Both the position numbers and the translations under genes were made by a program. Of a DNA stretch of 33,415 nucleotides, positions 1 to 33,415 are shown piece by piece. Each line of letters begins with the position of its first letter. The stretch's first letter is position 1. The DNA is taken from positions 1 to 33,415 of the forward strand of contig JASEJC010000005.1 in the NCBI GenBank assembly GCA_030016755.1, given 5' to 3'. Below the pieces are notes generated by a model that worked only from the letters and a program-made list of their open reading frames with translations, did not search any database and had not been told where the DNA came from. This stretch comes from Candidatus Hodarchaeaceae archaeon (lineage in GTDB: Archaea; Hadarchaeota; Hadarchaeia; Hadarchaeales; Hadarchaeaceae).

Positions 1-1362
1 GTGATCGGCCCCTCGATTCGCCGTCGCATGCGAGAGCCCCATCGACTTCTGCGCCCGCCCGTCCTGCGCTGGCTCGTCCATCCCCTTCACCACCATCGTG
101 AACCGTTCTGCTTCCTTACCAAATTTCCTCGCGAATCGTGCGGTACCCTCGGCAAGCTTTGCGCCGAAGCCCTCGCGTTTGGCAATCTTTTCGATGCATG
201 CGATGATCGCGTCGGCATTCCCCCACTCCAACTCAATTCCGTCGGTTTCTCGCTTCGTCAGCAACCCACGCTCGTAGCACTCCATCGCGAAGGCTATCAC
301 ACCTCCGCATGAAATTGTGTCGATACCATACAGGTTGCAGAGCCTGTTCGCGTGGATAAGTCCTTCGAGGTCGGCATTCCCACAGCGCCCCCCGAGGCTC
401 GAGAGAGTTTCGTATTCGATCTTTCCCTCCGAGAGCTGTTCGGCACCCGGCACCCGCACGAAGTTCTCGCAGCGCAGCGGGCAGCCGAAGCAAGCGCGAT
501 CCTTGAGCTTGTACTCCCGGACCAGCCTCTCACCCCCGATCCGCGCCGCGCCCTCGAAGACGCCACTCTGGAAGTTGCGGGTTGGGAAGCGCCCGATCTC
601 GCTCATGAGCTCAACTAGGATCGTCGTGCCGTACTTTGTTGTTGATGTCGAGAATTTGTGCAAGAGTAGCCGCCTGCGCGCGGTGTCCGCGAGGCGCTCG
701 AGTCGCTCTAGATTCGCAACTTCGATATCCAGGCCTCCCCGCACGGCAACCGCCTTTAGCCGCTTGGAGCCCATCACCGCCCCCAAACCCGTGCGTGCTG
801 CGGCGCGGTAAGAGGTCATGATGGCCGCGAAGCGGACTAGGTTCTCTCCAGCTTGGCCGATGGAGACGACCTGGGCGTCCCCGCCGTGTTTTTCCTTCAG
901 CTCGGTTTCGGTTTCGAGAGTCGAGCGGCCCCAGAGCTGCTTGGCATCCCTGAGTTCGGCTTTTCCATCCTCGATGAAGAGGTAAACTGGCTTGGGTGAA
1001 CGCCCTCGAACGATAATCGCATCGAACCCAGCATGCTTGAGCTCAGCTCCCCAGTGTCCTCCAGAGTTCGCCTCGCCGTAGATCCCCGTTAGCGGAGACT
1101 TCGCCCCAACTTCATAGCGGCCAGCTTGCGGCCAGATGGTTCCGTTTAGCGGACCGGCCGCAAAGATTAATACGTTTTTTGGGCCGAGGGGGGCGGTGCC
1201 GGGTTTTATCATATCAAACATCAGCCTCGCGCAGAAACCGTTGCCGCCGATGTAGTTCACGGCCAGCTCCTTGTCGAGCTCTTGGGTGGTGGTTTTGCCC
1301 CGAGTAAGGTCGACTTGTAACACCCGCCCAGCGTAACCGCCAATTGGATATTTTTCGGCCAA
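1..1362 (-). CDS. aor: Aldehyde:ferredoxin oxidoreductase (tungsten enzyme), 3' end outside window
   Basis: 454 codons are visible; the C-terminus (about a quarter of a usual ~600-residue protein) lies beyond base 1. AOR-family enzymes oxidise aldehydes to acids with ferredoxin, using a tungsto-bispterin and one [4Fe-4S] cluster. The translation begins AEKYPIGGYAGRVLQVDLT, has the family pterin-binding stretch (GRYEVGAKSPLTGIYGEANS), and carries CFGCPLRC at about residues 291-298, the C-x2-C-x3-C half of the cluster site; the fourth ligand would be off the edge. There is no ATG at the front. The best start is a TTG at 1362, 47 nt after the glnA stop, with an AT-rich TATA-like TTTTTTAAT about 30 nt upstream. 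Family is clear; substrate and sub-family are not. Confidence 0.88.
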   Translation of the reverse strand, partial: MAEKYPIGGYAGRVLQVDLTRGKTTTQELDKELAVNYIGGNGFCARLMFDMIKPGTAPLGPKNVLIFAAGPLNGTIWPQAGRYEVGAKSPLTGIYGEANSGGHWGAELKHAGFDAIIVRGRSPKPVYLFIEDGKAELRDAKQLWGRSTLETETELKEKHGGDAQVVSIGQAGENLVRFAAIMTSYRAAARTGLGAVMGSKRLKAVAVRGGLDIEVANLERLERLADTARRRLLLHKFSTSTTKYGTTILVELMSEIGRFPTRNFQSGVFEGAARIGGERLVREYKLKDRACFGCPLRCENFVRVPGAEQLSEGKIEYETLSSLGGRCGNADLEGLIHANRLCNLYGIDTISCGGVIAFAMECYERGLLTKRETDGIELEWGNADAIIACIEKIAKREGFGAKLAEGTARFARKFGKEAERFTMVVKGMDEPAQDGRAQKSMGLSHATANRGADH

Positions 1363-1409
1363 GATATCACGCCAGTTGGTAGAAGTTGGAGGATTAAAAA
1401 ATTTCTGAA

Positions 1410-2735
1410 TTAAAGCGCTGGCAGTAGCCGCTGAATCTCCCAATCCGAGACTTGGGCTTTGTACTCGTCCCACTCCTGTCTTTTGATGTAGAGAAAGTGG
1501 CTGAAGAGGTGGTTCCCGAGCGCTTCCCGGACTAGGCTGCTCTTCTTCATGCAGTCAAGCGCTTCTCCCAGACTCTCAGGGAGCGAGTCTATACCCAAGG
1601 CCTCGCGCTCTTCTGGGCTCATGTGGAAGATGTCCCTCTCCACGGGTTCAGGAGGCTCGATTTTTTCTTCAATGCCTTTCAGTCCCGCGGCGAGCATGAC
1701 AGTGAATTGCAGATAGGGGTTGCCCGCTGGATCTGGGTTGCGAAGTTCGATGCGGGTGCGCGCCTCCCTGCCCGCGGGAACCCGGATGAACGCGCTGCGG
1801 TTGCGGTTCGCCCAGGAGATGTAAACGGGTGCTTCATATCCCGGCACTAAACGTTTGTAGGAGTTGACAGAAGAAGCAAGGATAGCGCAAGTCTCTCTCG
1901 CGTATTTCAAGATCCCCCCGATGAAGTGAAGAGCGCTTTTGCTGAGCTTGTATGGCCCCTTCGGATCGTAGAAGACGTTCTTACCTTGGAGGGTCATCAA
2001 GGAGAGGTGAGTGTGCATTCCCGAGCCGCAAACGCCGTAGATAGGCTTTGGCATGAAAGTCGCGTAGAGCCCGTGCTTGTAGGCGATGGTTTTGGTGACG
2101 TATTTCATCATCGCCACGCGGTCGGCCGAGCTTATCGCATCCGTGTACCTCAAGTCAATTTCGTGCTGTCCTGGGGCTACCTCGTGGTGCGAAGCTTCAA
2201 CCTCGAACCCCATCGCATTGAGGTAGGTCACGATTTCCTTTCGTACGTTGTCCCCCTTATCGCGCATGAGGTCGAAGTAACCCCCATAATCAGAGGGCTT
2301 GGTGGTAGGGTCTCCCTTCTCGTCGGGCATCAGGAAGAAGAACTCGTACTCGGGGGCTGTGTTGAACACCCAGCCCTTCTTCCGGGTCCGTTCCATGATG
2401 TTCTCGAGCGCCGCCCGCGGGTCACCCTCAAACCGATTTCCCTCGTGGTCGTAAACCTTGCACACCATTCGAGCGGTCTTCAGATCCTCTTGAAGCCATG
2501 GGATAATGACGAATGTATTTGGATCGGGCTTCAGGCGCATGTCTGATTCTTCGATCGTTGCGTACCCCAGCACCGAAGAACCATCGAAGAATATTCCTTC
2601 ATCGAGCGCTTTTTCGAGCTCCGTGGCAGGGATGGTTACATTTTTGACCGTGCCCAGGATGTCCGTGAACTGCAACTGGATGAATTTGATTCCTTCTTTC
2701 TTCACCGCCTGCATTATCTCCTGCTTAGGCACCAT
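1410..2735 (-). CDS. glnA: Glutamine synthetase, type I
   Basis: 441 residues, the usual GSI length. Makes glutamine from glutamate, ammonia and ATP in the cytoplasm. Family signatures seen: FFDGSSVLGYA near residue 50, the ATP/metal region GSGMHTHLSL, NRNRSAFIRVP and NPYLQFTVMLAAG. The segment where adenylylated GSI enzymes carry tyrosine reads IFHMSPEE, so adenylylation is unlikely (GSI-alpha-like). The open frame continues 82 codons upstream, but that part is compositionally unlike protein and runs back over the divergent promoter and L18e; the ATG at 2735 (MVPKQEIMQAV) fits the family. A TTTAAA box at 2767-2772 lies about 32 nt upstream. Monocistronic or weakly linked to aor downstream. 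Confidence 0.96.
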   Translation of the reverse strand: MVPKQEIMQAVKKEGIKFIQLQFTDILGTVKNVTIPATELEKALDEGIFFDGSSVLGYATIEESDMRLKPDPNTFVIIPWLQEDLKTARMVCKVYDHEGNRFEGDPRAALENIMERTRKKGWVFNTAPEYEFFFLMPDEKGDPTTKPSDYGGYFDLMRDKGDNVRKEIVTYLNAMGFEVEASHHEVAPGQHEIDLRYTDAISSADRVAMMKYVTKTIAYKHGLYATFMPKPIYGVCGSGMHTHLSLMTLQGKNVFYDPKGPYKLSKSALHFIGGILKYARETCAILASSVNSYKRLVPGYEAPVYISWANRNRSAFIRVPAGREARTRIELRNPDPAGNPYLQFTVMLAAGLKGIEEKIEPPEPVERDIFHMSPEEREALGIDSLPESLGEALDCMKKSSLVREALGNHLFSHFLYIKRQEWDEYKAQVSDWEIQRLLPAL

Positions 2736-2766
2736 CCAATCCCGCACCCATCTTCGACGTGCCGCA

Positions 2767-2789
2767 TTTAAACTTGGCGTTGATATATA
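2767..2789. promoter_or_regulatory. Divergent TATA boxes between glnA and the L18e operon
   Basis: TTTAAA at 2767-2772 is about 32 nt from the glnA ATG (minus strand). TATATA at 2784-2789 is about 32 nt from the L18e ATG (plus strand). The spacings match archaeal promoters with short leaders. Two genes thus share an intergenic region of only 85 bp. Confidence 0.6.
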
Positions 2790-2820
2790 GTGAAGAATAC
2801 AAATGTGTGTAGGTGTCGGG

Positions 2821-3186
2821 ATGCCAAGACCAACAGGCCCCACGAACCCCGTGCTTCGAGGGCTCGTGCGGCGGCTCCGCAAACAGGGGAAGGAGCAGAA
2901 GGCACAAATCTGGCTGGAGCTAGCGGAGCGCCTCGAGGGGCCTCGGAGATCTAGGGCAGAGGTCAACCTAAGCCAACTCAACCGCTATGCGGCCGAGGGG
3001 AGCACCATCGTTGTCCCTGGGAAGGTCTTGGCGGCGGGCAGATTGGAACATGCCGTCACGGTTGGGGCGTTCAAGTTTTCGGGAGCCGCCAAACGAAAGA
3101 TAACCGCGGCGGGCGGGGAGGCGCTGGCGATCCCACAGCTGCTCGAGCGGAACCCTGGCGGCAAGGGCATCAGGTTAATGGAGTGA
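2821..3186 (+). CDS. rpl18e: Ribosomal protein L18e (eL18)
   Basis: 121 residues. Large-subunit protein of archaea and eukaryotes. The family opening TNPVLRGLVRRLRKQGKEQ, the central VVPGKVLAAGRLEHAVTVGAFKFS and the end with a conserved AKRKI segment are present. The frame could start at 2803, but ATG 2821 (MPRPTGPTNP) matches family length and has GGTG about 10 nt upstream. First gene of the standard archaeal block L18e-uL13-uS9-rpoN; the next start follows 4 nt after its stop. Confidence 0.96.
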   Translation: MPRPTGPTNPVLRGLVRRLRKQGKEQKAQIWLELAERLEGPRRSRAEVNLSQLNRYAAEGSTIVVPGKVLAAGRLEHAVTVGAFKFSGAAKRKITAAGGEALAIPQLLERNPGGKGIRLME

Positions 3187-3190
3187 TTTA

Positions 3191-3616
3191 ATGATAATAG
3201 ACGGAAAAGATTTGGTCCTCGGCAGGCTCGCGAGCTTCGCTGCTAGGCGATTGCTGGAGGGCGAACGAGTTACAGTTGTTAACGCTGAGCAAGTCGTGAT
3301 ATCTGGGCGAAGGGAAGCTACCTTCGATGCCTACGACGCCTGGCTCGAAACCCGTAACCTCACCAACCCGCGCAAGGGACCATTTCACTTAAAGCGCCCC
3401 GAGGAGCTCGTGCGCCGAGCGATCCGAGGGATGCTACCGTTCGACAAACCCCGAGGGAGGATAGCCTTTCATCGCTTGCGCGTGTATCGCGGGGTGCCCG
3501 AGGAGCTGTCGGGCCAGGAGATGGTATCCATCCCGGACGCCAGCTTGCAGCACTTGGGGACGCGACGCTTTATAAGAGTTGGGCAGCTGAGCAAACACTT
3601 GGGGGCGTCGACGTGA
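3191..3616 (+). CDS. rpl13: Ribosomal protein uL13
   Basis: 141 residues, archaeal L13 length. Large-subunit assembly protein. The opening MIIDGKDLVLGRLASFAARRLLEGERVTVVNAE is diagnostic, as are the RAIRGMLPF and GRIAFHRLRVYRGVPEEL stretches. ATG at 3191 with a GGAGTGA ribosome-binding sequence that overlaps the L18e stop, so translation is probably coupled. Its TGA overlaps the GTG start of uS9 (GTGA). Confidence 0.97.
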   Translation: MIIDGKDLVLGRLASFAARRLLEGERVTVVNAEQVVISGRREATFDAYDAWLETRNLTNPRKGPFHLKRPEELVRRAIRGMLPFDKPRGRIAFHRLRVYRGVPEELSGQEMVSIPDASLQHLGTRRFIRVGQLSKHLGAST

Positions 3617-4011
3617 AGGCCGTGCTCGCAACGGGGCGAAGGAAGGCAGCCCTCGCACGGGCGATTGTGAGGGATGGGAGTGGGCGAGTTTTCATCAATC
3701 GCCGCGCGCTCGATGCATATGAACCGGAGCTCGCTAGGTTGAAAATTTCTGAACCCCTGCAGCTTGTACCCGAACTCGCGAAGCGCGTCGACATCAGGGT
3801 TGATGTGGAGGGCGGGGGTTTCATGGGGCAGGCCGATGCTGCGCGCACTGCCATTGCCCGCGGGCTGGTCGAGTGGTCTGAGGACCCGAAGGTGCGGGAG
3901 ACTTTTAAGCAATATGATTGGACATTGATTAAGAGCGACGTGCGCTTCAAGGAGCCCAAGAAACCATGTGGGCGAGGCGCGCGCGCAAAAGTTCAAAAGA
4001 GTTACAGGTAA
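3613..4011 (+). CDS. rps9: Ribosomal protein uS9
   Basis: 132 residues. Small-subunit protein whose basic C-terminal tail reaches the P site. Seen: ATGRRKAALARAIVRDGSGRVFINR at the front, GGGFMGQADAARTAIARGLV in the middle and the terminal ARAKVQKSYR tail. GTG start overlaps the uL13 stop by 4 nt (translational coupling). The RpoN start follows one base after its TAA. Confidence 0.97.
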   Translation: MKAVLATGRRKAALARAIVRDGSGRVFINRRALDAYEPELARLKISEPLQLVPELAKRVDIRVDVEGGGFMGQADAARTAIARGLVEWSEDPKVRETFKQYDWTLIKSDVRFKEPKKPCGRGARAKVQKSYR

Positions 4012-4012
4012 G

Positions 4013-4213
4013 GTGACAGAGCTGAGACCGATTCGTTGTTTTACTTGTGGTAAGCTACTCGCTGACAAGTACGAGCAATTCGAGGAGCGCGTCAAGAAAG
4101 GCGAGGAGCCAAAAAAAGTGTTGGACGACCTCGAGCTCAAGCGCTACTGTTGCAGGGCTGCGCTGCTCACAAGCGTAGATTTCATGGACGAGATAGCAAA
4201 GTTCAAGAAATAA
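4013..4213 (+). CDS. rpoN: DNA-directed RNA polymerase subunit N (Rpb10 homologue)
   Basis: 66 residues, the normal size. Small zinc-binding assembly subunit of archaeal RNA polymerase. The four zinc cysteines are visible: CFTC near residue 9 and the paired CC in YCCRAALL. The open frame extends upstream to 3968, overlapping uS9, but the GTG at 4013 directly after the uS9 stop, with AGGTAAG in front, gives the family N-terminus. Last gene of the ribosomal block; RuBisCO starts 12 nt later. Confidence 0.94.
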   Translation: MTELRPIRCFTCGKLLADKYEQFEERVKKGEEPKKVLDDLELKRYCCRAALLTSVDFMDEIAKFKK

Positions 4214-4225
4214 TTCAGGACCCTT

Positions 4226-5554
4226 ATGCTTTTGAGGAGCAAAGACGCATTTCGGTTTGATCGCATGCCTGCTGAGTGGTATCTCGATTTCGTCGACCCG
4301 AGCTACAGACCTTCTCGCGATGACTTGGTGGTGTTGTTCAGAGTGGAACCGGCCTCAGGCATCAGCATGCGCGAGGCGGTTGGGCGCGTGGCATCCGAGA
4401 GTTCAATTGGAACCTGGACCACCCTCACCACGATGACGCCCGAGAAGCGGCGGCTCATGGCAAAGGCTTACGAGATCAAGGGGCCATGGGTAAAGGTCGC
4501 CTATCCGATGGAGCTTTTAGAGCCCGACAACATGCCACAGGTTCTTAGCTCGATCGCTGGAAATATTTTTGGGATGAAGGCCGTAAGAAATCTAAGGCTC
4601 GAGGACGTTCGGTGGCCGCCCAAACTTATCAAATCTTTCAAGGGGCCCCAGTTCGGAATTGACGGAATAAGGCGAATTTTCAAGGTCAAGGAGAGACCAC
4701 TTACCGCTACAGTCCCCAAGCCCAAAGTTGGCATGAACAGCGAGGAGCACGCTCGAGCGGGCTATGAGGCCTGGATGGGCGGCATCGACCTGCTCAAGGA
4801 TGACGAGAACCTCTCGGGGCAACGCTTCAACCAGTTTGAGCGAAGAGCTAGGCTGTCTTTCGAGATGAGGAGCCGAGCCGAGCGGGAGACCGGGGAGCGA
4901 AAGAGCTACCTCATCAACGTGACAGCCGAAACCCGAGAGATGTTGCGGCGCGCCAAGCTTGTCAAGGAACTGGGCGGCGAGTACGTGATGGTCGACATCC
5001 TCACGGTGGGGTGGGCTGGGGTCCAGACACTGCGCGACGAGTGCGAGGAGCTGAAGCTGGCAATCCATGCCCACCGCGCGTTTCATGCCGCTTTCACCCG
5101 CAACCCCAAACACGGGATGTCGATGCTGGCGCTGGCGAAGGTGGCCCGTCTCCAAGGCGTGGACCAGATTCATATCGGGACGGTTGTGGGTAAGCTGGAA
5201 TCACCAAAAGAGGAGGTACTCGCGCTTCAGCAAGCGATAACGAGCCGGAAGGTCAAGGAGGGGGGGCGGATTCTCCCACAGGGTTGGGATGGCGTCAAAC
5301 CTGTTTTTCCCGTGAGCTCGGGCGGGTTGCACCCAGGGATAATTCCTGAGGTAATCGACATCCTTGGCCGCGACATCATCATCCAAGTTGGTGGAGGCGT
5401 GTGGGGTCATCCCGACGGAGGACGAGCAGGAGCGGCCGCGGTCCGGCAGGCAATCGAGGCTACATTGAAGGGCATTTCACTCGATGATTATGCGCAAACT
5501 CGCAAGGAGCTTCGGGGCGCACTTGGCAAATGGGGATATACTAAACCCAAATAG
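4226..5554 (+). CDS. rbcL: Ribulose-1,5-bisphosphate carboxylase, form III (archaeal)
   Basis: 442 residues, a full-length large subunit with no small-subunit gene. Archaeal form III enzymes carboxylate RuBP made from AMP/nucleosides, giving 3-phosphoglycerate. Catalytic residues look intact: GTWTT, GNIFGMK (Asn123 equivalent), KPKVG near 165 (Lys175/177), LLKDDEN with the carbamylated lysine near 191 and Asp/Glu metal ligands, HAHRAFHA, the loop-6 GTVVGKLE near 319, SSGGLHPG and QVGGGVWGHPDG. ATG 4226 has AGGA 9 nt upstream; an alternative ATG at 4265 is closer to the usual form III start. It lies only 12 nt behind rpoN with no obvious own promoter, so it may be co-transcribed with the ribosomal block. 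Confidence 0.95.
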   Translation: MLLRSKDAFRFDRMPAEWYLDFVDPSYRPSRDDLVVLFRVEPASGISMREAVGRVASESSIGTWTTLTTMTPEKRRLMAKAYEIKGPWVKVAYPMELLEPDNMPQVLSSIAGNIFGMKAVRNLRLEDVRWPPKLIKSFKGPQFGIDGIRRIFKVKERPLTATVPKPKVGMNSEEHARAGYEAWMGGIDLLKDDENLSGQRFNQFERRARLSFEMRSRAERETGERKSYLINVTAETREMLRRAKLVKELGGEYVMVDILTVGWAGVQTLRDECEELKLAIHAHRAFHAAFTRNPKHGMSMLALAKVARLQGVDQIHIGTVVGKLESPKEEVLALQQAITSRKVKEGGRILPQGWDGVKPVFPVSSGGLHPGIIPEVIDILGRDIIIQVGGGVWGHPDGGRAGAAAVRQAIEATLKGISLDDYAQTRKELRGALGKWGYTKPK

Positions 5555-5576
5555 AGCATTACATAATTATTGTTGT

Positions 5577-5654
5577 GGGGCCGTGGGGTAGCTTGGTCTA
5601 GCCTCCCAGCTTGGGGTGCTGGTGACCCGAGTTCAAATCTCGGCGGCCCCACCA
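5577..5654 (+). tRNA. tRNA-Pro (GGG anticodon), CCA encoded
   Basis: Cloverleaf by hand: acceptor GGGGCCG/CGGCCCC, D-arm with GG, anticodon stem CCAGC/GCTGG with loop TTGGGGT (anticodon GGG, proline CCC), T-arm CCGAG-TTCAAAT-CTCGG, discriminator A at 5651, then CCA. No intron. Its last bases are repeated exactly at 7462-7476. Confidence 0.96.
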
Positions 5655-5656
5655 CT
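5642..5656 (+). repeat. 15-bp direct repeat, copy 1 (3' end of tRNA-Pro; putative att site)
   Basis: GGCGGCCCCACCACT covers the tRNA 3' end, its CCA and two further bases. The identical 15 bases recur at 7462-7476, exactly 1820 bp away, on the far side of the phospholipase D-like gene. This is the pattern left by site-specific integration into a tRNA 3' end. Confidence 0.7.
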
Positions 5657-5664
5657 CAAGTTAC

Positions 5665-5670
5665 TTTAAA
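5665..5670 (+). promoter_or_regulatory. TATA box of the PLD-like gene
   Basis: TTTAAA centred about 32 nt upstream of the ATG at 5699, inside the segment between the tRNA-Pro repeat and the gene; the gene brings its own promoter. Confidence 0.5.
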
Positions 5671-5698
5671 CCCCAACTGAATTCATATCGGGTAGAAT

Positions 5699-7456
5699 AT
5701 GCAAAATCTCGCGTTATTCAAAAAGATTTTAATTGCCGCGACTGCCGGGTTGTGCTTACTGAGCTCGACTCGCCTAACGTCAGCGTCTCTTCCCCCGCTG
5801 CCGGACGAAAACCTCTTTTCTGATGGCGATGGGTGGAGCGATTTTCAAGAGCTGATGTTCGGCTCTGATCCACAAATCTCAGACACGGACGGGGATGGCA
5901 TCCTGGACAACAGCGATCGAGATCCTTTAACAGATATTGATATCGAGATCCTCCAGAGCGCTCCTCCCGAATTGGACCACGCAGATATCCGGAATGCCTT
6001 GGATGTTTGGCCACAGCTCTTCGAAAACGCGAAAAATTCGATTTATCTCGAGACCTACTACATCGCCGATTCAATTTCAGACGAGATCATCAACAGCATC
6101 AAAAACGTTGCTAGCAAGGGTGTGAATGTTAAAATCATCTTGGATGAGGGGATGTATTCGAAGAACCGGACGAAGCCCGATGAGCTGAATTTGCACGAAA
6201 ACATCGAAGTCCGAACCCTGCCGGTAAAAACCATGAGTGGTGGGTGGTTGCATGCAAAATACTTCATCATCGATAACGAAGTCGCATACATCGGGAGTCA
6301 GAACTGGAGCTGGACGGCGCTGAACGAGAGCTTAGAAGTGGGAGTTCTGGTGAGAAGCCCAGCGCTGTGTGCGGCCCTGCTAAGCGTTTTCGAGGCCGAT
6401 TGGATCAAAAGTGGTGGCTCGCCCTTACTCTCGGCGGAAAATGATGATAGCGATAACGATGGGTGGCCTGATCCCTACGAGAGCTGGTTAGGTACTGATC
6501 CCCTCAGAGCCGATACAGATAATGACGGAGCAATCGATTCGAGAGATCCAAACCCCTTCGTGCAGCTATCGACCATCGTGCAGGGATCCAAAGTGAAGTG
6601 GCTGCGTCTGGTGGAAACTCCCCCAGTGCCGGAGTTGGACAACCCTTACATTCAAAATACGGAAAACGCCCTCTGTGAGCTCATAGGGTCTGCAACGAAA
6701 ACTATCCGAGCAATGCTTTACTACTACACCACCGGGGGCAATTACACGACTTTGGACAACGCCCTCAGGGAAGCCGCCGCTCGCGGGGTGCGCGTTGAAG
6801 TTCTCGTTTCTGATAAGTATTTCAAACAATGGAGACACTCGCGAGATGCCTTACTCGACTTGGCCGCGGTCCAAAACATCACGGTAAAGACAATCGATAT
6901 CGAGGGGATTGGATTATCCGGCACCAGCGGATGGCTCCACACTAAAACACTATTCGTTGACGACGAGCGGGCTTATGTTGGAAGCGCTAACTGGTTCGCC
7001 CCCCACATGGGACATCAGGTCACCTTGGACGGCTGGCAGCCCGGACCAACCCGTGAAGTGGGGCTGGTCTTCGAAAGCCCGAGAGTTGTTGGGGTCTTGA
7101 CGGAGATTTTTACCCGAGCTTGGGCGAGCGACTACGCGAGACCCGTACTGACTGAGGAATTCGACTGGGTGCCCGTGGCGAGCGCGGTCGGTGCCCTCAT
7201 CGCTTTGCTCGCGGCGGTCATTCTTGGCCGGAGGTTTAGAGGTCTGGGCCGGTGGTATCTATATCAAGAGGGGAAGAGATACGGGCCGGTTAGCACGGCC
7301 CTCCTGCGAAGGTGGATCGAGGAAAGACGTGTTAAAGAGGGCGCTTTGATCTGGCGAAAGGGAATGAAGGATTGGAAAAATGTCTTTGAAACCGAACCCT
7401 TCAAGCGCAAAACGACCAGCACTCGAACCTGTCACATTAGTGCAAATGAAAATTAA
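5699..7456 (+). CDS. Secreted, membrane-anchored phospholipase D-like protein with Ca-binding repeats and a C-terminal GYF_2 domain
   Basis: 585 residues. Order: signal peptide or N-terminal anchor (residues ~8-28), thrombospondin-3-like acidic repeats (DGDGWSD..., DTDGDGILD), PLD half 1 with HAKYFIID near 184 (HxKx4D), a second acidic repeat block (DNDGWPD, DTDNDGAID) near 260, PLD half 2 with HTKTLFVD near 413, a transmembrane helix near 490-510, then a short domain WYLYQEGKRYGPVSTALLRRW...GALIW resembling bacterial GYF_2/DUF4339. Both HKD sites are complete, so phosphodiesterase activity is likely; the substrate (phospholipid, nucleic acid or other) is unknown. The body would be extracytoplasmic and the GYF-like domain cytoplasmic. 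ATG 5699 has only a weak GGGTAG upstream. It is the only gene between two copies of the tRNA-Pro 3' end, suggesting acquired cargo. Confidence 0.88.
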   Translation: MQNLALFKKILIAATAGLCLLSSTRLTSASLPPLPDENLFSDGDGWSDFQELMFGSDPQISDTDGDGILDNSDRDPLTDIDIEILQSAPPELDHADIRNALDVWPQLFENAKNSIYLETYYIADSISDEIINSIKNVASKGVNVKIILDEGMYSKNRTKPDELNLHENIEVRTLPVKTMSGGWLHAKYFIIDNEVAYIGSQNWSWTALNESLEVGVLVRSPALCAALLSVFEADWIKSGGSPLLSAENDDSDNDGWPDPYESWLGTDPLRADTDNDGAIDSRDPNPFVQLSTIVQGSKVKWLRLVETPPVPELDNPYIQNTENALCELIGSATKTIRAMLYYYTTGGNYTTLDNALREAAARGVRVEVLVSDKYFKQWRHSRDALLDLAAVQNITVKTIDIEGIGLSGTSGWLHTKTLFVDDERAYVGSANWFAPHMGHQVTLDGWQPGPTREVGLVFESPRVVGVLTEIFTRAWASDYARPVLTEEFDWVPVASAVGALIALLAAVILGRRFRGLGRWYLYQEGKRYGPVSTALLRRWIEERRVKEGALIWRKGMKDWKNVFETEPFKRKTTSTRTCHISANEN

Positions 7457-7461
7457 AGCTA

Positions 7462-7476
7462 GGCGGCCCCACCACT
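7462..7476 (+). repeat. 15-bp direct repeat, copy 2 (distal att-like copy)
   Basis: Same GGCGGCCCCACCACT as the tRNA-Pro 3' end. It overlaps the first two bases (plus-strand order) of the MMPL gene's stop codon at 7475-7477. If the PLD segment integrated at tRNA-Pro, this copy is the original 3' end of the tRNA, which would once have directly faced the MMPL gene. Confidence 0.7.
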
Positions 7477-9748
7477 ATTTTCTCCCGCGTACCCGCATCA
7501 CTAGGACCGAGGGCAGAATCACCAACGCGGACACAAAAGCGAAAAATATCACGAGCGCCGTCAGCGTTCCGAACCTCATTATCGCAGGCATCCCCGAGAG
7601 CGCGAGCACCCCGAACACCCCGATCGTGGTAGCGGCGGCTGCGAGCAGTGCGGTCCCAACCTGCATCACCGTTGTTCGTATAGCGCGCTGCAGCTCCGGC
7701 CTGCGCTTCCTTTGCTCTTCCCGGAATCGGTGGATGATGTGGATGGCGTAGTCGATCCCTATCCCGATGATCAGGGCCGAGATCCCCATCGCCAGGACGT
7801 CCATCGACCATCCGAGGGCCCGAAGCGTCCCAAACTCCCACCCAATCGTCAGGACCATGGGCAGGAGCGCTACGGCCCCGAGCACGGGGGAGCGGAAGAC
7901 CACGGCTAGAACCGCCAGACACAGCAGGAGCGCGAGCAAGGTCGTCCGCACCATGCTCGAGGATATGGTCCCCACTATCTCGCTGATGATGACCGGTTCC
8001 CCACCAACCGCAGGCTCACCGTCGATGCTCAGGTCGATGGAGTTTTGTAGGTTCTCGCGGACGTGCTCCCTGATTATTCGGGTTGCCCCCGCCATCTCTT
8101 GATCGGTCTTCGCGTTCACGTAGAAATAAATCACCGCCACATTGTCGCTTAGGACCCTGCTCCGCTGGTCCGGGTCGAGGAGGTTTTCATTTTCAATTAT
8201 TGCATTTATTGCATCTTCCGACGGCGGGATCCCCCCAGTGGTCTGGGAGATGATGCTCGCCAAGCTCATCGAACCCGTGATTAAATTGTCCCCATCCGCA
8301 AGCACCGCGTTTTCTAGGTTGAACATCGCCTGCAGCCCTTCAGGGGTTCTGACCCCGCCCCGGGCAAGGACGACTATTACCGATTGACCGCCAAATTGAT
8401 CCTCTATCTCGTTCAGCGTGACCATAGCTGGGATGTCTGCGGGCAGGAAAGTCTCGAACGACATAGTCGTGGGGATCCCATAGGCGGAGAACGCGCACGC
8501 AGCGGCCACGAGAACCGCCACAGCCACTATCAATTTCCCGTGGCGCTCGGCTCCAATCGCCGCCGCTGATAACATCTTATCGACGCGTTTTCCACGCCTC
8601 GCCACCAGCGCCTTCACCTTCCCGCCCCTTCTGTCTCGCAGCGCCAGCACCGCGGGTAGGAACGTCGTAGATAACAGAAAAGCGAACGCAATCCCAAGGG
8701 CCGCGAAAGCCCCCAGGGTGGCTATAGCGGGAAGGTCCGAGACCATGAAGGAGCCGAACCCGATCATGGTCGTCACCGCGGCGAGGGCTACCGCAACTCC
8801 GGTGGTGCGGGTGCACTTCCAAATGGCCCTCCCAGTCGGCGCGCCCTTGCCCCGCTCCTCGTAGTAGCGGTTGAGCATGTGGATTGAGTAGTCGATCCCA
8901 AGCCCGAGGATGAGCGGAACCAATGCAACGTGAATCATGGTGAACCTCAGACCCAGCCAAGCCATCGCCCCCAGCGCCCAGAGCGCCCCGAGCCCGACCA
9001 CGAGGAGGGGGATGCAGATATCCGAGAGCCTCCTGAACACGAGGAAGAGGACCACGACCACGAAGATGGCAGCCGCGGGAATAAGGACTTGATTGTCTCT
9101 CCCCATCAGGCCGAATATCTCATTATGTAGCGTCTGTTCGCCCGTCACTCCCAGCGCTAGGTTCTCGTTGTTTTCGTCGAAGCTGTTCACGAACCCGATG
9201 AATGCTTCGGTTTTTCGCGCCCGCTCCTCGCTCGAGAGCCCGGTGGCAGTTGAAACTGTGATTAACGCTGAGCTTTGGTCGTCGCTCAGAATTCTGTCTA
9301 CAAAGTTCGCTACCGCGGGTTGGGCGAGAGTTAGCTGAATGTAGTTTTCAAGCTGGGGGTCGAGAAGGAGGGCGATATCCACGGGCAGGTGGGGGAGGAC
9401 GTAGTCGACGTACGACTTCACCTTCACGATGTACCCCTGAAGTTCGGGGTTAGTCCTGAGCCCGTTCTCCAGCTCGTCGATTGCCCGAAAAACATTCGCC
9501 TTGGTGACATTTTCGGCCTTCACCAAGATTATCTCAGTGTTCGCGCTACCGAACTTGCTCTCAAACTCCTCCGTCGTCTTGATCGCTGGGGAATCCTCGG
9601 GCAGGAACTCACGGAACTCGGTCGAGGTCGAAAGGTTGGTGGCGCCATATGCCATGAAGCAGCTGATGAGGAACACACAAAGGAGGATGATGTAAGGCCT
9701 TCGCCCGCCCGCAACCCCAACCGTTTCCGTGGATTCCGTCTCGCTCAC
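7475..9748 (-). CDS. RND/MMPL-family membrane exporter
   Basis: 757 residues from the GTG at 9748; the frame is open to 9856 without an ATG. The protein is two repeats of one transmembrane helix, a large extracytoplasmic loop and five helices, as in MMPL/HpnN-type RND proteins. The first helix is RRPYIILLCVFLISCFMAYG; each half shows the family motif GLGIDYSIHML or GIGIDYAIHII. Such proteins export hydrophobic or lipid molecules using the ion gradient; the cargo here is unknown. The start is uncertain: GTG 9748 has AAGGG directly in front, and a TTG at about 9757 is an alternative. Divergent from the radical SAM gene, with 82 bp between starts. Its stop codon touches the att-like repeat. Confidence 0.9.
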   Translation of the reverse strand: MSETESTETVGVAGGRRPYIILLCVFLISCFMAYGATNLSTSTEFREFLPEDSPAIKTTEEFESKFGSANTEIILVKAENVTKANVFRAIDELENGLRTNPELQGYIVKVKSYVDYVLPHLPVDIALLLDPQLENYIQLTLAQPAVANFVDRILSDDQSSALITVSTATGLSSEERARKTEAFIGFVNSFDENNENLALGVTGEQTLHNEIFGLMGRDNQVLIPAAAIFVVVVLFLVFRRLSDICIPLLVVGLGALWALGAMAWLGLRFTMIHVALVPLILGLGIDYSIHMLNRYYEERGKGAPTGRAIWKCTRTTGVAVALAAVTTMIGFGSFMVSDLPAIATLGAFAALGIAFAFLLSTTFLPAVLALRDRRGGKVKALVARRGKRVDKMLSAAAIGAERHGKLIVAVAVLVAAACAFSAYGIPTTMSFETFLPADIPAMVTLNEIEDQFGGQSVIVVLARGGVRTPEGLQAMFNLENAVLADGDNLITGSMSLASIISQTTGGIPPSEDAINAIIENENLLDPDQRSRVLSDNVAVIYFYVNAKTDQEMAGATRIIREHVRENLQNSIDLSIDGEPAVGGEPVIISEIVGTISSSMVRTTLLALLLCLAVLAVVFRSPVLGAVALLPMVLTIGWEFGTLRALGWSMDVLAMGISALIIGIGIDYAIHIIHRFREEQRKRRPELQRAIRTTVMQVGTALLAAAATTIGVFGVLALSGMPAIMRFGTLTALVIFFAFVSALVILPSVLVMRVRGRK

Positions 9749-9830
9749 CCCTTGCAAAAAAGACCTAAATATCCTATGAATTAAATCTATCAGAAATAAA
9801 GTGATTGATACTCCAATTGGAGGCCGACCA

Positions 9831-11414
9831 ATGTCCGGATACAAGGTAGTTCTCACAGCAGACAGGACCTTGATGAGCGAATATCATCGTCATATATTCC
9901 TCGGGTTCAGCGCCTGCGTACCTCAGGGGTTGATCTCGGATCGGCTTTACTTCTCGATGTTTTGCCCGTCCGTGGAAACGAACGGCGATGGCTCGGTTGT
10001 GGTTGCGCCAAACGGGACGAGGAAGATCGAAGCGGCACTGCTCGATTACGGATTTCGGAGGGAGGATGTGATTGTCGCCCACCCCGATCGTTTGGGTGAA
10101 GTGGTCGGCCCAGAAACGAAAGTCATTGGGATTACAGAAAATGACCCCCTAGGGATCGGACCGGCCACTTCCACCTTCACGGGTATTTTCGGCGGAGAGG
10201 CGTACATGGCACTGAAATTCAGGGAGGTGCTAAACCACCCCTCGGTCAAGAAATTTGGCCCAAAGATCATCGTCGGAGGGCCCGGGGCATGGCAGCTCGA
10301 GGATGAGCAGACAAGAGCAAGGCTTGGAATAGATTGTGTGGTGGTTGGGGAAGGCGAAAAATCGGCAGGGGCCCTTTTCGAGAGCGCCGTGAACGGTGGG
10401 AGATTACCGGGAGTCGTGCGCGGAGAGTTGGTCCCCACAGAGGAGATACCAGTTATCAGAGGCGCGACCGTTAACGGAATCGTTGAGATCGCAAGAGGTT
10501 GTGGTAGGGGCTGCGACTTTTGCGAACCGACACTACTATGGTACAGAAGTCTCCCTATCGAGCACATTCTGAAAGAAGTTGATGTCAATCTGCAGGCGGG
10601 CAGGCAGCCTGTGCTTCACGCGGAGGATGTGTTGAGATACAAGGCCAAGGGATTAGAGATAAACAAGGAGGCCACGGTGGAGCTCTTCAAGGCTGTGAGA
10701 GATCACCCTGGCGTCAGCAGTGTTGGGATCAGCCATTTTGCGCTTTCATCGGTTGCGAGCGCGCCAGATCTCATAGGAGAAATATCCCGCGTTCTAGATG
10801 TGAGTGAAAATACACCAATGGGGGGTCAAACCGGTATTGAGACAGGTAGTTCAAAATTGATTAAAGAGCACATGGCGGGGAAATGCAAGCCCTTTAAACC
10901 CGAGGACTGGCCTGAAACGGTCGTGGACGCTTTTGAAATCCTTTCAGAGAACCACTGGATCCCGTGCGCCACGCTGATCATGGGCCTCCCTAGCGAAACG
11001 GAGAAAGATGTCGACCTGACGATTGAACTGGTGGAGAGATTAGGGGAATTCAAGAGCTTAATCGTCCCACTCTTCTTCGTCTCGATGGGCGGGCTGAGGG
11101 GCAAGGCGGAGTCCTTCACGATGGAGAAAATGACGCCCAAGCACTCTGAGCTTCTCCTGAAATGCTGGGAACACAATTTCAACTGGCTTCCGTCTCTTAT
11201 CAAAGAAGCCGATCCAATACTAGACAGCAGGTTGACCAAATTTGGGCTGAGGATAATCGCGTCTTACGCCGCCAATACTTGCAGGAAGCTCTTCCGCAGG
11301 TGCCGGGAGGAGTACGGCTATGATTTGTCTGCCATGATAAGCGACATAAAAAACGGCGAAATAAATGTGACCCCCATGCCGATCCGTTTCGCGTCCCGCC
11401 TGTTGAAAATTTGA
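9831..11414 (+). CDS. B12-binding-type radical SAM enzyme
   Basis: 527 residues. The N-terminal ~190 residues look like a Rossmann-type cobalamin-binding domain (KVIGITENDPLG, KIIVGGPGAWQ, IDCVVVGEGEKS). The radical SAM cluster motif follows: ARGCGRGCDFC, with cysteines near 224, 228 and 231 (C-x3-C-x2-C). SAM-binding strands such as GGQTGIETGS come next, then a helical tail. The canonical cobalamin DxHxxG motif is not evident, so cobalamin use is inferred from architecture only. The ATG at 9831 is preceded by GGAGG at 9819-9823, a decisive ribosome-binding site, so the longer frame from 9801 is rejected. The divergent exporter next door hints at a role in making or modifying an exported or lipid product; archaeal tetraether-lipid-modifying enzymes include rSAM proteins, but this is speculation. 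Confidence 0.85.
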   Translation: MSGYKVVLTADRTLMSEYHRHIFLGFSACVPQGLISDRLYFSMFCPSVETNGDGSVVVAPNGTRKIEAALLDYGFRREDVIVAHPDRLGEVVGPETKVIGITENDPLGIGPATSTFTGIFGGEAYMALKFREVLNHPSVKKFGPKIIVGGPGAWQLEDEQTRARLGIDCVVVGEGEKSAGALFESAVNGGRLPGVVRGELVPTEEIPVIRGATVNGIVEIARGCGRGCDFCEPTLLWYRSLPIEHILKEVDVNLQAGRQPVLHAEDVLRYKAKGLEINKEATVELFKAVRDHPGVSSVGISHFALSSVASAPDLIGEISRVLDVSENTPMGGQTGIETGSSKLIKEHMAGKCKPFKPEDWPETVVDAFEILSENHWIPCATLIMGLPSETEKDVDLTIELVERLGEFKSLIVPLFFVSMGGLRGKAESFTMEKMTPKHSELLLKCWEHNFNWLPSLIKEADPILDSRLTKFGLRIIASYAANTCRKLFRRCREEYGYDLSAMISDIKNGEINVTPMPIRFASRLLKI

Positions 11415-11521
11415 GAAAGGGTTATTCCGGGGTTGGCCTGAAGTAGGCGGGACTAGCTGGCTAGCCGCGTAAACTACCCTAAAAGATAAACGGTTGATGT
11501 TGGTAGAATTAAACGATCCCC

Positions 11522-12349
11522 ATGCGGCTAAATGTTGCCCTCGTAGGCTGCGGTGCGATAGGCTCAGTGCTGGCCCGGGCAATCGACGAGGGGCGGGCCG
11601 GCGATGTGAAGCTGGGGTGGGTCTATGACCTGAAGCGCGAGAAGTCCAAGGCGCTGGTAAAAAAACTGCGCTTGAAACCGAGGATAGCAAAGGGCGCGTC
11701 TGAGATCTACGCCGACAAGACGGTGGGGCTGGTCATCGAGGCGGCCTCCCAGCAGGCAGTCGAACAGTATTCCCTCGATATCATCCGCTCGGGCAAGGAC
11801 CTGATGGTGATGAGCGTCGGGGCGTTCGCAAATGACAAGCTTTTGAAAAACGTGCGAGCCGCCGCCGAGCGGAACGGCCGCCGAGTCTACATCCCATCGG
11901 GCGCGGTGCTCGGGATCGATGGCGTGAAGGCAGCTGGGCTCGGCAGAATTCGAGAGGCGGTCCTTACGACGCGGAAGCCCCCCGCCACGCTTGCCTACAG
12001 CGAGTACCTCCAGAAGCGCCGAATCAGATTGAAGGGGCTGAAGCGACCCCGTGTGGTGTTCGACGGGTCAGCCCGCGAAGCCGTCAAAGCCTTCCCGGCG
12101 AGCGTGAACGTGGCTGCCACCCTAAGTCTAGCTGGAATAGGGCTGGACAGGACGAGGGTTCGCATCGTCGCGGACCCGAAGCTCCGCCGCAACGTGCACG
12201 AAATCCGTGTCCGCGGGGAGGCGGGCGAGCTCATCACCGAGGCGCGGAACGTGCCATTCCCGGATGTGCGCAGGACGAGCTATCTTGCCGCACTTTCGGC
12301 GATTCGCACCCTTCGGAACTTGAGCGAGACCATCCGCGTCGGGACATAG
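11522..12349 (+). CDS. nadX: L-aspartate dehydrogenase (NAD biosynthesis)
   Basis: 275 residues. Converts aspartate to iminoaspartate with NAD(P), feeding NadA; it replaces the oxygen-dependent aspartate oxidase in anaerobes. N-terminal Rossmann motif VALVGCGAIGSVLA, IEAASQQAVEQY and MSVGAFAND; the C-terminal substrate domain shows SGAVLGIDGVKAA and FPASVNVAATLSLAG, typical of the family. ATG at 11522. First gene of a nadX-nadA-nadC cluster; nadA starts 40 nt after its stop. Confidence 0.94.
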   Translation: MRLNVALVGCGAIGSVLARAIDEGRAGDVKLGWVYDLKREKSKALVKKLRLKPRIAKGASEIYADKTVGLVIEAASQQAVEQYSLDIIRSGKDLMVMSVGAFANDKLLKNVRAAAERNGRRVYIPSGAVLGIDGVKAAGLGRIREAVLTTRKPPATLAYSEYLQKRRIRLKGLKRPRVVFDGSAREAVKAFPASVNVAATLSLAGIGLDRTRVRIVADPKLRRNVHEIRVRGEAGELITEARNVPFPDVRRTSYLAALSAIRTLRNLSETIRVGT

Positions 12350-12389
12350 CTTTTAATTTAGCCAGCCAGCTTACTTCTTGAGGGATTAC

Positions 12390-13322
12390 ATGAAGCCCGA
12401 GGAGTTAAAAGAGGCCATCCTGAAACTCAAGGCCGAGCGGGACGCCGTCATCTTGGCGCACAACTACCAGCGGGAGGAGATTCAGCTCCTCGCCGACTAC
12501 ATAGGGGACTCGCTCGACCTCGCGAGGTATTCCGCGAAGGTCAAGGAAAAGGTCATCGCGTTTTGTGGAGTCGACTTCATGGCGGAGACGGCCTCAATTT
12601 TGGGCCTCGATAAAACCGTGCTTATCCCAGACCCTGAGGCCAAGTGCCCGATGGCCGCCCAGCTCCCCGCCGAGCTCGTGCGCGAGGCAAAGCGCAAGCA
12701 TCCCGATGCGGCGGTCGTACTCTATGTCAACACTTTGGCGGAGGCGCGCGCGGAGGCGGACGTGACCTGTACCTCCGCCAATGCCCCCATGATCGTCAAC
12801 GCCTTAGATGAGGACAAGATCCTTTTTGGTCCTGACCGAAATCTAGCGTGGTTTGTGCAACAGCGGAGCGACAAGCAGATAATCCCCCTGCCTGATCGCG
12901 GCTACTGCTACGTGCACAGGATGTTTTCCCCTGCTGACATCATGTTGCTGAAGGAACGATACCCAGATGCCGAGGTGTTGGTTCACCCGGAGTGCGACCC
13001 TGAGGTTCAAAAGCTGGCCACCCACATCTGCAGCACGAGCCAGATGCTGACCCGGGCTAAGGCGTCACCCGCAAAACGGTTCATCATCGCCACCGAGATC
13101 GGGCTGGTCGAGCGGCTCAGGCGGGAGTTTCCCGGCAAGGAGTTCATCCCGGCACTCGAAACTGCTGTGTGCGAACAGATGAAAGAACACAATCTCGAAA
13201 AGTTATACGAAGCTCTACGCGATATGAAGCACGAGGTACGCGTGCTGCCGGAGATAGCTGCTCGGGTGCGCGCAGCCACCGAACGCATGCTCGAGATTTC
13301 TGGGAGGGCGACCCGTGACTAG
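12390..13322 (+). CDS. nadA: Quinolinate synthase
   Basis: 310 residues. A [4Fe-4S] enzyme that condenses iminoaspartate with dihydroxyacetone phosphate to quinolinate. Three cluster cysteines are visible in family contexts: IAFCGVDFMAETA, HPECDPEV and LETAVCEQM. The ILAHNYQ motif near the N-terminus and DRGYCYVHRMFS are also typical. The ATG at 12390 has GAGGG six bases upstream; the TTG at 12378 is less likely. TTTTAATTTA just after the nadX stop could be an internal promoter. The end overlaps nadC by 8 nt. Confidence 0.96.
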   Translation: MKPEELKEAILKLKAERDAVILAHNYQREEIQLLADYIGDSLDLARYSAKVKEKVIAFCGVDFMAETASILGLDKTVLIPDPEAKCPMAAQLPAELVREAKRKHPDAAVVLYVNTLAEARAEADVTCTSANAPMIVNALDEDKILFGPDRNLAWFVQQRSDKQIIPLPDRGYCYVHRMFSPADIMLLKERYPDAEVLVHPECDPEVQKLATHICSTSQMLTRAKASPAKRFIIATEIGLVERLRREFPGKEFIPALETAVCEQMKEHNLEKLYEALRDMKHEVRVLPEIAARVRAATERMLEISGRATRD

Positions 13323-14166
13323 CGCGCTTGCGAGGAAAAAAATCCGCGAGATGCTTGCGGAGGATTTGGGCCTAGGCGACGTGACATCCAAGGCTATTGT
13401 ACAGCCAAATATTAGAGTCAATGCCGAAATCATCACCAAGCAGGCAGGGGTGCTGGCAGGGGTGGCTGAGGCGACTATGGTTTTTGAGGAGACAGGCGTA
13501 AAGGTGAGGGCCCTCAAGTCCGACGGCGCCGATATCAAAGCAGGAGACGTGATAATTCGCCTGGAGGGGCCAGCCCGGGGGATCTTGGCCGCTGAGCGGG
13601 TGGCGCTTAACCTGTTGATGCGCATGAGCGGCATTGCCACGGCGACTCGGGAACTCATTGACCTAGCGAGGCGGAAAAATTCAAAGGTCGTCATAGCCGC
13701 AACTCGAAAAACTGCCCCGCTCCTGACATACTTCGACAAGCGTGCGGTTGTGGTCGCTGGAGGGGAGCCCCACCGCTACAGGCTCAGCGACCAAGTTCTG
13801 ATTAAGGACAACCACCTTCGGCTGGTCGGCTCGGTCGTGGAGGCTGTGCGCCGCGCCCGCAAGGTTGCCCGTCGAGCTAAGGTTGAAGTTGAGGTCAGCA
13901 AGCCCGAGGAAGTGCTCGTCGCTGCCAAGGCTGGTGCGGACACTGTGATGCTCGACAACATGAAACCCGCAGATATCAAGCGCGCGATAAGGTTGCTTGA
14001 GCGCGAGGGCTTGCGGAGCAGAGTTTTACTTGAGGCGTCAGGCAGGATCGATACATCGAACGTGGGGGATTTCGCCGCCGCAGGGGTTGATATAATTTCA
14101 TCCAGCTACATGACCATGCGGGCCCCAGCGTTGGACATGAGCCTAGAAATAAGAGCAAAGGTTTAA
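13315..14166 (+). CDS. nadC: Nicotinate-nucleotide pyrophosphorylase (quinolinate phosphoribosyltransferase)
   Basis: 283 residues, full length. Converts quinolinate plus PRPP to nicotinate mononucleotide and CO2. Family signatures: AEDLGLGDVTS at the front, ERVALNLLMRMSGIAT, AATRKTAPLL, LIKDNHLRL, EVEVSKPEE, and LLEASGRI near the end. GTG start inside the end of nadA (8-nt overlap), so translation is coupled. With nadX and nadA it completes aspartate-to-NaMN synthesis. Confidence 0.96.
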   Translation: MTSALARKKIREMLAEDLGLGDVTSKAIVQPNIRVNAEIITKQAGVLAGVAEATMVFEETGVKVRALKSDGADIKAGDVIIRLEGPARGILAAERVALNLLMRMSGIATATRELIDLARRKNSKVVIAATRKTAPLLTYFDKRAVVVAGGEPHRYRLSDQVLIKDNHLRLVGSVVEAVRRARKVARRAKVEVEVSKPEEVLVAAKAGADTVMLDNMKPADIKRAIRLLEREGLRSRVLLEASGRIDTSNVGDFAAAGVDIISSSYMTMRAPALDMSLEIRAKV

Positions 14167-14170
14167 ATTC
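14160..14170 (+). promoter_or_regulatory. TATA box upstream of the winged-helix gene
   Basis: GGTTTAAATTC straddles the nadC stop, about 40 nt before the ATG at 14208, suggesting a separate transcript. Confidence 0.45.
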
Positions 14171-14207
14171 ATCGCTGTGAGGGAAAAACTGAAGTCGAGG
14201 TGATCAT

Positions 14208-14423
14208 ATGGCCGAGCTGACACCAAATGCCATGAAGGTCTATGATGCGCTGAAGAAACTCGGCGCCACGAGCCCAGACTCCCTGAAGACGGCCGACGAT
14301 ATCATGCGCACATCCCGCCTGCCGAAGGGGATGGCAAACAACGCGCTGATGGAGCTCGTCGCCAAGGGGTACGCGAAAAGGGTGGCTCGTGAGAAGGCCG
14401 CTGGCTACTACGTGACGAAATGA
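14208..14423 (+). CDS. Small winged-helix DNA-binding-like protein
   Basis: 71 residues. The layout fits a single winged helix-turn-helix: helix 1 (ELTPNAMKVYDALKKLG), helix 2 (LKTADDIMRTS), recognition helix (KGMANNALMELVAKG) and a short wing (YAKRVAREKAAGYYVTK). Related small wHTH proteins are widespread in archaea, but a target or function cannot be named. Strong ribosome-binding sequence GAGGTGAT before the ATG. Stands alone between nadC and the DUF763 gene, all on the plus strand. Confidence 0.75.
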   Translation: MAELTPNAMKVYDALKKLGATSPDSLKTADDIMRTSRLPKGMANNALMELVAKGYAKRVAREKAAGYYVTK

Positions 14424-14517
14424 CTACTCGCGGGCAATCCGCCACCGCGATTTTTCGACTTTCCGCTCGGCTCAGTTGAGATTAGGTTTAATCCAGTTGA
14501 AGGACAAGTTTATCCTG

Positions 14518-15627
14518 ATGAAACGAGTTGGCGTCGCTGAGCTCCCCTTGCACGGCGGCAGGTGCCCTCCTTGGCTGTTCAGCCACATGAAGCGGTTGGG
14601 CGGGGCCATAAGTGAGATAATTGTACAAGAATACGGGAGACAGGAGCTTCTGCGCAGACTTGCTGACCCATTTTTCTTCCAAGCTCTAGGTTGCGTGCTA
14701 GGTTACGATTGGCATAGTTCTGGACTCACTACTGTGACGATGGGCGCCCTCAAGGAAGCGATAGAACCTGAAGAGCTCGGCATCTCGGTCTGCGGCGGCA
14801 AGGGCAGGGCCTCAAAACGCACGCCCAGCGAAATCCAAAAGCTCGCCGATGTTTTTTCCATCTCGTCCAAAAAAGTAGAGGATCTAAAGTACGCCAGTCG
14901 CATGGCCGCCAAGGTCGACAACGCCTGTGTGCAGGATGGTTACCAATTATATCATCATGCATTTGTGCTCAGCGAGGACGGGGACTGGGCCGTGATACAA
15001 CAGGGGATGCACGACCGGTTGGCTCGGCGATACCACTGGCTCTCTGAGGGCATCCGCAGCTTCGTCGAGGAGCCGCACTCGGGCATCATCGGTGACCGCA
15101 GGGAGGAAGTGGTGCTAGACATGACCGCGCGCGAGAGCGAGGAAACGCGCAAGGCGAGCGTCGATCTGGTTCGGGACAACCCGAAGCGTTTGCTGCCATA
15201 TGTGCGCGAGGCAGAGCAGCGTTCGCTCGATGAATATTTTAAGCGGAGCCCTCAGGTGCTGAAGCTTGTGATGCCGACCTCGCACGCGATAACCAAGCTG
15301 ACGAAGCAGACGGTCGCGGCATTGCAGAGAGCATACGAGCTTCAACCTAAGGACTACGAGGAACTAGTTGCGATTAGGGGGCTGGGGCCAAAGGCGGTGC
15401 GAGCATTGGCGCTTGTTTCGGACCTAATTTACGGAAAGCCGCCTTCGTGGAGGGATCCAGCTAAGTTTAGTTTCGCGCATGGAGGAAAGGATGCCATACC
15501 CTATCCGGTTGACAGAAAAACTTATCAAAAGACAATTGAGATTCTTGAGGGCACGATTCAAGCGATAAAAGTCGGGCAGAAGGAGAAACTGAGTGCTGTC
15601 AGGAGGTTACACGAGTTTCTTGGGTGA
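14518..15627 (+). CDS. DUF763 protein with C-terminal helix-hairpin-helix
   Basis: 369 residues from the ATG at 14518 (MKRVGVAELPLHGGRCPPWL), the N-terminus typical of the DUF763 family; the frame is open from a TTG at 14476, but that adds 14 residues outside the family. Near residue 290 there is a helix-hairpin-helix-like stretch, ELVAIRGLGPKAVRALA, suggesting DNA or RNA contact. Biochemical function is not established to my knowledge. TTTAAT about 30 nt upstream could be the TATA box, giving a very short leader. Followed 35 nt later by tRNA-Asn, which has its own promoter. Confidence 0.85.
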   Translation: MKRVGVAELPLHGGRCPPWLFSHMKRLGGAISEIIVQEYGRQELLRRLADPFFFQALGCVLGYDWHSSGLTTVTMGALKEAIEPEELGISVCGGKGRASKRTPSEIQKLADVFSISSKKVEDLKYASRMAAKVDNACVQDGYQLYHHAFVLSEDGDWAVIQQGMHDRLARRYHWLSEGIRSFVEEPHSGIIGDRREEVVLDMTARESEETRKASVDLVRDNPKRLLPYVREAEQRSLDEYFKRSPQVLKLVMPTSHAITKLTKQTVAALQRAYELQPKDYEELVAIRGLGPKAVRALALVSDLIYGKPPSWRDPAKFSFAHGGKDAIPYPVDRKTYQKTIEILEGTIQAIKVGQKEKLSAVRRLHEFLG

Positions 15628-15700
15628 ATCTTTAAGAGTTAGAAAATCCAAATCTATTTGGTCCCGCGGTAACTCAGCCTGGTTAGAGTGGTCGGCTGTT

Positions 15701-15731
15701 CGCCGCGTGGCGGGCCAAAGACCCAGGCCGA
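15701..15731 (+). other. Putative tRNA-Asn intron 1 (anticodon loop, ~31 nt)
   Basis: Lies between GTT of the anticodon and AACCGAC. Contains hairpin CGCC (15701-15704)/GGCG (15709-15712). Deduced from the tRNA fold; boundaries may shift by one base (canonical 37/38 position would leave C at 37). Confidence 0.65.
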
Positions 15732-15740
15732 AACCGACAG

Positions 15741-15775
15741 GATTTCGAGATACAAAATCTCAAATCCCAGGAAAT
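15741..15775 (+). other. Putative tRNA-Asn intron 2 (variable loop, ~35 nt)
   Basis: About 35 nt must be removed between the anticodon and T arms to give variable loop AGGTC; the cut may be one base either way because a G occurs at both ends. An internal hairpin GAGAT (15747-15751)/ATCTC (15757-15761) is clear, as is an ATTTC/GAAAT pairing nearer the ends. Confidence 0.6.
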
Positions 15776-15844
15776 GTCGCCGGTTCAAATCCGGCCCGCG
15801 GGACCACCTAGCAAGCCTTTAAACCAAAGGAAACAAAGATTGTT

Positions 15845-15968
15845 TGGTTGGCGGCCATAGCGGTGGGGAAACACCCGGTCTCGTCCGATCCCGGAAGTTA
15901 AGCCCACCAGCGATCTGGACTGTACTGTGTTCCGAGAGGGCACGGGAACTCCAGGACGCTGCCAACCA
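15845..15968 (+). rRNA. rrf: 5S ribosomal RNA
   Basis: About 124 nt. Ends pair as helix I (TGGTTGGC at 15845-15852 with GCCAACCA at 15961-15968). Conserved internal blocks: GGGGAAACACCCGGTCTCGT, CCGATCCCGGAAGTTAAGCCC and TACTGTGTTCCGAGAGG. No 16S or 23S in this window, so the 5S gene is unlinked from them here. TATA-like CCTTTAAACC at about 15814-15823 gives a well-placed promoter. Confidence 0.93.
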
Positions 15969-15976
15969 CTTTGGTA

Positions 15977-15988
15977 ACGTTTAATATC
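15977..15988 (+). promoter_or_regulatory. TATA box of tRNA-Asp
   Basis: CGTTTAATATCG lies 24-35 nt before the tRNA 5' end, just after the 5S gene, so tRNA-Asp can be transcribed alone. Confidence 0.5.
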
Positions 15989-16011
15989 GTGGATTGAAAT
16001 TTCTTATCGGT

Positions 16012-16111
16012 GCCCTGGTGGTGTAGCCCGGTCTAACATGCAGGCCTGTCGAGCCTGCGCCTCGGGTTCAAATCCCGGCCAAGGAGTTAAACGCTCCGCC
16101 GATGGGCGCCA
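16012..16111 (+). tRNA. tRNA-Asp (GTC) with an intron in the acceptor stem, CCA encoded
   Basis: Acceptor 5' GCCCTGG, D-arm GTGT/ACAT, anticodon stem CAGGC/GCCTG with loop CTGTCGA (GTC), T-arm TCGGG-TTCAAAT-CCCGG, then only CCA of the 3' acceptor strand. The remaining GGGC, discriminator G and CCA follow 22 nt later at 16104-16111. Joining CCA to GGGC restores seven perfect acceptor pairs and the GCCA end typical of archaeal tRNA-Asp. The interruption forms a bulge-helix-bulge (see intron entry). Confidence 0.9.
16082..16103 (+). other. 22-nt tRNA-Asp intron between positions 68 and 69
   Basis: Bulge-helix-bulge by eye: inner helix GGAG/CTCC with loop TTAAACG, 3-nt bulge CAA, 4-bp helix CGGC/GCCG, 3-nt bulge ATG. 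The archaeal splicing endonuclease cuts after the second base of each bulge (CA^A and AT^G), which gives exactly the boundaries needed to restore the acceptor stem. Confidence 0.85.
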
Positions 16112-16130
16112 TCTGAACCCGGGGCTATTT

Positions 16131-16730
16131 CTACTTAACGGGTTGGGTCCGTTCCAAGAACTCTTGGCGAGGATAGATGCTTACATGATACAGCGGGGCC
16201 CTATTTTTTCGTTTATCTTGGTTACGCCGCACTGAAAATTTATATCCCAATAGTTTCAATGCCTGGCAGAAATTTGATACCAGCGCCCGTGAAACACTTG
16301 TAAATCCAACTTGTGTACGAGAGATCCACCCGTCTGATTCAACCAGCCCCCTCACAAATCCACTTAGGAAATCGCGTGAATACCATTCGGGGCGGTGTTT
16401 CAACGAGATAGTTCTACAACGCCTGCCTGCACCCCACCTTAAAAATTTTTGAATGAATTTGAAAATGTGTTTGTTTTCGATTTCGACCGAATAAAATTTG
16501 TACGAGTACTTTCGCTTCCTATGGTCATAAACCCGCGGATAAACGTCAAAAAGTTCGGAAAAGAAGGAAACGGCTCTAATTAATAAGCGAGGTTGTAGTG
16601 TACCGAGATATAGGCGAATATTTCGCTTCTTCCGGTAAAATGAAATTCCGCCATCCCCCGCCATCAAGCCGATGAATTCTCCAATTTTCGCTTCGTCTTC
16701 GAGGTAAAATGTTGGTTTTTGATACTTCAC
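16131..16730 (-). CDS. LAGLIDADG-type homing endonuclease, free-standing
   Basis: 199 residues from a GTG start. Two degenerate LAGLIDADG helices: IGEFIGLMAGDGGIS near residue 17 and LSGFVRGLVESDGWIS near 122, each with the catalytic acidic residue, so a single-chain double-motif enzyme of near-minimal length. Between them are basic, aromatic DNA-binding strands. It is AT-richer than its neighbours and lies opposite to and between tRNA-Asp (ends 16111) and tRNA-Lys (starts 16861), not inside an intron or intein. CTTTATAAAG at 16760-16769 is a good minus-strand promoter. A tRNA gene or tRNA intron would be a natural target, but nothing here proves it. Confidence 0.82.
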   Translation of the reverse strand: MKYQKPTFYLEDEAKIGEFIGLMAGDGGISFYRKKRNIRLYLGTLQPRLLIRAVSFFSELFDVYPRVYDHRKRKYSYKFYSVEIENKHIFKFIQKFLRWGAGRRCRTISLKHRPEWYSRDFLSGFVRGLVESDGWISRTQVGFTSVSRALVSNFCQALKLLGYKFSVRRNQDKRKNRAPLYHVSIYPRQEFLERTQPVK

Positions 16731-16813
16731 CGTATCCGCAAAGCCTTTGGGCGGGGGTTCTTTATAAAGGAGAAATCACGCTTCTTAGAAAGCCTTAAGA
16801 ACCTTTCCGATGA

Positions 16814-16822
16814 TTTTAAATA
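16814..16822 (+). promoter_or_regulatory. TATA box for tRNA-Lys and probably the RNA polymerase operon
   Basis: TTTTAAATA lies 39-47 nt before tRNA-Lys. Only 25 nt, with no AT-rich box, separate the tRNA from rpoH, so this is the nearest promoter for the rpo genes as well. Confidence 0.5.
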
Positions 16823-16860
16823 GCGAAACGCATAAAAAGAGATTTTACACCGCTTTCTGG

Positions 16861-16935
16861 GGGCCCGTAGCGCAGTCTGGTTAGCGCACCGGCCTTTTAA
16901 GCCGGGTGTCGCGGGTTCGAATCCCGCCGGGCCCG
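16861..16935 (+). tRNA. tRNA-Lys (TTT)
   Basis: Acceptor GGGCCCG/CGGGCCC, D-stem GCGC/GCGC, anticodon stem CCGGC/GCCGG with loop CTTTTAA (anticodon TTT), T-arm GCGGG-TTCGAAT-CCCGC, discriminator G; CCA not encoded. No intron. Confidence 0.96.
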
Positions 16936-16960
16936 TCTGTAAGGCGGCGCGGGGGAAGGT

Positions 16961-17203
16961 ATGTCGAGTGAGCTCGAGGTCGGGCGGCACGCGCTGGTGC
17001 CAAAACACGAAGTCCTGTCAAAAAAAGAGGTTGAGGAACTTCTCAAACAATACAAAATCCACACCCACCAGCTTCCCTTGATCAAGAGCTCGGATCCAGC
17101 AGCCAAGGCAATTGGCGCCAAGCCGGGCGATGTGCTAAAAATTACCCGCAAAAGCCAGACCGCAGGTGAGGCGGTCTTTTATAGATATGTGATCGAGGGG
17201 TAG
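16961..17203 (+). CDS. rpoH: DNA-directed RNA polymerase subunit H (Rpb5 C-terminal domain homologue)
   Basis: 80 residues, normal for archaeal RpoH. Part of the downstream-DNA jaw of RNA polymerase. Seen: [49 protein letters not shown] and the final YRYVIEG, all family hallmarks. ATG at 16961 with GGGGAAGG immediately upstream. It lies 25 nt after tRNA-Lys and 8 nt before rpoB. Confidence 0.97.
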
Positions 17204-17211
17204 GTGGGTGG

Positions 17212-20200
17212 ATGCAGGATACCTGGCCACTTGTGGAAGCTTTTTTCAAGGAAAAAGGTCTTGTGAGACAACATCTCGATTCTTACAACGATTTTGTGGA
17301 GCGCGGGCTCCAACAGGTAATCGATGAAATAGGTGGGATAGACCTAGATATAGAAGGGATCGATGTAAAATTTGGCCGAGTGAGGCTCGATCCTCCGTCA
17401 ATCAAGGAAGCTGACGGTTCCCGCCCTCCAATATTCCCATGCGAAGCGAGGCTACGGAACCTGAGCTACACTGCGCCAATCTGGCTTGAGATGGCTGTTG
17501 TCAAACACGGGAGGGAGCAGCCCCCTGTTGAGGTCTACATCGGGGAGTTGCCCGTGATGCTCAAATCTAAGATATGTAGACTGCATGGACTTGACAATGA
17601 ACAGTTAATCAATGCTGGCGAGGACCCGCTTGATCCAGGCGGATATTTCATCATAAACGGCGCGGAACGTGTGATCGTCACCCAAGAGGATCTGGCGTCG
17701 AATTCCATCCTAGTCGAGCGCGATGAACGGATGGGGACGGAGGTAGCTAAGGTGTTCTCGACCCAGCGCGGGTTCAGGGCGCTGGTGATTGTTGAACGAA
17801 AACGTGATGGGCTGCTGAGAGTGGCGTTTCCCGCTGTCCCGGGGCAGGTGCCGTTTGTGGTCATCATGCGGGCCTTGGGTCAAGAGAGCGATAAGGAGAT
17901 AGTCGCAGCAGTCTCCGAGGACCCCGAGGTGGTTCGAGAGCTTTTCGAAAACCTGCAAGAAGCCATTGATATAAAGTCGCAGGAAGATGCGCTCGACGTG
18001 ATAGGAAAGAGGGTAGCAATCGGGCAGACGAGGGAGTACCGGCTGCAGCGCGCACAAGAGGTTCTCGACAGGTACCTCCTGCCACACATAGGTTCCAGAC
18101 CAAACGACCGCATCAGCAAAGCGTATTATCTAGGAAGGATGGCAGAACAGGTAGTTGAACTTGCACTTGGGCGAAGGGAAGTTGATGACAAGGACCACTA
18201 CGCCAACAAGCGCTTAAAACTCGCCGGGGACCTGCTTGAAAATGTCTTCAGGCTTGCGTTCCTTAATCTGACGCGGGATATCAAGTACCAGCTCGAGCGA
18301 GCTCATGCGAGGGGGAGGGAGCTTAACCTAAGAACAGCTGCGCGAGCGGATGTCCTGACCGAAAGAATCAGGCACGCACTGGCTACTGGTAATTGGCCAG
18401 GTGGAAGGACTGGAGTCAGCCAGCTCTTGGATCGAACGAACTATATAGCAGCTATTTCTCACCTCCGACGTGTTGTGTCCCCACTCAGCAGGAGCCAGCC
18501 CCACTTTGAGGCTCGCGATCTACATCCAACTCACTGGGGCAAGATATGTCCATGCGAAACCCCCGAGGGCCCCAACTGCGGACTGGTCAAGAACCTAGCA
18601 TTGATGGCTGAAATTTCAACGGGGACAGAGGAGGGTAAAGTCGAGCGCCTGTTGCATAAACTTGGCGTCACCAAAATCATGAAAGGTAGTGAGCGCAAGG
18701 GAAAGGCTGCCGTATACATCAATGGCCGGCTCGTTGGGATAACGGACGACGGGAGAATGCTTGTGGATGAGCTCAGGCGTCATCGTAGGAAGGGCAGCAT
18801 AGATGAGCAAATCAACATCGCATACCGGGAGGACACGAATGATGTGCGGGTGAATACAGACGCTGGCAGGGTGCGCAGACCAGTGCTCGTTGTCGAAGGT
18901 GGAAAATCGCGCCTGACTTCAGATATACTGGAAAAGGTCAAGGCAGGAGCGCTTACTTGGCGGGATTTGATCCGTGAAGGCGTCGTGGAATACCTGGATG
19001 CTGAGGAGGAGGAAAATACCTATATCGCGATCTCTGAGGAGAAATTGACTCCTGAACACACTCATGTTGAACTTAACCAGCTGGCGACATTAGGTATAAG
19101 CGCGGCTTTGGTGCCTTATGCTGAGCATAACCAATCACCGCGGAACACTTATGGCGCGAACATGGCAAAGCAGGCGCTAGGGCTCACCACTACCAGCATT
19201 CACAAGCGCGCGGACACAAGGGGGCATCTTCTACACTACCCACAGGTGGCGCTCGTCAAGACGAGAGTGATGGACGCTGTAGGCTTTGACAGAAGGCCAG
19301 CGGGGCAAAACCTCGTCGTGGCAATCGCGACATACGGCGGCTACAACATGGAAGATGCGCTCATAGTCAACCGAGATTCCATCGACCGCGGCATGGGGAG
19401 AACGACATTTTATAGAATTTACGAAGCTGAAGAGGGACGCTACCCGGGAGGGCAGGAGGACAAGTTCGAAATCCCAAGTGAGGAGATAAGGGGATATGCC
19501 GATGCGAGCCTCTACCGGAACTTGGGCGACGACGGAATAACCGCGGTCGAGTCAGAGGTCAAGGGTGAGGACGTCCTAATCGGGCGGACGAGCCCACCGC
19601 GGTTCTTGGAAGAGATCGATGAATTTGGTCTCGCCGTGGAGCACGGGCGCCGGGAGAGCTCGGTGAGGGTGAGGCCGAGCGAGGAGGGCATCGTTGACAT
19701 GGTTCTCGTCAGCATGACTTCCGAGGGCAATAAATTTGCAAGGGTTCGGGTTAGAGATCTTCGGGTACCTGAAATTGGGGACAAACTGGCGTCACGGCAC
19801 GGGCAGAAGGGCGTGATTGGGATAATTGTGGATGGAGCTGACATGCCGTTCACGGAAAGTGGGATAACACCCGATATAATCATCAACCCACATGCCATCC
19901 CCTCTCGCATGTCGGTGGGGCAGCTGTTGGAGATGATTGCTGGAAAAGTTGGGGCATTGGCTGGAGAGCGGATTGACGGCACGACTTTTAGTGGAGTACA
20001 TGAAAAACAGCTGCGGGAGAGGCTGCATTCATACGGATTTAAGCACACCGGCAAGGAGGTTTTGTACAATGGGATTACGGGTGAGGTGATCCCAGTTGAC
20101 GTTTTTATAGGAGAGTGCTATTATCAAAAACTTCACCACATGGTAGCGGACAAAATCCACGCCCGTTCTCGTGGACCAGTACAAGTTCTGACCCATCAAC

Positions 20201-20514
20201 CAACCGAAGGCAGGGCGCGTGAAGGAGGGCTCCGCTTTGGGGAGATGGAGCGTGACTGTTTAATTGCCCACGGCGCGGCGATGTTGCTAAAAGAGCGCTT
20301 GCTGGACGCGTCCGACCGTTACACCGGGCTGATATGTGGTAAGTGTGGGGACTTTGCCGTCTACGATAGGCGCAGGGATCACGCATATTGTCCGCTATGC
20401 GAGGAGGATTCGGAGATTTACGGGGTGGAGATGTCATATGCGTTCAAGCTGCTTATGGATGAGCTGAAGTCGATGAGCATGTTACCAAGGATACGGTTGA
20501 GGGATAGAGCGTAG
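17212..20514 (+). CDS. rpoB: DNA-directed RNA polymerase subunit B, unsplit
   Basis: 1100 residues in one chain; many methanogens and haloarchaea have this gene split into B'' and B', so the intact form is a lineage hint. Second-largest catalytic subunit. Seen: [17 protein letters not shown] near 145, [15 protein letters not shown] near 447, [15 protein letters not shown] near 709, [10 protein letters not shown] near 860 and a C-terminal zinc site with CGKC near 1042 and CPLC near 1061. ATG after GGTGGGTGG. Followed by rpoA1 after 8 nt. Confidence 0.98.
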
Positions 20515-20522
20515 GTGGTAGT

Positions 20523-23156
20523 ATGATGAGGATTCCAAAACTGATAGATTCCATCGACTTCTGTCTGATGTCGCCAGAAGACACACGCAAGTTGTCAGTG
20601 ACTAAAATCATTGCCGCAGACACTTATGATGAAGATGGATACCCAATTGAAAGGGGGCTGATGGATACCAGGCTTGGAGTAGTCGACCCCGGGTTAAGGT
20701 GTAGGACATGCGGTGCACGGGCTGGTGAATGCCCCGGACATTTCGGGCATATCGAACTTACACGGCCAGTTATCCATGTCGGTTATGTTGAGACAATTTA
20801 CGGATGTCTACGCGCTACATGTAGAAACAAAAAATGTGGTAAGATATTGCTCTCGGAACAGAAACTGGAGGAGTTCCGCAAGCAAATCGAGGATGCCATA
20901 AAAGAGAGGAGGAAGTGGTGGGAAATCTCAACTCAAATCGTCCGAAGCGCGGCCGCGGTAGAAAAATGTCCTCATTGCGGGGAGAAACAATTGACGATAA
21001 AGTTTGAAAAACCCACTACTTTCATCGAAGGCAAGAATCGCTTGACCCCAAGCGATGTCCGCGAGAGACTTGAAAACATAAAAGAAGAAGACTTGCCGCT
21101 GCTCGGGATTGACCCCAAAGTCGCAAAGCCCGAGTGGATGGTCTTAACAGCTTTGCCTGTACCACCGGTAACCGTTAGGCCCAGCATAACCCTTGAGTCA
21201 GGGGTGAGGTCGGAAGATGATCTGACCCACAAGCTGGTCGACATCATACGCATAAACCAGCGGCTCGCTGAAAATATTGAGGCCGGCGCCCCCCACCTTA
21301 TCGTGGAAGACCTATGGGAACTTCTACAATACCATGTCACTACATACTTCGACAACGGCGTTTCCGGGATTCCACCTGCCCGCCATAGATCCGGCCGAGT
21401 ATTACGCACGCTAGCACAGCGTCTCCGGGGCAAGGAAGGGCGTTTTCGGGGGAACCTGTCGGGTAAACGCGTGGACTTCTCTGCCCGGACGGTGGTGTCA
21501 CCCGATCCCAACATAAGCATAAACGAAATAGGTGTTCCTGAATACGTAGCCAGAACTTTGACGATACCTGTTCGCGTTACCGAGCACAATATTGAAGAAC
21601 TGCGCAATGTGGTGCGCAGAGGCACAGATATCTACCCCGGTTCGAATAATGTGATCAGCTCTGAAGGCAAGCGCTATGACCTACGCTACGCCGACCGGGA
21701 AGAGCTGGCGAATAAGCTAGAGCCAGGGTTCATAGTCGAACGTCACCTAAAAGACGGTGATATCGTGCTTTTCAACCGCCAGCCGTCCTTGCACCGGATG
21801 TCCATTATGGCTCACGAGGTCAGGGTCCTACCCGGGCGAACCTTCAGGCTCAGCTTAAGTGTTTGTCCACCATACAACGCGGACTTTGATGGCGATGAGA
21901 TGAACGTACACGTACCACAGAGCGAGGAGGCCCAAGCCGAGGCCAGCATCCTGATGAGAGTTCAGGAACAGATTCTCTCGCCCAGATTCGGGGGCCCAAT
22001 TATCGGCGGGATTCAGGACCACATAACGGGGGCATACTTGTTGACGCGCAAGGGCACATTGTTGACGCGGGAACAGGCTCAGCAGCTGCTTGCATCAGTT
22101 GGAAAGTTTTTCGACCTCCCAAAGCCTGCCAAGAGGGAGAGAGGGGTTGAGTACTGGACAGGAAAACAAATATTCAGTATGCTTCTCCCAAAGAAGCTGA
22201 ACATAACGTTTAAAGCGAAGATATGTAAGAACTGCGCTCGTTGCAAAGAAGAGGAATGTGAGATAGATGCATATGTGGTCATTCGCGATGGACAGCTGCA
22301 AAGCGGCGTCGTCGATGCACGGAGTTACAAGGCACTCGACCGCTGTGAGATATTGGACAGAATCGTGAAGGATTACGGCACAACTGTCGCTCGGGAGTTC
22401 TTAGATGATGTAACTAAGCTTTCGATAGCAGCGGCTGTGATGTTCGGTTTCACCACGAGCATTGATGACGAAGATATCCCACCAGAGGCAAAGGAGAGGA
22501 TAAGTGAGGTGATCGAGGACGCCAAAGATAGGGTAAGCAAGTTGATTGAGGTTTACAACGCTGGTGAGCTAGAGCCCCTCCCTGGTCGTTCCCTGCGCGA
22601 AACGTTGGAGATGAGGATAATGGAAGTGCTAGCCGAAAGCAGAGATACCGCTGGCTCGATAGCAGAGAAATATCTGGGGTTAGACAATCACGCGGTCATC
22701 ATGGCCAGAACGGGTGCTAGGGGCAGTATGCTCAACCTAACCCAAATGGCAGCATGTGTTGGCCAGCAGTCGGTGCGCGGAGAACGCCTTAGCAGAGGAT
22801 ACAGAAAGCGTACCTTGCCGCACTACAAACATGAGGACCTTGGTGCTGAGGCCCGCGGATTCATAAGCTCCAGTTATAAGGATGGTCTCAACCCTCTGGA
22901 GTTTTTCTTCCACGCCATGGGGGGAAGAGAGGGTCTAGTTGACACAGCGGTCAGAACCGCCCAGAGTGGGTACATGCAGCGCCGTTTGATAAATGCACTT
23001 CAGGACTTGCGGGTGGAGTATGATGGAACTGTGCGGGACGACCGAGGAGCAATAATTCAATTCAAATACGGAGAAGACGGCGTCGACCCCGCGCGCAGCG
23101 ACAACGGAAAGGCCGTTAACGTGGAAAAAATAATCGAGAGGGTAATAGGGGGATAA
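20523..23156 (+). CDS. rpoA1: DNA-directed RNA polymerase subunit A' (A1)
   Basis: 877 residues. N-terminal part of the largest subunit, carrying the catalytic site: NADFDGDEMNVH near residue 452 holds the three aspartates that bind Mg. The N-terminal zinc clamp is visible (CRTCGARAGECPGHFGH), as is a second cysteine cluster (CRNKKCGKI). FLIP-like region RFRGNLSGKRVDFSARTVVSPDP near 312 is conserved. Two adjacent ATGs (20523, 20526) after GGTGGTA; either is possible. The A/A split is normal for archaea; rpoA2 follows directly. Confidence 0.98.
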   Translation: MMRIPKLIDSIDFCLMSPEDTRKLSVTKIIAADTYDEDGYPIERGLMDTRLGVVDPGLRCRTCGARAGECPGHFGHIELTRPVIHVGYVETIYGCLRATCRNKKCGKILLSEQKLEEFRKQIEDAIKERRKWWEISTQIVRSAAAVEKCPHCGEKQLTIKFEKPTTFIEGKNRLTPSDVRERLENIKEEDLPLLGIDPKVAKPEWMVLTALPVPPVTVRPSITLESGVRSEDDLTHKLVDIIRINQRLAENIEAGAPHLIVEDLWELLQYHVTTYFDNGVSGIPPARHRSGRVLRTLAQRLRGKEGRFRGNLSGKRVDFSARTVVSPDPNISINEIGVPEYVARTLTIPVRVTEHNIEELRNVVRRGTDIYPGSNNVISSEGKRYDLRYADREELANKLEPGFIVERHLKDGDIVLFNRQPSLHRMSIMAHEVRVLPGRTFRLSLSVCPPYNADFDGDEMNVHVPQSEEAQAEASILMRVQEQILSPRFGGPIIGGIQDHITGAYLLTRKGTLLTREQAQQLLASVGKFFDLPKPAKRERGVEYWTGKQIFSMLLPKKLNITFKAKICKNCARCKEEECEIDAYVVIRDGQLQSGVVDARSYKALDRCEILDRIVKDYGTTVAREFLDDVTKLSIAAAVMFGFTTSIDDEDIPPEAKERISEVIEDAKDRVSKLIEVYNAGELEPLPGRSLRETLEMRIMEVLAESRDTAGSIAEKYLGLDNHAVIMARTGARGSMLNLTQMAACVGQQSVRGERLSRGYRKRTLPHYKHEDLGAEARGFISSSYKDGLNPLEFFFHAMGGREGLVDTAVRTAQSGYMQRRLINALQDLRVEYDGTVRDDRGAIIQFKYGEDGVDPARSDNGKAVNVEKIIERVIGG

Positions 23157-24626
<1,470 letters not shown>

Positions 24627-24630
<4 letters not shown>

Positions 24631-25055
24631 CGATCAAATTTACTTCCGACGAGATGCGTTACATCACTTTTTTTGAGGGATTGACTGGCGCGCGCATCCA
24701 CGACTGCGTAATCAATGAGGACAGCAACATGATCACGTTTGTCGTGAAAAAAGGCGATATCGGGCTCGCGATAGGGAAGGGCGGGAGCAAAATCAAAAAA
24801 GCGAAACAGATGATGGGTAAAAGCATTGAGGTTGTTGAATACTCCGATAATCCAATTGAGTTTCTTAAAAACACCTTATCACCTGCAAGGGTTAAAACAA
24901 TCAATATCATCGAACAGGAAGGCAGGCGAATTGCTATGGTCACCGTGGAGATGCAGGACAAAGGCGTAGCCGTTGGACGCAAGGGCAGAAAAATTCAAAA
25001 TGCAAAAAAATTAGCTCAGCGCCACTACGATATCCACGACATCTCACTTACATGA
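24627..25055 (+). CDS. nusA: Archaeal NusA-like KH-domain protein
   Basis: 142 residues, the short archaeal form made of two KH domains only, without the bacterial N-terminal polymerase-binding part. KH loops visible: GLAIGKGGSKIKKAK near 50 and GVAVGRKGRKIQNAKKLA near 115. Probably acts in transcription elongation or termination or in rRNA transcription. GTG start overlaps the L30e stop (GTGA). Confidence 0.95.
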
Positions 25056-25097
25056 GCTTTTAAGTTTGAGATTCATTATTTGTTTAAGGTGGCGAGA

Positions 25098-25535
25098 ATG
25101 GTTAAGGCACCAAGAGGGGAATTTGCGGCGCGGAAGCTGCGCTCCGAGCGGCAGCGGTTTAGGTGGAAGAGCGCCCAATACAAACGTAGGGTCCTGAAGC
25201 TGGACGAAAAAGCCGACCCCCTAGAGGGATCCCCTCAAGGTAGGGGGATCGTACTTGAAAAAGTAGGGATTGAGGCCAAGCAACCTAACTCGGCAATTCG
25301 AAAATGCGTCCGAGTCCAGCTGATAAAAAATGGCCGACAAGTTACAGCTTTTGCGCCTGGTGAGGGTGCAATTGGATTTATCGATGAACACGATGAGGTG
25401 GTCATCGAAGGGATCGGGGGGGCAAAGGGCGGCTCGTATGGGGACCTTCCCGGAGTTCGTTATAAAGTCACGAAAGTGAACGGGATTTCATTAATAGAAC
25501 TTGTGAAGGGCCGCAAGGAGAAACCGGCACGGTGA
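25098..25535 (+). CDS. rps12: Ribosomal protein uS12
   Basis: 145 residues. Decoding-centre protein; the [15 protein letters not shown] loop is intact. Starts [19 protein letters not shown], so the ATG at 25098 is chosen over the upstream TTG at 25080; GGTGGCGAG precedes it. CTTTTAAGT just after the nusA stop (about 25058-25067) is a likely internal promoter for S12-S7. Confidence 0.97.
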
Positions 25536-25539
25536 TGGT

Positions 25540-26145
25540 TTGGCGTTCAAGTATTTTAATGAGTGGGCAACTGACGAAGTTGTGATCAGGGACCCCGGTC
25601 TGAAGCAATACATTCGTTTAGAACCCACGCTTGTGCTGCACCACGGCGGGAGGCACGCGGGAAAACAATTTGGGAAAGCCGAGGTACCAATTGTGGAGCG
25701 TCTCTTGAATAAGATCATGCGGTCCGGTCCTGGTGTGAGGAAACTCGGTGGCAAGGTGATCCGGGGGGCAGGAGCGTGTGGTAAAAAACACAATGCTTAC
25801 AACATCGTCCGGAAATCCTTCAAAATAATCGCCGATCGAACGAAAAAAAATCCACTTCAAATTTTGATAGACGCCATCCAGAACTCAGCCCCCCGTGAGG
25901 AGACCACGCGAATAAGCTACGGGGGGATCACCTATTATGTAGCAGTAGACTCGGCGCCACAACGAAGGCTTGACACTGCTATGAAGAACTTGGCAGCCGG
26001 GGCCTTTGTGGCGTCATTTTCAGGCGAGAAGCGGATTGAGGAGTGCCTCGCGGAAGAACTGATCCTCGCCGCAAACAACGACATGAAGAGCTTCGCGGTG
26101 GCGCGCAAGGAGGAGACCGAGCGGATAGCCAAGGGGGCAAGATAG
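25540..26145 (+). CDS. rps7: Ribosomal protein uS7
   Basis: 201 residues, archaeal length. Head protein of the small subunit. Family stretches: PIVERLLNKIMRSG, GKKHNAYNIVRKSFKII, NPLQILIDAIQNSAPREETTRI and the C-terminal ELILAANNDMKSFAVARKEE. The start is a TTG at 25540 (MAFKYFNEW) four bases after the uS12 stop; the nearby ATG at 25535 is out of frame. GGTGATGG serves as ribosome-binding site. Confidence 0.96.
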   Translation: MAFKYFNEWATDEVVIRDPGLKQYIRLEPTLVLHHGGRHAGKQFGKAEVPIVERLLNKIMRSGPGVRKLGGKVIRGAGACGKKHNAYNIVRKSFKIIADRTKKNPLQILIDAIQNSAPREETTRISYGGITYYVAVDSAPQRRLDTAMKNLAAGAFVASFSGEKRIEECLAEELILAANNDMKSFAVARKEETERIAKGAR

Positions 26146-26152
26146 GAAAGGC

Positions 26153-26162
26153 TTTTTAAATC
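26153..26162 (+). promoter_or_regulatory. TATA box of the EF-1 alpha gene
   Basis: GGCTTTTTAAATCC is a strong archaeal TATA element right after the uS7 stop, about 45 nt before the ATG, consistent with a separate strongly expressed transcript. Confidence 0.6.
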
Positions 26163-26204
26163 CCCGGGGTAATGAAAAATAGCTGGGTATGGGAGGTAGA
26201 AAAA

Positions 26205-27467
26205 ATGGCGAAACCACACTTAAACCTGATAACCATAGGCCATGTGGATCACGGAAAGTCCACGCTAGTGGGCAGGATGTTTTATGAGAAGGGACTGGTG
26301 AAGGAGGAGGATATAAGGAAGTTCGAGGCGATGGGCGACAAGGGCAAGACATTCAAGTTTGCGTGGGTCATGGATGCCCTAAAAGAGGAGCGGGAGCGCG
26401 GGCTGACAATCGACCTAGCGCACAAGAAATTTGAGACCGATAAGTATTATTTCACCATCATCGATGCCCCAGGGCACCGCGACTTCGTCAAGAACATGAT
26501 CACAGGGGCGAGTCAGGCAGATGCTGCTGTGCTCGTCGTGGCGGCGGACGATGGAATCATGCCGCAGACTAGGGAGCACGCAGCGCTGGCGTTCACCCTC
26601 GGGGTTGGCCAGCTAGCGGCGGTGATAAACAAGATGGATCTGGTCGGATACAAGGAGGATGTGTTTAACAAGCTCAAGGGTGAAGTGATCGACCTGCTGA
26701 AAGCCGTTGGGTATAGGAATCCCGAGAAGTTCACGTTTGTGCCCGCGGCGGCGTTCCACGGGGACAATGTGGTCAAAGCCAGCGATAAGATGAAGTGGTA
26801 CACTGGACCGGTATTCTATAACGCATTGGATGCCTTCACCGTACCTCCGAAGCCGATCGATAAACCACTCCGCCTGCCCGTCCAAGATGTGTACTCGATC
26901 ACGGGTGTCGGAACCGTGCCGGTTGGCAGGGTTGAGACGGGTGTGGTCAAAGTCGGCGATACCTTGGTGTTCGAGCCAGCTGGGGTGAGCGGCGAGGTTA
27001 AATCGATTGAGATGCACCACGAGTCGATACCCCAAGCCGAGCCAGGGGACAACATAGGCTTCAACGTGCGAGGTATTGACAAGACGGCGATAAGGCGAGG
27101 AGATGTTGCTGGTCACCCGAAGTCGCCGCCAACGGTGGTGAAGGAGTTCACCGCGCGCATCGCCGTGTTGCAGCATCCGACTGCAATAGCTGCAGGGTAC
27201 ACGCCAGTCTTCCACGCATACACGGCCCAAGTAGCGTGCACAATATCGGAGATAACCCAAAAGCTGGACCCGAAGTCAGGCGAAGTTATCCAAGAGAAAC
27301 CGGAGTTCATCAAGAAAGGCGATATGGCGACGATCAAAGTGACACCGACAAAGCCCATGGTGCTTGAAAAAGCGTCTGAGCTGCCACAGCTGAGCCGCTT
27401 CGCTGTGCGCGACATGGGGATGACGATAGCCGCGGGCGTTTGCGTGGACCTGACACCAGCGAAGTAG
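26205..27467 (+). CDS. tuf: Translation elongation factor 1-alpha (aEF1A)
   Basis: 420 residues. GTPase delivering aminoacyl-tRNA to the ribosome. G1 GHVDHGKST near residue 12, G3 DAPGHRDF, G4 NKMDL, then the two beta-barrel domains ([24 protein letters not shown]). ATG 26205 has GGGAGGT spaced six bases; the in-frame ATG at 26172 lies upstream of that site and is rejected. Confidence 0.98.
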
Positions 27468-27512
27468 TCAAACCTTTTATTCCGCTCTTTCTTAGTAGGG
27501 TGAGGGGTAGCT

Positions 27513-27821
27513 TTGCAGAAGGCGCGCATAAAGCTGTCCAGCGTGGACCATCAGAAGCTTGACGAGGTGTGCAAACAAATTGCCGGGATAGCGGAGCGAG
27601 TCGGGGTCAAGATGTCGGGCCCCATCCCGCTCCCAACGCGCAGGATAAAAATACCGGTCAGGAAGTCGCCGGATGGGGAGGGGACCGCGACGTTTGATAG
27701 GTGGGAGCTCCGCGTCCACAAGCGCCTGATAGACATGCAGGCCGACGAGCGGGCCCTCCGACAAATCATGCGCGTGCAGGTCCCCGAGGAAGTCGCGATC
27801 GAGATCGAGCTCAAGACCTGA
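27513..27821 (+). CDS. rps10: Ribosomal protein uS10
   Basis: 102 residues. Small-subunit head protein. Diagnostic: [45 protein letters not shown] and [18 protein letters not shown]. The start is a TTG at 27513 after GGGTGAGGGG, giving the family N-terminus MQKARI. CCTTTTATTCC at about 27474 is a likely TATA box, although it usually follows EF1A in one operon. Confidence 0.96.
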
Positions 27822-27825
27822 TTTT

Positions 27826-27843
27826 TACAACTCCCCCGTTGTA
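27826..27843 (+). repeat. 18-bp dyad repeat, copy 1
   Basis: TACAACTCCCCCGTTGTA: perfect 6-bp inverted arms around CTCCCC-type core. It runs into a second dyad, ATAAC-N5-GTTAT, at 27843-27857. Located just after rps10. Confidence 0.9.
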
Positions 27844-27888
27844 TAACCCAAAGTTATGATAATGGTAATTAAAAATATCTTCCACGAA

Positions 27889-27906
27889 TACAACTCCCCC
27901 GTTGTT
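27889..27906 (+). repeat. 18-bp dyad repeat, copy 2
   Basis: TACAACTCCCCCGTTGTT, 63 bp after copy 1 and about 25 bp upstream of the HTH gene's TATA box at 27931, a natural operator position. Confidence 0.9.
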
Positions 27907-27930
27907 AAACTTGGCGCTACTTTTTGCCTG

Positions 27931-27965
27931 CTTATAAATAACCTCCACCCAAAGCCTAGGCGGGA
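27931..27965 (+). promoter_or_regulatory. Promoter and leader of the HTH gene (copy of leader at 33307-33341)
   Basis: CTTATAAATA at 27931-27940 is a TATA box; the leader ACCTCCACCC...GGCGGGA ends three bases before the GTG at 27969. All 35 bases recur in inverted orientation at 33307-33341 with one difference (T to G on the other strand's reading). Confidence 0.7.
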
Positions 27966-27968
27966 GCC

Positions 27969-28268
27969 GTGAAATATCGTTTTGATGGCTTGGCAGAGTT
28001 CGTGAGTAGGCGTGGGCGCGTCATGCTGCTTCAGTTGGTCCTCGACAGCGGGATGACCCAAAATGAGGTCGCTGTCTATCTCAGCGTGACGCAGCAGGCC
28101 GTAAGCAAATGGCTCAATCCTCGTGAAACTCATCCGTGCAATAAAAATCTTCGGCGCCTGCTCAAGCTTGCGTGGGAAATCAGCCCGCGTGGTTCCCTAG
28201 AAGTATTGAAACACGAACACGATACATTTTCAGAGTTGTTCAGGAGCTTCGCAAACAGTAAGCACTAG
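27969..28268 (+). CDS. Cro/XRE-like helix-turn-helix protein
   Basis: 99 residues. A helix-turn-helix is clear near residues 30-52: MTQNEVAVYLSV as the first helix and TQQAVSKWLNP as the recognition helix, the pattern of Cro/C1-type regulators. The rest is a basic helical N-terminus and an acidic/aromatic tail (HEHDTFSELFRSF), perhaps for dimerisation. GTG start with GGCGGGA just upstream, supported by the same leader-to-GTG geometry at the duplicated leader near 33303. The gene is bracketed by two arrays of an 18-bp dyad, so it most likely binds them, probably controlling itself. No toxin, integrase or replication gene is adjacent. Confidence 0.8.
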   Translation: MKYRFDGLAEFVSRRGRVMLLQLVLDSGMTQNEVAVYLSVTQQAVSKWLNPRETHPCNKNLRRLLKLAWEISPRGSLEVLKHEHDTFSELFRSFANSKH

Positions 28269-28272
28269 TGTT

Positions 28273-28290
28273 CACAACCCCCCAGTTGTA
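28273..28290 (+). repeat. 18-bp dyad repeat, copy 3 (variant)
   Basis: CACAACCCCCCAGTTGTA: the ACAAC/GTTGT arms are kept, the core is CCCCCA. Its last two bases are the first two of copy 4. Begins 5 nt after the HTH stop. Confidence 0.85.
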
Positions 28291-28306
28291 CAACTCCCCC
28301 GTTGTA
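28289..28306 (+). repeat. 18-bp dyad repeat, copy 4
   Basis: Identical to copy 1 and, like it, followed by an overlapping ATAAC-N5-GTTAT dyad (28306-28320). Confidence 0.9.
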
Positions 28307-28350
28307 TAACTTGAAGTTATCAAAATGGGTTTGAGTATCGCTTTTAGGAA

Positions 28351-28368
28351 TACAACTCCCCCGTTGTG
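28351..28368 (+). repeat. 18-bp dyad repeat, copy 5
   Basis: TACAACTCCCCCGTTGTG, 62 bp after copy 4 and preceded by GAA as in copy 2. It ends 4 nt before the rio1 stop codon on the opposite strand. Confidence 0.9.
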
Positions 28369-28371
28369 TAA

Positions 28372-29139
28372 TTAACTCTCCTTGATTTTAGCGAATAATT
28401 CGGCCGGGTCTGGGGTCTTCGATCCTAGTTTCCGAAAATAGCGCACTAGGTTCTCGAGGTCCCGCATAAGGAGTTTGTCGCCCATCGGGTTTTTGCGATC
28501 GGTCCCCATCGAGAAATCTATCAGCACTGGGTCTGGGGTGAGCAGCACATTGTACTCGCTCAGGTCGGAGTGAATGAGTTGTGCATCTTGGTATAGGGAT
28601 TTTGTGGCGTCGAACAGCGTCTTAAATACCCGCTTGGGCGATCTCGGTGGCGTGTCCTTCATGCGCGGGTATGGAACCCCCTCCTCCCCCAGGAACTCCA
28701 TCGCGAGCACGTTTTTTTCGCAGTCTATGGGCCTTGGCACTGGTACCCCAGCTTCGTGGGCCCGCTGGAGATTCTTGAACTCCCGCGATGTCCACGTGTA
28801 GATCACATCCCTTCGTTCCTTGGGGACGCGGCGGAAGCGGGGGTCGCTGGCCAGGTAGCGGTGCATGTTCTTGAAATCGGATGTGGCGATACGATAGATC
28901 TTGACTGCCACGTAATTCCCCTGCCGATCTAGGGCACAGAAGATGTTGGCCTCCTTCCCGGTCGAAACTGCCCCGTAGAAGACGTCGAACACCCCGCGGT
29001 TGATCAGATGGTAGAGGGTGAGGAGGGTCGAGCTGTCGAATACGCTCGCCATGATCTTGTAGGTCTCTGAGTCCTTCTCGAGCCGCTCGAGCTTGCGGTG
29101 CTCGAGCTTGCTGAGGAGGGCTTCAAAATCGGCTGGCAA
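28372..29139 (-). CDS. rio1: RIO1-type serine/threonine protein kinase
   Basis: 255 residues. Atypical kinase involved in small-subunit ribosome maturation. Seen: N-terminal RIO helices, nucleotide loop STGKEANIF near 59, the lysine in VAVKIYR, catalytic HSDLSEYNVLL near 193 and metal-binding LIDFSMGT near 210. The start is a TTG at 29139 (MPADFEALL) behind AGTAGGGGGT. It follows aIF1A by 10 nt, the common archaeal pair, and converges on the HTH/dyad region. Confidence 0.96.
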   Translation of the reverse strand: MPADFEALLSKLEHRKLERLEKDSETYKIMASVFDSSTLLTLYHLINRGVFDVFYGAVSTGKEANIFCALDRQGNYVAVKIYRIATSDFKNMHRYLASDPRFRRVPKERRDVIYTWTSREFKNLQRAHEAGVPVPRPIDCEKNVLAMEFLGEEGVPYPRMKDTPPRSPKRVFKTLFDATKSLYQDAQLIHSDLSEYNVLLTPDPVLIDFSMGTDRKNPMGDKLLMRDLENLVRYFRKLGSKTPDPAELFAKIKES

Positions 29140-29149
29140 GGAATACCCC

Positions 29150-29446
29150 CTACTCCCAGAGCCCCTTTTTCCTCAGCCAATCCACCTGCGTCGTTGTGTA
29201 GCGGTAGATTATGTCCCCTCGCTCATCACCCTGCACGGGCCAGGGGCGCACAATTACGACATCCGCCTCGCGCACCCACAGCCTCTTGCGGATCTTGCCC
29301 GGGATTCGGCAATTGCGCACGTGACCATCCTTGCACCGCACCCTCAAGCGGTCGAAGCCGAACATTTGCTCGACTACCCCGAAGACCTCGTTTGAGTGTG
29401 GGACCCTAAGGCCTTTGATCTCCTCTTCAGGCTTCGCTTTCGGCAT
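29150..29446 (-). CDS. eif1a: Translation initiation factor aIF1A
   Basis: 98 residues. OB-fold factor that binds the A site of the small subunit during initiation. Seen: EVFGVVEQMFGFDRLRVRCKDGHVRNCRIPGKIRKRLWVREADVV, the standard core. ATG at 29446, overlapping the last base of the upstream synthase stop, so the three genes synthase-aIF1A-rio1 probably form one operon. Confidence 0.96.
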   Translation of the reverse strand: MPKAKPEEEIKGLRVPHSNEVFGVVEQMFGFDRLRVRCKDGHVRNCRIPGKIRKRLWVREADVVIVRPWPVQGDERGDIIYRYTTTQVDWLRKKGLWE

Positions 29447-30945
29447 CAGGCGCCCCCGAGCTTTCGGTCCCAGAGCAGGCGGTTGACTCCGTTCAGCATC
29501 GCCTGCACGCTCGCCATGATTATGTCGCCGCTGGTGCCCCGCGCCGTGACTATCCGCTTTCCATCCGTCAGTTTGACCACCACACTGACGACCGCATCCG
29601 TTCCCCCGGAGATTGCATCAACGTGATACTCCTGAAGGCGAACGTTCGACATGCCCTCCACGACCTTCCGAATCGCGTTCATGGCAGCATCCACCGGCCC
29701 CACCCCGAGACCCGATTCGATCACTTCCTTGTCGCCAAATCTGACTTTGACTGAAGATGTTGGGGTGACGCGGTTGCCGCTGACCACAGTGAGCTCCTCG
29801 AGTTTGACCATCTCCTTGAGCTCCCGCCCCATCACCTCGTCCACAATCGCCCTGAGCTCGGTGTCGGTGACCAGCTTCCCCCGGTCGCCCAGCCGCTTGA
29901 CCTGCTCGAATATCTCATGGACCTGTCCCTTGGTCGGCTTGAGCCCCATGCGCTTGAGCTCGCTCTCGATCGCGTGGGAGCCGACATGCTTCCCGAAGAC
30001 TAGCTTGCGATGATGCCCTACCACTTCGGGCGAGATCGGCTCATAAGTTGGCGGGTAAACCAGTACTCCGTGGGTGTGGATGCCGGCCTCGTGTGTGAAA
30101 GCGTTCTCGCCCACCACGGCCTTTGTCGGAGACACCGGGAGCCCCGTCAGGCGTTCGACGAGCTTGGAGATGGAATAGAGCTTGTTGAGCTTGATCCCCG
30201 TCTTGATCCCGTGGAAGTGCGAGAGCCCCAGCACGACCTCCTCGAGCGCGGCGTTTCCCCCCCGTTCCCCCAATCCGTTTACCGTGACGTGGACCTCGCT
30301 GGCCCCAGCCTGGACGGCGGCGAGGGTGTTCGCGGTCGCCATGCCGAAATCATCGTGGCAGTGAGTCGCCACTGGCACCTTGATCCGCTTCGCGAGGTCG
30401 GAGAAGAGCTTGCGCGAGCTTTCCGGAGTTAACACACCAACGGTGTCGCACGCACAGACACGCTGGACCCCCTCCTCAACGGCAGCCGAGAGGAACTCCC
30501 TGAGGAAGGCGGGACCGGTGCGGCTGGCATCCTCCGCTGAAAACTCCACAGTCAACCCGTGGTCGAGCGCATATCTGGCGACATCCAACGCCATCTCCCA
30601 GACCTCGCGCTTTGTTTTTTTGAGTTTGTACTTGAGGTGGATGTCAGAGGTTGGAATTACTAGGTGAACGCTGTCCACATCACAGGCTAGCGCAGCGTCG
30701 ATATCAGCACGGACACCCCGTGCGAAGTTGCAGATCTCAGCATCCAGCCTCGCCCTTGAGATGAGTTTGATCGCCTTGCGTTCACCCTCTGAGGTTATCG
30801 CGGCCCCGGCCTCTATTATGTCGACCCCGAGGTCGTCGAGCGCCCGAGCCAGCTCCAGTTTTTGTTCTGGAGCTAGCGCTACTCCGGGTGTCTGCTCCCC
30901 GTCGCGCAGCGTCGTGTCGAGCACCTTCACCCTGCGTTTCGCCAT
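29446..30945 (-). CDS. cimA: 2-isopropylmalate synthase family enzyme, citramalate synthase-like
   Basis: 499 residues with catalytic TIM barrel and C-terminal LeuA allosteric domain. Condenses acetyl-CoA with a 2-oxoacid. Catalytic motif [13 protein letters not shown] at the front, metal-binding [22 protein letters not shown], then EAGIHTHG; the regulatory domain ends [13 protein letters not shown]...[42 protein letters not shown] and [11 protein letters not shown] recall archaeal citramalate synthase (pyruvate substrate, isoleucine route) more than LeuA, but substrate assignment from sequence alone is weak. ATG 30945 after GAGAGGATGG. Divergent from a paralogue at 31012. Confidence 0.85.
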
Positions 30946-31011
30946 TCCATCCTCTCTGCTATATTGGGTAATGTTATTATTAATGCCTCATACTAATGGT
31001 TGGAGGACAGC
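30946..31011. promoter_or_regulatory. Divergent promoter region between the two synthase genes
   Basis: Only 66 bp separate the starts. The AT-rich core TGTTATTATTAATGCC near 30972-30987 can supply TATA elements in both directions; GGAGG at 31002-31006 is the ribosome-binding site of the plus-strand gene. Shared control of the pair is likely. Confidence 0.5.
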
Positions 31012-32562
31012 ATGCCAAAAGAAACTTTCGTGAGCGATTACATCCGACAGGTGAGCAAGGAGGTCAAACTCCCAAGGCGGGTTAGGATATTCGACACCAC
31101 GCTCAGGGATGGTGATCAAACCCCAGGGGTATCTTTCACCCCAGACCAGAAGCTGCTCGTCGCGCGGCAGCTGGACAGGCTTGGGGTTGACACGATTGAG
31201 GCGGGTACCCCGATATCATCTGAGGGTGAGCGAAAAGCCGTCACCGCGATAGCGAAAGCTGGGCTTAAGGCGGAGATATGTGGGCTAGCGAGGGCGCTCA
31301 AGGAGGATATAGATGCGGCGCTCGCGTGCGGGGTCGACTGCGTCCATGTGTTCATCAGCACCTCTGACCTTCACCTCAAACACATGCTCAAGATGACGCA
31401 CAAACAGGTGCTTGAGCAGGCGGTCAAGTTCGTCGAGTACGCGAAGGACCACGGCGTCACGGTCGAATTTTCAGCAATGGATGCTACGCGGACCGACCTA
31501 AGCTACCTCAAGCAGATCTTCCAAGCGACTGTGGACGCGGGGGCCGACCGCATCAACGTCCCGGACACGGTGGGCGTGATAACCCCGCGGGGCATGAACT
31601 ACCTCATCAGCCAGCTGAGGCCCGTCATAAAGGTGCCGATAAGCGTGCACTGCCACGACGATCTCGGGCTGGCCGTTGCCAACTCGCTCGCTGCGGTGGA
31701 GGCCGGGGCGGATCAGGTCCAGGTGACGGTCAACGGCATCGGGGAGCGCGCTGGCAACGCATCGCTCGAGGAAGTGGTCATGGGGCTCAGGGCGCTCTAT
31801 GGGATCAGGCCGAACATCCGGACGAAACTGCTCGCCGAAACGTCCGACCTAGTTGAGCGCTTGACCGGCATCCCAGTGCCCCCAAACAAGGCAATCGTGG
31901 GGGACAATGCATTCGCCCACGTTTCCGGTATCCACGCTCACGGGGTCCTCGAGTTCCCAGGAACATACGAGCCGATTTCTCCTGAACTTGTCGGGCACCA
32001 CCGTCGCCTGGCCTTGGGCAAGCTCACGGGCAGGCATTCGGTGGAAAAACAGCTGCGCAACATCGGGGTGAAGGCGACGAAGGAGCAGCTGGCGGACATC
32101 ACGGGCCAGGTCAAGGCCCTCGGGGACAAGGGCAAGCAGGTGACGGATGTGGACCTTCGTGCCATCGCCGAAATTGTGATCGGGGCACTTCCCAAGGAGG
32201 AAAAAGTGGTCGAGCTCAAGGAGGTCACGGTCACAACTGGGAGCACAATCACCCCCACCGCTTCCGTGCGTTTGACCATCCGGGGTGAGGAGCGAGTTGG
32301 CTCAGCCACAGGGGTCGGCCCCGTGGACGCAGCGATAGCCGCAATCCGCACAGTGATGAGCGAGATTTCGGAGCTCAGGCTGAAGGAGTACCACCTGGAC
32401 GCCATCACGGGCGGGAGCGACGCGCTGGCCGAGGTCACGGTGAAGCTCGAGGACGAGCGCGGCAACATCTACATAGCGAAGGGAGTGCGCGAGGACGTTG
32501 TCATAGCCAGCGTGGACGCCATGATCAACGGGATAAACCGGTATTTTGTTGGGCGGAAGTAA
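31012..32562 (+). CDS. leuA: 2-isopropylmalate synthase family enzyme, probable LeuA
   Basis: 516 residues with both the catalytic barrel and the LeuA dimer/allosteric domain. Motifs: FDTTLRDGDQTPG near 30, VHCHDDLGLAVANSLAAVEAG near 220, GIGERAGNASLEEVV and GIHAHGV. An extra ~20-residue N-terminus (MPKETFVSDYIRQVSKEV) precedes the barrel. With its divergent paralogue it covers 2-oxoacid elongation, most simply leucine (this gene) and isoleucine via citramalate (the other); the reverse is possible. ATG 31012 follows GGAGG by five bases; the in-frame TTG at 31000 lies upstream of it. Confidence 0.85.
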   Translation: MPKETFVSDYIRQVSKEVKLPRRVRIFDTTLRDGDQTPGVSFTPDQKLLVARQLDRLGVDTIEAGTPISSEGERKAVTAIAKAGLKAEICGLARALKEDIDAALACGVDCVHVFISTSDLHLKHMLKMTHKQVLEQAVKFVEYAKDHGVTVEFSAMDATRTDLSYLKQIFQATVDAGADRINVPDTVGVITPRGMNYLISQLRPVIKVPISVHCHDDLGLAVANSLAAVEAGADQVQVTVNGIGERAGNASLEEVVMGLRALYGIRPNIRTKLLAETSDLVERLTGIPVPPNKAIVGDNAFAHVSGIHAHGVLEFPGTYEPISPELVGHHRRLALGKLTGRHSVEKQLRNIGVKATKEQLADITGQVKALGDKGKQVTDVDLRAIAEIVIGALPKEEKVVELKEVTVTTGSTITPTASVRLTIRGEERVGSATGVGPVDAAIAAIRTVMSEISELRLKEYHLDAITGGSDALAEVTVKLEDERGNIYIAKGVREDVVIASVDAMINGINRYFVGRK

Positions 32563-32619
32563 TGATTAGATTTCTAAAAAAAGAAAAAGCCCAACCAACC
32601 GAAACGGTCAGTCGGGCGA

Positions 32620-32645
32620 GGCGTTGGTGTATCGGCACCTAGGAG
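32620..32645 (+). pseudogene. tRNA-derived relic, inverted partial copy of the tRNA-like gene at 32697-32768
   Basis: Plus-strand GGCGTTGGTGTA (32620-32631) matches the minus-strand tRNA 5' region GGCATTGGTGTA with one change. After TC it jumps to GGCACCTAGGAG (32634-32645), identical to the anticodon-arm region of that tRNA. The D-loop to anticodon part, about 15 nt, is missing. The rest of 32563-32696 has no gene I can support. Confidence 0.5.
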
Positions 32646-32696
32646 TTTCATTACAATGTTTATTTTGAACTTTAAGTTTTTGGAGGAGCGAGGCGT

Positions 32697-32768
32697 TGGG
32701 GCGCCTGGAAATCGAACCCAGACCTCCTAGGTGCCAGACCAGGGGTGCTACCATTACACCAATGCCCC
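32697..32768 (-). tRNA. tRNA-like gene, anticodon unresolved (possibly degenerate)
   Basis: Minus strand. Acceptor GGGGCAT/GCGCCCC (five pairs, one A-C mismatch, one G-U), D-arm GTGT-AATGGTA-GCAC, T-arm CTGGG-TTCGATT-TCCAG, discriminator A, CCA not encoded. The anticodon arm is poor: CCTGG/CTAGG pairs only if the loop has 8 nt (TCTGGCAC), and no reading puts U at 33 next to a sensible anticodon with a good stem. The D-arm recalls tRNA-Gln or tRNA-Gly. It may be a pseudo-tRNA or have unusual processing. Confidence 0.6.
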
Positions 32769-32851
32769 AGCCCCGCCCTTTCTCCAAGGTGGAATCGTGG
32801 CCCTTTTTTGGTGTTAGTCGCGTATTCGTTCTGACAACTCAATGATCCCGT

Positions 32852-33139
32852 TCACTCCCTCGGCTCGCCGATTCTCAGCGAGGTGTAGAAGCCGTGCTCC
32901 TTCGACACTCCAAAGTTCACCCACAGGCTCCGCGTCTCATCTATCGTCACCCGAATCGAGTCAGGGTAGGGCTTACCTTCCGGCCAGTTGACGTACCCGT
33001 TCGGGAGAACCAACGAAAACGTGTCCCCCTTCACCGGGATGTTGACCGTGTAGGGATCCTTTCCCTCCCGCTTCGCGACGATCCTCAAAGTCGAGATCTC
33101 ACCTATCAAATCTCCCGCTTTCTCGAAATCCTTCACCAT
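32852..33139 (-). CDS. Hypothetical small protein
   Basis: 95 residues from the ATG at 33139 (MVKDFEKAGDLIGEIS), chosen over the in-frame ATG at 33184 because GGAGGTGAG stands just before it. Soluble, mostly beta by pattern (STLRIVAKREGKDPYTVNIPV, DTFSLVLPNGYVNWP, SIRVTIDETRSLWVNFGV), no membrane segment, no cysteines. I recognise no family. Length, charge and the paired strands suggest a single compact domain. Its transcript probably starts at the TATA box at 33331-33340. Confidence 0.7.
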   Translation of the reverse strand: MVKDFEKAGDLIGEISTLRIVAKREGKDPYTVNIPVKGDTFSLVLPNGYVNWPEGKPYPDSIRVTIDETRSLWVNFGVSKEHGFYTSLRIGEPRE

Positions 33140-33144
33140 CTTTC

Positions 33145-33303
33145 TCACCTCCGGTTTGTGGTTATAATCCGTGTCCGCGGCCACGGGCTCTTGCCGGCGC
33201 GGGTAATCGAACCCCGACCTACGGCTCTCCTCCTCCGCGGGAGGAGTTGATGAGGGCAGTATGCGCTGTTACGCCGCGCTTTTTTCTTTTTTAGCTTGTT
33301 CAC
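33145..33303 (-). CDS. Possible 52-residue basic ORF, or leader RNA containing a tRNA-like segment
   Basis: GTG at 33303 stands in the same place relative to the duplicated leader as the GTG of the HTH gene. The frame runs 52 codons (MNKLKKKKARRNSAYC...), very Lys/Arg-rich, and its TGA lies inside the ribosome-binding site of the 95-residue gene, five bases before that ATG, as for a coupled upstream ORF. However, the same DNA contains a T-arm-like GGGGTTCGATTACCC followed by GCGCCGGCA, and a 7-bp hairpin, so the coding reading is doubtful. Confidence 0.3.
   Translation of the reverse strand: MNKLKKKKARRNSAYCPHQLLPRRRRAVGRGSITRAGKSPWPRTRIITTNRR
33193..33281 (-). other. tRNA-like fragment with strong hairpin
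   Basis: Minus strand: GTCGGGGTTCGATTACCCGCGCCGGCA resembles a T-arm plus acceptor 3' strand, and CGGCGTAACAGCGCATACT upstream faintly resembles a 5' acceptor and D-arm. Between them CTCCTCC/GGAGGAG (33226-33247 region) forms a 7-bp hairpin with a 3-nt loop. Only about five acceptor pairs form and 53:61 is G-A, so a working tRNA is not shown. Confidence 0.35.
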
Positions 33304-33306
33304 ATT

Positions 33307-33341
33307 TCCCGCCGAGGCTTTGGGTGGAGGTTATTTATAAG
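33307..33341 (-). promoter_or_regulatory. Promoter and leader duplicated from/to the HTH gene
   Basis: On the minus strand CTTATAAATA (33341-33332) is followed by ACCTCCACCCAAAGCC and GGCGGGA, then AAT and GTG. Identity with 27931-27965 is 34 of 35 bases, inverted, 5.4 kb apart. The 33342-33415 remainder upstream shows no gene and no copy of the 18-bp dyad. Confidence 0.7.
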
Positions 33342-33415
33342 GGGGCTAATTCCCTGCTTCGATGCTGTTCAAATAAGGCTTTAGTTTTTGACTCCTAATT
33401 CCTCATCGATGAAGG

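Follow-up and report, generated by a model that had tools for sequence, protein, structure and literature searches.

Evidence for a short bulge-helix-bulge intron in the 3′ acceptor strand of a hadarchaeal tRNA-Asp

The comparative evidence assembled here strongly supports a bulge-helix-bulge (BHB) intron between nucleotides 68 and 69 of tRNA-Asp(GTC) in an uncultured subsurface hadarchaeon that belongs to the same family as its nearest relatives, among them G008, G015, and G011. The window, the whole 33,415-nucleotide stretch of DNA that was analyzed, corresponds to contig C55 in an assembly (G000) of 834 kb that is 87% complete, and direct reading of positions 16012–16111 gives a tRNA-Asp(GTC) gene with a 22-nt intron at 16082–16103 (Table 1). 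The 5′ exon terminates in ..TCCCGGCCA, with A68 at 16081, and removal of the 22 nt allows GCCCTGG to pair with CCA-GGGC at 7/7 positions and restores G73 and CCA, the full set of acceptor pairs being possible only without these 22 nt; the predicted spliced junction is ..CCCGGCCA-GGGCGCCA. A first-pass annotation had proposed an intron of this length at 68/69 in the 3′ acceptor strand, with cuts leaving the bases for seven acceptor pairs, and both points were confirmed by the sequence, the former also by 19 other genomes with an intron at the same site. Its expectation that simple scans would stumble was likewise borne out, as ARAGORN and Rfam place a poor acceptor end at 16087 and 16086, and Rfam scores the unspliced gene at 41.3 bits versus 55.0 bits for an intronless orthologue. 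The analysis demonstrates the sequence, structure, empty site, covariation, and distribution of the intron; its transcription, cutting, and ligation and the order of splicing and end processing are inferred. We hold it highly probable that the tRNA-Asp precursor carries a short archaeal BHB intron within the 3′ strand of its acceptor stem and that EndA and a ligase splice it.

Table 1 Features of the tRNA-Asp locus and its cluster (positions in the window)
Feature	Position	Strand	Remark
tRNA-Tyr(GTA), several introns	15663..15806	+	Upstream, same cluster; relative called tRNA-Tyr by ARAGORN
5S rRNA	15847..15967	+	Same cluster
tRNA-Asp(GTC) 5′ exon, nt 1–68	16012..16081	+	Acceptor 5′ strand GCCCTGG through CCA 66–68
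BHB central helix, exon strand CGGC (nt 63–66)	16076..16079	+	Pairs with 16098–16101
5′ bulge CA^A	16080..16082	+	Predicted cut after 16081
Intron AGGAGTTAAACGCTCCGCCGAT, 22 nt, between 68 and 69	16082..16103	+	Missing from intronless orthologue G006
Intron inner stem-loop GGAGT/GCTCC	16083..16097	+	Re-paired AGGCA/TGCCT in G015, G011
BHB central helix, intron strand GCCG	16098..16101	+	GGCG where exon is CGCC; GTCG in G015
3′ bulge AT^G	16102..16104	+	Predicted cut after 16103
3′ exon GGGC (69–72) + G73 + encoded CCA	16104..16111	+	
tRNA-Lys(TTT), intronless	16861..16935	+	Same cluster

The intron flanks form a strict BHB, CGGC-CA^A-GGAG..CTCC-GCCG-AT^G, with a 4-bp central helix and two 3-nt bulges, each with its predicted cut after the second bulge nucleotide, in agreement with the textbook structure claimed in the annotation. 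When the 80 nt that follow A68 were shuffled 200,000 times with dinucleotides preserved, GGGC-N-CCA arose at 10–60 nt in 1,119 shuffles; 21 also had the central helix in its correct place, and 2 had both the central and the inner helix. The BHB motif alone is weak evidence because one further, meaningless BHB turned up when positions 16012–16111 (100 nt) were scanned for strict BHBs, and folding energy was dropped as evidence since the stretch did not fold significantly better than shuffled sequences (precursor z −1.2). A group I or group II intron was ruled out by length. It is the comparative sequence data, rather than the motif, that settle the case.

Introns at the same site, which the annotation had suggested looking for in related genomes, were found in three other Hadarchaeota, with lengths of 21 nt in G008 (Ca. 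Hadarchaeum yellowstonense YNP_45), 20 nt in G015 (Hadesarchaea MAG B75_G9), and 18 nt in G011 (Hadesarchaea MAG UWMA-0211), and in all three the acceptor stem re-pairs after excision. Among the hadarchaeal introns, the inner stem shifts from GGAG/CTCC to AGGCA/TGCCT with the pairing kept. The empty site is present in G006, whose intronless orthologue is 99% identical over 73 aligned nt and reads CCCGGCCAGGGCG, exactly the predicted spliced product. Other Hadarchaeota have no tRNA-Asp intron (G003, G004, G007, G012, G014, G018, G020, and G021), a D-loop intron instead (G010, G017, and G023–G026; loci L070–L075), or an anticodon-loop insertion (G001). In an RpoB tree, the four 68/69 carriers lie inside one supported clade (97/99) together with G013 and the intronless G006, and a clade of the four carriers alone was rejected (p-AU 5.7e-07). 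Since G006 nests among the carriers, the simplest history is one gain followed by one precise loss, while two gains would also be compatible with the tree.

A scan of 84,980 genomes, in which the pattern CCA...GGGCG was required, showed that archaeon RBG_16_50_20, which is unclassified at NCBI, likewise has a genuine intron at 68/69. In the group of this archaeon and its surroundings, at least 16 of 401 genomes carry such an intron, counting only candidates that survived reading; the counts are lower bounds because tRNAs with other acceptor sequences escape the pattern. Position 68/69 is unusual, as the annotation had stated, but its rarity was overstated, given that the site recurs in two archaeal lineages. 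The central helix of the BHB keeps 4/4 pairs in 19 of the 20 introns, with one mismatch in G456. In four genomes of the RBG_16_50_20 group, the exon reads CGCC for CGGC, and in every case the intron matches the change with GGCG for GCCG; covariation of exon and intron this good arose in 18 of 100,000 shuffles, in a test that ignores kinship among the sequences. The pattern hits in G021, G094, G196, G555, G506, G734, G726, and at L127/L128 were rejected, the tRNA being intact or unrelated and GGGCG lying downstream by chance. One of these, the tRNA-Asp at L127 (Woesearchaeota, 4095–4200), has an intact acceptor and an apparent D-loop insertion (around CTCCTCTCCGAGGAGCAGCAG).

The poor acceptor end reported by the general tools could also indicate a truncated pseudogene, with a decayed acceptor and another intact tRNA-Asp gene supplying the cell, and in an incomplete assembly this second gene could be missing. 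However, excision of the 22 nt leaves a complete seven-pair acceptor and CCA, four genomes from a single clade preserve both the site and the structure while only the stem sequence changes, and does so in concert, and the check for another tRNA-Asp gene that the annotation had proposed yielded a single tRNA-Asp(GTC) locus in the 87%-complete assembly, all of which makes decay of the gene extremely improbable. We give just as little credence to a tRNA that matures without splicing, in which GCCCTGG would pair with CCAAGGA as an alternative acceptor and the remainder would be trailer. Direct reading and the ARAGORN call allow 5/7 of these pairs in this genome, but G015 and G011 do not keep this pairing (CCAAAGG), and 20/20 genomes retain a downstream GGGC-G with CCA after it (CTA in three).

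With a spliced intron as the preferred reading, a further alternative concerns the history of the intron and not its reality, namely that Hadarchaeota and the RBG_16_50_20 lineage share a single 68/69 intron, acquired by inheritance (or lateral movement), and not separate insertions. The identical site, the same bulge CA^N, and a GCCGA ending common to many members point to a single origin, whereas within Hadarchaeota the intron is limited to one supported clade, other families having D-loop, anticodon, or no introns, and the GCCG ending is set by the exon. We consider a single origin less probable than separate insertions.

A similar intron is present in the same genome in tRNA-Glu(CTC) (L024, G000:C60:429-539), which has two introns, one of them in the D-loop. 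This D-loop intron, AGGAG[ATGAA]CTCCGCCGAT in the exon context CCGGTCA, and the tRNA-Asp intron, AGGAG[TTAAACG]CTCCGCCGAT in the context CCGGCCA, are identical outside the loops, and among 28 genomes the shared pattern was found elsewhere only in the tRNA-Asp of G008. The likeness suggests that the two introns may be related by intron transposition; a single pair could also arise by chance. Near-identical introns in different tRNAs and at different positions also characterize the transposition described in Thermoproteales (PMC4033280 and PMC4090602), in contrast to which the present phylum lies outside Thermoproteales and only one pair was found.

The gene is part of a cluster with the order tRNA-Tyr, 5S rRNA, tRNA-Asp, tRNA-Lys, and then RNA polymerase subunit B (the subunit named from sequence), and G015 keeps the order of the three tRNA genes with the same polymerase gene directly after. 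The tRNA-Tyr(GTA) gene, missed at 15663–15806 by ARAGORN and Rfam, contains two introns, one of 19 nt at 15700–15718 between nt 35 and 36 with a strict BHB (GGCT-GT^T..GGCC-AA^A) and one of about 12 nt at about 15721–15732 near 37/38. Its variable region holds a third insertion, about 35 nt long, for which the BHB scan found no strict BHB restoring a tRNA. Locus L131 of the same genome (G000:C28:3150-3550, minus strand) holds a tRNA-His(GTG), absent from the Rfam list for this genome, whose T-loop is interrupted by a 21-nt intron of the 59/60 type that has a strict BHB, TTCA-AA^T..TGAA-AT^T. On the minus strand of the window, positions 32697–32768 resemble the body of a glycine tRNA, but the anticodon loop (TCTGGCAC, 8 nt) is anomalous, CCA is not encoded, and ARAGORN makes no assignment; this element may be a pseudogene, an odd tRNA, or an integration scar. 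The tRNA annotation of such genomes will list damaged or missing tRNAs.

EndA of Hadarchaeota is encoded by one gene per genome in most, is ~180 aa long (183 aa in G008) with N- and C-terminal domains, and can be aligned with M. jannaschii EndA over the full length. Such full-length matches were obtained in most Hadarchaeota, including the intron carriers G008 and G015, and EndA was not found in G000 (87% complete) or G011, both incomplete assemblies. The 9-residue insertion of A. pernix EndA is absent from the aligned hadarchaeal proteins, and no second subunit was found in Hadarchaeota, with one match per genome. In its single gene of ~180 aa, its two domains, and its full-length match, the enzyme resembles the M. 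jannaschii-type alpha4 EndA (PDB 1a79), without the Crenarchaea-specific or ARMAN-specific loops tied to relaxed specificity and with an oligomeric state that is predicted. Alpha4 EndA counts as an enzyme of narrow specificity (PMC6379350), one not usually tied to introns scattered over the tRNA; the hadarchaeal introns do keep a strict BHB, which fits the expected need of a narrow-specificity enzyme. In the RBG_16_50_20 group, most members checked have two EndA genes, and the two catalytic subunits that were read both have the Crenarchaea-specific loop (FGKPVGIPKPKPGEDF) described in PMC12397907. Given the two EndA types in the two lineages, the one intron site exists under two endonuclease regimes.

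In the splicing pathway proposed here, nt 63–66 (CGGC) and the intron GCCG would pair into the strict BHB before the acceptor/T-stem helix forms, EndA would cut within each of the two 3-nt bulges (CCA^A and AT^G), and the RNA ligase, which in archaea is RtcB, would join CCA to GGGC. The product would be a normal tRNA-Asp, complete with its seven acceptor pairs, G73, and CCA. T-stem nt 63–65 and acceptor nt 66 make up the exon strand of the BHB, so that the BHB and the finished T-stem/acceptor are mutually exclusive, both using nt 63–66, while acceptor pairs 1–4/69–72 are possible in either form. Predicted folding slightly favors the BHB form at 37 °C (−39.7 versus −37.0 kcal/mol) but not at 80 °C, and the predicted pair probability of the BHB, which competes with the T-stem, falls from about 0.6 at 37 °C to about 0.3 at the higher temperature. 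RNase P and tRNase Z recognize the acceptor stem and T-arm, and since they read the acceptor/T-stem helix, splicing probably comes first for the 68/69 intron, ahead of final end processing; the annotation's argument that the two steps need an order is reasonable. Both orders are described for other tRNAs: in the alga C. merolae, a T-loop intron is removed before acceptor end processing (PMC3978253), and in M. kandleri, tRNA ends are trimmed before intron removal (PMC3695527). The M. kandleri order should be impossible or inefficient here, as an acceptor-strand intron, unlike a loop intron, would not be tolerable to the end-processing enzymes, and the tRNA-Asp thus offers a natural test of processing order.

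Acceptor-stem introns are already listed for Crenarchaeota (PMC3978253; also PMC12397907), and PMC4090602 names an intron at position 3/4 as an extreme case. The non-canonical introns of Crenarchaeota and Thermoproteales (3/4, 20/21, 45/46, 59/60, etc.; PMC4090602 and PMC3978253) are similarly short, have a junction BHB, and lie away from 37/38; the present intron differs in being hadarchaeal and in its location at 68/69, on the 3′ side of the acceptor stem. No mention of 68/69 introns or of hadarchaeal tRNA introns was found in the texts searched, which did not extend to the figure lists or the primary position tables (Sugahara 2008, 2009). The present case extends the acceptor-stem introns reported for Crenarchaeota to a new phylum, at a site that recurs, and probably with splicing as the first step. 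We advance only tentatively, as a possibility short of a probability, that tRNA-Asp 68/69 may be a site where mobile BHB introns of one family have landed repeatedly, in two or more archaeal lineages. By splitting the acceptor helix, such an intron would force splicing to precede charging and the action of RNase P and tRNase Z, opposite to the order measured in Methanopyrus kandleri, and it would do so in a phylum, Hadarchaeota, whose EndA has none of the loops presumed necessary for scattered introns. Hadarchaeota combine introns at several unusual tRNA sites with a compact alpha-only EndA, a combination relevant to the proposal that intron positions and endonuclease type have evolved together.
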